A stretch of DNA of 64,000 nucleotides from Candidatus Phyllobacterium onerii (GTDB taxonomy: Bacteria > Pseudomonadota > Alphaproteobacteria > Rhizobiales > Rhizobiaceae): NCBI RefSeq assembly GCF_028331445.1, contig NZ_JAQMHX010000001.1:1054001-1118000 (forward strand), given 5' to 3'. Shown here one piece after another: positions 1 to 64,000 of this stretch. The notes beneath the pieces were generated by a model. The model was not told the origin of the DNA and did no database searches. It worked only from the letters and a program-made list of their open reading frames with translations. The position numbers and the translations under genes were made by a program. The number at the start of each line of letters is the position of its first letter. The first letter of the stretch is position 1.

Positions 1-417
1 GACTACCCGGTTTCAATGGGCTCCTACGGTATTGGGCCAACACGTGTAGTCGCTGCAATCATTGAAGCGTCGCATGACGAGAATGGCATTATCTGGCCGA
101 AAGCCGTCGCGCCCTTCGGTGTGGGCATTGTGAACATGAAACCTGGCGACGCAGCCTGCGACACCGTTTCGGCTAAATTGTACGATGCGTTGACAAATGC
201 TGGCCTTGAGCCCCTGCTCGACGATACGGATGATCGCCCGGGTGCCAAGTTCGCCACAATGGATCTGATCGGTCTACCCACACAGGTCATAGTCGGCCCG
301 CGCGGCGTTGCGGCAGGCGAGGTCGAGATCAAGGATCGAGCGACCGGCGAGCGTGAGTCCTTGAGTATCGAAGCTGCGCTTAACAAGCTCGCGGGCGTTC
401 AGGCAGGGATTTTATGA
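1..417 (+). CDS. proS: Prolyl-tRNA synthetase, C-terminal part (5' end outside window)
   Basis: Charges tRNA-Pro with proline in the cytoplasm. The window opens in frame, and the 138 visible residues begin just before class II motif 3 ([15 protein letters not shown], with the ATP-binding Arg). The anticodon-binding domain follows ([14 protein letters not shown], then [17 protein letters not shown]). The upstream catalytic core is not visible. The stop overlaps the next start (ATGA at 414-417), which suggests translational coupling with the lipoprotein exporter genes. The motif order and C-terminal domain make the assignment firm. Confidence 0.95.
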
Positions 418-1700
418 GCGAAAAGGCAGTCACCGCGCCGAACGGTTCCAAGCCGTTCTCAGCCTATGAACGTATGATCGCCTGGCGCTATTTGCGCGCC
501 CGGCGCAAGGAAACGTTCATTTCCGTGATTGCCGGGTTCTCTTTTACGGGGATCATGCTTGGTGTTGCGACGTTGATCATCGTGATGGCAGTGATGAATG
601 GCTTTCGCGCTGAACTCTTGACGCGCATCCTCGGCATCAACGGTCATGTTATCATGCAGCCGATGGATCGGCCTTTCGACGACTACGATGCGGTCATCAA
701 ACGCGTCGACGCTGTCCCCGGTGTCTCCTTTGCCATTCCGGTTGTCGAGGGACAGGTGTTGGCCAAAGGTAATGTCGGGGCAGGGGCTGGAGCCCTGGTA
801 CGCGGCCTACGCGAGGAAGACATTGCGAAACTTCAGCTTGTTTCCAAAAACGTGCGCCAAGGTACGTTTCAGGGATTCAACACAGCTGGCGGCGTAGCTA
901 TCGGAACGCGTATGGCTGAAAATATGGGTCTCGGTCTCGGTGATAAACTTACCTTGATATCTCCGGACGGGGATGTGACGCCACTTGGCATGGCTCCGCG
1001 TGTCAAATCCTATCCGGTTACGGCCATATTCGAGATTGGCATGTCGGAGTATGACGCATCGATTGTACTTATGCCGCTCGATGAATCGCAGCTCTATTTC
1101 AACCAGGAAAACAAGGTTCAATCGATCGAGATATTCGCCGATAACCCGGACAATATCGATGCATTGAAGAAACCGATCGAGGATGCGGCACAACGATCGA
1201 TCCTGCTGACCGACTGGCGTCAGCGCAATCAGACATTCTTTTCCGCCCTTCAGGTTGAGCGCAATGTCATGTTCATGATTCTGACGCTGATCGTCCTCGT
1301 CGCGGCTCTCAATATCATCTCCGGATTGATAATGCTGGTGAAAGACAAGGGGCATGACATTGCCATCCTTCGGACCATGGGGGCGACGCGAAACTCGATC
1401 CTGCGCATCTTTCTTATGACGGGTGCTGCGATAGGTGTGACCGGAACGATTGCAGGTGTGGTTCTTGGTGTCGTTGTATGTCTCAACGTTGAACGAATCA
1501 GAGAATTCTTTTCCTGGATTTCCGGAACGACGCTGTTCAATCCTGAACTCTATTTCTTGAGCACCTTGCCTGCCAAAATGGATTTCAACGAGACCTTCTC
1601 GGTCATCCTCATGGCATTGGTCTTGTCATTTCTGGCGACGCTGTTTCCAGCATGGCGCGCAGCCAAGCTCGATCCCGTTGAAGCCTTGAGGTACGAATAA
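414..1700 (+). CDS. lolC: LolC/LolE-family lipoprotein-releasing ABC transporter permease
   Basis: Inner-membrane permease that, with LolD, extracts lipoproteins from the inner membrane and hands them to LolA. It has 428 residues in the MacB-like layout: a first membrane segment at about residues 34-60, a periplasmic domain to about 283, then three segments at about 284-308, 329-358 and 395-415. The C-terminal [18 protein letters not shown] is the usual end of this family. Only one permease gene is present next to lolD, so it probably works as a homodimer in place of separate LolC and LolE. It overlaps proS by 4 nt and lies 1 nt before lolD. The choice of lolC over lolE as the symbol is arbitrary. 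Confidence 0.92.
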
Positions 1701-1701
1701 A

Positions 1702-2385
1702 ATGGTGGCAGGGCCAATTTTGCAGCTGACAAATGTCGGCCGCCGTTATGATGAGATTGGCCGTGAGCTGGTCATTCTCAACGATGCCAGCTTTTCACTT
1801 GGCAAGGGTGAGATGGTGGCGCTTGTCGCGCCTTCCGGGGCCGGCAAGTCGACGTTGCTCCACACGGCTGGATTGCTGGAGCGGCCAGACAGCGGCGATG
1901 TCATTCTCGATGGCAGGTCCTGTGGTTCGCTTTCCGATGAAGAGCGCACGGCCATACGGCGAAACGACATAGGCTTTGTCTATCAGTTCCATCACCTTCT
2001 CCCGGAATTCACCGCATTGGAGAACGTTATGATGCCGCAACTAATTCGCGGCATGAAGCCAGCGGTGGCATCCGAGCGCGCGCAGCAGTTACTCGATTAC
2101 ATGAAGGTTGGTGCGCGTGCTTCGCACCGTCCCAGCGAACTCTCCGGCGGCGAGCAGCAGCGCGTGGCTATTGCCCGTGCTGTGGCGAACGCACCCTTGG
2201 TGCTCCTCGCTGACGAACCGACAGGCAATCTCGATCCCGTGACATCTTCCTATGTGTTCGAAGCACTTGAAGCACTTGTGAGGCAGTCGGGGCTGTCAGC
2301 CATGATCGCCACTCATAATTTTGAGCTGGCGCGCCGCATGGACAGGCGTGTGACGCTCAAGGATGGCAAAATCACCAACCTCTGA
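1702..2385 (+). CDS. lolD: Lipoprotein-releasing ABC transporter ATP-binding protein LolD
   Basis: ATPase that powers the LolC/E permease encoded immediately upstream. The 227 residues contain Walker A (APSGAGKST, residues 43-51), the signature [14 protein letters not shown], Walker B ([12 protein letters not shown]) and a switch His (ATHNFELA). The length and the EPTGNLD string match the LolD/MacB/FtsE group, and the neighbouring permease settles the identity. Only one base separates it from lolC. About 80 nt without a gene follow before a separate SOS-type promoter begins. Confidence 0.94.
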
Positions 2386-2454
2386 TCGCGCAACCCCATT
2401 TTACCTTCCATTAATATTTCGAAAACCATAGCGGCAATGGGTGATTAGATCTGC

Positions 2455-2486
2455 TTGACTTTGGAACAAAAAAGGAACAAAAGATA
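2455..2486 (+). promoter_or_regulatory. LexA-regulated (SOS) promoter with perfect GAAC-N7-GAAC box
   Basis: Two GAAC half-sites in direct repeat lie at 2464-2467 and 2475-2478 with exactly 7 nt between them. This is the alphaproteobacterial LexA operator (GTTC-N7-GTTC on the other strand). A TTGACT hexamer (2455-2460) lies just upstream and an A-rich -10-like stretch follows around 2479-2486, so the operator sits between the promoter elements. The first reading frame downstream is the micropeptide at 2518, and dnaE lies further on. The site is seen directly. Regulation by LexA is inferred from the known consensus. Confidence 0.75.
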
Positions 2487-2517
2487 GACATACAGACAAC
2501 GAAGAAGGGTTTTACCG

Positions 2518-2604
2518 ATGAGCGAACTTTTCCAGGATGTTATGTCATTCGTTACAGTCAGCCTGTTCATTGCGACGTTTGCAATGTGGGTGAGCGCAAT
2601 CTGA
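2518..2604 (+). CDS. SOS-box-controlled 28-residue single-pass membrane micropeptide (SidA-like)
   Basis: A short reading frame of 28 codons, starting MSELFQDVM and ending FAMWVSAI. It has a good ribosome site (AGAAGGG at 2503-2509, 8 nt before the ATG). After a short, mildly acidic amphipathic start, about 18 hydrophobic residues (from FVTVSLFIATFAM on) can form one membrane helix. A perfect LexA-type box lies 40 nt upstream. SidA of Caulobacter, an SOS-induced division inhibitor of about 29 residues in the inner membrane, has the same size, topology and control, so a similar role is inferred. I cannot confirm homology by sequence. It could instead be a leader peptide for dnaE. Confidence 0.6.
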   Translation: MSELFQDVMSFVTVSLFIATFAMWVSAI

Positions 2605-2764
2605 TAGATCAGGGATCGCTAAGATCGGAAATCCTGCGATCCCATTTCTGTCCACTGTTGAAGGAAGCGAAATCCCCAAATCAGGTGGACACTTCATCGC
2701 GCATGTCGGACTATACCGGCGCGGTGAATCAGTTTCTCCGTTCAGGTTTTCGGAGACAGAATAA

Positions 2765-5700
2765 TTGGCAGATGGACAGATCAACAGCAGTCTAGGGGTC
2801 GCGAGCAAACAGGCGCTGCGCTTCGTGCATCTTAGAGTCCATTCTGCGTATTCCTTACTTGAAGGTGCCCTGCAGGTCCCGAAAGTTATTGATCTTGCCG
2901 TTGCCAACAAAGCGCCGGCGATTGCGATAACCGACACTAACAATCTTTTTGGGGCGCTCGAATTTGCCCAGAAAGGATCGAAGGCAGGTCTGCAGCCCAT
3001 TATTGGCTGCCAGCTTGATGTTGCCTTTCATGACCAAGCGGAGGAAAGCCGCACCGCCAACAGGCGCGAAGCGCTGGGACTGGCGCCGCTCGTGCTCCTT
3101 GCTGCCACGGAGGCAGGTTATGCCAATCTCGTGCGCCTTGTCAGCCGCGCATACCTCGAAACGGCAGCGGGTGATCCGGTGCATATCACATCGGCATGGC
3201 TCAAAGGTCGTACGGACGGTATCATCGTTTTGTCTGGCGGTCCCGAAGGTCCCATCGCCAAATCGATCAAGGATGATCGGATTGATCGTGCACGGCAGCG
3301 GTTGAACTATTTGAAATCGATGTTCGGTGATCGGCTCTACGTCGAACTCCAGCGTCATCGCGGTTATGATCGCGCATTGGAGGCAGCGCAGGTTGAACTT
3401 GCGTACGAACTGGAACTGCCGCTCGTCGCGACGAACGACGTGTTTTTTTCAAAAAGTGCTGATTATGAAGCGCATGATGCACTTTTGGCGATTGCCTCCG
3501 GTTCGCTCCTGTCGATTGACGATCGCCGCAGGTTGACGCCGGACCACTACCTCAAGAGCGAAGATGAGATGGTGGAACTATTTACCGATCTGCCTGAGGC
3601 GGTTGAGAACACTGTCGAGATCGCAATGCGCTGTTCGTATTATCCCAAGAACCGTGCGCCAATTTTGCCGCGCTTTACGGGCGAGAGCGACGATCCGGAG
3701 GCGGCGTTGCGAGCCGAGGCCGATGAACTGGCGCGCCAGGCAAGGGAGGGCCTTGCGCAGCGCATCCAGACCTTGGGGCTAGCCGGAGGCCATACAGCCG
3801 AGCAATATTCGGAACGGCTGGAATACGAGATATCTATCATCACTCGGATGAAGTACCCGGGTTACTTTTTGATCGTTGCCGACTTCATCAAATGGGCCAA
3901 AGCTCATGATATCCCAGTCGGCCCCGGACGTGGATCAGGTGCGGGTTCGCTCGTCGCCTATGCGCTCACGATCACCGACGTTGACCCGCTCCGGTTCTCG
4001 CTGCTGTTCGAACGCTTTCTTAATCCGGACCGCGTCTCGATGCCCGACTTTGATATCGACTTCTGCCAAGAGCGGCGCGATGAGGTTATTCGTTATGTTC
4101 AGGGTAAATATGGCCGTGATCAGGTAGCTCAAATCATAACCTTCGGTACGCTCCAGGCTCGCGCCGTATTGCGCGATGTGGGCCGCGTTCTGGAAATGCC
4201 CTACGGCCAGGTTGATCGTCTGACCAAGATGGTGCCGGCCAATCCCGCCAATCCAGTGACCTTATCGAAGGCGATCGAAGACGAACCGCGACTGCGCGAG
4301 GAGCGTGACAAGGAGCCTGTCGTCGAGCGCTTGCTCGACATATCCTTGAAGCTGGAGGGGCTTTACCGCCACGCGTCGACTCACGCGGCGGGTATCGTGA
4401 TCGGGGATCGGCCTTTGTCGGAACTTGTGCCGATGTATCGCGATCCACGTTCGGATATGCCGGTTACGCAGTTCAACATGAAAATGGTTGAAGAGGCTGG
4501 GCTGGTCAAATTCGATTTTCTTGGTCTGAAAACGCTGACAGTTCTGCAGACAGCCGTCAATCTCCTCAAGCGGCGCAGCATCGCAGTAGATCTTTCGAAT
4601 CTGCCCTTCGACGACAAGCTCACCTACGAGATGCTATCGCGCGGCGAGACAGTCGGCGTGTTTCAGGTGGAAAGCACCGGCATGCGCAAGGCGCTGATCG
4701 GCATGCGGCCCGACCGGATTGAAGATATCATCGCGCTCGTCGCGCTCTATCGGCCGGGTCCGATGGAGAACATCCCGACCTACAATGCCCGTAAGAACGG
4801 CGATGAGGAGATGGCGTCGATTCATCCGAAAATCGATCATCTCGTCAAGGAAACCCAAGGCGTCATCATCTATCAGGAACAGGTGATGCAGATCGCGCAG
4901 GAAATGTCGGGCTATACGCTCGGCGAAGCCGATCTTCTTCGGCGTGCCATGGGCAAGAAGATCCGCGCCGAAATGGACATGCAGCGGGTCCGGTTTGTCG
5001 ACGGTGCCGTCGAGCGTGGTGTGACCAAGCCGCAAGCCAATTTCATCTTCGACCTGCTCGCGAAGTTCGCCGATTACGGATTCAACAAGTCCCATGCCGC
5101 GGCCTATGCGATCGTGTCGTTCCAAACGGCCTATATGAAGGCCCACTATCCAGTGGAATTCCTTGCCGCATCAATGACATACGACATGTCTAACACGGAT
5201 AAGCTCAACGATTTCCGCCGGGAGGCGGTGCGGCTTGGCATCGAAGTCGTCACGCCATCAGTCAATACGTCTTACCGTTTGTTCGAGGTTGGCGAGAACC
5301 GCATCTTCTATTCGCTCGCGGCCATCAAGGGCGTTGGCGAAGCGGCTGTCGATCATATTGTCGAGAAGCGCGGTGCGACGCCCTACGGCAGCCTCGAGGA
5401 TTTCTGCGAGCGGATCGATCCGCGTGTCGTCAACCGCCGCGTCTTCGAAAGCCTTATAAATGCTGGGGCTTTCGACTGTTTCGGGCGTGAACGGCCTGCG
5501 CTGATTGCCGGGCTCGACCGGATTATCGGTCATGCACAACGCACGCAGGAAGACAGCGTTAGCGGTCAGGCCGATATATTCGGGGGAATGGCCGCAAGCG
5601 CCCAAACCATTCAGCTCCCTGCAGCTGCACCTTGGCTTTCGGCGGAGAAGTTGCGACGGGAATTCGAGGCGGCGGGTTTTTATCTCTCGGCGCATCCACT

Positions 5701-6262
5701 CGACGAGTACCGTGCAGTGCTTGAAAAGATGCGCGTCCAGACCTGGTCGGAGTTTTCGGCGGCGGTCAAACGCGGCGCCAACGCGGGGCGTCTTGCCGGG
5801 ACAATTACGGCCAAGCAAGAGCGCAAGACCAAAACCGGTAACAAGATGGGAATCATCCAATTCTCTGATTCTTCAGGACAATTCGAGGCAGTACTCTTTT
5901 CTGAAGCCCTCTCTCAGTACCGTGATCTGCTTGAACCCGGTCGCTCCGTGGTGGTCACTGTTGGCGCCGAGGACCGGCCTGAAGGCATCAGCCTGCGCAT
6001 CCAGACAGCGCAATCACTCGAAGATGAGGCAACCCGCATGCAGAAGGCATTGCGCCTCTATATGCGTTCCAGCGAACCGCTAAGTGCCATTACACCCTAT
6101 CTGGCGCCGCAGAACGATGGCCAGGTAGTGAGCCTGATCCTGATCAAGGAAAATGGCGCAACCGAAGTGGAGATCGAACTGCCGAACCGCTATCGTGTCG
6201 GTCCGCAGGTCGCCAGTGCGATGAAAGCCATACCGGGAATTGTGGAAGTCGAGATGGCCTGA
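2765..6262 (+). CDS. dnaE: DNA polymerase III subunit alpha
   Basis: Catalytic subunit of the replicative polymerase. The N-terminal PHP domain shows HLRVHSAYSLLEGA (His22 and His26). The palm carries the aspartate motif PDFDIDF (Asp430 and Asp432). Other family stretches are GPGRGSGAGSLVAY, YRPGPMENIPTY and NKSHAAAYA. Near the C-terminus lie the helix-hairpin-helix region and an OB fold (about residues 1000-1080). The length of 1165 residues is normal for DnaE1. I chose the TTG at 2765 because CGGAGA ends 8 nt before it and no ATG fits. An SOS-type promoter and a micropeptide gene precede it, so part of its transcription may be damage-inducible. Confidence 0.96.
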   Translation: MADGQINSSLGVASKQALRFVHLRVHSAYSLLEGALQVPKVIDLAVANKAPAIAITDTNNLFGALEFAQKGSKAGLQPIIGCQLDVAFHDQAEESRTANRREALGLAPLVLLAATEAGYANLVRLVSRAYLETAAGDPVHITSAWLKGRTDGIIVLSGGPEGPIAKSIKDDRIDRARQRLNYLKSMFGDRLYVELQRHRGYDRALEAAQVELAYELELPLVATNDVFFSKSADYEAHDALLAIASGSLLSIDDRRRLTPDHYLKSEDEMVELFTDLPEAVENTVEIAMRCSYYPKNRAPILPRFTGESDDPEAALRAEADELARQAREGLAQRIQTLGLAGGHTAEQYSERLEYEISIITRMKYPGYFLIVADFIKWAKAHDIPVGPGRGSGAGSLVAYALTITDVDPLRFSLLFERFLNPDRVSMPDFDIDFCQERRDEVIRYVQGKYGRDQVAQIITFGTLQARAVLRDVGRVLEMPYGQVDRLTKMVPANPANPVTLSKAIEDEPRLREERDKEPVVERLLDISLKLEGLYRHASTHAAGIVIGDRPLSELVPMYRDPRSDMPVTQFNMKMVEEAGLVKFDFLGLKTLTVLQTAVNLLKRRSIAVDLSNLPFDDKLTYEMLSRGETVGVFQVESTGMRKALIGMRPDRIEDIIALVALYRPGPMENIPTYNARKNGDEEMASIHPKIDHLVKETQGVIIYQEQVMQIAQEMSGYTLGEADLLRRAMGKKIRAEMDMQRVRFVDGAVERGVTKPQANFIFDLLAKFADYGFNKSHAAAYAIVSFQTAYMKAHYPVEFLAASMTYDMSNTDKLNDFRREAVRLGIEVVTPSVNTSYRLFEVGENRIFYSLAAIKGVGEAAVDHIVEKRGATPYGSLEDFCERIDPRVVNRRVFESLINAGAFDCFGRERPALIAGLDRIIGHAQRTQEDSVSGQADIFGGMAASAQTIQLPAAAPWLSAEKLRREFEAAGFYLSAHPLDEYRAVLEKMRVQTWSEFSAAVKRGANAGRLAGTITAKQERKTKTGNKMGIIQFSDSSGQFEAVLFSEALSQYRDLLEPGRSVVVTVGAEDRPEGISLRIQTAQSLEDEATRMQKALRLYMRSSEPLSAITPYLAPQNDGQVVSLILIKENGATEVEIELPNRYRVGPQVASAMKAIPGIVEVEMA

Positions 6263-6309
6263 GGGGTACAGTTCAACGAGTCACAACTGAATTGCAATTC
6301 CGGGTAGAA

Positions 6310-6372
6310 ATTCTTGTTCCCGATTTGACTATTCTTGTTCCAGATTCGGAGAGTCTTGTCCGATATTCACCG
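6310..6372. repeat. Three degenerate tandem copies of a 21-nt unit between dnaE and dinB ends
   Basis: ATTCTTGTTCC begins at 6310 and again at 6331, each followed by a GATT-like stretch. A weaker third copy (AGTCTTGTCC) begins at 6352. The period is 21 nt, or two helical turns. The copies fill the gap between the converging 3' ends of dnaE and dinB, and the last copy reaches the dinB stop codon. There is no strong hairpin, so this is not an ordinary terminator. The GTTC words are not spaced as an SOS box. Confidence 0.5.
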
Positions 6373-7698
6373 GTTTTCGTTTGAATCCGTATCATCGGGC
6401 AGAGCTTCGACTCGAGATTTGACCCTGCCGAACGTGTATCCGGTCTCGACAGCATTGCTGCCGAATTTCCCGCGGAGCTTGTCTATTGCCGTTTCGGCAA
6501 CCGCACGTTTAGTCGCTTGAATATCGACCAGGTCGAGCGGGTCAGCGCGATCATCGTTGCCAAGGTCGCTGACGCCGATCCCGAGCAGACGAAATCGCGT
6601 GCCGTCGATTTCTTTTTCAAGCAGCGAAAAGCCGGTACGGAAAATCCGGTCGGCCAGTTGTGTCGGATCGGCCAACTGGCGGTTTCGGGTTCTGAGTTTG
6701 AAATCCCGAGTCTTCAATTTAAGGACGACAGTCCTTCCAGCGATGTCCGCCGCTTTGAGGCGCCTCGACACTTTTTCCGATAAAGACCGCAATATTGGCG
6801 TGAGCTCTTCGAGCGATGCGATGTCTTCATTGAAGGTCGTTTCAGCGGATACACTTTTGCTCTCGCTGTCAGGTTCAACGCGGCGCGTATCAAGTCCCCG
6901 CGATAGATGGTAAAGGCGCTGCCCCATAGTACCATAGGCAGCCATCAAGGGGCCAAGTTCCATCGTCTGAAGTTGGCCTATGGTGCGAATGCCATCGCGC
7001 TCCAGCGTTGCATTGAACGCCTTGCCGACGCCCCATATCATCGTAACAGGTTTGTCGGCCAGGAACGCGGGTGCCTCTTGTTCTCCGATGATAGAAAAGC
7101 CGCGTGGCTTCTCGAAGTCCGAGGCGATCTTCGCCAGGAACTTGCAGTAGGAAATACCGACAGAAACGGAAAGCCCCATGTCTCGTTCTACTCGATTTGA
7201 AAAATGCGCCATCACACGGGAAGGTGGATCGTGATGCAGGCGCTCGGTCCCCGACAGATCCAAAAAGGCTTCATCGATCGACAACGGCTCGACCAGAGGA
7301 GTCAAATCGCGCATCATTTGCCGAATCTCGCGACCGACCCGGGCATATTTTTCCATGTTGGGACTGATAACGACAGCGTGCGGACAAGCCTCCAGAGCCT
7401 TGAACATCGGCATCGCCGACTTCACACCATGGATGCGGGCGACGTAGCAAGCTGTTGAAACGACGCCGCGTTTTCCGCCCCCAATAATGACGGGCTTGTT
7501 TCGCAATTCCGAATTGTCGCGCTTTTCCACCGAAGCGTAGAACGCATCGCAGTCCACATGCGCGATGCTGAGGCGATAAAGCTCCGGATGGCGCACGAGA
7601 CGTGGGCTCCCGCAGAGATGACAGCGGCGTCCTTCCGACTTCTGGGCGGCCAGACAGTCACGGCAAAAACCAAATCTCGGATCGTTGAGGGTTGCCAT
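6367..7698 (-). CDS. dinB: DNA polymerase IV (Y family) with N-terminal zinc-finger-like extension
   Basis: Error-prone translesion polymerase. From the start [11 protein letters not shown] there is a Cys4-like extension (CRDC then CHLC, about residues 11-30). The Y-family catalytic core follows: [15 protein letters not shown], the [13 protein letters not shown] stretch, and [10 protein letters not shown] with the catalytic Asp and Glu. The little-finger domain closes the protein. A start 15 nt further upstream (7713) is open, but that ATG lies inside the LexA box, so 7698 is preferred. The cysteine extension is common in rhizobial Pol IV proteins and may bind zinc. The gene converges on dnaE. 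Confidence 0.93.
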
Positions 7699-7707
7699 CG
7701 GGGTCCG

Positions 7708-7722
7708 GAACATAAAAGGAAC
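7708..7722 (-). promoter_or_regulatory. LexA (SOS) box in front of dinB
   Basis: On the minus strand GTTC at 7722-7719 and GTTC at 7711-7708 form a direct repeat with a 7-nt spacer (CTTTTAT). This is the alphaproteobacterial LexA operator. It ends 10 nt before the preferred dinB start, so LexA binding would cover the promoter or transcription start and the mRNA leader would be very short. SOS control of dinB is established in many bacteria and is inferred here. Confidence 0.75.
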
Positions 7723-7781
7723 GAGCAGACCTTAGCGAAGCTGTCTCTACCTTGCAACGACCAGCCGAGCCTATCAACCGT

Positions 7782-8069
7782 TCAATCGATATCTTGCCGG
7801 CCACCAGGAAGGAGCCGAAGTGCTTCCTGGAAGAGGGCAGGATCTGTGCCTGTTGCCTCGCAATAGCGTATTAGCGTCGGTTCGTGCCCAAGGTAGAATT
7901 GGAGAACACCCGCCAGAAATCCCGGTTCGCCGGCCGCCGTCCGAATCTGATCGGCGGTAATTCCGGTCAAAGCAAGGAACCGGGCAAGCAACTCACTGTC
8001 GTCGGCCAGGAATATCAAAGCATTGATGGCCAAGGTTTCCGCGTCGCCGAGATTGATCTGATTCCTCAT
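7782..8069 (-). CDS. DUF3572 family protein
   Basis: A 95-residue acidic, mostly helical protein with no cysteines in a motif and no membrane segment. The stretches ETLAINALIFLADDSELLARFLALTG and EPGFLAGVLQFYLGHEPTLI are typical of the alphaproteobacterial DUF3572 family, whose function is unknown. It lies upstream of dinB on the same strand, 59 nt before the SOS box, so dinB has its own promoter. The start ATG at 8069 is followed by a continuous family-like sequence, so no shorter start is needed. Confidence 0.8.
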   Translation of the reverse strand: MRNQINLGDAETLAINALIFLADDSELLARFLALTGITADQIRTAAGEPGFLAGVLQFYLGHEPTLIRYCEATGTDPALFQEALRLLPGGRQDID

Positions 8070-8376
8070 TTACACCGCCTGTTCATGGTTTGCCGGGTCC
8101 TGCAACCCAGAATAGTACGTCTCACAGTCCTACACGCTGTTTCGTGTACCCAAATTTCGCTGTAGCCGGTTGAATATGATCAAAAGAAGATGTTCAATAA
8201 ATCCTTGGTTAAACATGATCAGCAGCATTTCGGGATTGGGCTGAAGAGTTACCTTTTCATCAATCATCACAGGCTATCAAATGCATCCATACAGTTGGGG
8301 CTGCGACCGGATCTTTGTCCCATAGTTCTTCACGGACGGCGCGCGTCTTTCAAGCATGATCAACAGGAAATTGCCG
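8070..8376. other. Intergenic region between divergent DUF3572 and divK
   Basis: About 300 nt hold the outward promoters of DUF3572 (minus) and divK (plus). The motif TTGAATATGATCAAAAG near 8170 recurs in part as TTAAACATGATCAGCAG near 8210 (a shared ATGATCA core). No full CtrA box (TTAA-N7-TTAA) was found, although divK is a likely cell-cycle target. No credible gene is present. Confidence 0.4.
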
Positions 8377-8748
8377 ATGGTAAAGAAAGTTATGATCGTC
8401 GAGGATAATGAGCTTAATATGAAGCTCTTCCGCGATCTTATTGAAGCCAGCGGCTATGAAACCATCCGGACCCGCAATGGGCTGGAAGCGCTTGATTTGG
8501 CTCGCGAACATCGGCCTGATCTGATCCTCATGGATATTCAGCTGCCCGAGGTGTCGGGTCTGGAAGTCACGAAATGGCTGAAGGCGGACGACGATCTGCA
8601 TGTAATCCCGATCATCGCCGTTACTGCTTTTGCCATGAAGGGTGATGAGGAGCGTATTCGGCAAGGCGGTTGTGAGGCTTATATTTCAAAACCCATCTCG
8701 GTGCCGAAGTTCATCGAAACCATCAAATCTTATCTTGGCGACGCTTGA
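8377..8748 (+). CDS. divK: Single-domain response regulator DivK
   Basis: Cell-cycle response regulator of the DivJ/PleC-DivK-CtrA network. The 123 residues form one receiver domain and nothing else. The acidic pocket is VEDNE (Glu9, Asp10), the phospho-acceptor is Asp53 in [13 protein letters not shown], and the later Thr and Lys are in VTAFAMKG and ISKPIS. The run [19 protein letters not shown] is characteristic of rhizobial DivK. The ATG at 8377 has CAGGAAA in front of it, and an ATG at 8356 lacks a comparable site. pleD follows after 18 nt, the arrangement known from this order. Confidence 0.95.
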
Positions 8749-8766
8749 CCGTCAGGGGAGTTAAAT

Positions 8767-10146
8767 ATGACGGCCCGCATACTAGTCGTTGACGATGTTC
8801 CCGCCAATGTGAAGCTGCTCGAAGCACGGCTGAGCGCGGAATATTATGAAGTCGTCACGGCATCGGACGGCTATCAGGCCCTGGAGATATGCGAGAACAG
8901 CAATGTTGACCTCATTCTGCTTGATATCATGATGCCAGGATTGGACGGCTTCGAAGTTTGCCGTAGACTGAAGTCGCAAGCCTCTACCGCACATATCCCC
9001 GTGGTGCTGGTCACAGCTCTGGATCAGGACACAGACCGGATTACCGGACTGAACTTTGGCGCTGATGATTTCCTGACCAAACCCGTAAACGACTTGCAAC
9101 TTCTTGCACGCGTGAAGAGCTTGGTGCGGTTGAAAAACCTGACCGACGAGCTGCGGTTACGGGTTGCTACGACCCGCGATGTCGGATTGGAGTCGCTCTT
9201 GCGGTTCCCAATTGGCAGTGAGGGCAGCACCAAGAATGCCCGCGTCCTGCTGATCGACGAACGACCCGAAAGCGCCGAACGAATTCAGCGCATATTGGCC
9301 GACGAAGGTGTCGTCGACGTTCAAACGGATCCGCAAACGGGATTCTTCGACGCTATCCAAGGCAACCATGATTGCCTGATCATTTCGTCGAGCTTCACCA
9401 ACTTCGACCCGCTGCGCATCTGTGCGCAATTGCGGTCGCTCGACAACACGCGGTCGCTGCCTATCATCCTTGTGGCAGATCGGGGTGAAGAACCATTGAT
9501 CCGACGCGCCTTGGAGTTGGGTGTGAACGACTATCTGGTGCGACCGCTGAACCCGAATGAATTGCTGGCACGGTTGCGCACACAGCTTCGACGTAAAGCC
9601 TATCATGATGGCTTGCGCGCCAGTGTCGTCAAGACCTACGAAATGGCGGTGACGGATAGCCTGACAGGTTTGCATAATCGTCTCTATCTTGAGACGCATC
9701 TGGCAACCCTATTCAAGCGCGCTGTCGAACGCCGTCGGCCCTTGTCCATTCTCATGACCGATATCGACCGGTTCAAGCTTATAAACGATACGCATGGTCA
9801 CGACGGCGGGGACGAGGTGTTGCGGGAATTTGCAAGGCGCTTGCGACGGAATGTGCGCGGGAGCGATCTTGCGAGCCGCTATGGCGGCGAGGAGTTTTTC
9901 ATCGTGATGCCGGACACCGATTCGGCGCTCGCTGCCGTTGTGGCCGAGCGCATCAGGCGCGAGGTCGCAGCGACACCGTTTGTCGTCAATCAAAACGGGA
10001 CCGGGGCTCCCGTGACAATCAGCATCGGCATTGCCAGCGTTCTATCCAAGGAAGACACTGTGCAAAGTCTGCTGAAGCGCGCTGATGACGCTCTCTATGG
10101 TGCAAAGGCTGCCGGACGCAATCGCGTTGTGTCGGCCGCGGCCTGA
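8767..10146 (+). CDS. pleD: Diguanylate cyclase response regulator PleD
   Basis: Makes cyclic di-GMP on phosphorylation and controls polar development in Caulobacter relatives. The order is receiver 1 (VVDDVPANVK, phospho-acceptor Asp53 in LILLDIMMPGLDG), a degenerate receiver 2 (about residues 155-275), then a GGDEF domain. The active site is GGEEF at 373-377. The inhibitory site RxxD (RGSD) lies 5 residues before it, so product inhibition is expected. The length of 459 residues fits the family. It forms an operon with divK and ends before a shared hairpin terminator. Confidence 0.95.
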   Translation: MTARILVVDDVPANVKLLEARLSAEYYEVVTASDGYQALEICENSNVDLILLDIMMPGLDGFEVCRRLKSQASTAHIPVVLVTALDQDTDRITGLNFGADDFLTKPVNDLQLLARVKSLVRLKNLTDELRLRVATTRDVGLESLLRFPIGSEGSTKNARVLLIDERPESAERIQRILADEGVVDVQTDPQTGFFDAIQGNHDCLIISSSFTNFDPLRICAQLRSLDNTRSLPIILVADRGEEPLIRRALELGVNDYLVRPLNPNELLARLRTQLRRKAYHDGLRASVVKTYEMAVTDSLTGLHNRLYLETHLATLFKRAVERRRPLSILMTDIDRFKLINDTHGHDGGDEVLREFARRLRRNVRGSDLASRYGGEEFFIVMPDTDSALAAVVAERIRREVAATPFVVNQNGTGAPVTISIGIASVLSKEDTVQSLLKRADDALYGAKAAGRNRVVSAAA

Positions 10147-10177
10147 CGAATAACAATCAACAGGTCATGGAATTTAC

Positions 10178-10214
10178 AAACAAAAATGCCGCCCTGAAGG
10201 CGGCATTTTTGTTT
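10178..10214. terminator. Bidirectional rho-independent terminator between pleD and rpmG
   Basis: A 16-bp perfect inverted repeat (arms 10178-10193 and 10199-10214, loop CTGAA) has a GC-rich core GCCGCC/GGCGGC flanked by AAAAA on one side and TTTTT on the other. It can end pleD transcripts on the plus strand and rpmG transcripts on the minus strand. Confidence 0.9.
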
Positions 10215-10228
10215 CCGGAACAACAAGA

Positions 10229-10396
10229 TTACTTGATCTTGGTTTCCTTGAACTCAACGTGCTTGCGTGCGACCGGGTCGTACTTGCGGAAAGACATCTT
10301 CTCCGTCTTGGTACGGCTGTTCTTGCTCGTAACGTAGAAGAAACCGGTGTCAGCGGTCGACAGAAGCTTGATCTTGATATTCGCAGCCTTGGCCAT
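10229..10396 (-). CDS. rpmG: 50S ribosomal protein L33
   Basis: A 55-residue, very basic protein starting [20 protein letters not shown]. It also contains [11 protein letters not shown] and ends with [10 protein letters not shown]. This is L33 of the large ribosomal subunit in the proteobacterial form without the zinc-binding cysteine pairs. AGGT lies upstream of the start. The gene stands alone and ends at the terminator shared with pleD. Confidence 0.96.
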
Positions 10397-10944
10397 TTTC
10401 AGTTTACCTGTTCTGATTATTGAGGACCGCTATTCAAGTCCAGCAACGTGGCCATAAGCGGAAATTCGGCCGGACACTTAACTGAATGGTGCCAAAAGTC
10501 AAGCCCGCGTCGGTCACCGCGCCAATATAATCGATCAATCGGCGTGTCCTAACTGCAGGACAACCTCATACCACATTTGACGAGATGTGATTCAACCCTG
10601 CGTTCGTTGCCGACCAACTCAAATCACGCGATGAGTCGAACTTCGAGTTTTGAAGGCAAAAGCAACAACACCGAGCCAGCCAGTGTATCGGGGGAGACAG
10701 GCTCCCCCGACTGCGGCAAGAGCCTTGCCTTCAACCTTGGAGGTGATTCATGTGGCGACGCCCACTTAGCATCACCCTTATAGTGAAAAGAACCCGGACC
10801 AGCTGGCAAGTTGTGTTCCGGGTTCAATTCAACCTATAGGGAAAGGGAGGCGGGCGAAAGCTCGCCTCTCACTCCGGGCTCAATATAACACCGTGGCGAA
10901 TAATTCCAAGCGCGCTGTAGTTGTACTCGCTTAGAGTCCCGACC
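10397..10944. other. Gene-free region with a run of strong hairpins, possible structured RNA
   Basis: No convincing gene lies between rpmG and the MFS gene. From 10689 to 10868 there are successive stems: 10689-10709 (8 bp, CGGGGGAG arms), 10715-10729 (GGCAAG/CTTGCC), a weaker pair GGTGAT/ATCACC around 10741-10775, 10790-10825 (9 bp, GAACCCGGA/TCCGGGTTC) and 10847-10868 (GAAA tetraloop). On the minus strand the 9-bp stem is followed by TTTTC, as in a terminator, so it may end MFS-operon transcripts. Such dense structure suggests a small RNA or a mosaic repeat. I do not recognise a family. Confidence 0.4.
10790..10825 (-). terminator. Candidate terminator downstream of the MFS gene
   Basis: On the minus strand the 9-bp arms GAACCCGGA and TCCGGGTTC enclose an 18-nt loop and are followed directly by TTTTC. 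The hairpin lies about 120 nt past the MFS stop codon and could end that transcript, or a short RNA made from this region. The loop is long and the T run short, so efficiency is uncertain. Confidence 0.45.
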
Positions 10945-12120
10945 CTAACCTCTGCGGCTGATCAGGCGTGAGCCCACCAAAAGCGCGTAAGCGGCAAAAA
11001 ATATTGCGAGAGCGACTGCAAAGCCCGCGGGCCCCATCAGATCCATGCCGATACCGACGGCTTGTGGACCGACGAGCATACCGACTGCGTAGCAGAAGAC
11101 GAAGGCCGCATTGGCCGAGGCAAGCTCGCGCCCCGTGAGCTGCGAGCCCAGGTGTGCCAGGCCAACGGTGTAAAGGCCTGCTACAACGCCGCCCCAGACA
11201 AACAGCAATCCCGCGACGAGATACCAGTTGGAATAGATGAATGGCAGGACGCACATGCCCGCCAAGCCGATCAACGCGCAGACAAGCAGGATCTTGCGAC
11301 GATCATTGACGTGATCGCTGAGGAGCCCAATTGGAATTTGCAGCAGCACGTTGCCGAGCCCGATGGTCGTGAGCAGGAGAGCCGCATTGGCTTCGCTATA
11401 GCCGACCCGGGAGCCGAAGACGGGAAACAGCGCGAAGCCACCGGTTTCAACTGCGCCAAAGACAAAGACCGCTGCCGTCGCAGTGGGCACAGCCCAAATG
11501 AACGGTGCGAAAGGAACATGCTCCTCTTCATGGAAATCCGGGCTTTCCTTCGACGCGAAAAGCACCGGCAACATGGCGAAGATGATGATGCCGAAGCCGA
11601 CAGCAAACGGCATGATGCCGACGCTGCCGATGCGCGAGAACAGCCATGGCCCCAGCGCAAACCCCACGGAAAGGACGGTGGCATATATACCAAGCACCAG
11701 CCCGCGTTTTTCGGGAGGGGCCGCAGCATTGATCCAATATTCGGAAAGGATGAACAGCATTGTCAGCGCGAAATGCAGGAAAACGCGTAATACGACCCAC
11801 ATCCAGAACTCGGTAAAGAAGTGAAACCCAACGAACGAGAAACCGCCGATCAGCAACATTCCAAGCAGGGTCGGCACTACACCGAACCGGGCTGCGATGG
11901 GAGCAGCGAAGGGGGCGGCGACAATCGACGCGATGCCCGCGACCGCGGCGTTCAAGCCTATCATGGTGGCCGAATGGCCGCGGCTCTCCAGAATGACGCT
12001 CAGGAGTGGAATGCCAAGTCCGATGGCGACACCAACGGAACTGATGGTGGCGATGGCCGCGACAAGCGCGCGCCAGGAAGACCGGACTGTTGTCTGGTCA
12101 GTGGTCGGCGTTGCATCCAT
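10945..12120 (-). CDS. Major facilitator superfamily transporter
   Basis: An integral membrane carrier of 391 residues with about 12 hydrophobic segments. The loop between segments 2 and 3 (FAAPIAARFGVVPTLLG) and its repeat (IGLLSDHVNDRRKIL) carry the MFS signature. Other marks are EYWINAAAPPEKRG and FVWGGVVAGLYTVGLAHLG. The layout resembles the YcaD/YfcJ-like sugar or drug carriers, and the substrate cannot be told. It begins 3 nt after the NUDIX gene stop, so it is the last gene of the rnr-DUF983-NUDIX-MFS unit. Confidence 0.85.
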   Translation of the reverse strand: MDATPTTDQTTVRSSWRALVAAIATISSVGVAIGLGIPLLSVILESRGHSATMIGLNAAVAGIASIVAAPFAAPIAARFGVVPTLLGMLLIGGFSFVGFHFFTEFWMWVVLRVFLHFALTMLFILSEYWINAAAPPEKRGLVLGIYATVLSVGFALGPWLFSRIGSVGIMPFAVGFGIIIFAMLPVLFASKESPDFHEEEHVPFAPFIWAVPTATAAVFVFGAVETGGFALFPVFGSRVGYSEANAALLLTTIGLGNVLLQIPIGLLSDHVNDRRKILLVCALIGLAGMCVLPFIYSNWYLVAGLLFVWGGVVAGLYTVGLAHLGSQLTGRELASANAAFVFCYAVGMLVGPQAVGIGMDLMGPAGFAVALAIFFAAYALLVGSRLISRRG

Positions 12121-12123
12121 AAA

Positions 12124-12861
12124 TCAAAAAACCTCTCGGACGAATCGTCCATATTTCATGCGGTAACGAATAACGGCGTTGCCCGGGTCCAGGGCGGGAT
12201 TTGCTTCAAGAATCGCCTCGGCCTCCTTTATGATCGTCCGGGTGATCTCGGGAATATCCAGCTGGTTGGCCTCGCGGAAAGGCAGCCAGCACAATTCTTC
12301 GAGTTCCAGTGACGGCCCGGTTGCTTCGGGAAGGGTATCGGCGACGGCATCACGAAAAGCAAGGAAGAACCGTGTATCGAAACGGCGGGAGCGACCGGGC
12401 GGCGTGGTGGCTCGCGCAAAATAGCGCAGCACGGAAAGGTCAGGAAGAATCCCGCGTTCGACAAAAGCGGCCCAGTCCGGGTGCGATATCGAAACGGCAT
12501 CCGGATGCCGGCGCCCGAGAAGAAGCCCTGCCTCTTCATAGGTTTCGCGAATGGCAGAGAGCGCGAGCGCCCGGCAGCGTTGAACGCTTGAGCGACTGCC
12601 CATGCCGGTCAGCAGTTTTGCTTGATCAATGTCGGAGAGTTCGGCAATGGCGGATATGCGGCCATCCGCAGGTTCCGTCCGCCCACCTGGGAAGACGAAT
12701 TTTCCCGGCATGAAGACGTGACGCATGTGCCGCTTGCCCATGAGAATGCGCAAATCCTGCCCGGAGCGGTCGATAAGCAATAGCGAAGCAGCATCGCGTG
12801 GCCGGATAGGTACTAACCGCTTATCCATTTGGATCGGGATGGCGTTGCCTTGATCATTCAC
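12124..12861 (-). CDS. NUDIX hydrolase
   Basis: Probable pyrophosphohydrolase of a nucleoside-diphosphate derivative or CoA compound. The 245 residues contain FPGGRTEP, then an insertion of about 40 residues, then RETYEEAGLLLG. Together they supply the GX5E and REUXEEXGU halves of the Nudix box with catalytic glutamates. The broken box is typical of the larger NUDT19/RPP-like proteins of rhizobia. The start overlaps the DUF983 stop by 4 nt (12858-12861), so translation is coupled. The substrate is unknown. Confidence 0.85.
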   Translation of the reverse strand: MNDQGNAIPIQMDKRLVPIRPRDAASLLLIDRSGQDLRILMGKRHMRHVFMPGKFVFPGGRTEPADGRISAIAELSDIDQAKLLTGMGSRSSVQRCRALALSAIRETYEEAGLLLGRRHPDAVSISHPDWAAFVERGILPDLSVLRYFARATTPPGRSRRFDTRFFLAFRDAVADTLPEATGPSLELEELCWLPFREANQLDIPEITRTIIKEAEAILEANPALDPGNAVIRYRMKYGRFVREVF

Positions 12862-13289
12862 TGTTCCCGCGGCTCCTGATCGTCAGTCTCGCCGCCAAAA
12901 CCATGCATGTAATTTGCCCATTGCAATCCGATGATGGCGCCTTTGACCGGCTGCAGCAAACCTATCGACAACAGGATCGTCAAGGGAACCCAGATGGCCA
13001 GATGCACCCAATTGGACAATATGACGAGGGTTTCAACCGCCAGAAATCCGCCGAGGACGATGTGGCCGACGATCGTGATGGTGATATAGGCTGGAAAATC
13101 ATCGGCGCGCTGATGGGTGTAGTCCTCGCCGCAGTCGGCGCAATGGTCGACCGGCTTGACGAAGGCGCGAAATAGCTTGCCTTCGCCACAATGCGGGCAG
13201 CGACAGCGCAATCCGCGCCACATCGCTTGCCACACCGGCCGGCGCTCTCTCGCGGGCGCCATATCGGCGCCGAAAATCTGTTCTGCCAT
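12858..13289 (-). CDS. DUF983 family zinc-ribbon membrane protein
   Basis: A 143-residue protein with an N-terminal CPHC and CADC pair (about residues 33-55), likely a zinc ribbon. Two hydrophobic segments follow (ITITIVGHIVLGGFLAV and LAIWVPLTILLSIGL). RADDFPAYITI is the family signature. The function is unknown. It shares one base with the rnr stop (13289) and overlaps the NUDIX start by 4 nt, so the three genes are a single translational unit. Confidence 0.88.
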   Translation of the reverse strand: MAEQIFGADMAPARERRPVWQAMWRGLRCRCPHCGEGKLFRAFVKPVDHCADCGEDYTHQRADDFPAYITITIVGHIVLGGFLAVETLVILSNWVHLAIWVPLTILLSIGLLQPVKGAIIGLQWANYMHGFGGETDDQEPREQ

Positions 13290-15610
13290 TACCTGCCTCT
13301 TCGTCCGCCCCGCGATACGGTAGACGGACGTTTCTGGTTTCCGCGTACAAAACGCTTTGCCTTGTGGTGCGAGCGCACGCCGCTCGGCACCGGGTGCGGT
13401 TCTGAAAGCATCTCGAACCGCAATGCGCCGGCAACTGGCAAGGCTTCGACCAAACGAACCTCGACGACGTCACCGAGGCGGAAACCCTTGCCACTGCGTT
13501 CGCCGGACAGAGCGTGGTTGGTTTCGTCGTAAAGATAGTAATCATCACCCAAAGTTGAAATGGGGATAAATCCGTCCGCGCCATATGTCGCAAGCGAGAC
13601 GAACAGGCCGGCCTTGGTAACACCCTGGACGCGGCCTTCGAAACTGCTGCCCACCTTGTCCGCCAGATAGTGTGCGATCAGCCGGTCGACAGTGTCGCGC
13701 TCGGCGGCCATGGCACGACGCTCGGATGTCGAGATCAGGGCGGCGATCTCCGGCAATGCCGCTTCTTCGTCTGGCGTCAGGCCATCCGGTCCAAGGCCCA
13801 ATGCCGAAATTAAAGCGCGGTGCACGATGAGGTCGGCATAGCGGCGGATAGGCGAAGTGAAGTGCGCATAACGATGAAGATTGAGGCCGAAGTGCCCAAT
13901 GTTCGCGGGGTTGTATTCCGCCTGCGATTGCGAACGCAGCACGACCTGATTGACGAGGTCCTGCTGCTCGCTGCCCTCGACGCGCTTCAGGATATGGTTG
14001 AACTGGTTCGGACGCAGTTCTGCGCCGCGGGCCAGTGAAATATCCATGGTCCGCAGGAACTCACGCAGCGTTTCCTGCTTGGCCAGCGAAGGCGCATCGT
14101 GGATGCGGAAGATCAGTGGCTGCTTCTTGCGCTCGAGCGTTTCGGCAGCGGCAACATTGGCCTGGATCATGAATTCTTCGATGAGCTTATGCGCATCGAG
14201 CCGCGGCGGGATCACGACCTTGTCGACCTTGCCTTCGGGTGTAAGCAGGATCTTCTTCTCGGGGAGATCTAGTTCCAGTGGCTCTCGCGCGTCTCGGCCG
14301 CGCTTCAGCACGGCATAGGCCGCCCAGAGCGGCTTCAGGATCGTATCGAGGATCGGCGCTGTCTTCTCGTCCGTCGCGCCATCGATCGCCGCCTGCGCCT
14401 GCGGGTAGGAGAGCCGGGCGTGCGAGCGCATCATAATACGATGGAAGGTGTGCGAAATCTTGCGCCCTTCGGCATCAAAGATCATGCGGACGGCAAGGGC
14501 AGGGCGGTCCACCAGTTCTTTCAGCGAACAAAGATCGTTGGAAATACGCTCAGGCAGCATCGGCACGACGCGGTCGGGGAAATACACCGAATTGCCGCGC
14601 TTCAATGCCTCGCGGTCGAGCTGTGAACCTGGGGTTACATAGGCTGCGACATCGGCGATGGCGACGGTAGCCATGAAGCCGCCCGGATTTTTCTCGTCCG
14701 GATCAGGCTCGGCATAGACCGCATCATCGTGATCTTTTGCATCGGCCGGATCGATGGTCACCAATGGAACATGACGCCAGTCATCGCGATGCGCCATGGT
14801 TGCGGGTTTGGCCTTTTCGGCTTCCGCAGTGACGCTATCCGGAAAGACATGCGGGATCTCATGCTCATGGATGGCGATCATCGACAGGGCTTTTTCACTC
14901 GCAACGGAACCCACGACCTGCGTGATACGGCCAAGTGCAAGCCCGTAGCGGCTGATTTTCGAAACCTCGACTTCGACAAGATCGTTTGCCTTGGCATTGT
15001 TCAGCTGGGCAGGATCGATGGCGAGTTCGACTTGCCGCCGTTCGACGGGCTCGAGGCGCCACTCGCCATTGTCCAGCTTGCGCAACACGCCCAAAACGGC
15101 ATCCTTGCGATGCTCGATCTTCTTGATGACACGTCCCGTGTAAGCAGGTCCGGTAGGGTCGGCACCGTGAAAAATACGCGCGAGAACACGATCGCCCACA
15201 CCGGGAGTCGGGCCTTTCTGATTGCGCGAGGCGCGAATGAAAACCACAGGCGGCCGTTCCTGGTGGTTGGCGTCCCATTCAGCAGGCTTGGCGATCAACC
15301 CGCCGTCACCGTCACGTCCGGTAATGTCGAGGACTGCCACGCTCGGCAAGCTGCCGGGTACGGCGAGCCGCTTGGCTCGCTTTTCGACCAAGCCATCGCC
15401 AGTCAAGTCTCGCAGAATGTCCTTCAGTGCGATCCGTGCATCGCCTTTGATATTGAATGCCTTGGCGATGTCACGTTTGCCGGCAAGGTCCGGATTTTCC
15501 TTGATAAACTGGAGAATTTCATCGCGGCTTGGCATATGCTGTTCGCGACCGGAAGCGTCAGAATTGGCAGACCGCTTTTTTCCGTTGGGGGGAGAGATAC
15601 GGCGTGCCAA
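13289..15610 (-). CDS. rnr: Ribonuclease R
   Basis: 3'-5' exoribonuclease that can degrade structured RNA. It has 773 residues. An N-terminal winged-helix region (MPSRDEILQFIKENPDLAGKRDIAKAF split across about 26-48) is followed by cold-shock folds and the RNB catalytic domain. The metal-binding aspartates lie in TIDPADAKDHDDAV, with later motifs NDLCSLKELVDRPAL and HFTSPIRRYADLIVHR. A C-terminal S1 domain and a basic tail close it. A start at the internal MPSRDEI is possible. It lies 11 nt after topA. Confidence 0.95.
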   Translation of the reverse strand: MARRISPPNGKKRSANSDASGREQHMPSRDEILQFIKENPDLAGKRDIAKAFNIKGDARIALKDILRDLTGDGLVEKRAKRLAVPGSLPSVAVLDITGRDGDGGLIAKPAEWDANHQERPPVVFIRASRNQKGPTPGVGDRVLARIFHGADPTGPAYTGRVIKKIEHRKDAVLGVLRKLDNGEWRLEPVERRQVELAIDPAQLNNAKANDLVEVEVSKISRYGLALGRITQVVGSVASEKALSMIAIHEHEIPHVFPDSVTAEAEKAKPATMAHRDDWRHVPLVTIDPADAKDHDDAVYAEPDPDEKNPGGFMATVAIADVAAYVTPGSQLDREALKRGNSVYFPDRVVPMLPERISNDLCSLKELVDRPALAVRMIFDAEGRKISHTFHRIMMRSHARLSYPQAQAAIDGATDEKTAPILDTILKPLWAAYAVLKRGRDAREPLELDLPEKKILLTPEGKVDKVVIPPRLDAHKLIEEFMIQANVAAAETLERKKQPLIFRIHDAPSLAKQETLREFLRTMDISLARGAELRPNQFNHILKRVEGSEQQDLVNQVVLRSQSQAEYNPANIGHFGLNLHRYAHFTSPIRRYADLIVHRALISALGLGPDGLTPDEEAALPEIAALISTSERRAMAAERDTVDRLIAHYLADKVGSSFEGRVQGVTKAGLFVSLATYGADGFIPISTLGDDYYLYDETNHALSGERSGKGFRLGDVVEVRLVEALPVAGALRFEMLSEPHPVPSGVRSHHKAKRFVRGNQKRPSTVSRGGRRGR

Positions 15611-15621
15611 TCGATTTTTTC

Positions 15622-18234
15622 CTAACTTGCTTTTTTGGTGGCAGTCTTTTTCGCAGCCGGTTTTTTCGCGGCAGGTTTTTTGGCTGCCGTTGCCTTCTTG
15701 GCCGGTGCTTTCTTGGTACCCTTCGAGCCCGCTTTTTCAGCGATCATAGCAAGAGCTTCCTCAACGGTCACGCCCGCCGGGTCCTTGCCCTTCGGCAGCG
15801 TGGCATTGACCTTGCCCCAGTTCACATAGGGGCCGTATTTGCCGTCGCGAACGGTGATCACGCCGCCATCGGGATGCTCGCCAAGATCCTTGAGCGCTAC
15901 AGGCGTACCCCGACCGCGCCCCGGGCCCTTTGCCTGCTTGTCCGCAAGCACGGTAACTGCACGATTGAGGCCGATCGAGAACACGTCTTCCGCATTCTCC
16001 AGGTTCGCATAGGTCCCATCATGCGTGATGTAAGGGCCGTAGCGCCCGATTCCGGCCGAGATCATCTTCGCCGTTTCGGGGTGTTGGCCCACATCACGAG
16101 GCAGAGACAGCAGCGCCAGAGCTTTTTCATGATCCAGTGTATCGAACGTCCAGCCCTTTGGCAGGCTGGCGCGCTTGGCTTCCTTGCCATCACCACGCTG
16201 CACATAGGGCCCAAACCGGCCATTGCGTGCGGTAATATCCTCGTCCGTATAGGGATCCTTGCCAAGCAGCTTTGGCTCATCGCCGCCATTGCCGTTTTCG
16301 TTTGCCGCTTCGCTGCCGCCAAGCTGACGCGTGAATTTGCATTCAGGATAGTTCGAACATCCGATAAACGCGCCGTACTTGCCGAGCTTCAGCGACAGAT
16401 TGCCTGTACCGCAGACCTGACAGATACGCGGATCGCTGCCATCTTCTCGCGGCGGAAACACGAGCGGGCCAAGCTGGTCGTTCAATGCATCCAGCACATT
16501 GGTAACGCGGAGTTCCTTGATTCCATCGACAGAGCCGAAGAAATCGGTCCAGAAAGCCCGCAGAACATCCTTCCACTTCAGCTTTCCATCGGAAATCTCA
16601 TCGAGTTTCTCTTCGAGATCGGCGGTGAAATCATATTCGACATAGCGCTTGAAGAAACTTTCCAGGAAGGCAATGACCAGGCGGCCCTTGGCTTCTGGAA
16701 TGAGCTTGCGCTTGTCGATGGTTATGTATTCGCGATCGCGAAGGGTGGCGAGCGTCGATGCATAGGTGGAAGGACGGCCGATGCCGAGTTCCTCCATCTT
16801 CTTGATGAGCGTTGCTTCCGAATAGCGCGGCGGCGGTTCAGTCGAGTGCTGTGTTGCGTTGATTTTCTCGCGGGCCAGAGCCTCTCCGGAGCGGATTTCC
16901 GGGAGACGTCCACCATCTTCATCGACGTCTTCTTCCTCGCGGTGATCCGTATAAGCACCGAGAAAACCATCAAACCTGATGACCGAGCCTGTCGCGCGCA
17001 GTTGTGCGAAACGCGAGCCGTTCTGCGCATCGATTTCGACCGTAGTTCTTTCGATGTCCGCCGACTGCATCTGACTTGCGATCGCTCGCTTCCAGATCAG
17101 CTCGTACAACCGTGCCTGATCAGCATCAAGAAACTGGCGCATGTCCTTGGGATGCCGATTGAAATCGGTCGGGCGGATCGCTTCGTGCGCTTCCTGGGCA
17201 TTCTTCGCCTTCGTGGCGTAAAAGCGCGGCTTCTCCGGCACATATTTTTCGCCGAAAACCTTGCCGATCGTCTGGCGCGCCGCCTGAACGGCTTCGGGCG
17301 CCATCTGCACGCCATCAGTACGCATATAAGTGATCAAGCCAGCGGTTTCGCTGCCGAGGTCCATACCTTCATACAGCTTCTGCGCAATCTGCATCGTGCG
17401 TGATGCGGAAAATCCGAGCTGACCGGAGGCCGCCTGTTGCAAACTCGATGTGGTGAAGGGCGGGCCGGGGCTGCGTTTGATCGGCTTCGCCTCGACCGAG
17501 GCTGCCTTGAAGGACGCGCCTTCCAGCATGCCGCGAATCTCACCGGCCTGTTCGCCATTCTTGATATCGAGCTTGCCAAGTTTCTTGCCATCGACTGACA
17601 CAAGCCGTGCTTCGAACCCGTCATTGCGCGGTGTTTTCAGGAGCGCGGCGATATTCCAGTATTCTTCGCGGATAAAGCGTTCGATTTCCGCTTCGCGATC
17701 CGCGACGAGCCGCAATGCTACCGATTGGACGCGGCCAGCGGAGCGTGCGCCCGGGAGTTTGCGCCAAAGCACCGGGGAGAGGGTGAAGCCGAAAAGATAG
17801 TCCAAAGCGCGGCGTGCGAGATAGGCATCGACGAGCGGCATATCGATGTCGCGCGGATTGGCCATGGCCTCCAGCACTGCATTCTTGGTGATCGCGTTGA
17901 AGACGACGCGTTGGACACTCTTCTTTCCTATCGCCTTTTTTTGCTGCAGTACTTCGAGCACGTGCCAGGAAATAGCCTCGCCTTCACGATCCGGATCGGT
18001 TGCGAGAATGAGGCCGTCGCTCTCTTTCAAAGCTTTGACAATCTCGCTTAGTCTCTTGGCCGAGGCCGAGTCGACTTCCCACGACATCGAGAAATCATCG
18101 TCAGGGCGCACCGATCCATCCTTGGCCGGCAGATCGCGCACATGGCCGAACGAGGCCAGGACCGCATAACCCGAACCGAGATATTTGTTGATTGTTTTGG
18201 CCTTGGCAGGCGATTCGACGACGACAACATTCAT
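15622..18234 (-). CDS. topA: DNA topoisomerase I
   Basis: Relaxes negative supercoils. The N-terminal Toprim domain shows VVVESPAKAKTINKYLG and the acidic DPDREGEAISWHV. The active-site Tyr is in GLITYMRTDG at about residue 302. Near residue 600 a Cys4 finger (CQVCG then CSNYPEC) follows, then several DUF-like repeats GRYGPYITH and GKYGPYVNWG. The tail ends in an alanine/lysine-rich repeat (KKPAAKKPAAKK), as in many GC-rich alphaproteobacteria. It has 870 residues and is the first gene of the block running to the MFS gene. Confidence 0.96.
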   Translation of the reverse strand: MNVVVVESPAKAKTINKYLGSGYAVLASFGHVRDLPAKDGSVRPDDDFSMSWEVDSASAKRLSEIVKALKESDGLILATDPDREGEAISWHVLEVLQQKKAIGKKSVQRVVFNAITKNAVLEAMANPRDIDMPLVDAYLARRALDYLFGFTLSPVLWRKLPGARSAGRVQSVALRLVADREAEIERFIREEYWNIAALLKTPRNDGFEARLVSVDGKKLGKLDIKNGEQAGEIRGMLEGASFKAASVEAKPIKRSPGPPFTTSSLQQAASGQLGFSASRTMQIAQKLYEGMDLGSETAGLITYMRTDGVQMAPEAVQAARQTIGKVFGEKYVPEKPRFYATKAKNAQEAHEAIRPTDFNRHPKDMRQFLDADQARLYELIWKRAIASQMQSADIERTTVEIDAQNGSRFAQLRATGSVIRFDGFLGAYTDHREEEDVDEDGGRLPEIRSGEALAREKINATQHSTEPPPRYSEATLIKKMEELGIGRPSTYASTLATLRDREYITIDKRKLIPEAKGRLVIAFLESFFKRYVEYDFTADLEEKLDEISDGKLKWKDVLRAFWTDFFGSVDGIKELRVTNVLDALNDQLGPLVFPPREDGSDPRICQVCGTGNLSLKLGKYGAFIGCSNYPECKFTRQLGGSEAANENGNGGDEPKLLGKDPYTDEDITARNGRFGPYVQRGDGKEAKRASLPKGWTFDTLDHEKALALLSLPRDVGQHPETAKMISAGIGRYGPYITHDGTYANLENAEDVFSIGLNRAVTVLADKQAKGPGRGRGTPVALKDLGEHPDGGVITVRDGKYGPYVNWGKVNATLPKGKDPAGVTVEEALAMIAEKAGSKGTKKAPAKKATAAKKPAAKKPAAKKTATKKAS

Positions 18235-18560
18235 TACAGATTTGAGCTTTCCTGCCCTTGTCAGATTGCAAAAGCACTAATTTAGCTTCGGAACAGGCCT
18301 GTGAAATGAACAGGCTTCGACACAACGTCAAGGTCTGTACATCAAAAATCGTGAATTACAACCTGCGGTTGCTCGCATAACTTATGCAATTAATGGTATT
18401 TTCCTTATGAGTTCAAGCCTATGGTGAATTCCTGTGCGAGTCATATACGGTTTCGTATATAGAGTATAAAAAACAGCAGCTTATATAGGCATAAATTAAG
18501 ATTTCTGAGTCAAAGTATAGCGCATATTTTCGATATAAATTTATATTTAAGGATCAAATT
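18235..18560 (+). promoter_or_regulatory. AT-rich control region with an 18-nt dyad upstream of a small orphan gene
   Basis: About 325 nt between divergent topA and the small gene at 18561. It is much richer in A and T than its surroundings. At 18443-18460 the arms ATATACG and CGTATAT flank GTTT. A smaller dyad CAACC-TGC-GGTTG lies at 18359-18371. The first looks like a repressor operator, and the AT-richness with many TA steps also suits MucR/Ros-type silencers of rhizobia. Neither protein is shown to bind here. Confidence 0.5.
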
Positions 18561-18761
18561 ATGAGCGAAAGTCGAATTGATCAAATTGAAAACGCCAGAT
18601 TTATTCAGCAAATGCTCGGTGAGTTACGAGCAATGGCCAAAACGAACCGGCTGGAGATGTTGGCGTATCTTATAGAAATTGCATATATCGAAAGCAGTGA
18701 CCAGTTGCAGAAGGAACTGGGGACAGCTTCACGCGTAAACAAGCGAAACATGTCCGCCTGA
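18561..18761 (+). CDS. Small helical protein of unknown function
   Basis: A 66-residue protein starting MSESRIDQIENARFIQQML, with a ribosome site AAGGA 7 nt before the ATG. It is hydrophilic and probably all helical, and I recall similar short proteins in other Rhizobiales. It has no motif, membrane segment or cysteine pattern. Its 3' end overlaps the 3' end of dprA by 33 nt on the opposite strand, so the two transcripts are antisense there. The long AT-rich leader suggests tight regulation, perhaps by a xenogeneic silencer. Confidence 0.7.
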   Translation: MSESRIDQIENARFIQQMLGELRAMAKTNRLEMLAYLIEIAYIESSDQLQKELGTASRVNKRNMSA

Positions 18762-19862
18762 GTGACGCTGCAAACGTCCAGCTAGATCGAGTTCGAGCAG
18801 AATCAGCATTACCACCGACGGGTGTAGTTCGCTCGTACGGATCAGGTCGTCGATATCGACTGGAACGGGGCCGAGGAGATTGACGAACCGGTCCCGATCG
18901 GTTTCGTCGGGTGGATTGATTGGCGGGAAATCCATATCTGGTGCAAGAAACGCTGGATCGTCGAAAACAGGCCGTTCGACCAGTGGCGTTAATGCAGTTA
19001 TTATGTCTTCGGTACTGGTTGTCACGATGGCTCCGTTTTTCAGCAACCCGTTGGTGCCCTTGGCCCTCGGGTCGAGAGGAGAGCCAGGGACCGCGAAAAC
19101 AAGCCTGCCAAGTTCTCCCGCCAGCCGGGCACTGATCAGTGAGCCGGAGCGTTCGGCGGCTTCAACCACAACCAGGCCAAGCGACAGGGCGGCGATAATA
19201 CGGTTGCGCCTAGGAAAATCCCGGGCACGGGGATCCCAACCGAATGGCATTTCACTGATCGCGGCCCCATTGCGCGCGCTTATTGCCTTATAGAGATTGA
19301 GGTTTTCCGGAGGATAGGGGACGTCCAGCCCGCCTGCCATGACGGCCACGGTTCCGTAGTCCAGGCTGGCCTCATGGGCTGCCGTATCTATTCCACGTGC
19401 AAGACCGGAGATAATCGCGTAACCGGCCTCACCCAGCTCCCGTGCGATCATCCGCGCAAACTTGATCCCCACCAACGATGCGTTGCGTGCGCCGACGATG
19501 GCAACGGGCGGTAGCCTGAAGACCTCGGGATTCCCTTTGATCGCGACCAATGGCGGGGGATTGTCGCATTGGCGAAGATAGCGGGGATAGTCGGGCTCAC
19601 CTATGCCGACGAAAACAGCACCCATTTTTGCCGCCGCCTGCATTTCGCGCTCAGCATCCTGCAAACTGGCAATTCGAATTGGCCGGCCGCCGCCGCCGCG
19701 CCTGACGAGTTCGGGCAGCATTTCCAATGCATCGCTCGCAGAACCGCAATGAACGATCAGATCGCGGAAGGTCGCGGGACCGACATTTTCGCTGCGGATC
19801 AACCGAAGCCAGCTCAAGCGCTGGCTGTCAGAAAGGCGTATGCCCTTCTTTTCTTCATTCAT
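18729..19862 (-). CDS. dprA: DNA-processing protein DprA
   Basis: Loads RecA on incoming single-stranded DNA in natural transformation, and is also kept in many bacteria not known to be competent. The 377 residues have an N-terminal SAM-like segment ([19 protein letters not shown]), a Rossmann core ([43 protein letters not shown]) and a C-terminal winged helix (about 310-375). Its first codons overlap the plsY stop by 4 nt, giving plsY-dprA coupling. The 3' end runs 33 nt into the opposing small gene. Confidence 0.94.
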
Positions 19863-20473
19863 CCTTTGGCGCCGATCTTGCCTTCGGTGCCTGAGACAAG
19901 ACGCTGGATATTGGCTCTATGCTTGATGAAGACGATGATCGTCAGGACGAAGAAAAGCGCTGCGATCTGGTGCACCCCTATTATGTAGAGTGCAATCGGA
20001 ACGATGATGGCCGCGAAAAGGGCGGCGAGAGAAGAATAGCGAGAAGTGTAGGCTATGATCAGCCAGACGGCGGCGAAGATCAGCGCACCCTGCCAGAACA
20101 GCCCGAGCAGAACGCCAAGATAGGTGGCAACACCTTTGCCGCCCTTGAATTTCAACCAGACCGGAAAGATATGGCCGAGGAAGGCACCGAAGCCAGCAAT
20201 GATTGCGGCTTCAGGGCTGGCGATGCCGGCAATCAACACCGCCACGGTGCCCTTCAACATATCAAGGACCAAGGTTGCAGCGGCGAGTTTCTTGTTGCCG
20301 GTGCGCAGGACATTGGTCGCACCGATATTGCCGGAACCGATGCTGCGCACGTCGCCAAGGCCAGCCATGCGGGTCAGGATCAGACCAAAAGGAATGGATC
20401 CGAGCAGATAGCTGAAGACGAGCGCAAAGAAGAGAAGCGGAAATCCTGCCTGCCCAGTGAAGAAATCCGACAT
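19859..20473 (-). CDS. plsY: Acyl-phosphate:glycerol-3-phosphate acyltransferase PlsY
   Basis: First acyltransferase step of membrane phospholipid synthesis, using acyl-phosphate. The 204-residue protein has about five membrane segments. The motifs are [35 protein letters not shown] and [11 protein letters not shown], all typical of PlsY active-site loops. I chose the ATG at 20473 ([10 protein letters not shown]) over an open extension to 20614, because family homology begins there and the extension reads into the pyrC-like gene. The stop overlaps dprA by 4 nt. Confidence 0.93.
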
Positions 20474-20493
20474 GCATATCCCCTTAGGTGAAA

Positions 20494-21780
20494 TTAGATC
20501 GTGAAGACTGACTTTCCTGCAACAAATGTCTGTACGACGCGGCCCTGAAAACGTGCGCCCTCGAAACAAGAGTTCTTGGAACGCGACCGTAAGTCTTCTT
20601 CCTTCACTACCCACGGTTCGTCAAGATCGACTATGGTCATATCCGCCTTCGAACCCGCACGCAGCGAACCCGCATCGAGGCCAAAAATCCTGGCGGGGAC
20701 ACTGGACATCGCTTCGACGATGCGCAGAAGCGGAACGTCGCCATTGTGGTACAATCTCAGTGCTGCGCCAAGCAGCGTTTCAAGGCCGATCGCGCCAGCT
20801 GCCGCATCGGCAAATGGCAGTCGCTTGGTATCGACATCCTGAGGATCATGCGCAGATACGATGATATCGATCGTGCCGTCGCGCAGGGCTTCGACCATGG
20901 CGAGGCGGTCTTCCTCCAGGCGCAACGGCGGCTGCAAGCGGAAGAACGTGCGGAATTCACCGATATCGTTTTCGTTCAGGGAGAGATGATTGATCGATAC
21001 GGCCGAGGTTACGTTCAGGCCATTCTGCTTGGCGCGGGAAATCACCTCTGCCGACATGGCAGTCGAAATCTGCGCGGCGTGGTAGGCGCCCTGTGTCAGC
21101 GCGGCCAGACGCATGTCACGCTCGAGCGGGATCACTTCGGCCTCGCGCGGCGTGCCGGAAAGCCCCAGCCAGCTCGCATATAGTCCTTCGTTCATGACGC
21201 CGTTGCTACCGAGGTGCGGGTCCTGTGCTTCGTGCGCGAGGACCACACCGAAATCACGGGCATAGGTGAGCGCGCGGCGCATCAGCTGCGTATTGGCGAT
21301 TGAATTGCGGCCTTCCGTGATAGCAACTGCACCAGCCTCACGAAGCAGGCCGATCTCGGTCATTTCCTCGCCGTGCAGGCCTTTGGTGACCGCCGCCGCC
21401 GGATAAACATTGACCACCGCCGTATCGCGGGCCGTTCGCTTGATGAATTCCACCAGCGCGACATTATCGATGACCGGATCGGTGTCCGGCATCATGATAA
21501 CTGACGTGACACCGCCCGCTGCTGCGGCATGGCTGGCAGACGCGATGGTTTCGCGATGTTCCGCGCCTGGTTCACCAATGAAGACGCGCGCATCGACCAG
21601 ACCTGGAAGCACCGCCTTGCCCTTGCAGTCAATGATGGCGGCACCTTCCGGGGTGCCCTGATTGCGGGCATTGGCACCGCTGGCGACGATCCTGTCATTC
21701 TCGATGATGATCGTGCCGGTTTCGTCGAGCCCGCGCGAGGGATCGACGATGCGGGCATTTTGCAGAACGGTGGCGCTCAT
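20494..21780 (-). CDS. Dihydroorotase-like protein without metal ligands (PyrX/PyrC' type)
   Basis: A 428-residue amidohydrolase-fold protein of the type I dihydroorotase family. The usual metal motif DxHxHLREPG reads [10 protein letters not shown] here, so both histidines are missing. The later DHAPH motif reads AHDPQ, and the HxxH stretch reads YHAAQIST. It should therefore be inactive. In several bacteria such proteins are needed to assemble aspartate transcarbamoylase with PyrB. The 4-nt overlap with pyrB supports a structural partner role. A true dihydroorotase must lie elsewhere in the genome. It is often annotated simply as pyrC. Confidence 0.88.
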
Positions 21781-22742
21781 CCGGCCACTCCTTCGGCATT
21801 TCGGCGCGGATCGAGCAGCGCTTCCATCACCGCCATGCGCACGGCAACACCCATCTCGACCTGTTCCTGAATGACGCTCTGCGAGCCATCGGCTACATCC
21901 GACGCGATTTCAACGCCGCGGTTCATCGGACCGGGGTGCATGACCAGCGCATCGGGCTTGGCGTATTTGAGTTTTTCGCGGTCCAGGCCGTGGTAGCGGA
22001 AATATTCGCGCACCGATGGTACGAATGAGCCTGTCATGCGCTCGCGCTGCAGCCGCAGCATCATCACCACGTCGGCGTCTTTCAGGCCTTCTTCCATGGT
22101 GTGGAAGACTTCCGCACCCATATGCGCAATGCCCGCGGGAAGGAGGGTCGAGGGAGCGACAACGCGAACGCGTGCGCCTAAGGCATTGAGAAGGATCATG
22201 TTCGACCGCGCCACGCGAGAGTGCAAAACGTCGCCGCAGATGGCAACGGTCAGCCGGGCGATCTTGCCCTTGGCGCGGCGGATCGTCAGCGCATCGAGCA
22301 GCGCCTGCGTTGGATGTTCATGTGCGCCGTCGCCAGCATTGACCACCGAACAGCCGACCTTTTGTGCGAGAAGCGCCGCGGCTCCGGCCGAGCCATGGCG
22401 GATAATCAGGATATCGGGCCGCATGGCATTGAGCGTCATCGCCGTGTCGATCAGCGTTTCACCCTTCTTGACCGAGGAATTTCCGACCGCCATGTTCATG
22501 ACGTCGGCGCCCAGCCTCTTTCCGGCGAGTTCGAAGGATGATTGGGTGCGGGTCGACGCCTCGAAGAACAAATTGATCTGAGTGCGGCCGCGCAAGGTCG
22601 CCTTTTTCTTCTCGGACTGCCGTGAAACCGCGATCTCGCTTTCGGCGATATCGAGCAGCTGGATAATGTCTTGAGGCGAAAGGCCCTTGATGCCAAGCAA
22701 GTGGCGATGGGGAAACAGGAGAGGGGGCTCTTTTGATGTCAT
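21777..22742 (-). CDS. pyrB: Aspartate carbamoyltransferase catalytic subunit
   Basis: Second step of pyrimidine synthesis (carbamoyl phosphate plus aspartate). The 321 residues carry the carbamoyl-phosphate motif [13 protein letters not shown], then [23 protein letters not shown] and [13 protein letters not shown]. The start [12 protein letters not shown] at 22742 is chosen because the family sequence begins there. The frame stays open to 22820 only by reading through a repeat element that ends 2 nt upstream. Expression must use a promoter inside or beyond that element. The stop overlaps the PyrX-type gene by 4 nt. Confidence 0.95.
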
Positions 22743-22744
22743 AT

Positions 22745-23011
22745 AGGGGCGGGACCTATTAATCTGGTCGAAATGGTAGGAGGCCATTTGTTCGGATACG
22801 AGGAGCAAAGACGATGGCAATGTTCATCCATTGTCGAGCCTTTGCGACGAAGTTGGCGGGCAAATGGACCCTATCCTCCGGACGCCGAAGCGGCTGCAAG
22901 CTGCAGTGTCGAGCCGCTCGGCCGGGGGGAAGACCCCGCCCTTCGCGTCTCTCCTCGCATCTTCTTGCCGTTTCAGGCGCCATTTCGATCATATTAATGG
23001 GTCCCGACCCT
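22745..23011. repeat. Inverted-repeat intergenic element A1 with a nested insertion
   Basis: A 267-nt element with 32-nt terminal inverted repeats (22745-22776 and 22980-23011, 28 of 32 positions matching). The shared core is ATTAAT and TCGAAATGG. A second copy lies at 35664-35865. The two agree along the left arm (CGGATAC, GGAGCAAAG, TTTGCGACGA) and the right arm (CATCTTCTTGCCGTTTCAGG). A1 has about 70 extra GC-rich bases in the middle (about 22879-22950). No transposase is encoded, so it is MITE-like. It resembles the palindromic elements described in Brucella and Rhizobium, but I cannot assign it. The stretch 23012-23251 beyond it shows no gene. Confidence 0.8.
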
Positions 23012-23251
23012 TAGTCCCCCCTATAGGCTCGATGCCCTGTTGTCGCAAGCGGTCTGGGCGCTAACATGCTTCGTTCCCCAATAATTTGATCGGAAAAGCT
23101 GAAAGTGCGAAAAGGTTATGGCGATGAATATCGACTAAAGGCCGAGAGTCCATATATTGAGTGAGTTAACCGCTTGTCAGAGTCTTCATCCCATAAAGAG
23201 TTCGACGCGCAAGCAATCGCGTAGGCAGCAGCTTTGCGCGACCATTGAAAA

Positions 23252-24901
23252 TTGAATCAGGACAGTTTCTTGAAAACCCACGACGTTCTCAACCAGACGC
23301 CACCGATGACCGGCCTCAACGCCTATCTTGGCGATCCACTGATGATGCAGATCACCAAGCGATTGCCGCAATCCGTGCGCACGGAGCTGGAACAGAACGG
23401 CAAATTCGTACTCTCCGGCGACGCACAAGATCTGGCGAGGCTTGCCAATATCGAGGTGCCGAAGCTCAGGACGCATGACCGTCAGGGGCATCGAATCGAC
23501 GTTGTCGACTATCATCCGGCGTATCATGCGTTGATGCGTCGGTCTGTGGCGCAAGGCCTGCACTCGTCCATATGGGAAGACGGCAAGCCGGAAGCCGGAT
23601 CGCGGCATCAGTCGCGGGCAGCGCGTTTTTACCTGACATCCCAGCTGGAATGCGGGCATCTGTGCCCCCTGACCATGACGAGTGCCTCTCTGGCGGCATT
23701 GATGGCTGCGCCTAATCTCTATCGCGAATGGTCGCCGCTGATCCTGCCGCGCAAATATGATTCCAGCAATAAATCGCCGGCGAAGAAGACCGGGCTGACG
23801 CTTGGCATGGGGATGACCGAGAAGCAGGGCGGCACGGACGTCCACATCAACACGACAAAGGCGGAACCGGCCGGAAGCGGGTTTTATCGCATCACCGGGC
23901 ACAAATGGTTCATGTCAGCGCCGATGTCGGATGCATTCCTGGTACTGGCGCAGGCGCGTGAGGGGCTATCCTGCTTTCTCGTGCCGCGTATTCTCCCTGA
24001 CGGCTCTTCGAACGGCTTTCGTTTTCAACGTTTGAAGGACAAACTGGGCAATCGCTCCAATGCCTCCTCGGAAATCGAGTTCGACAATGCGCTCGGCCAG
24101 ATGGTCGGAAACCCCGGCGACGGCGTCAAGACGATCATCGACATGGTGACGCTGACCCGCCTCGACTGCGCGATTGCTTCGGCCGGGCTGATGCGTGCGG
24201 GCTTGGCGGAGGCAGTACACCATGCCCGGCATCGCATCGTCTTCGAAGGGCCGCTGATCGACAAGCCGCTGATGCTGCGGGTTCTGGCGGACATGGCGCT
24301 GGACGTAGCTGGCGCGACTGCGCTGTCGCTCCGTCTGGCGCGGGCGTTCGACAATGCTGCAAAAGACCGCGGCGAGGCGGCATTTGCTCGCGTGATGACG
24401 CCGGTTGTCAAATACTGGGTGGCGAAGATTGCGCCTGCGATGCTCTACGAGGCGATGGAGTGTCTCGGCGGCAATGGCTATATCGAGGAAGGCAATCTGG
24501 CGCGCTATTACCGCGAGGCTCCGGTCAACGCGATCTGGGAAGGATCCGGCAACGTCATGGCACTCGATGTGCTGCGTGTGCTGAAGCGCGGTCCGCAGCT
24601 TTTCGACGAAGTGCTCAACTGGATCGGCGCGCAACTCGGGCGTGGCGGGCAGGGCACCGTTGAAGTCCTGCGCGCTGCGATGCGAGTCGCCGAGAACGAT
24701 GAAGGTGCAGCGCGCATATTGACCGAGCAACTGGCGCTCGCGGCCGCTGGCGCCGAGCTGCGGCATCTGCAGTCCGAAGATATCGCCGACGCTTTCATCG
24801 AAACTCGTCTGGGCGGACAGTGGCGCACGACCTACGGCATGCTCGATGCGCGGCACAACGCCAAGGATATTATCAGCTCGCTTTATCCGGCGGCGGGCTG
24901 A
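23252..24901 (+). CDS. aidB: AidB-type acyl-CoA dehydrogenase
   Basis: An acyl-CoA dehydrogenase family flavoprotein of about 549 residues, larger than ordinary members. The FAD and substrate motif GMGMTEKQGGTDV is the AidB form. RITGHKWFMSAPMSDAFLVLA, RLDCAIASAGLM and CLGGNGYIEEGNLARYYREAPV agree with it. E. coli AidB is induced by alkylation damage and binds DNA. Whether this one acts in alkylation defence or in fatty or amino acid oxidation is open. The start is uncertain: TTG at 23252 is the longest, and TTG at 23270 has AGGACA in front. No LexA box was seen. Confidence 0.88.
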   Translation: MNQDSFLKTHDVLNQTPPMTGLNAYLGDPLMMQITKRLPQSVRTELEQNGKFVLSGDAQDLARLANIEVPKLRTHDRQGHRIDVVDYHPAYHALMRRSVAQGLHSSIWEDGKPEAGSRHQSRAARFYLTSQLECGHLCPLTMTSASLAALMAAPNLYREWSPLILPRKYDSSNKSPAKKTGLTLGMGMTEKQGGTDVHINTTKAEPAGSGFYRITGHKWFMSAPMSDAFLVLAQAREGLSCFLVPRILPDGSSNGFRFQRLKDKLGNRSNASSEIEFDNALGQMVGNPGDGVKTIIDMVTLTRLDCAIASAGLMRAGLAEAVHHARHRIVFEGPLIDKPLMLRVLADMALDVAGATALSLRLARAFDNAAKDRGEAAFARVMTPVVKYWVAKIAPAMLYEAMECLGGNGYIEEGNLARYYREAPVNAIWEGSGNVMALDVLRVLKRGPQLFDEVLNWIGAQLGRGGQGTVEVLRAAMRVAENDEGAARILTEQLALAAAGAELRHLQSEDIADAFIETRLGGQWRTTYGMLDARHNAKDIISSLYPAAG

Positions 24902-24902
24902 A

Positions 24903-25766
24903 TTATGCGGCGTCGATCAACCCCTTGAGTACGGTTTCGAGGGTAACCTTGCCTTTCAGCGAGTTTTGCTCGCCGCCTTCGAAGTCGATCCAGCTCTCGT
25001 TGAAGCCGTCGAGCATTTGAATACGTGGCATAGGGTCCTTCATTCCCTGTGATTTGAACAGACTGGCCCATGTCTCGCGTGGGACAGCTTCGACCCGAAC
25101 CGGCCGGTCGAAGATCTTGGAGAATGTGGCCGCGGCTTCGCCTGGGCTGATACGATGTTCAGCTTCGAGCTCGACGACCCGCCGTCCCTGCCATTCCTGT
25201 TGCAGAAGTTCAGCTGCCACGCGACCGACATCCGCCGTAGCGATCATTGGAAAGGTTTTGTCTACCGGCTGCAGAAATGTTGAAATGACGCCGTTGTCGC
25301 GTGCGGAGGGGATGTCCCACGCGAAGTTTTCCATAAACCATCCCGGACGAAGGAAAGTCACGGGAATTTCCAGTGTACTGAGCTTCTGCTCCATCAGCGT
25401 TCTTTGTGTCAGCAGGTTCGGTTGCGTTGCCTGTGCTCCCACGGTCGAAAGAACGACTACCTTTCCCGGACGGGCTGCCTTGATCGCTGTGTAAACTGCA
25501 TCGATGACAGCACGTGCTTCGGGAAAGCCGGGTGCCGGATCGAATTCCGAAGGCGGCAAGACGAATACGCCGCAAGCGTCCTTGAAGGCAGTGGTGAGGG
25601 CGGACGGATCTCCCATTTCCGCGACGGCAACTTCGCAGCCCTTCTGTGCCCACGACCGACCTTTCTCAGAATTCCGCACAACGGCCCGGACCAATCGGCC
25701 TGCGTCCAAGAGTGTCTGTGCCAGCACTCCGCCGACCTGGCCGGTTATTCCTGTAATGGCGTACAT
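24903..25766 (-). CDS. NmrA-like NAD(P)-binding family protein
   Basis: An atypical short-chain reductase of 287 residues with an N-terminal Rossmann motif (ITGITGQVGGVLAQTLL, fitting GxxGxxG). VVRNSEKG follows the second strand. YxxxK catalysis is not evident, as in NmrA/QOR2-like redox sensors or quinone reductases. The start MYAITGITG at 25766 has a strong AGGAGAT site, so an upstream in-frame ATG (25802) is rejected. Its stop is 1 nt from the aidB stop (convergent). It is divergent from the LysR gene, which probably controls it. Confidence 0.82.
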   Translation of the reverse strand: MYAITGITGQVGGVLAQTLLDAGRLVRAVVRNSEKGRSWAQKGCEVAVAEMGDPSALTTAFKDACGVFVLPPSEFDPAPGFPEARAVIDAVYTAIKAARPGKVVVLSTVGAQATQPNLLTQRTLMEQKLSTLEIPVTFLRPGWFMENFAWDIPSARDNGVISTFLQPVDKTFPMIATADVGRVAAELLQQEWQGRRVVELEAEHRISPGEAAATFSKIFDRPVRVEAVPRETWASLFKSQGMKDPMPRIQMLDGFNESWIDFEGGEQNSLKGKVTLETVLKGLIDAA

Positions 25767-25887
25767 CGAGATCTCCTGACATTGCTCAGCTTCCAGATAC
25801 ATCGAGACAAATGTTGCCTCACGAGTATCTGCTGCCAGATTTATAAGCGCTCTATCATTATTGCCGGAAGTGCGATTATGTCATATC

Positions 25888-25910
25888 ATTCATGACGTTG
25901 GATCATGAAT
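25888..25910. promoter_or_regulatory. Candidate LysR operator in the NmrA/LysR divergent promoter
   Basis: Perfect 8-bp arms ATTCATGA (25888-25895) and TCATGAAT (25903-25910) are separated by 7 nt. The dyad lies 17 nt before the LysR-type gene start and contains the T-N11-A pattern of LysR-family sites. Divergent autoregulation is the usual arrangement. Binding is inferred. Confidence 0.55.
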
Positions 25911-25927
25911 AGAGGACAGGCAGTGAG

Positions 25928-26836
25928 ATGGCTTTCGACGGACGCCTGGTTGCCAATGTTGGTGTGTTGGCTGCAATCGTTGAAGCTGGCAGCTTTGCCC
26001 GCGCAGCTGATGCGCTGGGGTTGTCTCCATCGGGCGTGAGCAGAGCCGTTACGCGGCTTGAACGGAGCGTTGGCGTTCGGTTACTCGATCGGACGACGCG
26101 ATCCGTCACGCTGACTGACGAGGGACGGCGGCTCTACAGCGAGATTGGCCCTCTTCTGTCAGGCATCGAGGACGCCTTCACCCATACTGCGGGATCTTCG
26201 GCTGTCGTGCGGGGCCGCCTGCGAGTCAACGTGGATGCGTTCTTTTCAAGGATGATGCTAGCTTCCAATATCGGGCGCTTTCTCGATCGCTATCCGGAAA
26301 TTTCGTTGGAACTGATCACCCGCGAACAGCTAGGTGATCTTGTCGGCGAGGGTTTCGATATAGCGGTGCGCTTTGGCCAGCCGCCTGCATCCTCTCTCAT
26401 CGTCCGCAAGCTGCTGGAAACGCGCACGATCACCGTGGCTTCGCCAGCATATCTGGCAAAATTCGGACGACCGATTCATCCGTTGGAGCTCGCAAGTCAT
26501 GAATGCATCCAAGTCCGCGATTCTCTGACCGGCGAAGCGCTCGGGGATTGGGACTACCGGCGAGCGGGAAAAATTGTGTCTGTCAAAACGGCGGGCCGAT
26601 TGGTGGTCACCGAATTCGGAACAATGTTGGGTGCCTGCCTCGGCGGCGTCGGCATTGCTCGCGTTAAATCGACAGGTGTTGAGGATTTGCTCGACGAGGG
26701 AGTTCTTGTCGAACTCTTTCCTGATTGGCAGGGCGAAACGTTTCCTCTGCACGCTTTATATCCCTCGCGTCATCTGCCGGCGGCGAAGGTTCGCGCATTT
26801 ATCGACTTCGTCGCCGAGACAATCGCAACGAACTAA
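25928..26836 (+). CDS. LysR-family transcriptional regulator
   Basis: A DNA-binding regulator of 302 residues. The N-terminal helix-turn-helix reads FARAADALGLSPSGVSRAVT (about residues 24-43), and the periplasmic-binding-like effector domain starts at about 92. The second half resembles the group that controls neighbouring reductases (VRFGQPPASSLIVRKLLETR). It is divergent from the NmrA-like gene across 161 nt containing a good dyad, so it probably activates that gene and represses itself. The effector is unknown, and an electrophile or quinone would fit the target. Confidence 0.9.
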   Translation: MAFDGRLVANVGVLAAIVEAGSFARAADALGLSPSGVSRAVTRLERSVGVRLLDRTTRSVTLTDEGRRLYSEIGPLLSGIEDAFTHTAGSSAVVRGRLRVNVDAFFSRMMLASNIGRFLDRYPEISLELITREQLGDLVGEGFDIAVRFGQPPASSLIVRKLLETRTITVASPAYLAKFGRPIHPLELASHECIQVRDSLTGEALGDWDYRRAGKIVSVKTAGRLVVTEFGTMLGACLGGVGIARVKSTGVEDLLDEGVLVELFPDWQGETFPLHALYPSRHLPAAKVRAFIDFVAETIATN

Positions 26837-26960
26837 GTGCACGCGCTGCGTGTGCCGCCTTCTATTGTCAAAAAATCTGCTGACTGACCAGAAAAATCGC
26901 ATCGGCGGCGCAGAAGGGGGCTCGCTAATGCCTTCAATTTGAATTAAATTTTTATAAATT

Positions 26961-26977
26961 AACCTTAACAAAAGGTT
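26961..26977. promoter_or_regulatory. Dyad in AT-rich leader of the DUF6105 gene
   Basis: AACCTT and AAGGTT flank AACAA in an AT-rich stretch (26940-27000) about 110 nt before the DUF6105 start. Two TTAACC/TTAACA words overlap it, but they do not have the 7-nt spacing of a CtrA site. It may be an operator or a weak hairpin. Nothing else was seen between 26837 and 27085. Confidence 0.3.
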
Positions 26978-27085
26978 TACGTTGCGGTGTGTTTCTTAAA
27001 CGATATCACTACAACCTGAAAATGCACTGCAAAAACGCAGGGTTAAGACGAAATGATTAGACCAGCCCAATCGAGGAGAAACTGA

Positions 27086-27421
27086 ATGCGCAGCTTCCTG
27101 ATTTTTTGGGCTGGGCCTCTGGGCTTCCTGTGGGGTTGGTATTTTCTCTCGCTCTATGATCTGAGCATGGGCATGTTTTTCTTCAGCCGCGAGATGCACG
27201 ATCAGGTTTTCACAATCTACGGAAATATGCTGGGGATTCCGCCGGAAACGATTCCACCACTGGTTGCACGCGCCTGCATCGTCGATACCGGTCTCGTTCT
27301 CTGTCTGATAGCATTTCGCCGCCGTCGCCAGATCATTGCCTGGGTGCAGGCTTGGCGTGCTGCACGTGCAGCAACCACAGCAAACTATGTCGAGGAATTG
27401 CCATCCACGTCGGCTTCCTGA
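27086..27421 (+). CDS. DUF6105-like membrane protein
   Basis: A 111-residue protein with an N-terminal hydrophobic segment rich in Trp and Phe ([20 protein letters not shown]). A second segment ([14 protein letters not shown]) is followed by a basic stretch (RRRRQIIAW). [15 protein letters not shown] is a conserved string in similar rhizobial proteins that I place in DUF6105, from memory. The function is unknown. AGGAGA lies 7 nt before the start. Its last 37 nt overlap the 3' end of ruvX on the opposite strand. Confidence 0.75.
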
Positions 27422-27885
27422 CGCAGGGTTTGCAGACGGTCCAATGCGCCTTGCAGGATGAAAGCTGCTGCCGCTGAATCGATCCGCTCGGCGCGCTTCT
27501 GTCTCGATACATCCATTCCGATCAAGGCGCGCTCGGCGGCAACGGTCGACAGGCGCTCGTCCCAATAAACGAATGGAAGCTCGGTCAGCTTTTCCATATT
27601 GCGGACAAAAGCGCGGGTTGCCTGCACCCGGGGACCTTCACTGCCGTCCATGTTCACCGGCAGCCCGATGACGATTGCGCCGACATTGTCAGCACTCAAG
27701 GCCTTCAACAGATCCTGTGCGTCGTGGGTGAATTTGCTGCGCCTCAGCACGGGACGGGGATTGGCGAAAGAAAAACCACGATCGGAAATGGCGATACCGA
27801 TTGTCTTCGTACCGAGGTCAAGGCCGGCCACCGTTTTGCCATCCGCTACGTGCTCTTCGAGCTGTTCAATTGTCAGTACCGTCAA
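27385..27885 (-). CDS. ruvX: Holliday junction resolvase-like protein RuvX/YqgF
   Basis: An RNase H-fold nuclease family member, linked to 16S rRNA 5' maturation in E. coli. The 166 residues show the first catalytic Asp in [45 protein letters not shown] and the last Asp in [12 protein letters not shown]. The TTG at 27885 ([12 protein letters not shown]) is preferred. An open extension to 28125 is unlike the family and would cover the next gene's start. The 3' end overlaps DUF6105 by 37 nt. Confidence 0.92.
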
Positions 27886-27976
27886 TTTGATAGGTTCCGC
27901 ACTTTCATGGATCGCTTTATTGTCACATACCGGCAATAGAAGCCTATGGCGAGGGTTCACTTGCAGTTGAAGGAAG

Positions 27977-28687
27977 ATGGATATGAAGATTACCTGGCTT
28001 GGCCATTCGGCCTTTCGGATTGAAACAGCAAAAAATACCATTCTTATCGACCCGTTCCTGACCGGAAACCCGAGAGCCAAGGGCGTGGACGTGAAAGAAG
28101 CCGCGAAGGGCGTCAAACACATCATCCTGACCCACGGCCACGGCGATCATGTGGGCGATACGATTGATCTGTCGAAGGAGACAGGCGCGCTGGTGACCGG
28201 TAATGCCGATCTGGTAACGTGGCTCGGCTCGCGCGGGGTCAATCGGGTTGATCCGACCAATACAGGCGGCACGGTGTCCTATGACGGTTTCACCGTAACC
28301 TATGTCAACGCGCTGCATTCTTCCGCACAAATGACCGAGGACGGCGTTTCCCATTCGTTGGGTTCAGCCAACGGCGTTGTGCTGCATTTCGACGATGAAC
28401 CGACACTTTATCACATGGGCGATACGGACATCTTCTCCGATATGGCGCTGATCAATGAATTGCATCAGCCGGAAATCGGTATTGTTCCAATCGGTGACCG
28501 CTTCACCATGGGAGGTGCAGTTGCTGCGCTCGCGAGCCGGCGCTATTTCAAATTCAGCAAAGTCATACCTTGCCACTACGGGTCATTTCCGATCATCGAT
28601 CAGACGGCGGATAAGTTCGTCGCCGGTATGGAAGGCGGTACGAGCGAAGTTATCGTTGCAAATGCGAATGAGCATTTTACGGTTTGA
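27977..28687 (+). CDS. Metallo-beta-lactamase-fold hydrolase, UPF0173 family
   Basis: A metal-dependent hydrolase of about 236 residues. The zinc motif HGHGDHVGD lies at about residues 53-61. GDTDIFSDM supplies the bridging Asp, and PCHYGSFP the last His. The start [13 protein letters not shown] (ATG at 27983, or the in-frame ATG at 27977) is exactly that of the UPF0173/YtkL-like family, found widely with no settled substrate. The gene is divergent from ruvX. Confidence 0.9.
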
Positions 28688-28735
28688 TACATAGTGCTAC
28701 AGCACGTTCCTCAATCCACAATCCTTGGAGCACAA

Positions 28736-30352
28736 GTGCGTAAACTGTTTCTGATCTCGTGTTTGCTGGTTGCCACGACGCCGGTGCATGCACAGGCCGT
28801 CGATGTCTCCGGTGCAAAAGCCCTTACCGAAATTCTGTCCAAATATCTTGGAAAGAGAGCAATCGAGAAGAATATCGTCTCGGTTGTTCCCGATGGAGAC
28901 AGTTACCGCATTACCTTCAGCACAGCGAAGTTGATCGAAACGCTTCCCAAGCAGGATTATTTCAAGGGCGATTTCGGTGAATACAGCCTGCTGATAAAGC
29001 CAGTTGCCGACGGATCTTGGAACGTCTCATCGACAGCGATTCCCGGTGGGTCAGTCGAAGTAACAACCCCGGCAGGGCGTGAGGCGGTTCAGTGGTCCGT
29101 TGACAATGCGAATATCAACGGAACGTTCGATCCCAAAATCGGCGCTTTCTCGAAGGCGTCGTTTTCCTATGGCGCCGTGAAAATGAACACGACAAGTCCT
29201 ACCCAGGACGTCGAAGCGAGTGTCAATTCGGCCAAGGGTGAAATGCTTGGCATGGCTGCGCCATCCGGCGGTGTTAATTTCAACAGCAACCATTCCGCGA
29301 CAAATTTTCTGGAGACTGTGACTGTCAAATCGCCGCCTTCAGGGGATGTCGCGACTGCCGCACAGCCGATGAAGATCGTTCTGAGCGGAGGCCAGATCGG
29401 CGCCAATGCCGAAGGCAAGGGCTTTCGCAGCCTGGAGTTTCTGGAGCTCTGGAAATTTTTCATCGCGCATATGGACGAGACGACACTGAAGGATCAGGAG
29501 CAGGCCGATCTGAAGGCAAAACTCCTCGCCGCCCTGCCATTTTGGGACAAGCTTGCGGGGTCGTATCAGTTTACCGATCTCAACGTCGAGACTCCTGTTG
29601 GACCATTTGCTGCCAAGACCATGGCTCAGCAAATCGACTTCGATGGCATCAGCAAGAGCGGCGGCTATCACTATGCGCTGCGGACCAACGGTCTGAGATA
29701 TCCTGCGTTGCCGATACCTGCGTGGAGCGTGCCGTTTTTGCCGACTGATGTGGAATTCGTGTTTGGTACGGAGGGTCTTGATCTCGACACGGTTGTCCGG
29801 GCAGCAGTCACCGACATGGATTTGAGCCGTGCAAAACCGTTTTCCGACGAATTTGAAGCAAACACAGCTGCCGCATTCATGGCCAACCCGCCGAAGATGG
29901 TGATTGACAGGAGCTTTGTCCGTACAGCTGATACCGAGCTTTCGGTTGAAGGCGAGGTCTCGTTCACTGCTCTGAAACCGGAGAGCCACACCACCTGGGA
30001 GATGAGCAATTTCGATGCGGTTGTTGCTCGGTTGACGACGGCCTCCGAACAGGAGCCTGAGATCAAGAACTACATCGTGTTTGCCAAACTCGCGAAGGAT
30101 TTCGGCACGCAGCTGCCAAACGGGCACATACAATGGATCGTCGACCAGAAATCCGACGGGTCGGTGAGCGTCAACGGGAATCCGGTAAAGGGCCCGGATC
30201 CGGTCGTCGATCCGGCAATTGATGGTGCGGGTGTCACTGCGCCCGACGACGACACCACGACGATGCCCGACGACCCGACGCAGGATGACAATGTGATCGT
30301 GCCTGACGACGAGGAGGACAATTCGGATCCTGCCCCGCCAGCCCCGCAATAG
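28736..30352 (+). CDS. Exported protein of unknown function with acidic tail
   Basis: A 538-residue protein with a clear signal peptide (start at GTG 28736, FLISCLLVATT, cut after HAQA). GGAG lies 5 nt before the GTG. An in-frame ATG at 28694 would spoil the signal peptide. The body is rich in beta strands and Gly/Ser/Thr, without cysteines in a motif. From about residue 500 a low-complexity acidic tail follows (DDDTTTMPDDPTQDD, PDDEEDNSDP, ends PAPPAPQ). It may belong to the DUF2125-like rhizobial periplasmic proteins, but I cannot confirm it. Confidence 0.75.
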   Translation: MRKLFLISCLLVATTPVHAQAVDVSGAKALTEILSKYLGKRAIEKNIVSVVPDGDSYRITFSTAKLIETLPKQDYFKGDFGEYSLLIKPVADGSWNVSSTAIPGGSVEVTTPAGREAVQWSVDNANINGTFDPKIGAFSKASFSYGAVKMNTTSPTQDVEASVNSAKGEMLGMAAPSGGVNFNSNHSATNFLETVTVKSPPSGDVATAAQPMKIVLSGGQIGANAEGKGFRSLEFLELWKFFIAHMDETTLKDQEQADLKAKLLAALPFWDKLAGSYQFTDLNVETPVGPFAAKTMAQQIDFDGISKSGGYHYALRTNGLRYPALPIPAWSVPFLPTDVEFVFGTEGLDLDTVVRAAVTDMDLSRAKPFSDEFEANTAAAFMANPPKMVIDRSFVRTADTELSVEGEVSFTALKPESHTTWEMSNFDAVVARLTTASEQEPEIKNYIVFAKLAKDFGTQLPNGHIQWIVDQKSDGSVSVNGNPVKGPDPVVDPAIDGAGVTAPDDDTTTMPDDPTQDDNVIVPDDEEDNSDPAPPAPQ

Positions 30353-30442
30353 CATCACTTTCAAATTGTCTTGTCCGTTGCGCTTGGCCGCAACGGACAC
30401 TATAGCTGCGTAATCCAAGATCCGAATTTTCAGGAATCCCGA

Positions 30443-30730
30443 ATGTCTGTCGATATTTCCACCGTCAAACGCGTTGCGCATCTTGCCCGTATTGCCGTGA
30501 CCGAAGACGATGCGGCCCGTATGACAGGGCAGCTGAACACCATTCTCGGCTTTGTCGAACAGTTGAACGAAGTGAATGTTGATGGTGTGGAGCCGATGAC
30601 ATCCGTCACGCCCATGGCGATGAAGAAGCGCGCGGATGTTGTCGACGATGGCGAAAAGGCGGCTGATATTGTTGCCAACGCACCGATCCATGAAGAGAAT
30701 TTCTTCGTGGTGCCGAAAGTCGTGGAATAG
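30443..30730 (+). CDS. gatC: Asp-tRNA(Asn)/Glu-tRNA(Gln) amidotransferase subunit C
   Basis: Small stabilising subunit of GatCAB, which amidates misacylated Glu-tRNA(Gln) and Asp-tRNA(Asn). The 95 residues begin [19 protein letters not shown] and contain [14 protein letters not shown] and VEPMTSV, the GatC pattern. The ATG at 30443 is chosen because an extension to 30371 is non-homologous. It is followed by a GNAT gene after 8 nt and then gatA. gatB is not in the window. Confidence 0.95.
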
Positions 30731-30738
30731 GCTGAGCG

Positions 30739-31221
30739 ATGGCTATTTCCGTTGCCATTGAAACGCCGCTGCAGGATGACGTCAGGGCGCTGGTCAGCGA
30801 CCTGAACGATCATCTTTTACCGCTTTCGCCCATCGAGTTCCAGTTCAAGATGACTGTGGAGCAGATGGCGGGTGCAGATACGACGGTTTTCGTGGCGCGT
30901 GACGAGAATGGTGCGGCAGTCGGTTGCGGCGCTTTGAAAGACCACGGAAACCACGTTGGCGAGGTGAAGCGCATGTTCACCCGGCCGACGGTGCGGGGTC
31001 AGCGCGTCGGGTCGGCCTTGCTCAAGGCCATAACTGAACTCGCCAAGGAAAAGGGTATCACGCGGCTTGTTCTCGAGACGGGCGCTGGCGAGGGATTTGC
31101 GGATGCTTATCGGCTTTATGAGCGATCCGGGTTCACGCGTTGCGGCGTCCTGCTCGACTATCCGGACTCCGAACACAGTGCATTTTACGAAAAGTGGCTG
31201 ACCCTCGCGCCAGCTCAATAA
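30739..31221 (+). CDS. GNAT-family N-acetyltransferase between gatC and gatA
   Basis: An acetyl-CoA-dependent transferase of 160 residues. The acetyl-CoA loop reads RMFTRPTVRGQRVGSALL (Q/RxxGxG/A form). The C-terminal LVLETGAGEGFADAYRLYERSGF and the YEKWL ending match the IAA-type or YafP-like acetyltransferases. The substrate is unknown. It sits 8 nt after gatC and 15 nt before gatA, so it is co-transcribed with amidotransferase genes. Nothing in the sequence shows a role in translation. Confidence 0.87.
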   Translation: MAISVAIETPLQDDVRALVSDLNDHLLPLSPIEFQFKMTVEQMAGADTTVFVARDENGAAVGCGALKDHGNHVGEVKRMFTRPTVRGQRVGSALLKAITELAKEKGITRLVLETGAGEGFADAYRLYERSGFTRCGVLLDYPDSEHSAFYEKWLTLAPAQ

Positions 31222-31236
31222 GGACCAGAAAAGACT

Positions 31237-32718
31237 ATGACCGATCTGACCGCTCTCACCATTGCCGAGGCGCGCGAGCAGCTGAAAGCCAAGGCGATCA
31301 CCGCTACGGAGCTGACTGGCGCTTATATCCAGGCGATCGAGAACGCTAACGAGGCGCTGAACGCCTATATCGTCACCACGCCGGAAAAGGCGCTGCAGAT
31401 GGCAAAAGCTTCGGATGCACGTCTTGCTTCGGGCAATGCCGGAGCGCTCGAAGGCATTCCGCTTGGCATCAAGGACCTGTTCGGTACCGAAGGCATTCAC
31501 ACCCAGGCTGCATCGCATATCCTCGACGGATTCAAGCCGCACTACGAGTCGACCGTCACCGCCAATCTCTGGGCGGATGGCGCGGTCATGCTCGGCAAGC
31601 TCAACATGGATGAGTTTGCCATGGGCTCGTCGAACGAAACCTCTTATTACGGGCCTGTGAAAAACCCGTGGCGCGCCAAGGGTTCCAATGCCGATCTTGT
31701 GCCGGGTGGTTCGTCTGGCGGTTCGGCCGCTGCCGTTGCCGCACGGCTTTGCGCTGGTGCCACGGCCACCGATACCGGCGGCTCGATCCGCCAACCGGCC
31801 GCATTCACAGGCACCGTCGGCATCAAGCCGACCTATGGCCGTTGCTCGCGCTGGGGTGTCGTCGCCTTTGCATCGTCGCTGGATCAGGCCGGGCCGATTG
31901 CCCGTGATGTGCGCGATGCGGCGATACTGCTCAAATCCATGGCTTCGGTCGATGCGAAGGACACGACCTCGGTCGATATCGCTGTACCCGACTACGAATC
32001 GGCCATTGGCAAGCCGCTTGCCGGCCTCAAGATCGGTATTCCCAAGGAGTACCGCGTCGACGGTATGCCGGAAGAAATAGAAAAGCTGTGGCAGCAGGGC
32101 ATTGCATGGCTGAAAGACGCCGGCGCTTCGATCGTAGATATCTCGCTGCCGCATACGAAATATGCGCTGCCTGCCTATTATATCGTGGCCCCGGCCGAGG
32201 CTTCATCGAACCTTGCCCGCTATGATGGCGTACGCTACGGCCTGCGCGTTCCAGGCAAGGACATCGTCGACATGTACGAAAGGACCCGCGCCACCGGCTT
32301 CGGCGAAGAGGTCAAGCGCCGCATCATGATCGGCACGTATGTGCTTTCGGCCGGGTATTACGACGCCTACTACCTCCAGGCGCAGAAGGTGCGGAACCTG
32401 ATCAAGAAGGACTTCGAGAACGTCTTTCACGCGGGTGTCGATGCGATCCTGACCCCGGCGACGCCTTCGGCAGCGTTTGGCATTGCCGATCAGGACATGG
32501 CGGCTGACCCGGTCAAAATGTATCTCAACGACATCTTCACCGTCACCGTGAACATGGCCGGTCTTCCAGGGATTGCTGTCCCCGCTGGCCTCGATGCGCG
32601 CGGGCTGCCGCTTGGCCTGCAGCTGATCGGGCGGCCGTTCGACGAGGAAACGCTGTTCCAGACCGCCTATGTCATCGAACAGGCGGCAGGCAAGTTCAAC
32701 GCTCCGAAATGGTGGTAA
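31237..32718 (+). CDS. gatA: Asp-tRNA(Asn)/Glu-tRNA(Gln) amidotransferase subunit A
   Basis: Glutaminase subunit of GatCAB, releasing ammonia from glutamine. It has 493 residues of the amidase-signature family. The catalytic Lys is in [10 protein letters not shown], the Ser-rich loop is [14 protein letters not shown], and the nucleophile Ser is in [12 protein letters not shown]. These give the Ser-cisSer-Lys triad. The length and [19 protein letters not shown] identify GatA rather than a general amidase. It is the third gene of the gatC-GNAT-gatA operon. Confidence 0.96.
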
Positions 32719-32728
32719 CTTAAGCGAG

Positions 32729-33214
32729 ATGTCCTCATTTCGCATTCGACCTGCAGCAGAGGCCGACATTGCAGCCATTGCTGTGGTCGGCGCACGCGCC
32801 TGGGCGTCCAACGTTTTTTCGTTCGAGCCCGAATTGCCTGGCATGCGAATGCATGTCGAAAAGGCATTCCGCGCCTTCGCAGAAACATCCTACGGGAACG
32901 TTCTGGTCGGTGAAGTGGACAACGTCGTCCTTGGCTGGGGCGCCCGGGAAGAGGACAACGACTATATCTCCGATCTGTGGGTCGATCCCGTCGTTCAGGG
33001 CCAAGGGATAGGTTCGGCAATTCTCCGAACCTTGATGTCCAATATTCGCGGCGCGGGGTATTTGCGTGCGCGGATCAGCACCCATGCGCGCAATGTGAAG
33101 GCCATCCGTCTCTACGAGCGCGAAGGCTTCACTGTCATCGAACAGGGGCCGGAATGGTCAACGAGCCTCGAGCGTGAGATGGACAAGGTAAAAATGCTGG
33201 CGGAGCTGAGATAG
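32729..33214 (+). CDS. GNAT-family N-acetyltransferase
   Basis: An acetyltransferase of 161 residues starting MSSFRIRPAAEADIAAIAV. The acetyl-CoA site is DLWVDPVVQGQGIGSAIL (QGxGxG/A), and the C-terminal NVKAIRLYEREGF is typical of RimI-like GNAT proteins. An open extension to 32669 runs into gatA and is rejected. It begins 10 nt after gatA and ends 1 nt before the YdcF gene, so it belongs to the same transcript. The substrate is unknown. It is not closely like the acetyltransferase upstream of gatA. Confidence 0.87.
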   Translation: MSSFRIRPAAEADIAAIAVVGARAWASNVFSFEPELPGMRMHVEKAFRAFAETSYGNVLVGEVDNVVLGWGAREEDNDYISDLWVDPVVQGQGIGSAILRTLMSNIRGAGYLRARISTHARNVKAIRLYEREGFTVIEQGPEWSTSLEREMDKVKMLAELR

Positions 33215-33215
33215 A

Positions 33216-34010
33216 ATGTTCTTCACTCTGTCCAAAATCCTCTGGTTCTTCGCCGAGCCGCTGAATTTCTCCATATTGCTGACCGGTATTACGTTTTTTG
33301 CGCTGCTGCTCTCGTGGCGGCGTTTCGCTTTGCTGACAGCGGCGGGGGCTTTTCTGATCCTCGGCCTTGGTGCATGGACGTCGCTGGGCGCGTTGATGAT
33401 GCATCCGCTCGAGGATCGCTTTCAGCGACCGGCCTCGTTGCCGGAAAAGATCGACGGGATCATTGTGCTGGGGGGCGGTTTCGAGGGCGGTGTGAACCTT
33501 GTCCGCGGCGGCTATGAGATGAACTCCAGCGGCGACCGGTTTGTCGAAGCGGCAATTCTCGCAGCGCGCCATCCGCAAGCCAAGGTCGTCGTGACGGGTG
33601 GATCGGGTAATTTGTTGCTCAAGGGCGAGGGCGATGGCGTGACAGCACCCCGTTTGCTGACGGCACTCGGCATCGCCCCGGATCGGCTGATCATGGAAAG
33701 CCAGTCGCGCAACACCTATGAAAATGCGGTTTTCACCAAGGAAATGGTGAAGCCGAAACCCGGCGAAACCTGGGTGCTGATTACCTCGGCATTCCATATG
33801 CCGCGCTCCGTGGGGATCTTTCGCACGGTCGGGTTCGATGTCGTGCCATGGCCCTCCGACTACCGGACCTCGGGTGACGAGGGTATAGGCGTTACGCATG
33901 ACAATCCGCAGGATTCGCTGCAGAATCTGTCGATAGCGCTCAGAGAATGGGTCGGACTGGTCGCTTACCGCCTGACGGGACGGACAGGCGAGCTTTTGCC
34001 ATCGCCATGA
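33216..34010 (+). CDS. YdcF family membrane protein (DUF218)
   Basis: A 264-residue inner-membrane protein of the ElyC/SanA/YdcF family. Two N-terminal hydrophobic segments (about 8-32 and 37-62) precede a Rossmann-like domain with IDGIIVLGGGFEGG, VVVTGGSGN, ESQSRNTYENA and VLITSAFHMPRSVGIF. Some relatives affect peptidoglycan precursor or envelope integrity, but the reaction is unknown. It overlaps the next gene by 4 nt (ATGA at 34007). Confidence 0.9.
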   Translation: MFFTLSKILWFFAEPLNFSILLTGITFFALLLSWRRFALLTAAGAFLILGLGAWTSLGALMMHPLEDRFQRPASLPEKIDGIIVLGGGFEGGVNLVRGGYEMNSSGDRFVEAAILAARHPQAKVVVTGGSGNLLLKGEGDGVTAPRLLTALGIAPDRLIMESQSRNTYENAVFTKEMVKPKPGETWVLITSAFHMPRSVGIFRTVGFDVVPWPSDYRTSGDEGIGVTHDNPQDSLQNLSIALREWVGLVAYRLTGRTGELLPSP

Positions 34011-35185
34011 AACAGGTGGACGTCCTCATCATAGGTGCTGGCGCCGCAGGCATGATGTGCGCCATTGAGGCGGGTAAGCGCGGCCGCTCAGTTCTTATTG
34101 TCGACCATGCTGCAGCGCCCGGCGAAAAGATTCGTATATCGGGTGGTGGCCGCTGCAATTTCACCAATCTCAATGCGGCACCGCAGAACTTTATCAGCAA
34201 GAATCAGCATTTCTGCATTTCGGCCTTGCGCCGCTACACCCAGCGCGACTTCATCGCGTTCGTTGATCGCCATGGCATTGCCTGGCATGAAAAGACGCTC
34301 GGTCAACTCTTTTGCGATGGCTCGGCAAAGCAGATCATCGATATGCTGGTTGCGGAAATGAACCGGGCAGGGGTTGAGCTCCGTTTGCGCACGACCGTCG
34401 ATGCTGTCGCGAAGTCAGGCGATGCGTTTGAACTCGATCTGTCGGGCGAACGCGTACGGTGTTCGTCCCTGGTCGTTGCTTGCGGCGGAAAATCCATACC
34501 GAAAATGGGCGCGACAGGTTTCGGTTACGATATTGCCCGGCAATTTGGGCTTTCGCTCACTGAAACACGGCCGGCGCTGGTGCCACTGACTTTCGATGAG
34601 AACACCCTGGTACCACTGAAGCCCCTGTCTGGCATTTCTGTCGATGTAGTTGTGAGTCACGGCAAGACCAGGTTCAGCGAGGCCATGCTCTTTACCCATC
34701 GCGGTCTGAGCGGCCCGTCTATCCTACAGATTTCATCCTATTGGCGGGAAGGTGATGTGATTTCGGTAGCCATGCTTCCGGGTGTCAAAGTCTTCGAGGC
34801 ATTACGCGCTGCACGCGCCCGCAACGGCCGGCAAGCGCTGCAGACGGCGCTTGGCGAACTGTTGCCAAAACGTCTGGCACAACTGATCGCGGAAAACAGC
34901 AGCATAGAAACGCATCTGGCGGATATTTCAGACAAGCAGCTTCTTGCCGTGGAAAAATCGGTCAATGAATGGCAAGTCAGACCAGCAGGTTCCGAAGGCT
35001 ACCGTACAGCGGAGGTGACGCTCGGCGGCGTCGATACGGATATGCTTGACCAGAAAACGATGGAAGCCAGATCCACAAAAGGTCTTTATTTTATCGGTGA
35101 GGTCGTCGACGTAACGGGTTGGCTCGGCGGCTATAATTTCCAATGGGCATGGTCATCTGGCTGGGTTGCAGGGCAGGCCGTATAG
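34007..35185 (+). CDS. HI0933/YhiN-family FAD-dependent oxidoreductase
   Basis: A flavoprotein of 392 residues. The N-terminal dinucleotide motif VLIIGAGAAGMMCAIEAGKRG is split over about residues 6-26, followed by GEKIRISGGGRCNFTN, the diagnostic HI0933 string. VACGGKSIPKMGATGFGYDIA and the C-terminal TGWLGGYNFQWAWSSG agree. The family is widespread and its substrate unknown. The ATG at 34007 overlapping the ydcF stop is the true start, since a longer frame from 33947 lies inside ydcF. Confidence 0.92.
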   Translation: MKQVDVLIIGAGAAGMMCAIEAGKRGRSVLIVDHAAAPGEKIRISGGGRCNFTNLNAAPQNFISKNQHFCISALRRYTQRDFIAFVDRHGIAWHEKTLGQLFCDGSAKQIIDMLVAEMNRAGVELRLRTTVDAVAKSGDAFELDLSGERVRCSSLVVACGGKSIPKMGATGFGYDIARQFGLSLTETRPALVPLTFDENTLVPLKPLSGISVDVVVSHGKTRFSEAMLFTHRGLSGPSILQISSYWREGDVISVAMLPGVKVFEALRAARARNGRQALQTALGELLPKRLAQLIAENSSIETHLADISDKQLLAVEKSVNEWQVRPAGSEGYRTAEVTLGGVDTDMLDQKTMEARSTKGLYFIGEVVDVTGWLGGYNFQWAWSSGWVAGQAV

Positions 35186-35260
35186 GAACGCGATTATTGG
35201 TTTCAATCGTGAACTCTATCGCTATCATTACCGGATGAACCAATGATCTCGGAGTAGCTC

Positions 35261-35626
35261 ATGACAATTCTGGGAAGTTGCCACTGTGGCGCAATCAAAT
35301 TCGAAATCAGTGAGGCGCCGGCCATTGCAACGGCGTGCACCTGTACGTTTTGCACAAAACGCGGCGCGCTCTGGGCTTATTATACGCCCGATCAGGTGAA
35401 GCTATCGGTCACGCCCGAGGCAGATGCGATCTATTCGCGCAATGGCTTTAGCAAGCACCATCACTGCAACGTCTGCGGTTGCGGGACATTTTCCCAATTG
35501 CCGACATGGACTGATTACAAGCCGGATTTCGACAAGCCACGAATTAGCGTCAACGTCCGCCTCTTTGACAATTTCGACATTGGTTCGTTGCCGGTGGAAA
35601 CGCTGGACGGGAGAAATCTCTGGTAA
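35261..35626 (+). CDS. GFA (glutathione-dependent formaldehyde-activating) domain protein
   Basis: A 121-residue zinc protein. Its cysteine pattern is CHCGAIKFE (about 8-16), CTCTFCTKRG (about 27-36) and HHHCNVCGC (about 67-75), matching the GFA/Mss4-like fold. Relatives include Gfa, which helps form S-hydroxymethyl-glutathione, but most small members are uncharacterised. It lies alone after the flavoprotein, and a palindromic element follows its stop. Confidence 0.88.
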   Translation: MTILGSCHCGAIKFEISEAPAIATACTCTFCTKRGALWAYYTPDQVKLSVTPEADAIYSRNGFSKHHHCNVCGCGTFSQLPTWTDYKPDFDKPRISVNVRLFDNFDIGSLPVETLDGRNLW

Positions 35627-35663
35627 GTCATTGCCTCGACGAGGGAATCCTGCTTCCCTGAGG

Positions 35664-35865
35664 TAGGGCGTAGACTCATGAATCTGATGGAAATGGTATG
35701 AGGCCATCTTTTCGGATACAAGGAGCAAAGGCGAAGGAAATGTTTATCCATTTTCAAGTCCTTTGCGACGATGTTGCCGGAAAGATGGACCATATCCTCC
35801 GCTTCCCTCGCATCTTCTTGCCGTTTCAGGCGCCATTTCTACCAGATTCATAAGTTTACGACCTA
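35664..35865. repeat. Inverted-repeat intergenic element A2
   Basis: A 202-nt element with 33-nt terminal inverted repeats (35664-35696 and 35833-35865, 28 of 33 matching, shared core ATGAATCTG and GAAATGG). It is the second copy of the element at 22745-23011, with the same internal blocks (CGGATAC, GGAGCAAAG, TTTGCGACGA, ATCTTCTTGCCGTTTCAGG). It lacks the roughly 70-nt central insertion of A1 and so is probably nearer the ancestral form. No protein is encoded. Confidence 0.8.
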
Positions 35866-35894
35866 ACGTTCGTTACAAGCAGGGAGGTACGGCC

Positions 35895-36074
35895 ATGTGG
35901 ATCAATCTGACTGACGTCAATGGCGATCACATTACACTTAACTTCGCTCACGTCGTCTCTTTCAACCCGTATGGAACAGGGACCCACATTGTGACAACCA
36001 CGGCGGGGCTAACGTTCTTCGTGAAGGAAACCATCGAAGAAATTCAGCGCAAAGTCGGAATTACGACCAGTTAG
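35895..36074 (+). CDS. Small FlbD-like protein
   Basis: A 59-residue protein starting MWINLTDVNGDHITLNF with a strong GGGAGG site. The pattern (short beta-rich start with LTDVNG, then TTTAGLTFFVKETIEEIQRKVG) resembles the small FlbD family that accompanies flagellar genes. No flagellar gene is near. It lies 29 nt after element A2, so its promoter may come from the element. An open extension upstream is element sequence and is rejected. Moderate support only. Confidence 0.6.
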   Translation: MWINLTDVNGDHITLNFAHVVSFNPYGTGTHIVTTTAGLTFFVKETIEEIQRKVGITTS

Positions 36075-36402
36075 GCAAACAGGTACTGAACTGGCGGCCG
36101 GCGAAGAGAGGAAGCAGTGGGGGCTTTGCAGCTGCTCGTTGCCTTCAAGATTATAAAGAAAATCACTCTTCCGTGCGTTGCCCAAACCCCACAATTGGTA
36201 TTTATATTGTGAACACGCGCGGGTTGTCCTTGCCTTTGTCACATTTGTCGCTCAATTGCGTCAACGAGTTACCGGCATTGCACTATTCGATTGCCGGACC
36301 GGGAAGGCCTTCGGGGTTGGTGTCTTCCACGATGCAATCTGCATGATCTGCTCATGCATTGGTAACGCACATGCCAACAGGTGAAATGGGTTCCGGATAC
36401 AA
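36075..36402 (+). promoter_or_regulatory. Upstream region of the PBP1A gene
   Basis: Over 300 nt without a credible gene. Near 36140-36165 a TTGCCT/TATAAA pair with about 11 nt between them is too close for a standard promoter, and TATTTATATTGTG near 36200 could serve as a -10 region. No repeat element or riboswitch was recognised. Confidence 0.3.
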
Positions 36403-38862
36403 ATGATACGCTTGATCGGATATTTTTTCGGAATCGGCACTGTCATGGCGCTTCTGGGAGCGGGTGCCGTCGCGCTCTACGTTGTCAACATGTCGAAAGA
36501 CCTGCCTGACTACGAAGTACTAGCGAAGTATGAGCCGCCGGTCATGACACGCATTCATTCTTCCGACGGTTCGTTGATGGCTGAATTTGCACGCCAGCGC
36601 CGGCTCTATTTGCCAATCCAGGCAGTTCCTGATCGCGTCAAGGCGGCATTTATCTCGGCCGAAGACAAGAATTTCTATCAGCATCCCGGTGTGGATATTG
36701 CTGGTCTTACTCGTGCCGTCATCACCAATGTGCAGAATTGGGGCTCACGCCGCCCGGTTGGTGCATCGACGATCACGCAGCAGGTGGCCAAGAACTTCCT
36801 CCTGAGCAACGATCAGACCATCGGACGTAAGGTCAAGGAGGCGATTCTTTCCTTTCGCATCGAGCAGGCCTATTCCAAGGATCGTATTCTCGAACTCTAT
36901 CTGAACGAAATTTTCTTCGGCCTGAACTCCTACGGTATCGCCGGGGCTGCGCTGACCTATTACAACAAATCGGTCAATGAACTGACCGTGGCCGAAGCAG
37001 CTTACCTGGCGGCCTTGCCCAAGGGGCCATCGAACTACCACCCGTTCCGGCAGCCGGATCGGGCCGTCGAGCGCCGTAACTGGGTGATCGACCGCATGGC
37101 TGAAAATGGCTATGTGACCGCCGAGGAAGCAAAAGTAGCCAAGGCGGAACCACTTGGCGTTACGCCGCGTCACACCGGCAATTATCTCTTTGCTTCTGAA
37201 TATTTCACGGAAGAGGTCCGTCGGCAGATCATCGCCCGCTATGGCGAAAATGCGCTTTACGAGGGCGGCCTGTCGGTTCGCACAACGCTCGACCCGAAAA
37301 TGCAGGTGCAGGCGCGCGCAGCGTTGCAGCACGGCCTTTTCAAATACGATGAAGCGCGAGGCTATCGCGGCGCCTACAAGACCATTTCGACGAACGGCGA
37401 CTGGGGCATTCCTCTTTCAGAGATAAAAGCGTTTTCCGATGTCCCCGATTGGCAGGTGGCTGTCGTTCTTGAGGTGACACCGGAGCAGGCCACCATCGGG
37501 CTCCAGCCGGAGCGGGACGCATCGGACAAGCTTGTCACCGAACGCAAGAAGGGCACCATCGCAGCGGCCGATGTCAAATGGGCTTTCCGCCTGCTCATTG
37601 ATGAAAAGCGCACCACTGCCAAGTCGCTGGAGAGCGTGTTCAACGTCGGTGATGTTATCTTCGTTCAGAAGAAAGAGGGCAGCGACGCGGAATTCGATCT
37701 TCATCAGGTGCCGAAAATCGAAGGCGGCGCGGTGGCGATGGACCCGCATACGGGGCGCGTGCTTGCTATGGTCGGCGGCTTCTCCTTTGCCGAATCCGAA
37801 TTCAACCGGGCAACGCAGGCAATGCGTCAGCCGGGCTCGTCTTTCAAACCTTTCGTCTACTCCGCCGCGCTCGATAACGGCTATACACCGGCTTCGGTGG
37901 TGCTTGATGGGCCAATCTCCATCGATCAGGGCGGCAGTCTTGGAATCTGGGCGCCGAAGAACTACGGCGGCAAATTCGCAGGGCCTTCCACATTGCGTTA
38001 CGGTATCGAGCAGTCGCGCAATTTGATGACTGTGCGACTGGCCCAGGACATGGGCATGAAACTCGTGGCCGAATATGCCGAGCGGTTTGGCATTTACGAC
38101 AAGATGCTGCCGGTTCTCGCGATGGCGCTCGGCTCGGGTGAAACCACGGTACTACGGATGGTCACCGGCTATTCGATCATCGCAAATGGCGGCCGCAAGA
38201 TAACCCCGTCGATGATCGACCGGATTCAGGACCGCTACGGCAAGACGATTTTCAAGCACGACGAACGCAAGTGCGATAATTGTTCGGCGGACGAGTGGAA
38301 GAACCAGCCGGAACCCGAGCTGATCGACGATCGTGATCAGGTGCTTGATCCGATGACCGCCTACCAGATCACGTCCATGATGGAAGGCGTGGTTCAGCGC
38401 GGCACTGCGACGATCCTGAAAAGCCTTAATCGTCCGATTGCCGGCAAGACCGGAACCACCAACGATGAAAAAGACGCGTGGTTCATCGGCTTCACGCCGG
38501 ATCTGGTCTTCGGTGTCTACCTTGGGTATGACAATCCTTCCCCTATGGGCCACGGTTTTACCGGTAGCGGTCTCGCGGCACCAGTGTTCAAGGACTTTGC
38601 CGAAGCTGCGCTACAGGGGCAGCGCTCCGTCGATTTCCGCGTACCGGAAGGCATGGCTGTCCTCCCGATCGATCGCAAGACAGGCATGCGAGCATCGCCT
38701 GGTGGTCCAAATGTGATCATGGAAGCCTTCAAGCCGGGTACAGGACCTGCCGACAGCTATTCCGTCATCGGCATGGATACGTTCTCCGAGGGCTCGCCTG
38801 TCGGCGTGCAGTCTCCGAACGTCAATCGGGCGATACAGGGCGGAGGCGGCGGCCTCTTCTAG
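36403..38862 (+). CDS. mrcA: Penicillin-binding protein 1A (bifunctional)
   Basis: Inner-membrane enzyme that polymerises and cross-links peptidoglycan. An N-terminal anchor (about 5-28) is followed by the GT51 transglycosylase domain with the catalytic Glu87 in SAEDKNFYQHPGVD and GASTITQQVAKNFLL. An OB-like insert is followed by the transpeptidase domain with SxxK (Ser479 in QPGSSFKPFVY), SRN and KTGTT (682-686). The length of 819 residues is normal. Its stop codon touches the left end of repeat element B1. Confidence 0.96.
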   Translation: MIRLIGYFFGIGTVMALLGAGAVALYVVNMSKDLPDYEVLAKYEPPVMTRIHSSDGSLMAEFARQRRLYLPIQAVPDRVKAAFISAEDKNFYQHPGVDIAGLTRAVITNVQNWGSRRPVGASTITQQVAKNFLLSNDQTIGRKVKEAILSFRIEQAYSKDRILELYLNEIFFGLNSYGIAGAALTYYNKSVNELTVAEAAYLAALPKGPSNYHPFRQPDRAVERRNWVIDRMAENGYVTAEEAKVAKAEPLGVTPRHTGNYLFASEYFTEEVRRQIIARYGENALYEGGLSVRTTLDPKMQVQARAALQHGLFKYDEARGYRGAYKTISTNGDWGIPLSEIKAFSDVPDWQVAVVLEVTPEQATIGLQPERDASDKLVTERKKGTIAAADVKWAFRLLIDEKRTTAKSLESVFNVGDVIFVQKKEGSDAEFDLHQVPKIEGGAVAMDPHTGRVLAMVGGFSFAESEFNRATQAMRQPGSSFKPFVYSAALDNGYTPASVVLDGPISIDQGGSLGIWAPKNYGGKFAGPSTLRYGIEQSRNLMTVRLAQDMGMKLVAEYAERFGIYDKMLPVLAMALGSGETTVLRMVTGYSIIANGGRKITPSMIDRIQDRYGKTIFKHDERKCDNCSADEWKNQPEPELIDDRDQVLDPMTAYQITSMMEGVVQRGTATILKSLNRPIAGKTGTTNDEKDAWFIGFTPDLVFGVYLGYDNPSPMGHGFTGSGLAAPVFKDFAEAALQGQRSVDFRVPEGMAVLPIDRKTGMRASPGGPNVIMEAFKPGTGPADSYSVIGMDTFSEGSPVGVQSPNVNRAIQGGGGGLF

Positions 38863-38969
38863 GTGCATTTCCATTCATGCCAGGACGGCCTGCAAATGGC
38901 GTTTTTCTGCGCTCCGGTGCTCGAAAACCACCATTTTCGGCTCTTCCTGACCTGAATCTCAACACACCT
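38861..38969. repeat. Palindromic element B1 (short form) between mrcA and prfB
   Basis: A 109-nt element with imperfect terminal inverted repeats (AGGTG, ATTCA and CAGGA blocks in both ends). The core is TTTTTCTGCGCTCCGGTGCTC followed at once by GAAAACCACC, written here in parts. The same core occurs at 49047 and 56252 with about 38 extra central bases, so this copy carries an internal deletion. It starts on the last two bases of the mrcA stop codon. Confidence 0.75.
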
Positions 38970-39076
38970 CTGTGCGGATCGCTGTATAAATTCTTGCAAA
39001 TCTGAACGCTTTACATCGCGCGGACCAGTCAATATGGTCCGCCGAAATTTGAGCATAGAGAAGGAACGGATTGCCG

Positions 39077-40205
39077 ATGCGCGCCGAAATCGAGACCCTC
39101 GTCGATGAGATCAAGCAGGCCATAAGCCTGCTGAGGAGGCATCTTTGACTGGGATACGTCAATCAAACGCCTGGGCTATCTGAATCAGCTCGCCGAAGAC
39201 CCTGCACTCTGGAACGACGCGCAGGAAGCACAAAAGCTGATGCGTGAACGCCAGCAGCTGGAAGACGGCATCAATTCGATTCGCACGCTGACGCAATCTC
39301 TCGACGACAATGTTGAACTGATTGCCATGGGCGAGGAGGAAGAAGACAAGTCGATCGTGACAGAGGCGGAAGAGAATATCCGCGCGATCAAACAGGAAGT
39401 CGATCGTCGCCAGATCGATACGTTGCTTTCTGGCGAAGCCGACGCAAACGACACGTATCTGGAAGTACATTCCGGTGCTGGCGGTACGGAAAGCCAGGAC
39501 TGGGCGAATATGCTCCTGCGCATGTATACGCGCTGGGCAGAGCGCAAGGGCATGAAAGTCGAATTGCTCGAAGTCCACAATGGCGAAGAAGCTGGCATCA
39601 AATCTGCCACCATCCTGGTCAAAGGGCACAATGCTTACGGTCTTTTGAAGACTGAATCAGGCGTACACCGGCTCGTGCGTATTTCGCCCTATGATTCCAA
39701 TGCACGCAGACACACATCGTTTTCGAGCATCTGGGTCTATCCTGTCGTCGATGACAATATCGACATCGCGGTCACGGAAGCAGATGTGCGCATCGATACG
39801 TATCGCGCATCCGGTGCCGGTGGTCAGCACGTGAACACGACCGACTCGGCGGTCCGTATCACGCATATCGCCACGGGTATTGTCGTGCAGTGTCAGGCGG
39901 AGCGTTCGCAGCACAAGAACCGCGCGACGGCCTGGTCGATGTTGCGCGCTCGTCTTTACGAGGCTGAACTGGAAAAGCGTGAACAGGCCGCGGATGCGAT
40001 TTCAGCCTCCAAGACCGATATCGGCTGGGGACATCAGATCCGCTCCTACGTGTTGCAACCCTATCAGCTGGTGAAGGATCTGCGCACCGGCGTTGAAAGC
40101 ACAAGCCCGCAGGATGTGCTCGACGGTGATGTCGATATGTTCATGGAGGCCGCTCTGGCCCACCGCGTGCACGGATCGGATGTCGAAGTCGAAGACATCG
40201 CGTGA
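39077..40205 (+). CDS. prfB: Peptide chain release factor 2 with programmed +1 frameshift
   Basis: Reads UGA and UAA stops. Translation starts at ATG 39077, runs 23 codons to CTT (39143-39145), and meets the in-frame TGA at 39146-39148. A +1 shift that skips base 39146 continues from GAC (39147) to 40205, giving 375 residues. The frameshift site is AGGAGGCATCTTTGAC, with the internal Shine-Dalgarno typical of RF2. The codon-recognition loop reads SPY (203-205), where E. coli has SPF. The GGQ of the peptidyl centre lies at 248-250. The product thus regulates its own level. Confidence 0.95.
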
Positions 40206-40237
40206 TTTTGGTGTAGCCTGACGTCCTGATTGTCGTT

Positions 40238-41521
40238 TTAAAGTTCGGCTGCCAGCTTTCGGCCGATCGCCAGATACCCGACAGGGTTGACCGCGTTGCC
40301 GCTTCTGCGAACTTCATAATGCAGATGAGGGCCCGTCGAACGGCCGGTGCTGCCGACCTTGCCGATCGTATCGCCAAGTTTCACGCGCTGGCCGACGCTT
40401 ACGAGAATCTGGCTCAAATGGCCGTAGCGCGTTGTTAGTCCGTTACCGTGGTCGACTTCGACCATATTGCCATAGCCGCCAGTATAATCGGCGGCGGTCA
40501 CCGTTCCGTTGGCGGTGACATGTACCGAGCTTCCCGATATGGCACGAAAATCCATGCCGGAATGAAATGCGACCATCCCAAGAAGCGGGTCCGCGCGTGA
40601 ACCAAAGGGGCTCGAAACCGGCATTCCGGGGACCGGATTGGCGATAGGAATGGATTTCGCAAGGCTCCTGGCGCTCTCGAGCCGCTGTACCGCCTCATCC
40701 AGATCGGCAAATTTTGTGTCGAAACCGGACGTCGGATTTGTGCTTGCCAGCAGCAATGGTCCACCCGTACCGGCATTCTCATCGTCAGCAACAGGTTTCA
40801 CGCCGGTCGCAGCCAGGGCTCCCATAATCCTGTCGGCGCTCTCATAGGCGGTGTTGGAGAGCTTCTGCATTTGCTGAGTCTGCCGGGATTCTATCCCGGT
40901 CAAGGAATGATCGACGGACTTGAGCAAAAGCTCGGCCTTGTCCACGCTGGTTTTGGCCTTGTCGGGGCGAGGCTCCGGCTTGCGTGTTGAAGTCGTTGGT
41001 CCCGTAATGATTGGATCGATGCCGTAAAAACCTTCTGCATCGTCGGAATTCACCACGTCCTGACCGTTACCCTCCATCGAAAGAGCATTGGCAGCGTCTC
41101 CCGGCAATACGGCCCCGGCTTTTTCAGCGCGCTGCAGCACTGGCGCAAGCTTGTCATGCCGCTCGCTCAGTGCCCTTTGCCGTTGAATGAGCTCGCTGAC
41201 TTTGCCGTCCATCAATTTCTGGTCGAGCAATTGCCGGCTTGTGATGCGATCGAGCTGAATGCGCAGCGCAGCTATCCGGTCTTCATAAGCCTGCTGCAAG
41301 CGGGCTTGGCGGGCGACGCTGCCGGTTATGAGATCGTCGCGAAAGACCAGATAGGATGTCGCGAGGAGATAGCTGCCGGCTAAGCCAAGGGCGAGGGTGC
41401 CACCCAGAAGTGCCATCCACGGCTTGATGGTAAAATGCCGGACGGTTTCGCCCCGCGCGATAATGATCGTGTGAGGTTCTTTGGTGCTGCCGAAGATGCT
41501 GGTATTTTGAGGCTTCTTCAT
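40238..41521 (-). CDS. Membrane-anchored M23 (LytM) family peptidase
   Basis: Probable peptidoglycan endopeptidase or an activator of division. The 427 residues hold a basic cytoplasmic start, one membrane segment (about 36-58), a coiled-coil stretch (about 70-140) and a C-terminal M23 domain. The zinc ligands are in FHSGMD (about 318-322) and GPHLHYEV (about 395-400), with YGHLSQ between them. All ligands are present, so it should be active rather than an EnvC-type degenerate form. It converges with prfB. Confidence 0.9.
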   Translation of the reverse strand: MKKPQNTSIFGSTKEPHTIIIARGETVRHFTIKPWMALLGGTLALGLAGSYLLATSYLVFRDDLITGSVARQARLQQAYEDRIAALRIQLDRITSRQLLDQKLMDGKVSELIQRQRALSERHDKLAPVLQRAEKAGAVLPGDAANALSMEGNGQDVVNSDDAEGFYGIDPIITGPTTSTRKPEPRPDKAKTSVDKAELLLKSVDHSLTGIESRQTQQMQKLSNTAYESADRIMGALAATGVKPVADDENAGTGGPLLLASTNPTSGFDTKFADLDEAVQRLESARSLAKSIPIANPVPGMPVSSPFGSRADPLLGMVAFHSGMDFRAISGSSVHVTANGTVTAADYTGGYGNMVEVDHGNGLTTRYGHLSQILVSVGQRVKLGDTIGKVGSTGRSTGPHLHYEVRRSGNAVNPVGYLAIGRKLAAEL

Positions 41522-41638
41522 TGCGGCTACGCCCGTTGATTTGCAGCTTCAATTTATACAGCGATTACACTCTGTTAGGGTTAACAAATCCTGACAACTG
41601 CACTGTATTTCAATCAAATTGCAACTAAAACGGGCAAA

Positions 41639-42112
41639 TTATGTCCCAAGAGCCTTGGTTGCTTCGAGTACTTCGGCCGCATGTCCCGGAACTTTTACCT
41701 TGTTCCAGATTTTGGCGATCTTGCCGGCCGAATCGATCAGATAAGTCGTCCGCTCCACGCCCATATATTTCCGGCCATACATGCTCTTCTCAACCCAAAG
41801 ACCGTAGGCTTCGATGATAGCCTTGTCTTCGTCCGCAACGAGATCGACTTTCAAATCATGTTTGGTCTTGAACTTGTCGTGTTTTTTGACGGGGTCTGGC
41901 GACATTCCGATGACCTTCGCACCAAGCTTCTCGAACTGCGGTCTGAGACCGGAGAATTCGATCGCTTCCTGGGTGCAGCCGCTCGTGTCGTCTTTCGGAT
42001 AGAAATAGAGAACGACAGGCTTTCCGCGAAGGCCCGACAGGGTGATTGTACCGCCACCATCACGCGGCAAGGTGAAGTCCGGCGGGGTGCTACCGATATC
42101 CAAAATAGTCAT
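41639..42112 (-). CDS. bcp: Peroxiredoxin of the Bcp/PrxQ family
   Basis: Thiol peroxidase of 157 residues in the thioredoxin fold. The peroxidatic Cys is in DDTSGCTQEAIEFSGL. The resolving Cys found five residues later in E. coli Bcp is absent, so this is a one-Cys or differently resolved form. FYPKDDTSG and GVERTTYLID agree with the family. Its start lies about 108 nt from the start of the divergent AsmA-like gene. Confidence 0.92.
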   Translation of the reverse strand: MTILDIGSTPPDFTLPRDGGGTITLSGLRGKPVVLYFYPKDDTSGCTQEAIEFSGLRPQFEKLGAKVIGMSPDPVKKHDKFKTKHDLKVDLVADEDKAIIEAYGLWVEKSMYGRKYMGVERTTYLIDSAGKIAKIWNKVKVPGHAAEVLEATKALGT

Positions 42113-42220
42113 AGGAATGCCTTTCTTTGATGATTGAACCCGATCGCTACTTACGCAATTATAGAGAGGTGCGGGAATCGTCTACGGTTTCCCAATTGAT
42201 TCCTCAATTGGCTTTGGAAT

Positions 42221-45200
42221 TTGACAGAGAAACCGAAAAGAGTCCGCTTTACAAAGCGGGACTTCACGAAACTGCACCAATATCCTTCTGCTTGCGAGCA
42301 AGACGAGGTTCCCGTAGCGACGCCTCGAAGGCGATCGCGGCTGCATTTCGCCGCCGGTGCCACATGCTCCTTTGCCATCCTTATCGCGGTGTTGGCCGGC
42401 ATCGCTTTCGTCATATTACGCGTCGGCATTGGGGGAGAGGCGCTGACACAGCGCGCGCAAACCGCGTTGCAAACGGTTCTCGGGCCGAACGCAGATGCCA
42501 CGATCAATTCCGCGCAGATTTCTCTAGACCAGCGCCACCACGTTGCACTTGAGGCGCGGGACGTAAATATCACCGATGCAAAGCGCGGTATCCAGATAAA
42601 CAATGTGCGGTCAGTGCGTATCGGCCTCGCAACCTTGCCCCTGTTACATGGGAATATCCGGGTCGAGCGGCTGGAACTCGACGGCGCGCAGATCAAGGTC
42701 ACCTCGGTTGTGCCGTTCGATTTCATGGCTTTGGTGCCCAAGGACGATCGCGGCCTTGTCGATCTCGACAGTGCATCGGCAGCGATTTTTTCGGGTCTCG
42801 AAAGTGCGGTATCGCTGCTTGATCAGCGCGAGACGCGCGATATCTCAATTGCAGATACAACGTTTGATTTTACTCTCGCCGGAGCGCCCGAACGCTTGCG
42901 CATCGTCAATCTCGATCTATCGGAAACCGGTGGGCCGGTTGCCATCAATGGCACGGTGGAGTGGCGCGGAAAGCAAGTCGACATCAACGCTCAGGCCAAG
43001 CGTTCGGCGATCGGAGCGAAGATCGAAGCTTTTTCGCTGGCCGTCAGCAAAATTCCGCTCGCAGGTAAATTCGGCACGCCACCGGTGCCGGATATAGACG
43101 GCATCAAGCCAGACGGCGCTTATCTAACTTACGACAATCTGGCTGAGGTGAAGCTGGATGGCTTGGCGGCGACCGCTTCCGAGCCCTCACGGGTCTGGGG
43201 CGCGCTGAATGTCAGCGAAGGACCAGTCACAATTGGCAATGTCGAAGACATGAAAGTGGCTTCGCAGATCAATTTCGAGCACGTATCCGGGGTCGACCAG
43301 ATTGCGATCAAACCGTCGAACATTCATTTCGGTGGATTCACGGGTATTGTCGAAGGAGCAATCGGACGGGAGACGCTGCCGCCTGTTCCTGGGTCAGCGG
43401 CCAATCCGGGTTACCAGTTCGAACTTAGCACCAAAGATGCCAAATCAGCTCCTGCCGATTCCCCCGTTCCGGCGCTTCCCTTCGACGCGCGCCTTGCGGG
43501 CCGGTATGATTTGACGTTGAAGCACCTTGATGTCTCGCAGATAGAAGTGCTGGCAAGCAAGGAAAGTTCGCTGTCCGGCAACGCCAGCGTTACTTTTGGC
43601 GGCGGTTCACCTGCGATGAACCTTGACCTGCAGATACCCCAAATGCCGGTCGCGGATGTGAAGCAGCTATGGCCCATCTGGGTCGCTACGGGTGCTCGAC
43701 GCTGGCTTATCGACAAGATGCACGACGGTGAGGCGAAGGACAGCACAATCAAAGTGACGTTTCCGGCCGGACGATTCAATGGACCAGACAAGCCGCCGCC
43801 CCTCGAGGATAATGAGGTTGAAGTCGATTTCAATGTCACGGACGCGGGATTTGATATTATCGGAGAACTACCGGCTGTTCGGAACGCCGCCGGGAAAATC
43901 AGCGTTCGAGGCGCCTATACGACGATAAGCCTAGAGAAGGGGTCGTCAATCACGCCCGCCAATCACGAGGTGAAGATCGTCGATGGAAAGCTTGTCATTC
44001 CGTGGGGGCCGCAGCGTCCAGTCCTGTCCGACCTTGATTTGAATGTTGTTGGCGACGCTTCAGCCGTCTCCGAATTTATCGGGTTTAAACCCATCAACGG
44101 CTTGAAGAACCTTCCTTTTGCCCCGGAGGACATAAAAGGCGATGTAAAGGCAAATGTGCTCGTGACGTTTCCGGTGACACGGCACGCACCGGACGGCAGC
44201 CTTAAATGGTCGGCTGACATGCAATTATCCAATGTTTCGATCGCCAAAAAGATCGATGGGCAGACAATAACCGATGCTGACGGAACGCTCTCCGTCAATC
44301 AGGATGAGGCGCGCATCGAGGCCACCGCGAAGGTGAACGGTATACCGGCCGAAGTGACGATGTTTGAACCTTTGGGGAAAAACACGGCGAAGCGCGAACA
44401 GAGTGTAACTTTACAACTCGATGACAAGACCCGGAACGCACTTTTCCCGGCGCTTGATCCGTTGCTTTCCGGCCCAATTTCCGTGGAGATCGACAAGGCG
44501 GCCGACGGGTCGCGGGTCGCTACCGCTGACTTGACGAAGGCGGAAATCAAACTTGCACAACTCGGTTGGACCAAGGGAGCGGGCGTAAAAGCGACTGCGA
44601 AATTCTCGCTCCAGCAAGATGGAGACAACGCCAGTATCCGCAACCTTGACATTTCCGGCGACACTTTCCGCTTGCAGGGCGATGTGAATGTCGTGGATGG
44701 CGACATGACCTCGGCTAACTTCGGTACCGTCAGGTTAAATCGCGGTGATGACATCGCCGTAAAGGTCGACCGCACCAAATATGGATACCGGGTCGGTGTG
44801 CAAGGCAGTTCATTCGACGCCCGCCCTTTGCTCAATCAGATAACAGACAAGAAAAAAAACGGAGGCAATGACAGCAACAGCAAGCAGCGCGTGCTGGTCA
44901 ACGCCGACATCGATAACGTGACCGGTTTTTACTCCGAAAATTTTGGCAATGTCTCCCTGTCCTTTGAAGGCGTTGGCTCAAATGTTTCGGGTCTTGCCTT
45001 CAACGCCGTAACCAAAACCGGACAGAAAGTAGTGGCGGCCGATAGTTCAGAAAGTGGTGCGCGGTCTATCAGCCTGCAGTCGAAGGACGCAGGCGCGGTG
45101 CTACGCTTCTTCGGTTTTTACGATAAGATGTCCGGGGGCAGCATCAATGTTGCGCTCGATTCCAAGGGTGATGGTCCTTTGCGGGGACAGATCGACGCGC

Positions 45201-45652
45201 GCGATTTCACACTGGTCAACGAACCGCGTCTGGCCAAACTTGTATCCACAGCGCCCAATGGTACGAGCCTCAACGATGCGGTGAAGAAGAACATCGATGT
45301 GTCGAAAGTGACATTCGACCGCGGTTTCTCGCAAATCGAAAAAGGCTCGAATTATATCAACCTAGCCAATGGCGTTATCCGCGGTTCGACGATCGGCACG
45401 ACGTTCCAGGGCGTGCTCAGCGATCCGCAGGGCAACATGTCACTGACAGGTACATTCATGCCCGCCTACGGCATCAACCGTATCTTCGGCGATGTCCCGA
45501 TCCTTGGCCTTTTCCTTGGTAATGGCCGCGATGGCGGGTTGATCGGCATCACCTACAAATTGATCGGGCCATTGAAACAGCCGCAGATCATCGTCAACCC
45601 GATTTCGGTGATCGCGCCGGGTATTTTCCGTTCCATTTTTGAATTTCAGTAG
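42221..45652 (+). CDS. Large AsmA-like protein (DUF3971/YhdP type)
   Basis: A 1143-residue inner-membrane-anchored periplasmic protein. One N-terminal membrane segment (about 46-70) is followed by a long beta-rich body of repeated strands, as in the bridge-like lipid transfer group (AsmA, TamB, YhdP). The C-terminal FMPAYGINRIFGDVPILG and GLIGITYKLIGPLKQPQI are the AsmA-C/DUF3971 signature. YhdP relatives move phospholipid toward the outer membrane. The start is TTG 42221, as no ATG fits better. It converges with tyrS across palindromic element C. Confidence 0.85.
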   Translation: MTEKPKRVRFTKRDFTKLHQYPSACEQDEVPVATPRRRSRLHFAAGATCSFAILIAVLAGIAFVILRVGIGGEALTQRAQTALQTVLGPNADATINSAQISLDQRHHVALEARDVNITDAKRGIQINNVRSVRIGLATLPLLHGNIRVERLELDGAQIKVTSVVPFDFMALVPKDDRGLVDLDSASAAIFSGLESAVSLLDQRETRDISIADTTFDFTLAGAPERLRIVNLDLSETGGPVAINGTVEWRGKQVDINAQAKRSAIGAKIEAFSLAVSKIPLAGKFGTPPVPDIDGIKPDGAYLTYDNLAEVKLDGLAATASEPSRVWGALNVSEGPVTIGNVEDMKVASQINFEHVSGVDQIAIKPSNIHFGGFTGIVEGAIGRETLPPVPGSAANPGYQFELSTKDAKSAPADSPVPALPFDARLAGRYDLTLKHLDVSQIEVLASKESSLSGNASVTFGGGSPAMNLDLQIPQMPVADVKQLWPIWVATGARRWLIDKMHDGEAKDSTIKVTFPAGRFNGPDKPPPLEDNEVEVDFNVTDAGFDIIGELPAVRNAAGKISVRGAYTTISLEKGSSITPANHEVKIVDGKLVIPWGPQRPVLSDLDLNVVGDASAVSEFIGFKPINGLKNLPFAPEDIKGDVKANVLVTFPVTRHAPDGSLKWSADMQLSNVSIAKKIDGQTITDADGTLSVNQDEARIEATAKVNGIPAEVTMFEPLGKNTAKREQSVTLQLDDKTRNALFPALDPLLSGPISVEIDKAADGSRVATADLTKAEIKLAQLGWTKGAGVKATAKFSLQQDGDNASIRNLDISGDTFRLQGDVNVVDGDMTSANFGTVRLNRGDDIAVKVDRTKYGYRVGVQGSSFDARPLLNQITDKKKNGGNDSNSKQRVLVNADIDNVTGFYSENFGNVSLSFEGVGSNVSGLAFNAVTKTGQKVVAADSSESGARSISLQSKDAGAVLRFFGFYDKMSGGSINVALDSKGDGPLRGQIDARDFTLVNEPRLAKLVSTAPNGTSLNDAVKKNIDVSKVTFDRGFSQIEKGSNYINLANGVIRGSTIGTTFQGVLSDPQGNMSLTGTFMPAYGINRIFGDVPILGLFLGNGRDGGLIGITYKLIGPLKQPQIIVNPISVIAPGIFRSIFEFQ

Positions 45653-45663
45653 AGAGCTTTGCT

Positions 45664-45842
45664 TATCTCCCCCCTTGTGGGGGAGAAAGCGATTTCAGCA
45701 TCTTGGCGATTGCCAAGTGCTAGAAATCGCAAGAGAGGGGATCAAGCGCTTTAGAGGCAAATCCCCTCTCTTGGGTTTTCCAAGGATTTAGCAAAGAGGC
45801 TAAATCCAGGAAAATCCTTTCTCTCCCACAAGGGGAGAGATA
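45664..45842. repeat. Palindromic element C, a multi-hairpin array between convergent genes
   Basis: A 179-nt element with 26-nt terminal inverted repeats (45664-45689 and 45817-45842, 24 of 26 matching), each itself a hairpin (CTCCCCC/GGGGGAG). Inside are a long stem 45689-45730 (GCGATTTC/GAAATCGC outer, CTTGGC/GCCAAG inner), a perfect 12-bp dyad 45731-45742 with 45761-45772 (AAGAGAGGGGAT) and a stem 45784-45807 (GGATTTA/TAAATCC). It lies in the 209-nt gap between the AsmA-like and tyrS stops and can end both transcripts. Confidence 0.8.
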
Positions 45843-45861
45843 GTCGGCATGGACTGCCGAC

Positions 45862-47115
45862 CTAAACCGGCTTCACCAGAATATGCTTCTTCTTACCGAG
45901 GGAGAGTTTGATCACGCCCTCTGCCGTTACTTCAGACGTCCCAACTTGGGACTTCTCATCGGAAATGCTGGCATCGTTCACCCGCACAGCACCGCCCTGG
46001 ATGTGCCGGCGCGCTTCACCATTCGATCCGGCAAGACCAGCTTTGACGAGAAGCGCCAGAATGCCAATTCCAGCGTCGAGGTCGCTGCCTGCAATTTCGA
46101 CGGTCGGCAAATTAGTTGCCAAAGCGCCTTCCTCGAAAGTCTTGCGGGCCGTTTCCGCAGCTTCCTCCGCAGCATGGCGGCCGTGAAGAAGCGCTGTGAT
46201 TTCCGTGGCAAGAACCTTCTTGGTCTCGTTGATTTCAGCCCCGCCCAGCGCGGCCAGGCGGCTGATCTCATCCAGCGGCAAGGTCGTGTAGAGTTTCAGG
46301 AACCGCTCGACATCGGCGTCTTCGGTGTTGCGCCAATATTGCCAGAAATCGTAGGGGCTCAGCAAATCTGCGTTAAGCCAGACCGCACCATTCATCGACT
46401 TACCCATCTTCGCTCCTGACGAAGTGGTCAAAAGTGGCGAGGTGAGGGCGTAGAGCTGCGGCGTGCCAAGGCGATGACCGAGGTCGATACCGTTGACGAT
46501 ATTCCCCCACTGATCCGAGCCGCCCATCTGCAGGCGCAAGCCATAGCGCTTGTTAAGCTCGACGAAATCATAAGCCTGCAGGATCATGTAGTTGAATTCA
46601 AGAAAGGAAAGCGACTGCTCGCGGTCGAGCCGTTGCTTCACCGAATCGAAGGACAACATGCGGTTGACGGAAAAATGCTGGCCGACATCGCGCAGAAACT
46701 CGAGGTAATTGAGCGGCAACAACCATTCGGCATTGTTGACCATTAGCGCGTCTTTCGGACCTTCGCCGAAGGATAAGTAATTGGCGAAGACCTTCTTGAG
46801 GCTATCGATATTGCTCTGGATGATCTCCGGGGTCATCAGCTTGCGCGCCTCATCCTTGAAGGATGGATCGCCGACCATACCGGTACCACCGCCCATCAGT
46901 GCCACCGCACGATGACCGGTCTTCTGCATCCAGTGCAACATCATGATCTGCAGCAGGCTGCCTGCGTGGAGGCTGGAGGCCGTTGGGTCAAAGCCGATAT
47001 AGGCCGACACGGTTTCCTTGGCGAAGAGCGCATCCAGACCAGCATCGTCGGAGGTCTGATGGATGAAGCCGCGCGTTGAAAGCGTGTGCAGAAATTCGGA
47101 TTTGAAGGCAGACAT
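45862..47115 (-). CDS. tyrS: Tyrosyl-tRNA synthetase
   Basis: Charges tRNA-Tyr. The 417 residues have the class I HIGH-equivalent as HAGS (50-53), [29 protein letters not shown] and the KMSKS motif as KMGKS (about 236-240). A C-terminal S4 RNA-binding domain follows ([19 protein letters not shown]). The start [13 protein letters not shown] at 47115 has CAGGAAAA in front, and an open extension to 47187 is rejected. The gene is divergent from anmK. Confidence 0.95.
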
Positions 47116-47217
47116 TAGATATTTTCCTGAGATTGAATCGGCGTGCACGAAATGCGTGCCGTGAGAGACGGAGCCGTTTAACATCATTCTCTATCGAATC
47201 ACAAGAAAGGCAGTGTC

Positions 47218-48348
47218 TTGGCAGCGATACGGCGCGCAATCGGCCTGATGAGCGGAACGTCCATGGATGGAATCGACATCGCACTCCTCGAAACTGATGG
47301 CAGAAGCGAAGTGCGGCGCGGTCCATCGGACTTCATGCCCTACGAACGTGCTTTCCAGCGCCAGATCGAAGTCAGTCTCGACGATGCGAAATCAATCGGG
47401 TCGAGAACCGAGAGGCCAGGTGAACTTGGCGTGATGGAAGCGGAGCTGACAAAACGTCACGGCGATGCGGTTTCGGTTTTTCTTTCGAGCCACGGCCTGA
47501 GTAAAGCCGATGTCGACGTGATCGGTTTTCATGGTCAGACAGTTCTGCACCGACCGCTTCAGGCGCTGACGGTACAGCTCGGCGATGGGAAAATGCTGGC
47601 TGACCGGACAGGCATTCCAGTTGTCTACGACATGCGGGCCAATGACATGGTGCATGGCGGGCAGGGCGCACCATTGGTGCCTGCCTATCATCAGGCGCTG
47701 GCTGCGCGGGTTCCGCCTGAACTCAACAAGGGCAAGCCTGTCGTCTTCGTCAACATCGGCGGCATATCCAACGTCACCATTGTTTCCGGCAATTCTGATC
47801 CGGTCGCCTTCGATACCGGACCGGGTAACACGTTGATCGATCAGTGGGTCTCCGAAAAGGCAGGCATCGCCTACGATGCAGGCGGTACGATCGCCAGCGA
47901 AGGGCTGGTGATAGGCCAGGCGGTCACACGCTATCTGGCGAAACCGTTTTTCGATCTCGCTCCTCCGAAATCACTCGATCGCAATGATTTTACGCTTGCC
48001 GACCTCGGCGATCTGGAACTTTCAGACGGCGCGCGGACCTTGGCCAAAGTGACCGCCGATGCAGTCCTCAAGGCCAGCGCCTATTCGCCAGAAACACCAT
48101 CGCTCTGGGTCATTTGCGGCGGCGGCCGCAAGAATGCGACGATCATGGCCGATCTCACGCAAGGCGCAGCCAATGCCGGGGCAAAGGTTATCGTTGCTGA
48201 GGATCTGGGGTTCAACGGCGATTCGATGGAAGCCGAAGCCTGGGCCTATCTCGCCGTGCGGGCCCTGGACGGGTTGCCGTTGACCTGGCCAACGACAACC
48301 GGTTGCAGCGCCCCCGTGTCCGGGGGCGTGCTCGTCAAACCTGCCTAG
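47218..48348 (+). CDS. anmK: Anhydro-N-acetylmuramic acid kinase
   Basis: Phosphorylates and opens 1,6-anhydro-MurNAc during recycling of peptidoglycan. The 376 residues show the N-terminal GLMSGTSMDGIDIALLETDG region, GFHGQTVLHRP, VNIGGISNVT and DTGPGNTLIDQW, all typical of AnmK. The start is TTG 47218, with GAAAGGCAG upstream. Its stop shares the palindrome CTAG (48345-48348) with the stop of the converging hydrolase gene. Confidence 0.95.
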   Translation: MAAIRRAIGLMSGTSMDGIDIALLETDGRSEVRRGPSDFMPYERAFQRQIEVSLDDAKSIGSRTERPGELGVMEAELTKRHGDAVSVFLSSHGLSKADVDVIGFHGQTVLHRPLQALTVQLGDGKMLADRTGIPVVYDMRANDMVHGGQGAPLVPAYHQALAARVPPELNKGKPVVFVNIGGISNVTIVSGNSDPVAFDTGPGNTLIDQWVSEKAGIAYDAGGTIASEGLVIGQAVTRYLAKPFFDLAPPKSLDRNDFTLADLGDLELSDGARTLAKVTADAVLKASAYSPETPSLWVICGGGRKNATIMADLTQGAANAGAKVIVAEDLGFNGDSMEAEAWAYLAVRALDGLPLTWPTTTGCSAPVSGGVLVKPA

Positions 48349-49019
48349 CGCAGGCGCTTCGGCTTGGCTTCGACCAATTCGCCATTCAAACGGCGATCGA
48401 GATAATCGGAGCATTCTGCGATGACCTCGTCGGTCATGCCCGAGAAGAAGTGGTTGGCACCAACCATCGTCTTCTGCGTGATGGTGATACCCTTCTGCGT
48501 CTTCAACTTATCAACCAGGCCCTGGACATCCTTGGGCGGTGCAACTTTGTCCTGATCGCCATGAAGGATCAGTCCGGAAGAAGGGCACGGCGCGAGGAAT
48601 GAGAAATCATAGGTGTTTGGCTGTGGTGCGACCGAGATAAATCCTTCGATCTCGGGGCGGCGCATCAACAGTTGCATGCCGATCCAGGCGCCGAACGAAT
48701 AACCGGCGACCCAGCAGGTCTTGGAATCCGGATGGAGCGACTGCACCCAATCAAGCGCGCCGGCGGCGTCCGACAACTCGCCTGAACCATGATCGAACTC
48801 GCCCTGGCTGCGGCCGATGCCCCGGAAATTGAAACGCAACGTCGTGAACCCGCGCTGCTGGAACATGTAAAACAGATCGTAGACGATCTTGTTGTTCATG
48901 GTTCCGCCGAATTGCGGGTGGGGATGCAGGACAATCGCGATCGGGGCATTTTTTTCCGTCGAAGGCTGGTATCGGCCCTCAAGACGTCCCGCTGGTCCGT
49001 TGAAAATCACTTCAGGCAT
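48345..49019 (-). CDS. Alpha/beta hydrolase
   Basis: A 224-residue hydrolase. The nucleophile elbow reads GYSFGAW, the oxyanion side HPHPQFGGTMNN, and later ILHGDQDKVAPP and GANHFFSG give the likely Asp and His. The string RFNFRGIGRSQGEFDHG is typical of the widespread alpha/beta hydrolase group annotated as dienelactone-like or DUF1749-like proteins. The substrate is unknown. Element B2 begins 28 nt before its start. Confidence 0.85.
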   Translation of the reverse strand: MPEVIFNGPAGRLEGRYQPSTEKNAPIAIVLHPHPQFGGTMNNKIVYDLFYMFQQRGFTTLRFNFRGIGRSQGEFDHGSGELSDAAGALDWVQSLHPDSKTCWVAGYSFGAWIGMQLLMRRPEIEGFISVAPQPNTYDFSFLAPCPSSGLILHGDQDKVAPPKDVQGLVDKLKTQKGITITQKTMVGANHFFSGMTDEVIAECSDYLDRRLNGELVEAKPKRLR

Positions 49020-49046
49020 GTGTACTCCAGTTTGCGCCGTGGCTAC

Positions 49047-49194
49047 TTAGAGCCCGTTTTGAAACTCTGCTGCGGCGGTCATCTGAGGCGGTTTTCTGCG
49101 CTTCCGGTGCTCACGTACTTAATGTACGCTGCGCTCCGGTTCTCGAAAACCACGCCATATGCCTCGCCGCAGCGACTTTCCAAACGGGCTCTTA
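49047..49194. repeat. Palindromic element B2 between a hydrolase gene and the suf operon
   Basis: A 148-nt element with long terminal inverted repeats (AGAGCCCGTTT near 49049 and AAACGGGCTCT ending 49192, plus CTGCGGCG/CGCCGCAG further in). Its core matches B1 and B3: TTCTGCGCTTCCGGTGCTC, a palindromic centre CGTACTTAATGTACG, then GCTCCGGTTCTCGAAAACCAC. It lies upstream of the Irr-type dyad and the suf genes, and its right end could affect their expression. Confidence 0.8.
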
Positions 49195-49236
49195 TTGATC
49201 TGTCGGGCTTGACGACAATCAACAGCGACCATAAAA

Positions 49237-49261
49237 CCAGTTTAGAACCGTTCAAAACTGG
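49237..49261. promoter_or_regulatory. Irr-type iron control element (ICE-like) ahead of the suf operon
   Basis: A dyad with arms CCAGTTTAGAA and TTCAAAACTGG around CCG (10 of 11 positions paired). Its centre TTTAGAA-CCG-TTCAAAA is close to the rhizobial Irr box TTTAGAA-N3-TTCTAAA. It lies about 100 nt before the first suf gene. Irr and RirA are known to control suf genes in Rhizobium and Agrobacterium. No RirA-type TGA-N9-TCA box was found here. Confidence 0.6.
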
Positions 49262-49357
49262 TGTAGAACTAATCTCGAACCGGCTTAATAGGCTGGTACG
49301 AGGCTGAATTTCAAGAAAATTGCGCTTTTTACCAAAAGAACAGGAATCAGGAGAAGC

Positions 49358-50533
49358 ATGGCCCGCAATCGCGCCTATCTCGACTACAATGCAAGTGCGC
49401 CGCTGATTGCGGCAGCGCGCGATGCTGTGGTCAATGCGCTGATGCAGACCGGCAATCCGTCATCCGTTCATCTGGAAGGCCGTGCGACCAAGACAATTCT
49501 TGAAGCCGCGCGCCGCGATGTCGCCGCGCTGGTCAACTCCAAGCCTGATCATGTGGTCTTTACATCGGGTGCGACCGAGGCAGCTTCAACCCTCCTGACG
49601 CCACATTATACTATGGGGCGGGCGGCGATGCGCCTTTCGCGGCTTTATGTCAGCGCAAGCGAGCACCCTTGCATCCTTGCAGGCGGCCAGTTTCCGGCAG
49701 ATCAGGTTGAGGTGGTGGGTGTTAACGATAGCGGCCTGCTCGATCTGGAGCAGCTGCGTGCGCTTCTTGTTGCCCATGATCGCAACCAGGGGCTGCCGCT
49801 TGTTGCGGTGCAGGCAGCCAACAACGAAACCGGTGTCTTGCAGCCAATCGAGAAGATTGGCGCCTTGGTGAAGGAGTTCGGCGGATTCCTCATTGTTGAC
49901 GCGGTGCAGGCAGCCGGACGAATTCCGCTCGATATTACAACATCTTCTGCGGATTATCTCATCCTGTCGTCGCACAAGATCGGTGGTCCAAAAGGTGTTG
50001 GCGCAATCGTGGCCGTATCTGATCTGGTGATGCCGAAGCCCATCATCCGCGGTGGCGGACAGGAAAAGGGCCATCGGGGCGGCACCGAAGCATTGCCACT
50101 TATTGCCGGGTTCGGCGCAGCGGCACGCGTGGCCAGGGAACGTCTGGATTCTGGCGGCTGGCCAACACAGAAACGCGAAATGATAGAACAGACCGTGCGG
50201 GCGATCGCGCCTGACGCCTTTATCTATGGTGAGGCTGTTGACCGCCTGCCGAACACCACCATGTTTTCACTGGCCGAGTTGAAAGCGGAGACGGCACAGA
50301 TCGCTTTCGATCTTGCCGGAATCGCGCTATCGGCCGGGTCCGCCTGTTCATCCGGAAAAGTCGGGCCAAGCCAGGTGCTTGCGGCGATGGGATATGGCGA
50401 TGGAACAGGCGGTCTGCGGGTCTCGACAGGGCCGGATACGAGTGACGAAGAGATCGCGCTTTTTCTGGAAGCGCTGAAGATTATGGTCGCACGACGCGAT
50501 CGCTCGAAACCAGCCGCGGCCGATGCCGCATAA
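49358..50533 (+). CDS. Cysteine desulfurase, NifS/IscS-like (first gene of suf operon)
   Basis: Takes sulfur from cysteine for Fe-S assembly, with pyridoxal phosphate. The 391 residues show YLDYNASAP, TSGATEAAS, NNETGVLQPIEKIG, the cofactor Lys207 in SSHKIGGPKG and the active Cys330 in AGSACSSGK. This is the NifS/IscS type, different from the SufS-type enzyme at 54580. Rhizobial suf operons often begin with such a second desulfurase. AGGAGAAG precedes the start. It lies about 170 nt before sufB. Confidence 0.93.
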   Translation: MARNRAYLDYNASAPLIAAARDAVVNALMQTGNPSSVHLEGRATKTILEAARRDVAALVNSKPDHVVFTSGATEAASTLLTPHYTMGRAAMRLSRLYVSASEHPCILAGGQFPADQVEVVGVNDSGLLDLEQLRALLVAHDRNQGLPLVAVQAANNETGVLQPIEKIGALVKEFGGFLIVDAVQAAGRIPLDITTSSADYLILSSHKIGGPKGVGAIVAVSDLVMPKPIIRGGGQEKGHRGGTEALPLIAGFGAAARVARERLDSGGWPTQKREMIEQTVRAIAPDAFIYGEAVDRLPNTTMFSLAELKAETAQIAFDLAGIALSAGSACSSGKVGPSQVLAAMGYGDGTGGLRVSTGPDTSDEEIALFLEALKIMVARRDRSKPAAADAA

Positions 50534-50701
50534 AGAAATTCGATTATTGGCGGATTATCGCCGTTAATTGAAAAAAATCCGGTGAATACCGGTGTTAAAT
50601 CGTGCGATTGCGCACTACATAGAGGCAGATATTCAAGACGACATACTGCCTTGACGTTTGCAACTGCGGGACCTTGAACCCCGCGTGGATGGAGAACGCC
50701 A

Positions 50702-52231
50702 ATGCCTGCAGTGCAGGAAACCATTGACCGGGTCCGTACGCTTGACGTGGACCAGTACAAATACGGCTTTGAAACCCTTATCGAAATGGATAAGGCGCCG
50801 AAGGGCCTTAATGCAGATATCATTCGCTTTATCTCTGCCAAGAAGAATGAGCCGGACTGGATGCTTGAATGGCGTCTGAAGGCTTATGAACGCTGGCTAA
50901 CGATGGAAGAGCCCACGTGGGCGCGTGTGAATTATCCAAAGATCGACTTCCAGGACATGGTTTATTACGCCGGTCCGAAGAACCAGACCGGCCCGACGTC
51001 GCTTGCCGATGTCGATCCGGAGCTGCTGCGCACCTATGAGAAGCTGGGAATTCCGCTGAAAGAGCAGGAAATCCTCGCGGGTGTACGCAAGGTCGGCGAA
51101 GCGAGCCCCAGCGACGAAGACGAAGAAGCCAGCGACAATGTCTACAAGTCCGGCCGCGTCGCGGTCGATGCTGTGTTCGACAGCGTCTCGGTGGTCACGA
51201 CATTCAAGGCCGAACTGGCAAAAGCCGGTGTCATCTTCTGCTCGATCTCCGAAGCGATCCGCGAACATCCGGATCTGGTGAAGAAGTATCTCGCAACGGT
51301 TGTTCCGGTTTCGGATAATTTCTACGCGACGTTGAATTCGGCTGTCTTCACTGACGGTTCGTTTGTCTATGTGCCGAAGGGCGTGCGCTGCCCGATGGAG
51401 CTTTCCACCTATTTCCGCATCAACGAGCGGGATACCGGCCAGTTCGAGCGGACGCTGATCATCGCGGAAGAAGGTGCGTATGTGTCCTACCTCGAGGGCT
51501 GCACGGCACCGCAGCGCGACGAAAACCAGCTGCATGCGGCTGTTGTCGAGCTGATTGCACTCGATGACGCCGAGATCAAATATTCGACGGTGCAGAACTG
51601 GTTCCCCGGCGACGCGGAAGGTAAGGGCGGCATCTACAACTTCGTCACCAAGCGTGGCGATTGCCGCGGCGTTAATTCCAAGATTTCATGGACGCAGGTC
51701 GAGACCGGTTCCGCGATCACCTGGAAATATCCTTCCGTCATTCTGCGCGGCGACAATTCACGCGGCGAATTCTACTCGATTGCCGTTTCCAATGGTCATC
51801 AGCAGATCGACAGCGGCACCAAGATGCTGCATCTGGGCAAGAACACGTCGAGCCGCATCATCTCGAAGGGTATCTCGGCGGGTAAGTCGAACAACACCTA
51901 TCGCGGTCAGGTTTCGGCCCATCGCAAGGCGGAGAACGCCCGCAACTTCACCCAGTGCGACTCGCTGTTGATCGGTAATGATTGCGGTGCGCATACGGTG
52001 CCCTACATCGAGGCCAAGAATGCGACTGCGCAATTCGAGCACGAGGCGACTACCTCGAAGATCTCGGAAGATGCGCTGTTCTATGTGATGCAGCGCGGCA
52101 TTCCGGAAGAAGAGGCGATTGCACTCATCGTCAATGGCTTCGTCAAGGAAGTCATACAGGAACTGCCGATGGAATTTGCCGTTGAAGCGCAGAAGCTTAT
52201 CGGCATCAGTCTCGAGGGGAGCGTCGGATAA
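50702..52231 (+). CDS. sufB: Fe-S cluster assembly protein SufB
   Basis: Scaffold of the SufBCD complex, where clusters are built. The 509 residues contain [60 protein letters not shown] and the C-terminal [21 protein letters not shown], all SufB marks. GGAG lies 9 nt before the ATG. Between the desulfurase and sufB two small hairpins (GGCG/CGCC near 50555 and CCGGT/ACCGG near 50580) may tune the transcript. It overlaps the next small gene by one base. Confidence 0.96.
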
Positions 52232-52437
52232 TGGCACCAATCACTACTGACGCACTCGACAGGCTTCGCCGGCGTTATGAAGAACTGGGTGAAGTGATCG
52301 ACGAGTTGACTGATACGATTGCGCGTTCGTCTACCGCGACGGAAAGGGTCCTCGAACCGGAACTGATCAGAGCGCGCAAGGAACTTGCGTCAGTGGTCGA
52401 GCGCCTCAAGACCCTCAGCGGTGAGAGCTCATCATAG
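52231..52437 (+). CDS. Small coiled-coil protein in the suf operon
   Basis: A 68-residue, highly charged protein starting [20 protein letters not shown]. It is nearly all helix with heptad-like leucines (ELTDTIARS, ELASVVERLKTL), so a coiled coil is likely. It has no cysteine and no known domain. The ATG shares a base with the sufB stop, so translation is coupled. A short hypothetical gene in this position is known from rhizobial suf operons. It may help assemble SufBCD, but that is inference. Confidence 0.7.
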   Translation: MAPITTDALDRLRRRYEELGEVIDELTDTIARSSTATERVLEPELIRARKELASVVERLKTLSGESSS

Positions 52438-52526
52438 TCGGCACGGCACGTGTCATTGGCCGACAGAACCAAGATTGAAAGTTAGGGATCGCCAAGGCTG
52501 ATTCCCGGAATCTAAAAGGTAGTACA

Positions 52527-53282
52527 ATGCTGGAAATCAGAAACCTTCATGCGAAGATCGCAGACACGGACACCGAGATCATTCGCGGCCTGAATCTCAC
52601 CGTCAAGGCTGGTGAAGTCGCTGCGATCATGGGGCCGAATGGTTCCGGAAAATCGACTCTGTCCTATATTCTCGCGGGCCGTAGTGACTACGAAGTCACC
52701 GAAGGCGACATTCTTTACAATGGCGAATCCATTCTGGAGCTCGACCCGTCCGAGCGTGCAGCAAAGGGCATTTTCCTCGCGTTCCAGTATCCAATGGAGA
52801 TACCGGGTGTTGCGACGATGGAATTCCTGAAGGTAGCGATGAATTCACAGCGCAAGGCACGCGGTGAAGAACCGCTAAAAATTCCCGAGTTCATCGGGCG
52901 CGTGAAGACAGCAGCTGCATCGCTCGACATGGATATCGCCATGCTCAAGCGTCCGCTCAATGTCGGTTTCTCCGGCGGCGAGAAGAAACGTGCAGAAATC
53001 CTGCAGATGAAGCTGCTGGAGCCGAAGCTATGCGTTCTCGACGAGACCGATTCCGGTCTTGACATCGATGCGCTCAAGATCGTTGCCGATGGCGTCAATG
53101 CGTTGCGGTCGCCCGATCGCGCTGTGATCGTCATCACCCACTACCAGCGTTTGCTCGACTATATCGTGCCGGACACTGTCCACGTTCTCTACAAGGGGCA
53201 GGTAATCAAGTCGGGCGACAAGAATCTTGCACTCGAGCTGGAAGAGAATGGTTATGCCGATATTATCGGTGAGGCAGCCTGA
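52527..53282 (+). CDS. sufC: Fe-S cluster assembly ATPase SufC
   Basis: ABC-type ATPase of the SufBCD scaffold complex, soluble and cytoplasmic. The 251 residues show Walker A (MGPNGSGKSTLS), the SufC-type insert FLAFQYPMEIPGV, signature NVGFSGGEKKRAEILQM, Walker B (LCVLDETDSGLDIDAL) and a switch His (VIVITHYQRLL). Family length and order are normal. It lies 89 nt after the small coiled-coil gene and 11 nt before sufD. Confidence 0.96.
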   Translation: MLEIRNLHAKIADTDTEIIRGLNLTVKAGEVAAIMGPNGSGKSTLSYILAGRSDYEVTEGDILYNGESILELDPSERAAKGIFLAFQYPMEIPGVATMEFLKVAMNSQRKARGEEPLKIPEFIGRVKTAAASLDMDIAMLKRPLNVGFSGGEKKRAEILQMKLLEPKLCVLDETDSGLDIDALKIVADGVNALRSPDRAVIVITHYQRLLDYIVPDTVHVLYKGQVIKSGDKNLALELEENGYADIIGEAA

Positions 53283-53293
53283 GGAATAACGTC

Positions 53294-54565
53294 ATGAATG
53301 TTCATACAGGACGCCAACCCACACCTGCTGAATCGGCACTGGTCGACGCTTTCGTCGACCGGATGGGCGAGCTCCCGGGCGACGGTGAAATCGCCAGCGC
53401 CCGCGATAACGCGATTGAAGCGTTGAAGACGCAAGGCCTTCCTTCGCGTCGCGTCGAGGCTTGGCACTACACTGATCTGCGCACGTTGCTGCGCAACATT
53501 CCCGCCTATGACGGGACCGCGGGAACCAACGCCTTGCCGGCGATTATCGCAGGATCTGCGGTGGCGACCGTTTCCAACGGTGTCGCGCTGACCCATCCAC
53601 GTCTCGAAGGTGTCGAATTCAGCAAGTTCAGCGATAAACTGTCCGATGGTTCGGTGATCCGCGAGCTTGCCATTCGTGACGGCGACGACGCGATCGGCCA
53701 GATCAATGCGGCCTATGTCACCGATGGCTGGGCGATTGCCTTTGCCGATGGCGTGGAACTGGAAACGCCGCTCGAATTGCAGAACGCCCAGCTTCGCGGC
53801 CAGGGCCATGTGCGTTTTCCGGTCAAGTTCGGCAAGGGTGTCAAGGCAACAATCATTGAGCGCCAAACCGGCGGCGAGGGTGAAGGTTTTTCAACCAGCG
53901 TCAGCAATGTGACAGTCGCTGATGATGCGGAAATTACCTGGATCATCCTGCGCGAGCAGGGTGTCGAGGCAACGCAGTTGGCGCAGTTCATCGCCAAGAT
54001 TGGCTCGAATGCCAAATTGACGGTTTACATCGTCAATGCCGGCGGCAAGCTCGTCCGTCAGGAAGTGCATGTGCTGGTGAAGGGCGAAGGTTCCGATTTC
54101 CAGTTGCGCGGCGTCAACTTGCTCGGCGGCGACAGCCATACGGACGTCACCATGACACTCGGTCATCTGGTCGAAAACACAACATCGGTGCAGATCATCC
54201 GAAATGTCGTCACTGATCGCGCGCGCGGCGTGTTTCAGGGTCAGATCAAGGTCAACAAGATCGCCCAGAAGACCGACGCGCGCATGGCATGCAACACGTT
54301 GCTTCTCTCGGATGATGGCGAATTCGACGCCAAGCCGGAGCTGGAGATTTTTGCGGATGACGTTGCCTGCGGCCATGGCGCAACAGTTACAGAGATCGAT
54401 GGCAATCATCTGTTTTACCTGCGTGCACGCGGTATTCCGGAAAATGAAGCGCGAGGTCTTCTGATCAAGGCCTTCGTTGCCGAAATCGTCGAAGAGCTGG
54501 AAAACGAGCCATTGGTCGAAGCACTCGAAGACATTCTCGACAAATGGCTCGCAGCACACGTCTGA
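53294..54565 (+). CDS. sufD: Fe-S cluster assembly protein SufD
   Basis: Partner of SufB and SufC in the scaffold complex, with a role in iron entry. The 423 residues are SufB-like in the second half: RGVFQGQIKVNKIAQKTDARMACNTLLLSDDGE and the C-terminal CGHGATVTEIDGNHLFYLRARGI (written in parts). The N-terminal half is diverged (RRVEAWHYTDLRTLLR), as usual for SufD. It lies 11 nt after sufC and 14 nt before the annotated start of sufS. Confidence 0.94.
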   Translation: MNVHTGRQPTPAESALVDAFVDRMGELPGDGEIASARDNAIEALKTQGLPSRRVEAWHYTDLRTLLRNIPAYDGTAGTNALPAIIAGSAVATVSNGVALTHPRLEGVEFSKFSDKLSDGSVIRELAIRDGDDAIGQINAAYVTDGWAIAFADGVELETPLELQNAQLRGQGHVRFPVKFGKGVKATIIERQTGGEGEGFSTSVSNVTVADDAEITWIILREQGVEATQLAQFIAKIGSNAKLTVYIVNAGGKLVRQEVHVLVKGEGSDFQLRGVNLLGGDSHTDVTMTLGHLVENTTSVQIIRNVVTDRARGVFQGQIKVNKIAQKTDARMACNTLLLSDDGEFDAKPELEIFADDVACGHGATVTEIDGNHLFYLRARGIPENEARGLLIKAFVAEIVEELENEPLVEALEDILDKWLAAHV

Positions 54566-54579
54566 TCGACTGAACCTAT

Positions 54580-55839
54580 ATGGAAAGCGCGGCTATCATG
54601 GATACAAGGATCATTCAAAGCGGCTATGACGTAGATGCAATTCGCCAGGATTTCCCCATCCTGTCGCGCGAAGTCTATGGCAAGCCGCTGGTGTATCTCG
54701 ATAATGGCGCTTCGGCCCAGAAACCACGGGCTGTGATCGATATGATCACGCACACCTATTCCAACGAATACGCCAATGTGCATCGCGGGCTACATTTCCT
54801 GTCGAACGCTGCGACCGATGCCTATGAAAAAGCACGGGAAAGCGTCCGCCGGTTTCTGAATGCAGCGTCGGTTGATGAAATCGTTTTCACCAAATCCGCG
54901 ACAGAGTCGATCAATACCGTCGCCTATGGCTATGGCATGCCGAATATCGGCGAGGGTGACGAGATCGTGCTCTCCATCATGGAGCACCACTCGAATATTG
55001 TGCCATGGCATTTCATCCGTGAACGCCAGGGCGCCAAGCTTGTCTGGGTGCCTGTCGATGAACAAGGTGCATTCCACATCGAGGAATTCGAGAAGCGGCT
55101 GACCGACCGCACCAAGCTCGTGGCGATCACCCATATGTCGAACGTTCTTGGAACAGTGACACCGATCAAGGAGATCGTCCGTATCGCCCATGCGCGCGGT
55201 ATTCCGGTGCTGGTCGATGGCAGCCAAGGTGCGGTGCACCTGCCGGTCGATGTGCAGGATCTCGGTTGCGACTGGTACGTCTTTACCGGCCACAAGATCT
55301 ACGGACCGTCGGGCATCGGTGTGCTTTATGGGCGCAAGGAAATGCTCGAAGCAATGCGACCATTCCAGGGTGGCGGCGAAATGATCGAGGAGGTGACGGA
55401 GGATATTGTCACTTATAACCACCCGCCACACAGGTATGAAGCCGGCACCCCGCCGATTGCCCAGGCTATCGGCCTTGGTGCAGCGATTGAATATGTCGAG
55501 AAAATCGGCCGCGCTGCCATCCTCGCGCATGAAGAAGATTTGCGCGACTACGCACACCAACGTCTGCGCGAGATCAATTCGCTACGTATCTTTGGCGATG
55601 CCAAGGACAAGGGTGCAATTATTTCCTTCGAACTGCAGGGCATTCATGCCCATGACGTATCGATGGTGATTGACCGTGCAGGTGTTGCCGTGCGGGCAGG
55701 TACCCATTGCGCCCAACCGCTATTGAAACGCTTCGGTGTAACATCCACATGCCGTGCATCGTTTGCGATGTATAATACAAGAGACGAGATCGATGTTCTC
55801 GCCGATGCGCTGGAAAAGGCGCGGAAATTCTTTGGGTGA
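54580..55839 (+). CDS. sufS: Cysteine desulfurase SufS
   Basis: Group II cysteine desulfurase that feeds sulfur to SufBCD. The 419 residues contain YLDNGASAQKP, FTKSATESIN, SIMEHHSNIVPWHFI, the cofactor Lys in YVFTGHKIYGPSG and the active Cys in VRAGTHCAQPL. Extended loops and the RAGTHC motif separate it from the NifS-like enzyme at 49358. An in-frame ATG at 54598 with GGAAAG before it may be the real start. No SufE gene is in the operon, though SufE may be elsewhere. Confidence 0.95.
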   Translation: MESAAIMDTRIIQSGYDVDAIRQDFPILSREVYGKPLVYLDNGASAQKPRAVIDMITHTYSNEYANVHRGLHFLSNAATDAYEKARESVRRFLNAASVDEIVFTKSATESINTVAYGYGMPNIGEGDEIVLSIMEHHSNIVPWHFIRERQGAKLVWVPVDEQGAFHIEEFEKRLTDRTKLVAITHMSNVLGTVTPIKEIVRIAHARGIPVLVDGSQGAVHLPVDVQDLGCDWYVFTGHKIYGPSGIGVLYGRKEMLEAMRPFQGGGEMIEEVTEDIVTYNHPPHRYEAGTPPIAQAIGLGAAIEYVEKIGRAAILAHEEDLRDYAHQRLREINSLRIFGDAKDKGAIISFELQGIHAHDVSMVIDRAGVAVRAGTHCAQPLLKRFGVTSTCRASFAMYNTRDEIDVLADALEKARKFFG

Positions 55840-56255
55840 TGACGATGACGGAAAAAGTCGAGACACTGGAAAAAGCTGAAACGCCGGTCGTTGAAACCGG
55901 TTCTGCGAAGGCCGAGGTCGAGACCGTGTCGGCTATTCCTGCCGACGAGCTGGCGCGGATGACCGATGATGTCATTGGTGCCTTGAAAACCGTATATGAC
56001 CCGGAAATTCCTGCCGATATCTACGAACTCGGTCTGGTCTACAAGATCGACATCGAAGACGACCGCTCGGTCAAGATCGAAATGACACTGACGGCACCTG
56101 GCTGCCCGGTTGCCGGCGAAATGCCTGGCTGGGTGCAGGATGCTGTTAGCGCGGTCGAGGGCGTGAGCTTTGTCGATGTCACCATGACATTCGATCCACC
56201 GTGGACGCCCGATCGCATGTCGGAAGAGGCGCAGGTCGCCGTCGGCTGGTATTAG
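55839..56255 (+). CDS. sufT: SUF system assembly protein SufT (DUF59/MIP18 family)
   Basis: A 138-residue protein with an acidic, low-complexity start (about 1-35) and a DUF59 domain. TVYDPEIPADIYELGLVYKI and LTAPGCPVAGEMPGW carry the conserved Asp-Pro-Glu and Cys of the MIP18/SufT fold, which helps cluster transfer. The start ATG overlaps the sufS stop (TGATG), and a GTG 3 nt earlier is also open. Its stop codon TAG lies within the left end of element B3. Confidence 0.88.
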   Translation: MTMTEKVETLEKAETPVVETGSAKAEVETVSAIPADELARMTDDVIGALKTVYDPEIPADIYELGLVYKIDIEDDRSVKIEMTLTAPGCPVAGEMPGWVQDAVSAVEGVSFVDVTMTFDPPWTPDRMSEEAQVAVGWY

Positions 56256-56398
56256 GGTGGGTTGATATTCACGCCCTGACGATCTGCAAACGGCATTTTT
56301 CTGCGATCCGGTGCTCACGTACTTCAAGTACGCTCCGCTCCGGTTCTCGAAAACCACCGTTTTCGATTCGTCATGATCGCGAATCTCAACGACCCTAA
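56252..56398. repeat. Palindromic element B3 between convergent sufT and an exported-protein gene
   Basis: A 147-nt element with terminal inverted repeats (TTAGGGTGGGTTGATATTC at the left; the right reads TTAGGGTCGTTGAGATTC on the other strand). The core equals B2: TTTCTGCGATCCGGTGCTC, palindromic centre CGTACTTCAAGTACG, then CTCCGGTTCTCGAAAACCACC. The left end supplies the sufT stop codon. Its long hairpin probably acts as a transcription terminator for both neighbours. Confidence 0.8.
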
Positions 56399-56411
56399 GC
56401 AGGTTTTGGCT

Positions 56412-56984
56412 CTAAGGCGCTTCGCAGCCTTCCGGCACACTCTGTTCGAATGGCTGCTCTGATTTCTGCAGTGTTCCGTCCAAGATGGAGAGCGGCACGT
56501 AGGGAACGCCCTGGATCGCCGGGTTTGCCAATCTTAGACGATAACAGCCGTTGAACACCGTGACGCTACCATCTTTTGCCTCGGATTTAATCGCCATTGG
56601 CTGGCTCCAATAGGCCGAACCGGCCGCGCCTTCGCCGACAGCCTTGCCAAACAGCACGCTGACCGTTGCGGTGGTTTCATACCCCGCCTGAAATTGCGGG
56701 AATGGTTGCGGGGGGCTATCCGAAGCATAATAGCTGTAGGCGCGAGCATATTCTTGCCGGTTGATGGCATTGTAGTACGATTTGATCAGGGCCTCGGGGT
56801 TGCTCCGATCATCAAGATATTCCGGGGGTGTCTGCGTTGCGGTTGCCGCTTGTTCCTTCGGTACCGGCGTTTCCGCAGGTGCAGGTGTAGGGGCTTCAGG
56901 CTGTTTCGCTTCCTGCGCGAGCCCTGGTACGATATGCAGCGATAACACTGCTGCGCTGCAAAGAACGAGATGGCGATAATTCAT
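56412..56984 (-). CDS. Exported protein of unknown function
   Basis: A 190-residue protein with a signal peptide (LVLCSAAVLSLHIVPGLAQ, cut after GLAQ). A proline/alanine-rich linker follows (PEAPTPAPAETPVPKEQ), then a compact domain with ALIKSYYNAINRQEYARAYSYY, reminiscent of NTF2-like or SnoaL-like folds. Three Cys are present, two of them late (NGCYRLRL, EGCEAP), and could form a disulfide in the periplasm. The start at 56984 is preferred to 57035 because of the signal peptide. No function can be given. Confidence 0.75.
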   Translation of the reverse strand: MNYRHLVLCSAAVLSLHIVPGLAQEAKQPEAPTPAPAETPVPKEQAATATQTPPEYLDDRSNPEALIKSYYNAINRQEYARAYSYYASDSPPQPFPQFQAGYETTATVSVLFGKAVGEGAAGSAYWSQPMAIKSEAKDGSVTVFNGCYRLRLANPAIQGVPYVPLSILDGTLQKSEQPFEQSVPEGCEAP

Positions 56985-57112
56985 GCTTTCGGCCCTCTGC
57001 CAGTCATGTTTATCAGTCGAGCACAGTTTGAACACTTGCAGTGACGGTTGTGTAACACTAACTATGTTATTCGAGTGATCGTTCCAGCGATCTCGAACAA
57101 GAGAGATGAGAA

Positions 57113-57487
57113 ATGGGTCGTTTTTCTGTCATGACGTTGACTGACGCCGCCGCACAGCGTGTGAGCGAGATCGTCGCGACGCGCGAAAATGCGCTCGGCA
57201 TTCGCGTCGGCATCAAGAAGGGCGGCTGCGCAGGCATGGAATATATGGTCGATCTCGTTACCGAAGCAAAAGCCGGTGATGATGTCGTCGAAAAAGACGG
57301 CTCGAAGGTTTTCGTCGCGCCGGAAGCTGTGCTCTACCTCTTGGGCACGCAGATGGACTTTGAAGTGACCAAGCTGCGCACGGGCTTTGTCTTCAACAAT
57401 CCCAACCAGACTTCGGCCTGTGGTTGTGGGGAGTCTGTTGAATTAATGCCGGCCAAGCCGGAAACGCTGGCATCAGCCGCTTCCTGA
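57113..57487 (+). CDS. sufA: A-type Fe-S carrier protein SufA
   Basis: Carries Fe-S clusters from the Suf scaffold to target proteins. The 124 residues contain the three A-type cysteines: GIKKGGCAGMEY and the C-terminal SACGCGES. LTDAAAQRVSEIV at the start is usual for the family. It is separated from sufT by B3 and the minus-strand gene, and so needs its own promoter (TTGCAG and TAACTA words near 57035-57060). In rhizobia sufA is the last member of the suf gene set. Confidence 0.93.
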   Translation: MGRFSVMTLTDAAAQRVSEIVATRENALGIRVGIKKGGCAGMEYMVDLVTEAKAGDDVVEKDGSKVFVAPEAVLYLLGTQMDFEVTKLRTGFVFNNPNQTSACGCGESVELMPAKPETLASAAS

Positions 57488-57497
57488 CTTTTTCGTC

Positions 57498-57818
57498 ATG
57501 GACAATGACGCAATTCAGGATTTGTTTTCAGGGCTTGGGCCAGTAACGATCAAACGCATGTTTGGCGGCAAGGGCATCTACTTCGAAGGCACCATCATTG
57601 CGCTCGAAGTCAGTGACGAAATTCTCTTGAAAGCAGATAAGGTCTCAGCGCCCGAATTTGAGGCAGCCAATTGCCGCCAATGGACCTATGAGCGCGAGGG
57701 CAGGAAGCCCGTCGGCATGCCCTATTGGTCTGTCCCGGCAGAGGCTTTCGATGACCCCGACATCATGACGGAATGGGCAAGGCGGGCGTACGAGGCCTCA
57801 TTGCGCGTGGCCAAGTAA
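57498..57818 (+). CDS. TfoX N-terminal domain protein
   Basis: A 106-residue protein matching the TfoX/Sxy N-terminal domain: LFSGLGPVTIKRMFGGKGIYFEG and PYWSVPAEAFDDPDIMTEWA (in parts). Full TfoX proteins regulate competence with CRP in gammaproteobacteria, but stand-alone N-domains in alphaproteobacteria have no known role. It begins 10 nt after sufA and is probably co-transcribed. It converges on the helicase gene. With dprA also in the window one may think of competence, but that is weak. Confidence 0.87.
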   Translation: MDNDAIQDLFSGLGPVTIKRMFGGKGIYFEGTIIALEVSDEILLKADKVSAPEFEAANCRQWTYEREGRKPVGMPYWSVPAEAFDDPDIMTEWARRAYEASLRVAK

Positions 57819-57832
57819 CAGCCTGAAATTTC

Positions 57833-59344
57833 TCAGACTTTGGTGTCAATCAGCATGAAAGCCGGGATTTCATCACCGAAGCCAATCGGTGCCGAACCCA
57901 TATCATCGCGGTCGCGACGGTGATCACGGCGCGGCTCGGCATGCGGGACGCGAGCACGCCGCTGCTCGTTTTCCGCTTTGATCGCGGCCTTTTGCGGCTT
58001 CTCAGCGGTACGAACGATCGGCTGATCATCGACTATCGGCTGCGCATCAAACTCTTTGGCCTTTTCAGCCGCTGCGATGATGTCGATTTCGGACTGCGGG
58101 CGTTCGCGTTCACGGCCCTCATTGCGAGGCCTGCGCTTTGGCGCGCTCTTGTCGCGGCTATTGCGGCCACGGCGCGGTGCGTCGTCCTGTTCGGTCGAGA
58201 CGGGCAGGGTGGACAGATCACCATCATACCAGTTGATATCCTCGCCGATCAGCTTTTCGATCGACGCAAGATATTTGACATCGGCTGGCGTTACGAGTGT
58301 GAAGGCTTTGCCGGAACGGCCGGCACGGCCCGTACGGCCGATGCGATGAACGTAGTCTTCGGAATGGATCGGGACGTCGAAGTTGAACACGTGGCTGACA
58401 TCGGGAATGTCCAGCCCACGCGCGGCGACGTCGGACGCAACGAGGATCTTCAACTTGTTGTCCTTGAAGTTCGCCAGCATTGTCGTGCGTGCGCGCTGAT
58501 CCATATCGCCGTGCAAGGCGCCGGCATCGAATTCGTGCTTCACCAGCGAGCGGAAAAGCTCGGAGACATCTTTCTTGCGATTGCAGAAGATGATCGCGTT
58601 CTTCAGTCCGTCGGCTTCGGCACGGATGAGATCGCGCAGCACCGCGCGCTTTTCCCAATCCTTCTTACCTGACTTGACCAGTTGCTGCTCTACGGTTTTC
58701 GCCGTCGTCGCAGCCTTAGCAACTTCGATGCGGACGGGAGAATGCAGGAATTGTTCCGTCAGTTTCGTGATTTCCGGCGGCATGGTTGCCGAGAAGAACA
58801 GCGTCTGGCGTGTGAAGGGGATCAACTTGCAGATACGTTCGATATCGGGAATGAAGCCCATGTCGAGCATGCGGTCGGCTTCGTCGATGACGAGAATATC
58901 GACGGCGCTCAAAAGCAGCTTGCCGCGTTCGAAATGGTCGAGCAGCCGTCCGGGCGTTGCGATCAACACATCAGCGCCGCGTTCAAGCTTGCGCAACTGG
59001 TCGTCGAAGGAAACGCCGCCGATCAGCAGTGCGACGTTAAGACGATGGTTCTTGCCATACTTGACGAAGTTCTCCTCGACTTGCGCTGCGAGTTCGCGCG
59101 TCGGTTCAAGGATGAGTGTGCGCGGCATGCGTGCCCGCGCGCGGCCTTGTTCAAGCAGCGTCAGCATCGGCAGAACGAAAGAGGCGGTCTTGCCGGTGCC
59201 GGTCTGGGCGATGCCAAGAACGTCCTTGCGCTGCAGCGCATGCGGGATCGCGCCAAGCTGGATCGGTGTTGGTATTGTATATCCTGCTGCTTCTACAGCA
59301 TCGAGCACTTTCGGCGAAAGGCCCAGGTCAGCAAAGGTGGTCAA
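57833..59344 (-). CDS. rhlE: DEAD-box RNA helicase, RhlE type
   Basis: ATP-dependent RNA helicase for ribosome assembly or RNA turnover. The 503 residues contain the Q motif (IPTPIQLGAIP), motif I (AQTGTGKT, 46-53), Ia (PTRELAAQ), II (VIDEADRMLDMGF), III (SATMP), V (VASDVAARGLDIP) and VI (HRIGRTGRAGRSG). After about residue 375 comes a low-complexity basic/acidic tail (RRGRNSRDKSAPKRRPRNEGR, given here in part), likely for RNA binding. The RhlE assignment rests on overall pattern. Confidence 0.9.
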   Translation of the reverse strand: MTTFADLGLSPKVLDAVEAAGYTIPTPIQLGAIPHALQRKDVLGIAQTGTGKTASFVLPMLTLLEQGRARARMPRTLILEPTRELAAQVEENFVKYGKNHRLNVALLIGGVSFDDQLRKLERGADVLIATPGRLLDHFERGKLLLSAVDILVIDEADRMLDMGFIPDIERICKLIPFTRQTLFFSATMPPEITKLTEQFLHSPVRIEVAKAATTAKTVEQQLVKSGKKDWEKRAVLRDLIRAEADGLKNAIIFCNRKKDVSELFRSLVKHEFDAGALHGDMDQRARTTMLANFKDNKLKILVASDVAARGLDIPDVSHVFNFDVPIHSEDYVHRIGRTGRAGRSGKAFTLVTPADVKYLASIEKLIGEDINWYDGDLSTLPVSTEQDDAPRRGRNSRDKSAPKRRPRNEGRERERPQSEIDIIAAAEKAKEFDAQPIVDDQPIVRTAEKPQKAAIKAENEQRRARVPHAEPRRDHRRDRDDMGSAPIGFGDEIPAFMLIDTKV

Positions 59345-59549
59345 TGGAGATTTAACTTTCTATCTGCAGTCGGTGCTGCGCATGCCTGTTGTCGGCTAGG
59401 GCGTCATCTGCATCAAAGCATCAGGCACTCTCGATTTGCACAGCGTTTGCTGACAATGGCGTTACGGCGCATGCCAGCAAAAGTCAACTCTTGGATCAGC
59501 CCAGATTTAAGAGTTCGTTACAATTGTGCATCATTTTATTCTGATGTTG

Positions 59550-60323
59550 TCAATAAAGGAACTGTTCCTTGAGAATTCGTTCGTTCCAGGAATGGTTCTT
59601 GTCAAACAGAATGGTCGCCCTGAGTTGAGATGCTTCTTCAACTGTGACCGATAGAACGGATTTTACTTCCATATGATCGGCGACGGCATTTACCGGCCGT
59701 TTCTCTGGCTCGAGGATATCGAACCGCACTGTCACTTTGTTCGGCAGCAGTGCACCGCGCCAGCGCCGGGGGCGAAAAGCGGAAACCGGGGTGAGGGCAA
59801 GGAGCCGTGCATCAAGCGGCAGGATGGGTCCTTGCGCTGAAAGATTATATGCGGTCGAGCCGGCAGGCGTTGCGACCATGACGCCATCGCAGATCAGTTC
59901 TTCCAGCCGCACCTTGTCATCGACGCTGATCCTGATCTTGGCGGCCTGGTATGACTGACGCAGCAGAGAGACTTCATTCAACGCAAACGCCGTGAACGTA
60001 CCGTCGTCGGCGGACTCCGTTACCATTTTCAATGGCCGGATTGTCTCCGACTGCGCTGCCTCCACCCGTTCCTTCAGCGCGGTGTCGCTGAACTCGTTCA
60101 TCAGGAAGCCGACCGATCCACGGTTCATTCCATAGATCATCTTGCCCTGGTTCATGTAGTGCTGCAGCGTCTGCAGCATGAACCCATCGCCGCCAAGCGC
60201 AACGATGACATCGGCATCCTTGGCTTCGGTCTGCCCATAGATATTAGTGAGATCATGCAATGCTGCGTCTGAATCCGGCGTGCCGGAGGAAAGAAAAGCA
60301 AATGTTTCAATTTTCCGGTTCAT
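59550..60323 (-). CDS. nadK: NAD kinase
   Basis: Makes NADP from NAD. The 257 residues contain the ATP/NAD site [35 protein letters not shown] and [21 protein letters not shown], the three diagnostic blocks of NAD kinases. The start [14 protein letters not shown] (60323) is preferred to an ATG 12 nt upstream. The length is typical of alphaproteobacteria. It lies about 205 nt before the helicase gene on the same strand, and that gap shows no gene. Confidence 0.95.
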
Positions 60324-60514
60324 GGCTGCCTGCATATCCGAACGACTGGCACGTGCCTAACACGCCGGAAGCGATCTGGCAAAAAAGACCATAAAACATT
60401 CTGGAAAATGGCAGCGCTACGGGAAGACACCGAAGGAATGCTGTTGCAAGTCAATCAGGCGACAAGTGGCTGCCGCCAATGGATTGAATCTCCAATGTGC
60501 TGCGAGCGCGGTGT

Positions 60515-60745
60515 TTAAGCTGCGGCAGCCCGATAAAACCGCTGATAAAGCTCTCGCTCGAGCGTCGTCAGATCACTGCTCACCAGTGTCCGGCCATCGC
60601 TGTGCAGCAAGTACACCGCGCCGCTCTTTTCGATGCAACAAAGTCCATCGGCGTAGACGAAGCCTTCGCCTTCACACAAACCTTCCGCATGGAGATCGTC
60701 ACTGTAGTCACGCGAACCTTGAAACTCCTCGAAGCTCATGGTCAT
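60515..60745 (-). CDS. Small acidic protein of unknown function
   Basis: A 76-residue acidic protein starting MTMSFEEFQGSRDYSDDLH. The centre (GFVYADGLCCIEKSGAVYLLHSDGRTLVSS, in parts) is beta-rich with a Cys pair, and the C-terminus is helical (TLERELYQRFYRAAA). It is coherent enough to be a real gene. ATG 60739 is an alternative start. I recognise no family. It lies about 190 nt upstream of nadK on the same strand. Confidence 0.6.
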   Translation of the reverse strand: MTMSFEEFQGSRDYSDDLHAEGLCEGEGFVYADGLCCIEKSGAVYLLHSDGRTLVSSDLTTLERELYQRFYRAAAA

Positions 60746-61377
60746 CTCTTCAATCCTTCCAGCCGCAGTTGCCGCGTCATTTCAGGATTTGACCTGATTC
60801 GGCCCTCTGAAATCAACCCATAGTGGGTAGGTGAGCCTGATAACCACTATATTTTTGCAAGCGTCGGACTTTTTGTGCGCGCGGAGTACCACTTTCATCC
60901 AAACGACTTATGACAACCGTCCGGCAAGTTGTACCATTAGGATTGATGCAACTTGAGATAGGGAGTTCCTTTGTCACACATACGTTCTCAATGCAGCGTT
61001 GTATTATTCCCTCGGTCGATCGGGAGGACTCCCAAGTCCTGCCGATGATCGGCCTGTACTGGGAGGAGATAGAGATCTACGAACGCACAGCATCCCCCCG
61101 CCATGCGTTTGTCTCTCTCCTCCCTTTTTTCTCCATGAAAGCCATGCAAGGAAGCGAAATACGCCTTTCGGTGGATAGCAATATAGCTACACATACCGCA
61201 ACCCGCAGCGGGTGTATTCTCGCCGCACTGACCGACTTTAGACCTTGATTGCACCCCGATTTAACGGTCAGCCTAGCTGGGAGGAGAAGAGACGCAAACG
61301 TTACGTCTTTTTCCTCCCCATTTTTGCAGAAGCCCCATATGGCGGCCTCGCGGATTTTTTCCTCAGCGTGCGCCTGC
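60746..61377. other. Gene-poor region
   Basis: About 630 nt in which neither strand gives a frame with convincing protein character. Frames at 60910-61248 and on the opposite strand are short and lack ribosome sites. Two purine/pyrimidine runs (GGGAGGAGA near 61060 and CTCTCCTCCCTTTTTTCTCC near 61115) could pair. The composition differs from the flanks, so it may be a decayed gene or old insertion. Confidence 0.35.
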
Positions 61378-61773
61378 CTAGTGGTTTCTGCCCACGTTCA
61401 GAAAGATTGTCGCGATGTTCGCCAAATGGCCGTCGCCGCCTTCCCGGTACGCCTGACCGCCCGCTGCCGCTATCGCATCGAACAAACGGTTTCCTTCTTG
61501 CGCAGCTTTGGAGATTTCGTCGAAGAGCTGTTCGCTACTCTTTCCGTCGGTATATTTGTTGTTCACGTAAGCAACCAGCAGCCGTCTCCGCCGCTCGATG
61601 TCATCGGTCATCGCGCCGTAAAAACCCCAAACAAACCACGTTTCTCCAGTTTGCATATCGGCATCGCTGATTTGATTGCGCTGCCAGTCAGGAAGCTTGG
61701 CTCGTTGTGCATCGGCTGTTCTGCTTGCCAACTCGTAGGCTTCACTGTCAGTTTTGTTGCTTCCGGATGTCAT
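61378..61773 (-). CDS. Small soluble protein of unknown function
   Basis: A 131-residue hydrophilic, helical protein starting MTSGSNKTDSEAYELASRTA. ETWFVWGFYGAMTDDIERRRRL is the most distinctive stretch (in parts). There is no signal peptide, cysteine motif or membrane segment. The start at 61773 has GGAGGTTGCC upstream on its strand, so a longer open frame to 61905 is not needed. I recognise no family. Confidence 0.65.
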   Translation of the reverse strand: MTSGSNKTDSEAYELASRTADAQRAKLPDWQRNQISDADMQTGETWFVWGFYGAMTDDIERRRRLLVAYVNNKYTDGKSSEQLFDEISKAAQEGNRLFDAIAAAGGQAYREGGDGHLANIATIFLNVGRNH

Positions 61774-62003
61774 GGCAACCTCCAATAAGCCAATCGGCTG
61801 GTCCGATACATCATAGCAACATGCACAGGTTGACGACAACCTTACCGCATGATGACGCCACGATTGACTGAGCCGAGGAAGCAGCACAGCAGAACGCCCG
61901 GCCATACACCCACCTCACTCCGCCAAATGCTTGTTTGCCGGCGTGCGCACAAATTTTCTCCTTCGAAACTCCCATTTATCCGATATGTATTTCTCACGTA
62001 TTT

Positions 62004-62052
62004 AAATTGTGTAATCAAAAAATACAATTTTGTTGACTTTGGTCCGGCACCA
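62004..62052 (+). promoter_or_regulatory. Promoter and candidate GntR operators of the catabolic cassette
   Basis: AAATTGT (62004-62010) and ACAATTT (62024-62030) form a dyad with centres 20 nt apart. TTGACT follows (62033-62038), with a GAATTT hexamer about 17 nt on. TGGT-CCGGC-ACCA at 62040-62052 lies between them and resembles the TGGT/ACCA operators of FadR-subfamily GntR proteins. The GntR gene starts at 62118, so autoregulation is likely. The region is AT-rich compared with its flanks. Confidence 0.5.
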
Positions 62053-62117
62053 TGCGAATTTTGCGGCATCGAACTGGTCAAATGGCATGATCGACGGAAA
62101 TTCAGCGGGAGGTTTTG

Positions 62118-62828
62118 ATGAAGCGCGGCAAGAACAGCCTTTACGACGATCTCAAGCGGCAGATTCTAACGATGGAACTGGATCCTGATGAGGATCTGGA
62201 CGAGGTGAGTCTGAGCGAGCGCTATGGGCTTTCCCGAACGCCTGTCCGCGAGATTTTCCGTCGCCTACAGGGCGAGGGTTACGTCGATATCCGCGAGAAC
62301 CGCGGCGCACGCGTCATTCCGATGAACCATCAGACGCTTCGCCACTTCTTCCTTGTTGCTCCGATGGTTTACGCTGCCATCGGCCGACTGGCTGTCCAGA
62401 ACTTCAAGCCCCGCCAGTTGTCGGATCTTAAGGATACGCAGGAGCGCTTCCGCAGCGCCAGTGTCAGCGGCGACGCCTTCGCCATGGTGCTGGAGAACAA
62501 CCGCTTTCACGAGATCATCGGTGAGATGTCCTACAACGCCTATCTGCAGCCGAGCCTTGGCCGGTTGTTGATCGACCATGCCCGTATCGGTCACACGTTT
62601 TTCCGGCCGCGGAACGATGACATGCGCAAGCGACTGCAACTCGCCGTGGAACACCACGATGGCTTCATCGCTGCAATCAACGCGCACGACGAGGACACAG
62701 TCGTCGATCTTGTATTCGAGCATTGGGAATTGTCGCGCGAAAACATGGAGATGTTCATCGCGCCGGAGGGAATGAGGGCGGATGCGCTCGTTGAAAAACC
62801 CGCCACATCCATGGAGAAGGTGCCGTGA
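62118..62828 (+). CDS. GntR-family regulator, FadR/FCD subfamily
   Basis: A 236-residue regulator. The N-terminal winged helix (about 5-66) reads LYDDLKRQILTMEL and LSERYGLSRTPVREIFRRLQGEG (in parts). A helical FCD effector domain follows, with ENNRFHEIIGEMS and AVEHHDGFIAAINAHDEDTV giving possible metal ligands. The ATG at 62118 has GGGAGG 6 nt away. Its stop overlaps the GTG start of the lyase gene, so it is the first gene of an operon that it probably controls. Confidence 0.9.
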   Translation: MKRGKNSLYDDLKRQILTMELDPDEDLDEVSLSERYGLSRTPVREIFRRLQGEGYVDIRENRGARVIPMNHQTLRHFFLVAPMVYAAIGRLAVQNFKPRQLSDLKDTQERFRSASVSGDAFAMVLENNRFHEIIGEMSYNAYLQPSLGRLLIDHARIGHTFFRPRNDDMRKRLQLAVEHHDGFIAAINAHDEDTVVDLVFEHWELSRENMEMFIAPEGMRADALVEKPATSMEKVP

Positions 62829-63736
62829 CTTTCGAAGGTATCTATACGCCGGCGATCACGCCGCTCGGCCAAGATGGCCAGATCAACCGTGGCGCCTTTG
62901 CGGCAGTGCTCGAATCGCTCATCGAAGCAGGAGTGCACGGCATAATCGTAGGTGGATCGACGGGTGAATACTATTCTCAAAGCGCCCAAGAGCGTTTCGA
63001 TCTTGCGGCCTACGCCAAGGATGTGATCGGTACGAGGCTGCCACTAATCATCGGGACGGGCGCAACCAGAACAGAAGATTCGGTCGAATACGCCAAAGCA
63101 GCAAAGGAAATTGGCGCAGACGCGGTTCTCGTTTCTTCCCCGCCATATGCCTTGCCGACCGAGCGCGAGAACGCGGTCCATGCACTCACTGTCGACCGAG
63201 CGGCCAATCTGCCAATCATGCTTTACAACTATCCTGCCCGTATGGGGGTCGTGATGGGGGATGAGTACTTCTCCCGGGTCGGCAAATCCAGGAACGTCGT
63301 GGCCATCAAGGAGAGTTCCGGCGACACGGCCAATCTCCATCTGCTTGCCCGCAAGTTTCCCCATATTGCGCTTTCCTGCGGTTGGGATGACCAAGCTTTG
63401 GAATTCTTCGCATGGGGTGCCAAAAGCTGGGTTTGCGCCGGCTCGAACTTTCTCCCGCGTGAACATGTCGCCCTCTACGAAGCCTGCGTGCTCGAAAAGA
63501 ATTTCGACAAGGGCCGCGCCATTATGACGGCCATGCTGCCTCTGATGGATTTTCTTGAGTGCGGCAAGTTCGTTCAGTCGATCAAATATGGATGCGAATT
63601 GATCGGGCTCGAAACCGGAAGCGTTCGTGCGCCGCTGCGCCCACTCAATTCCGAGCAAAAGCGAGCCCTCCAGACTGTCGTCGCCAACCTAAAGCGCACG
63701 GTCGCCCATATCACGTCGGGAGCCAACCATGCATGA
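62825..63736 (+). CDS. DapA/NAL-family lyase or dehydratase
   Basis: A TIM-barrel class I aldolase-type enzyme of 303 residues. The Schiff-base Lys162 is in VVAIKESSGD, the catalytic Tyr136 in MLYNYPARMG, and the substrate loop is GGSTGEYYSQ (in place of GTTGE). Such enzymes include 4-hydroxy-tetrahydrodipicolinate synthase, but the GntR and aldehyde dehydrogenase neighbours point to catabolism, for example of a keto-deoxy sugar acid or hydroxyproline product. Start is GTG 62825, coupled with the regulator. Confidence 0.88.
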   Translation: MTFEGIYTPAITPLGQDGQINRGAFAAVLESLIEAGVHGIIVGGSTGEYYSQSAQERFDLAAYAKDVIGTRLPLIIGTGATRTEDSVEYAKAAKEIGADAVLVSSPPYALPTERENAVHALTVDRAANLPIMLYNYPARMGVVMGDEYFSRVGKSRNVVAIKESSGDTANLHLLARKFPHIALSCGWDDQALEFFAWGAKSWVCAGSNFLPREHVALYEACVLEKNFDKGRAIMTAMLPLMDFLECGKFVQSIKYGCELIGLETGSVRAPLRPLNSEQKRALQTVVANLKRTVAHITSGANHA

Positions 63737-64000
63737 ACCGTTGACCGCTGCCGAATATAAGGCGATTGCCGCGGACATCCCGTTTCCGACCAATGCTTTC
63801 ATTGGCGGAGCCTTCCGTCCGGCAAACTCAGGCAAGAGATTCAAAACTACCAATCCGGCGACCGGCGAGACGCTTGCCGAGATCGCTGCGTGCGACGCCA
63901 GCGATGTCGATTTCGCCGTGTCCAAAGCCAAAGAGGCGTTTGATGATGGTCGCTGGCATCTCCAGTCGCCCGCAGAGCGCAAGGCCGTGCTGCTTAACTT
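63729..64000 (+). CDS. Aldehyde dehydrogenase, N-terminal part (3' end outside window)
   Basis: The first 90 residues of an NAD(P)-dependent aldehyde dehydrogenase starting MHEPLTAAEYKAIAADIPFP. NAFIGGAFRPANSGKRF, NPATGETLAEI and WHLQSPAERKAVLLN fit the PuuC/gamma-glutamyl-aminobutyraldehyde or semialdehyde dehydrogenase group. The catalytic Cys and Glu lie beyond the window. It overlaps the lyase gene by 8 nt and GGAG precedes it, so the three genes are one operon. It should oxidise the aldehyde product of the lyase. Confidence 0.88.
   Translation, partial: MHEPLTAAEYKAIAADIPFPTNAFIGGAFRPANSGKRFKTTNPATGETLAEIAACDASDVDFAVSKAKEAFDDGRWHLQSPAERKAVLLN

Follow-up and report, generated by a model that had tools for sequence, protein, structure and literature searches.

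A predicted SidA-like membrane micropeptide gene under probable SOS control between lolD and dnaE in Candidatus Phyllobacterium onerii

The window analysed here is a stretch of 64,000 nucleotides from the 6.0-Mb genome of Candidatus Phyllobacterium onerii, whose DnaE is 97% identical over its first 500 residues to that of Phyllobacterium sp. KW56. The genes lolD and dnaE are separated by a gap (2386–2764) that holds a TTGACT hexamer, a LexA-type box, a Shine-Dalgarno-like motif and a frame of 28 codons (Table 1). The original prediction had described a perfect GAAC-N7-GAAC box lying between the -35 and -10 elements of a promoter and followed, about 40 nt further on, by a 28-codon frame with a good ribosome site. 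The box is indeed perfect, and the ATG lies 39 nt after its end, or 54 nt from its start, and is preceded by the motif AGAAGGG; the frame closes with a TGA stop (2602–2604), 160 nt before the start of dnaE. The promoter is half confirmed, because the -35-like hexamer is present but no canonical -10 was found, with 0 promoter-like sites in 2300–2900. A terminator search found none after the frame, where an uncertain hairpin may form. The micropeptide gene is missed by standard annotation. Further along the window, a second perfect box overlaps the first ATG of the dinB frame, the real start of which is probably a few codons downstream.

Table 1. Features of the lolD-dnaE-dinB region, in window coordinates
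Feature	Position	Strand	Basis
lolD, upstream neighbour	1702..2385	+	best NCBIfam match TIGR02211 (LolD), E 1.5e-77, 260.1 bits, below the model cut-off of 307.75
TTGACT, probable -35 element	2455..2460	+	sequence; TTGAC(T/A) directly 5' of the box kept in close relatives
LexA box GAAC-N7-GAAC, perfect, GAACAAAAAAGGAAC	2464..2478	+	pattern match; ortholog loci; recA/lexA boxes
Shine-Dalgarno-like AGAAGGG, 8 nt 5' of the ATG	2503..2509	+	purine-rich SD, same place in relatives
SidA-like membrane micropeptide gene (predicted), 28 codons, MSELFQDVMSFVTVSLFIATFAMWVSAI	2518..2604	+	conservation, dN/dS
Possible RNA hairpin 3' of the stop codon, 8-bp stem, uncertain	2612..2643	+	z -1.81; 9/200 shuffles fold equally well
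dnaE (DNA polymerase III alpha), downstream neighbour	2765..6262	+	NCBIfam NF004226, 1500.9 bits, above cut-off
dinB	6367..7713	minus	NCBIfam NF002751, 708.3 bits, above cut-off
Second perfect LexA box, at dinB start	7708..7722	+	pattern match; internal reference for box type

Perfect boxes are enriched in the window (7 found, 2.46 expected, and 7 reached in 0 of 100 shuffles). In the genome as a whole they number 209, fewer than the 259 occurrences of a reversed control pattern, and the box alone was for this reason rejected as evidence. A role for the box is supported, at the level of sequence, by perfect boxes of the same type upstream of recA and lexA in the host genome, by the box at dinB, and by the fact that box and peptide travel together. 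Among 15 host regions picked mostly for A-rich boxes, no SOS gene besides dinB was named. One host region (L203, G000:C2:451413-453013) carries a LexA-type box 93 nt before a frame starting MCNLYNATTTHEAMRQ, a frame that we take to resemble a YedK/SRAP-domain protein.

Conservation of the box and the frame had been named beforehand as a check. A search with the single peptide against 121 genomes of the family gave matches in 72 at E<=1, and the top locus in each of the 30 best-matching genomes, chosen by peptide similarity alone, was retained as an ortholog locus. The frame has exactly 28 codons in all 30, and a perfect box starts 32–68 nt before the ATG in 29, the exception (L008) having a box with one mismatch. 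A profile built from the 30 members matched 180 of 247 family genomes and 85 of 109 genera at E<=0.01, a count that overlaps the source genomes of the profile, includes weak partial matches and box-less copies, and comes from matches whose boxes were not checked one by one. Some genomes hold box-less second copies, two of which outscore some of the 30 loci. Synonymous bias among relatives, which had also been anticipated, is borne out: dN/dS, pooled over pairs that are not independent, is 0.07 for 3 sequences of the host's own genus, 0.10 for 6 and 0.16 for 13, so that synonymous changes dominate, and 0.22 for 4 sequences of the Rhizobium type; Caulobacter sidA, the positive control, gives 0.26 (9 sequences). 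M1, D7 and F17 are invariant across 14 Rhizobiaceae-type sequences and W24 across the 30 ortholog peptides, while lysine and arginine are absent from 29 of 30 family peptides and the net charge is -2 in nearly all. A single hydrophobic helix is predicted, the best 19-residue hydropathy being 1.92 for the window peptide and 2.06 for SidA. To judge by these comparisons, the frame is a real gene whose amino-acid sequence is under selection. That it is a chance frame following a chance box has the abundance of perfect boxes in the genome in its favour; the conservation, the dN/dS values and the co-occurrence of the box reduce its probability almost to nothing.

Database searches with the family were mostly silent. 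The window peptide has no match in Pfam and, at E<=1, none in NCBIfam, and five further Rhizobiales-type peptides returned nothing from NCBIfam or Pfam at E<=10; tblastn gave no match to the window peptide in a plasmid collection or to two related peptides in a phage collection. A class-wide HMM search with the A1 profile matched 23 of 385 genomes at E<=0.1, and these were not counted as homologs; the window's own gene aside, they are short stretches, several of them in long frames, or are broken by stops. A second match in the host itself (G000:C19, E 0.0095, within a 142-codon open frame) was attributed to chance. Because the A1 profile had no convincing match outside the family in the 385 genomes, the DNA upstream of dnaE was read in other orders, and there synteny and the box revealed counterparts that this profile had missed.

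The original prediction had compared the peptide to SidA, a 29-residue inner-membrane peptide of Caulobacter reported to block division through FtsW (PMC4211646), and had proposed a comparison with the sidA locus. In Caulobacter genomes, located with a CtrA probe, a box GAACATCTTGTGAAC and a 29-codon frame stand upstream of dnaE in 9 of 11 cases, and no box is found there in the other two (L078, L083). The frame of L072 matches the NCBIfam model 'cell division inhibitor SidA' over all 29 positions (E 2.2e-20), and all four Caulobacter frames tested, this one included, score 71.3–73.4 bits against a cut-off of 35. It follows that sidA, given as locus CCNA_02004 (PMC10769358), is the gene in that slot, and hence that the Phyllobacterium peptide sits where sidA does.

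With the DnaE of the window as query, this reading was extended to 80 named loci, the best 80 of at least 592; two with less than 300 nt upstream were left out and 78 counted. Upstream of dnaE, a box is present in 36 of them and, with thresholds set after a first look at the data, a box combined with a hydrophobic ATG frame of 24–40 codons in 31, the combination occurring 0 times in 40 dinucleotide-shuffle sets and in 0 of 78 loci on the opposite strand. Positives include Rhizobium, Sinorhizobium, Ahrensia, Stappia, Ancylobacter, Devosia, Bradyrhizobium, Tardiphaga, Methylobacterium, Sneathiella, Maricaulis, Hellea and Phenylobacterium, many of which (e.g., Methylobacterium, Sneathiella, Maricaulis, Hellea and Stappia) are assigned by position, box and hydrophobicity. 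In Rhodobacteraceae, assigned by title, no box lies within 1 kb upstream of dnaE in any of 17 loci. Of 30 genomes picked by hand, among them 17 of the Caulobacter family, 25 have a box and 21 the combination (shuffles 0, opposite strand 1). Six misses were re-examined: the frame is absent from three (L084, L085, L088) and present in three, either behind one-mismatch boxes (L094, L099) or behind a perfect box at closer spacing (L096), so some misses are detection failures. In two other loci (L113, L148), too, a short hydrophobic frame follows a box more closely than the threshold allows. In L085, L086 and L087 (Mesorhizobium) and L088 (Bartonella), there is neither a box upstream of dnaE nor lolD in the locus; lineages of this type may have kept the box-peptide unit beside lolD, or the unit may have moved to another place, as in the family loci L009–L030.

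Direct comparison with SidA gives a graded picture. The window peptide does not match the SidA equivalog NF033228, whose curated cut-off of 35 bits is passed, for scale, by 7 of 8 frames from Caulobacter-family and Phenylobacterium loci (44.3–73.4 bits; the remaining one scores 23.5). An Ancylobacter peptide of the Bradyrhizobium type reaches a sub-threshold 13.2 bits (E 0.067) on the SidA model, and the one Rhizobium-type peptide tested against it had no match. The signal is weak for the window peptide alone against a SidA profile (p 0.05 at register 0, 0.20 over nine offsets), for Caulobacter SidA against the 30-member profile (0.03 and 0.10) and for the 30-member group against SidA by column permutation (0.008, and 0.06 over registers). 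An hhalign comparison of 14 Rhizobiaceae-type with 7 SidA-type sequences gave a probability of 83% and a pairwise E of 8.6e-6 over columns 1–18. Among hand-chosen groups, with the Bradyrhizobium type shifted by one residue, column permutation gave p 0.004 at register 0 (0.033 as the best of 7 registers) for Rhizobiaceae against SidA, p 5e-5 (2e-4) for Rhizobiaceae against the Bradyrhizobium type and p 1e-4 (4e-4) for the Bradyrhizobium type against SidA. The Devosia-type group comprised 6 peptides in single-sequence tests and 4 in column permutation, L101 and L108 being left out; L108 resembles neither profile (best-offset p 0.23 and 0.04). The profile tests thus appear to link the window peptide family to SidA, mainly through intermediates.

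Several traits are shared beyond the slot upstream of dnaE. Window peptide and SidA have 28 and 29 codons, respectively, and one hydrophobic stretch each; the LexA box starts 54 nt before the ATG in the window and 64 nt before it in Caulobacter L072; and both peptides have an acidic residue at position 7, S/T at 13 and F17, which in the Rhizobiaceae type and SidA taken as groups correspond to an acidic residue at 7, mostly S/T/C at 13 and F17. The wider features of a SidA-like family are found as well, namely the slot, a LexA-type box directly upstream and some 28–35 residues with one predicted hydrophobic helix. The two differ in that the window peptide has no basic residue and a net charge of -2, whereas five Caulobacterales sequences range from 0 to +1, so that topology and partner contacts could differ. 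SidA has W19 where the 30 orthologs have W24, which is absent from the Rhizobium type, and division arrest is shown for Caulobacter only. The likeness to SidA that had been proposed is supported by the same slot, the same kind of box and a profile link that improves via intermediates, and the micropeptide is most probably a divergent Rhizobiales branch of SidA, outside the NCBIfam SidA equivalog.

The position of the frame raises the question of its relation to dnaE, since the original prediction had it tie DNA damage to dnaE expression. That link has a basis in the window, where dnaE follows, but it is not general: of the 30 ortholog loci, 10 have dnaE within 1.5 kb, 21 have lolD and 7 have neither. 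Only eight downstream neighbours confirmed with Pfam were used, because the longest-frame listing can pick antisense frames (as in L025). Seven are convergent, encoding a gamma-glutamyltranspeptidase (L009, L010, L011, L024, L029), a lipoyl ligase A/B-domain protein (L013) and an RNB/S1 RNase (L027), and one, the large chain of carbamoyl-phosphate synthase (L020), is on the same strand. Box and peptide are kept in all eight, seven of them beside convergent genes, and the unit is therefore self-sufficient. These data weigh on the proposal that the frame is a uORF or leader peptide setting dnaE expression and the LexA box dnaE's own operator. Such a role would fit the 160 nt that separate frame and dnaE in the window, the citation of Caulobacter dnaE as SOS-regulated in a comparative study (PMC3323433), and sORF25 of Sinorhizobium meliloti, a short translated frame in the dnaE1 5'-UTR for which a Ribo-seq study suggested a possible uORF function (PMC10117765). 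Across the family, however, dnaE is not regularly the next gene on the same transcript, as the 10 of 30 loci and the retention of box and peptide beside convergent neighbours make plain; the amino-acid sequence is under selection, and the peptide in the same Caulobacter slot is SidA. We therefore consider a leader function very unlikely. Where dnaE follows, its co-induction is possible, and we infer that the SOS regulation reported for Caulobacter dnaE reflects the box of sidA.

The case of sORF25 can be read in the same terms. The Sinorhizobium locus L093 has, in the same place, a perfect box and a 28-codon SidA-like frame, MTDFVRDLAAFASMSLFIASISVIALGL; like this frame, sORF25 is a short frame upstream of dnaE1, and its position suggests that it is probably the same gene. 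It differs in having been reported as a possible uORF, and the main text of that report mentions neither LexA nor SOS nor SidA (PMC10117765).

Altogether, these findings make it likely that the gene is a divergent Phyllobacterium ortholog of Caulobacter sidA, SOS-controlled and arresting division via FtsW, with SOS control being probable from the sequence of the box. In undamaged cells, LexA bound at 2464–2478 would block the promoter, as suggested by the box itself and its likeness to those of recA, lexA and dinB. DNA damage would lead to LexA cleavage and synthesis of the 28-residue peptide, which, from its hydropathy, is predicted to insert as a single membrane helix. By extension from published work on SidA, the peptide would then hold the FtsW/FtsI/FtsN septal complex inactive until repair is done, its gene acting as a free-standing unit and not as a leader of dnaE. 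In Caulobacter, FtsW(A31K) is reported to suppress SidA but not DidA, while FtsW(F145L) and FtsW(A246T) suppress both (PMC4211646). At each of these three suppressor sites (A31, F145 and A246), the host FtsW carries the same residue as its Caulobacter counterpart; the second SEDS protein of Caulobacter likewise has A246, whose conservation therefore says little.

A LexA-controlled membrane peptide need not act on septation, and the gene might instead encode a membrane-active toxin of the DinQ or TisB kind. Small size, hydrophobicity and SOS control also suit that class, and the family is devoid of the basic N-terminus of SidA. This alternative is nonetheless unlikely, given that slot and register are those of SidA and that the acidic residue at 7, F17 and mostly S/T/C at 13 are held in common. 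Other damage-induced division inhibitors invite comparison. DidA of Caulobacter is described as a small damage-induced division inhibitor with a single helix that acts on the FtsW/I/N complex, but it has 71 residues, is SOS-independent and binds FtsN. YneA of Bacillus and SosA of Staphylococcus are described as SOS-induced division inhibitors, with YneA interacting with FtsW; both are larger, have extracellular domains and are unrelated in sequence. To our knowledge, few species outside the gammaproteobacteria have had SOS-dependent division inhibitors described. In the open-licence literature, SidA was found reported from Caulobacter only; the original paper (Modell et al. 2011) lies outside that scope and may discuss homologs.

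Copies of the peptide are also found in phage-like surroundings. Twenty regions examined gave 8 peptides with a box, 8 without, 3 with no frame by the filter used (L168, L170, L172) and 1 cut at a contig edge (L176). The eight box-less Rhizobiaceae peptides (L164, L165, L166, L167, L169, L171, L174, L177) have no perfect box within 130 nt, and seven of them begin MRD. Tests of neighbours in three of these loci identified exonuclease VIII in L165 (E 2.8e-16), an exonuclease in L167 (7.6e-57) and phage repressors in L169 (E 2.4e-8); two frames near the box-bearing L013 gave weak matches to phage regulators. A search for the FIATFAxW DNA pattern matched 17 viral contigs, with a SidA-like peptide in 7 (L184, L186, L187, L188, L191, L195, L196) and unrelated frames in 10. 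No box lies within 120 nt in the 5 of these with an ATG start, while in L195 and L196 the start is ambiguous. The prophage and viral SidA-like peptides have 28–33 residues and mostly start MRD. In L186, an exonuclease frame begins about 0.75 kb after the start of the peptide, and next comes a frame that is RecT-like by inspection. The contig of L186 has the same length as G016:C27, so that L186 and L165 are probably one case. This arrangement recalls lambda Kil, a small division blocker encoded beside phage recombination genes; the likeness concerns the prophage copies only and lies in their arrangement near recombination genes, while Kil differs in being longer and in targeting FtsZ. By analogy, the prophage and viral peptides are possible phage-borne division blockers.

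A broader reading joins these observations, and we put it forward tentatively, as one that may well prove wrong. The sidA locus would be a DNA-damage checkpoint of ancestral origin in the Alphaproteobacteria, overlooked in annotation on account of a product that is too short and too divergent, and Rhizobiaceae temperate phages would have captured the gene without its box as a lambda-Kil-like blocker of host division near their recombination genes. On the same tentative footing, the checkpoint would be present in Rhizobiales, Caulobacterales, Maricaulis/Hellea and Sneathiella; at this locus it is not found in Rhodobacteraceae. If true, a single micropeptide family would serve as SOS division inhibitor across much of Alphaproteobacteria, nitrogen-fixing symbionts included, the LexA box upstream of dnaE would be reassigned from dnaE to the peptide, and S. 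meliloti sORF25 would gain an immediate hypothesis. The many natural variants of the family could serve to map the way in which a helix of 28 residues would stop FtsW, and the copies in phages suggest that this handle on division is one that phages use as well.

The box itself also varies within the family. In eight loci (L011, L012, L013, L014, L017, L022, L025, L026), the peptide is preceded by overlapping double boxes, GAAC-N7-GAAC-N7-GAAC, with an 11-nt period, which could form two overlapping LexA sites.
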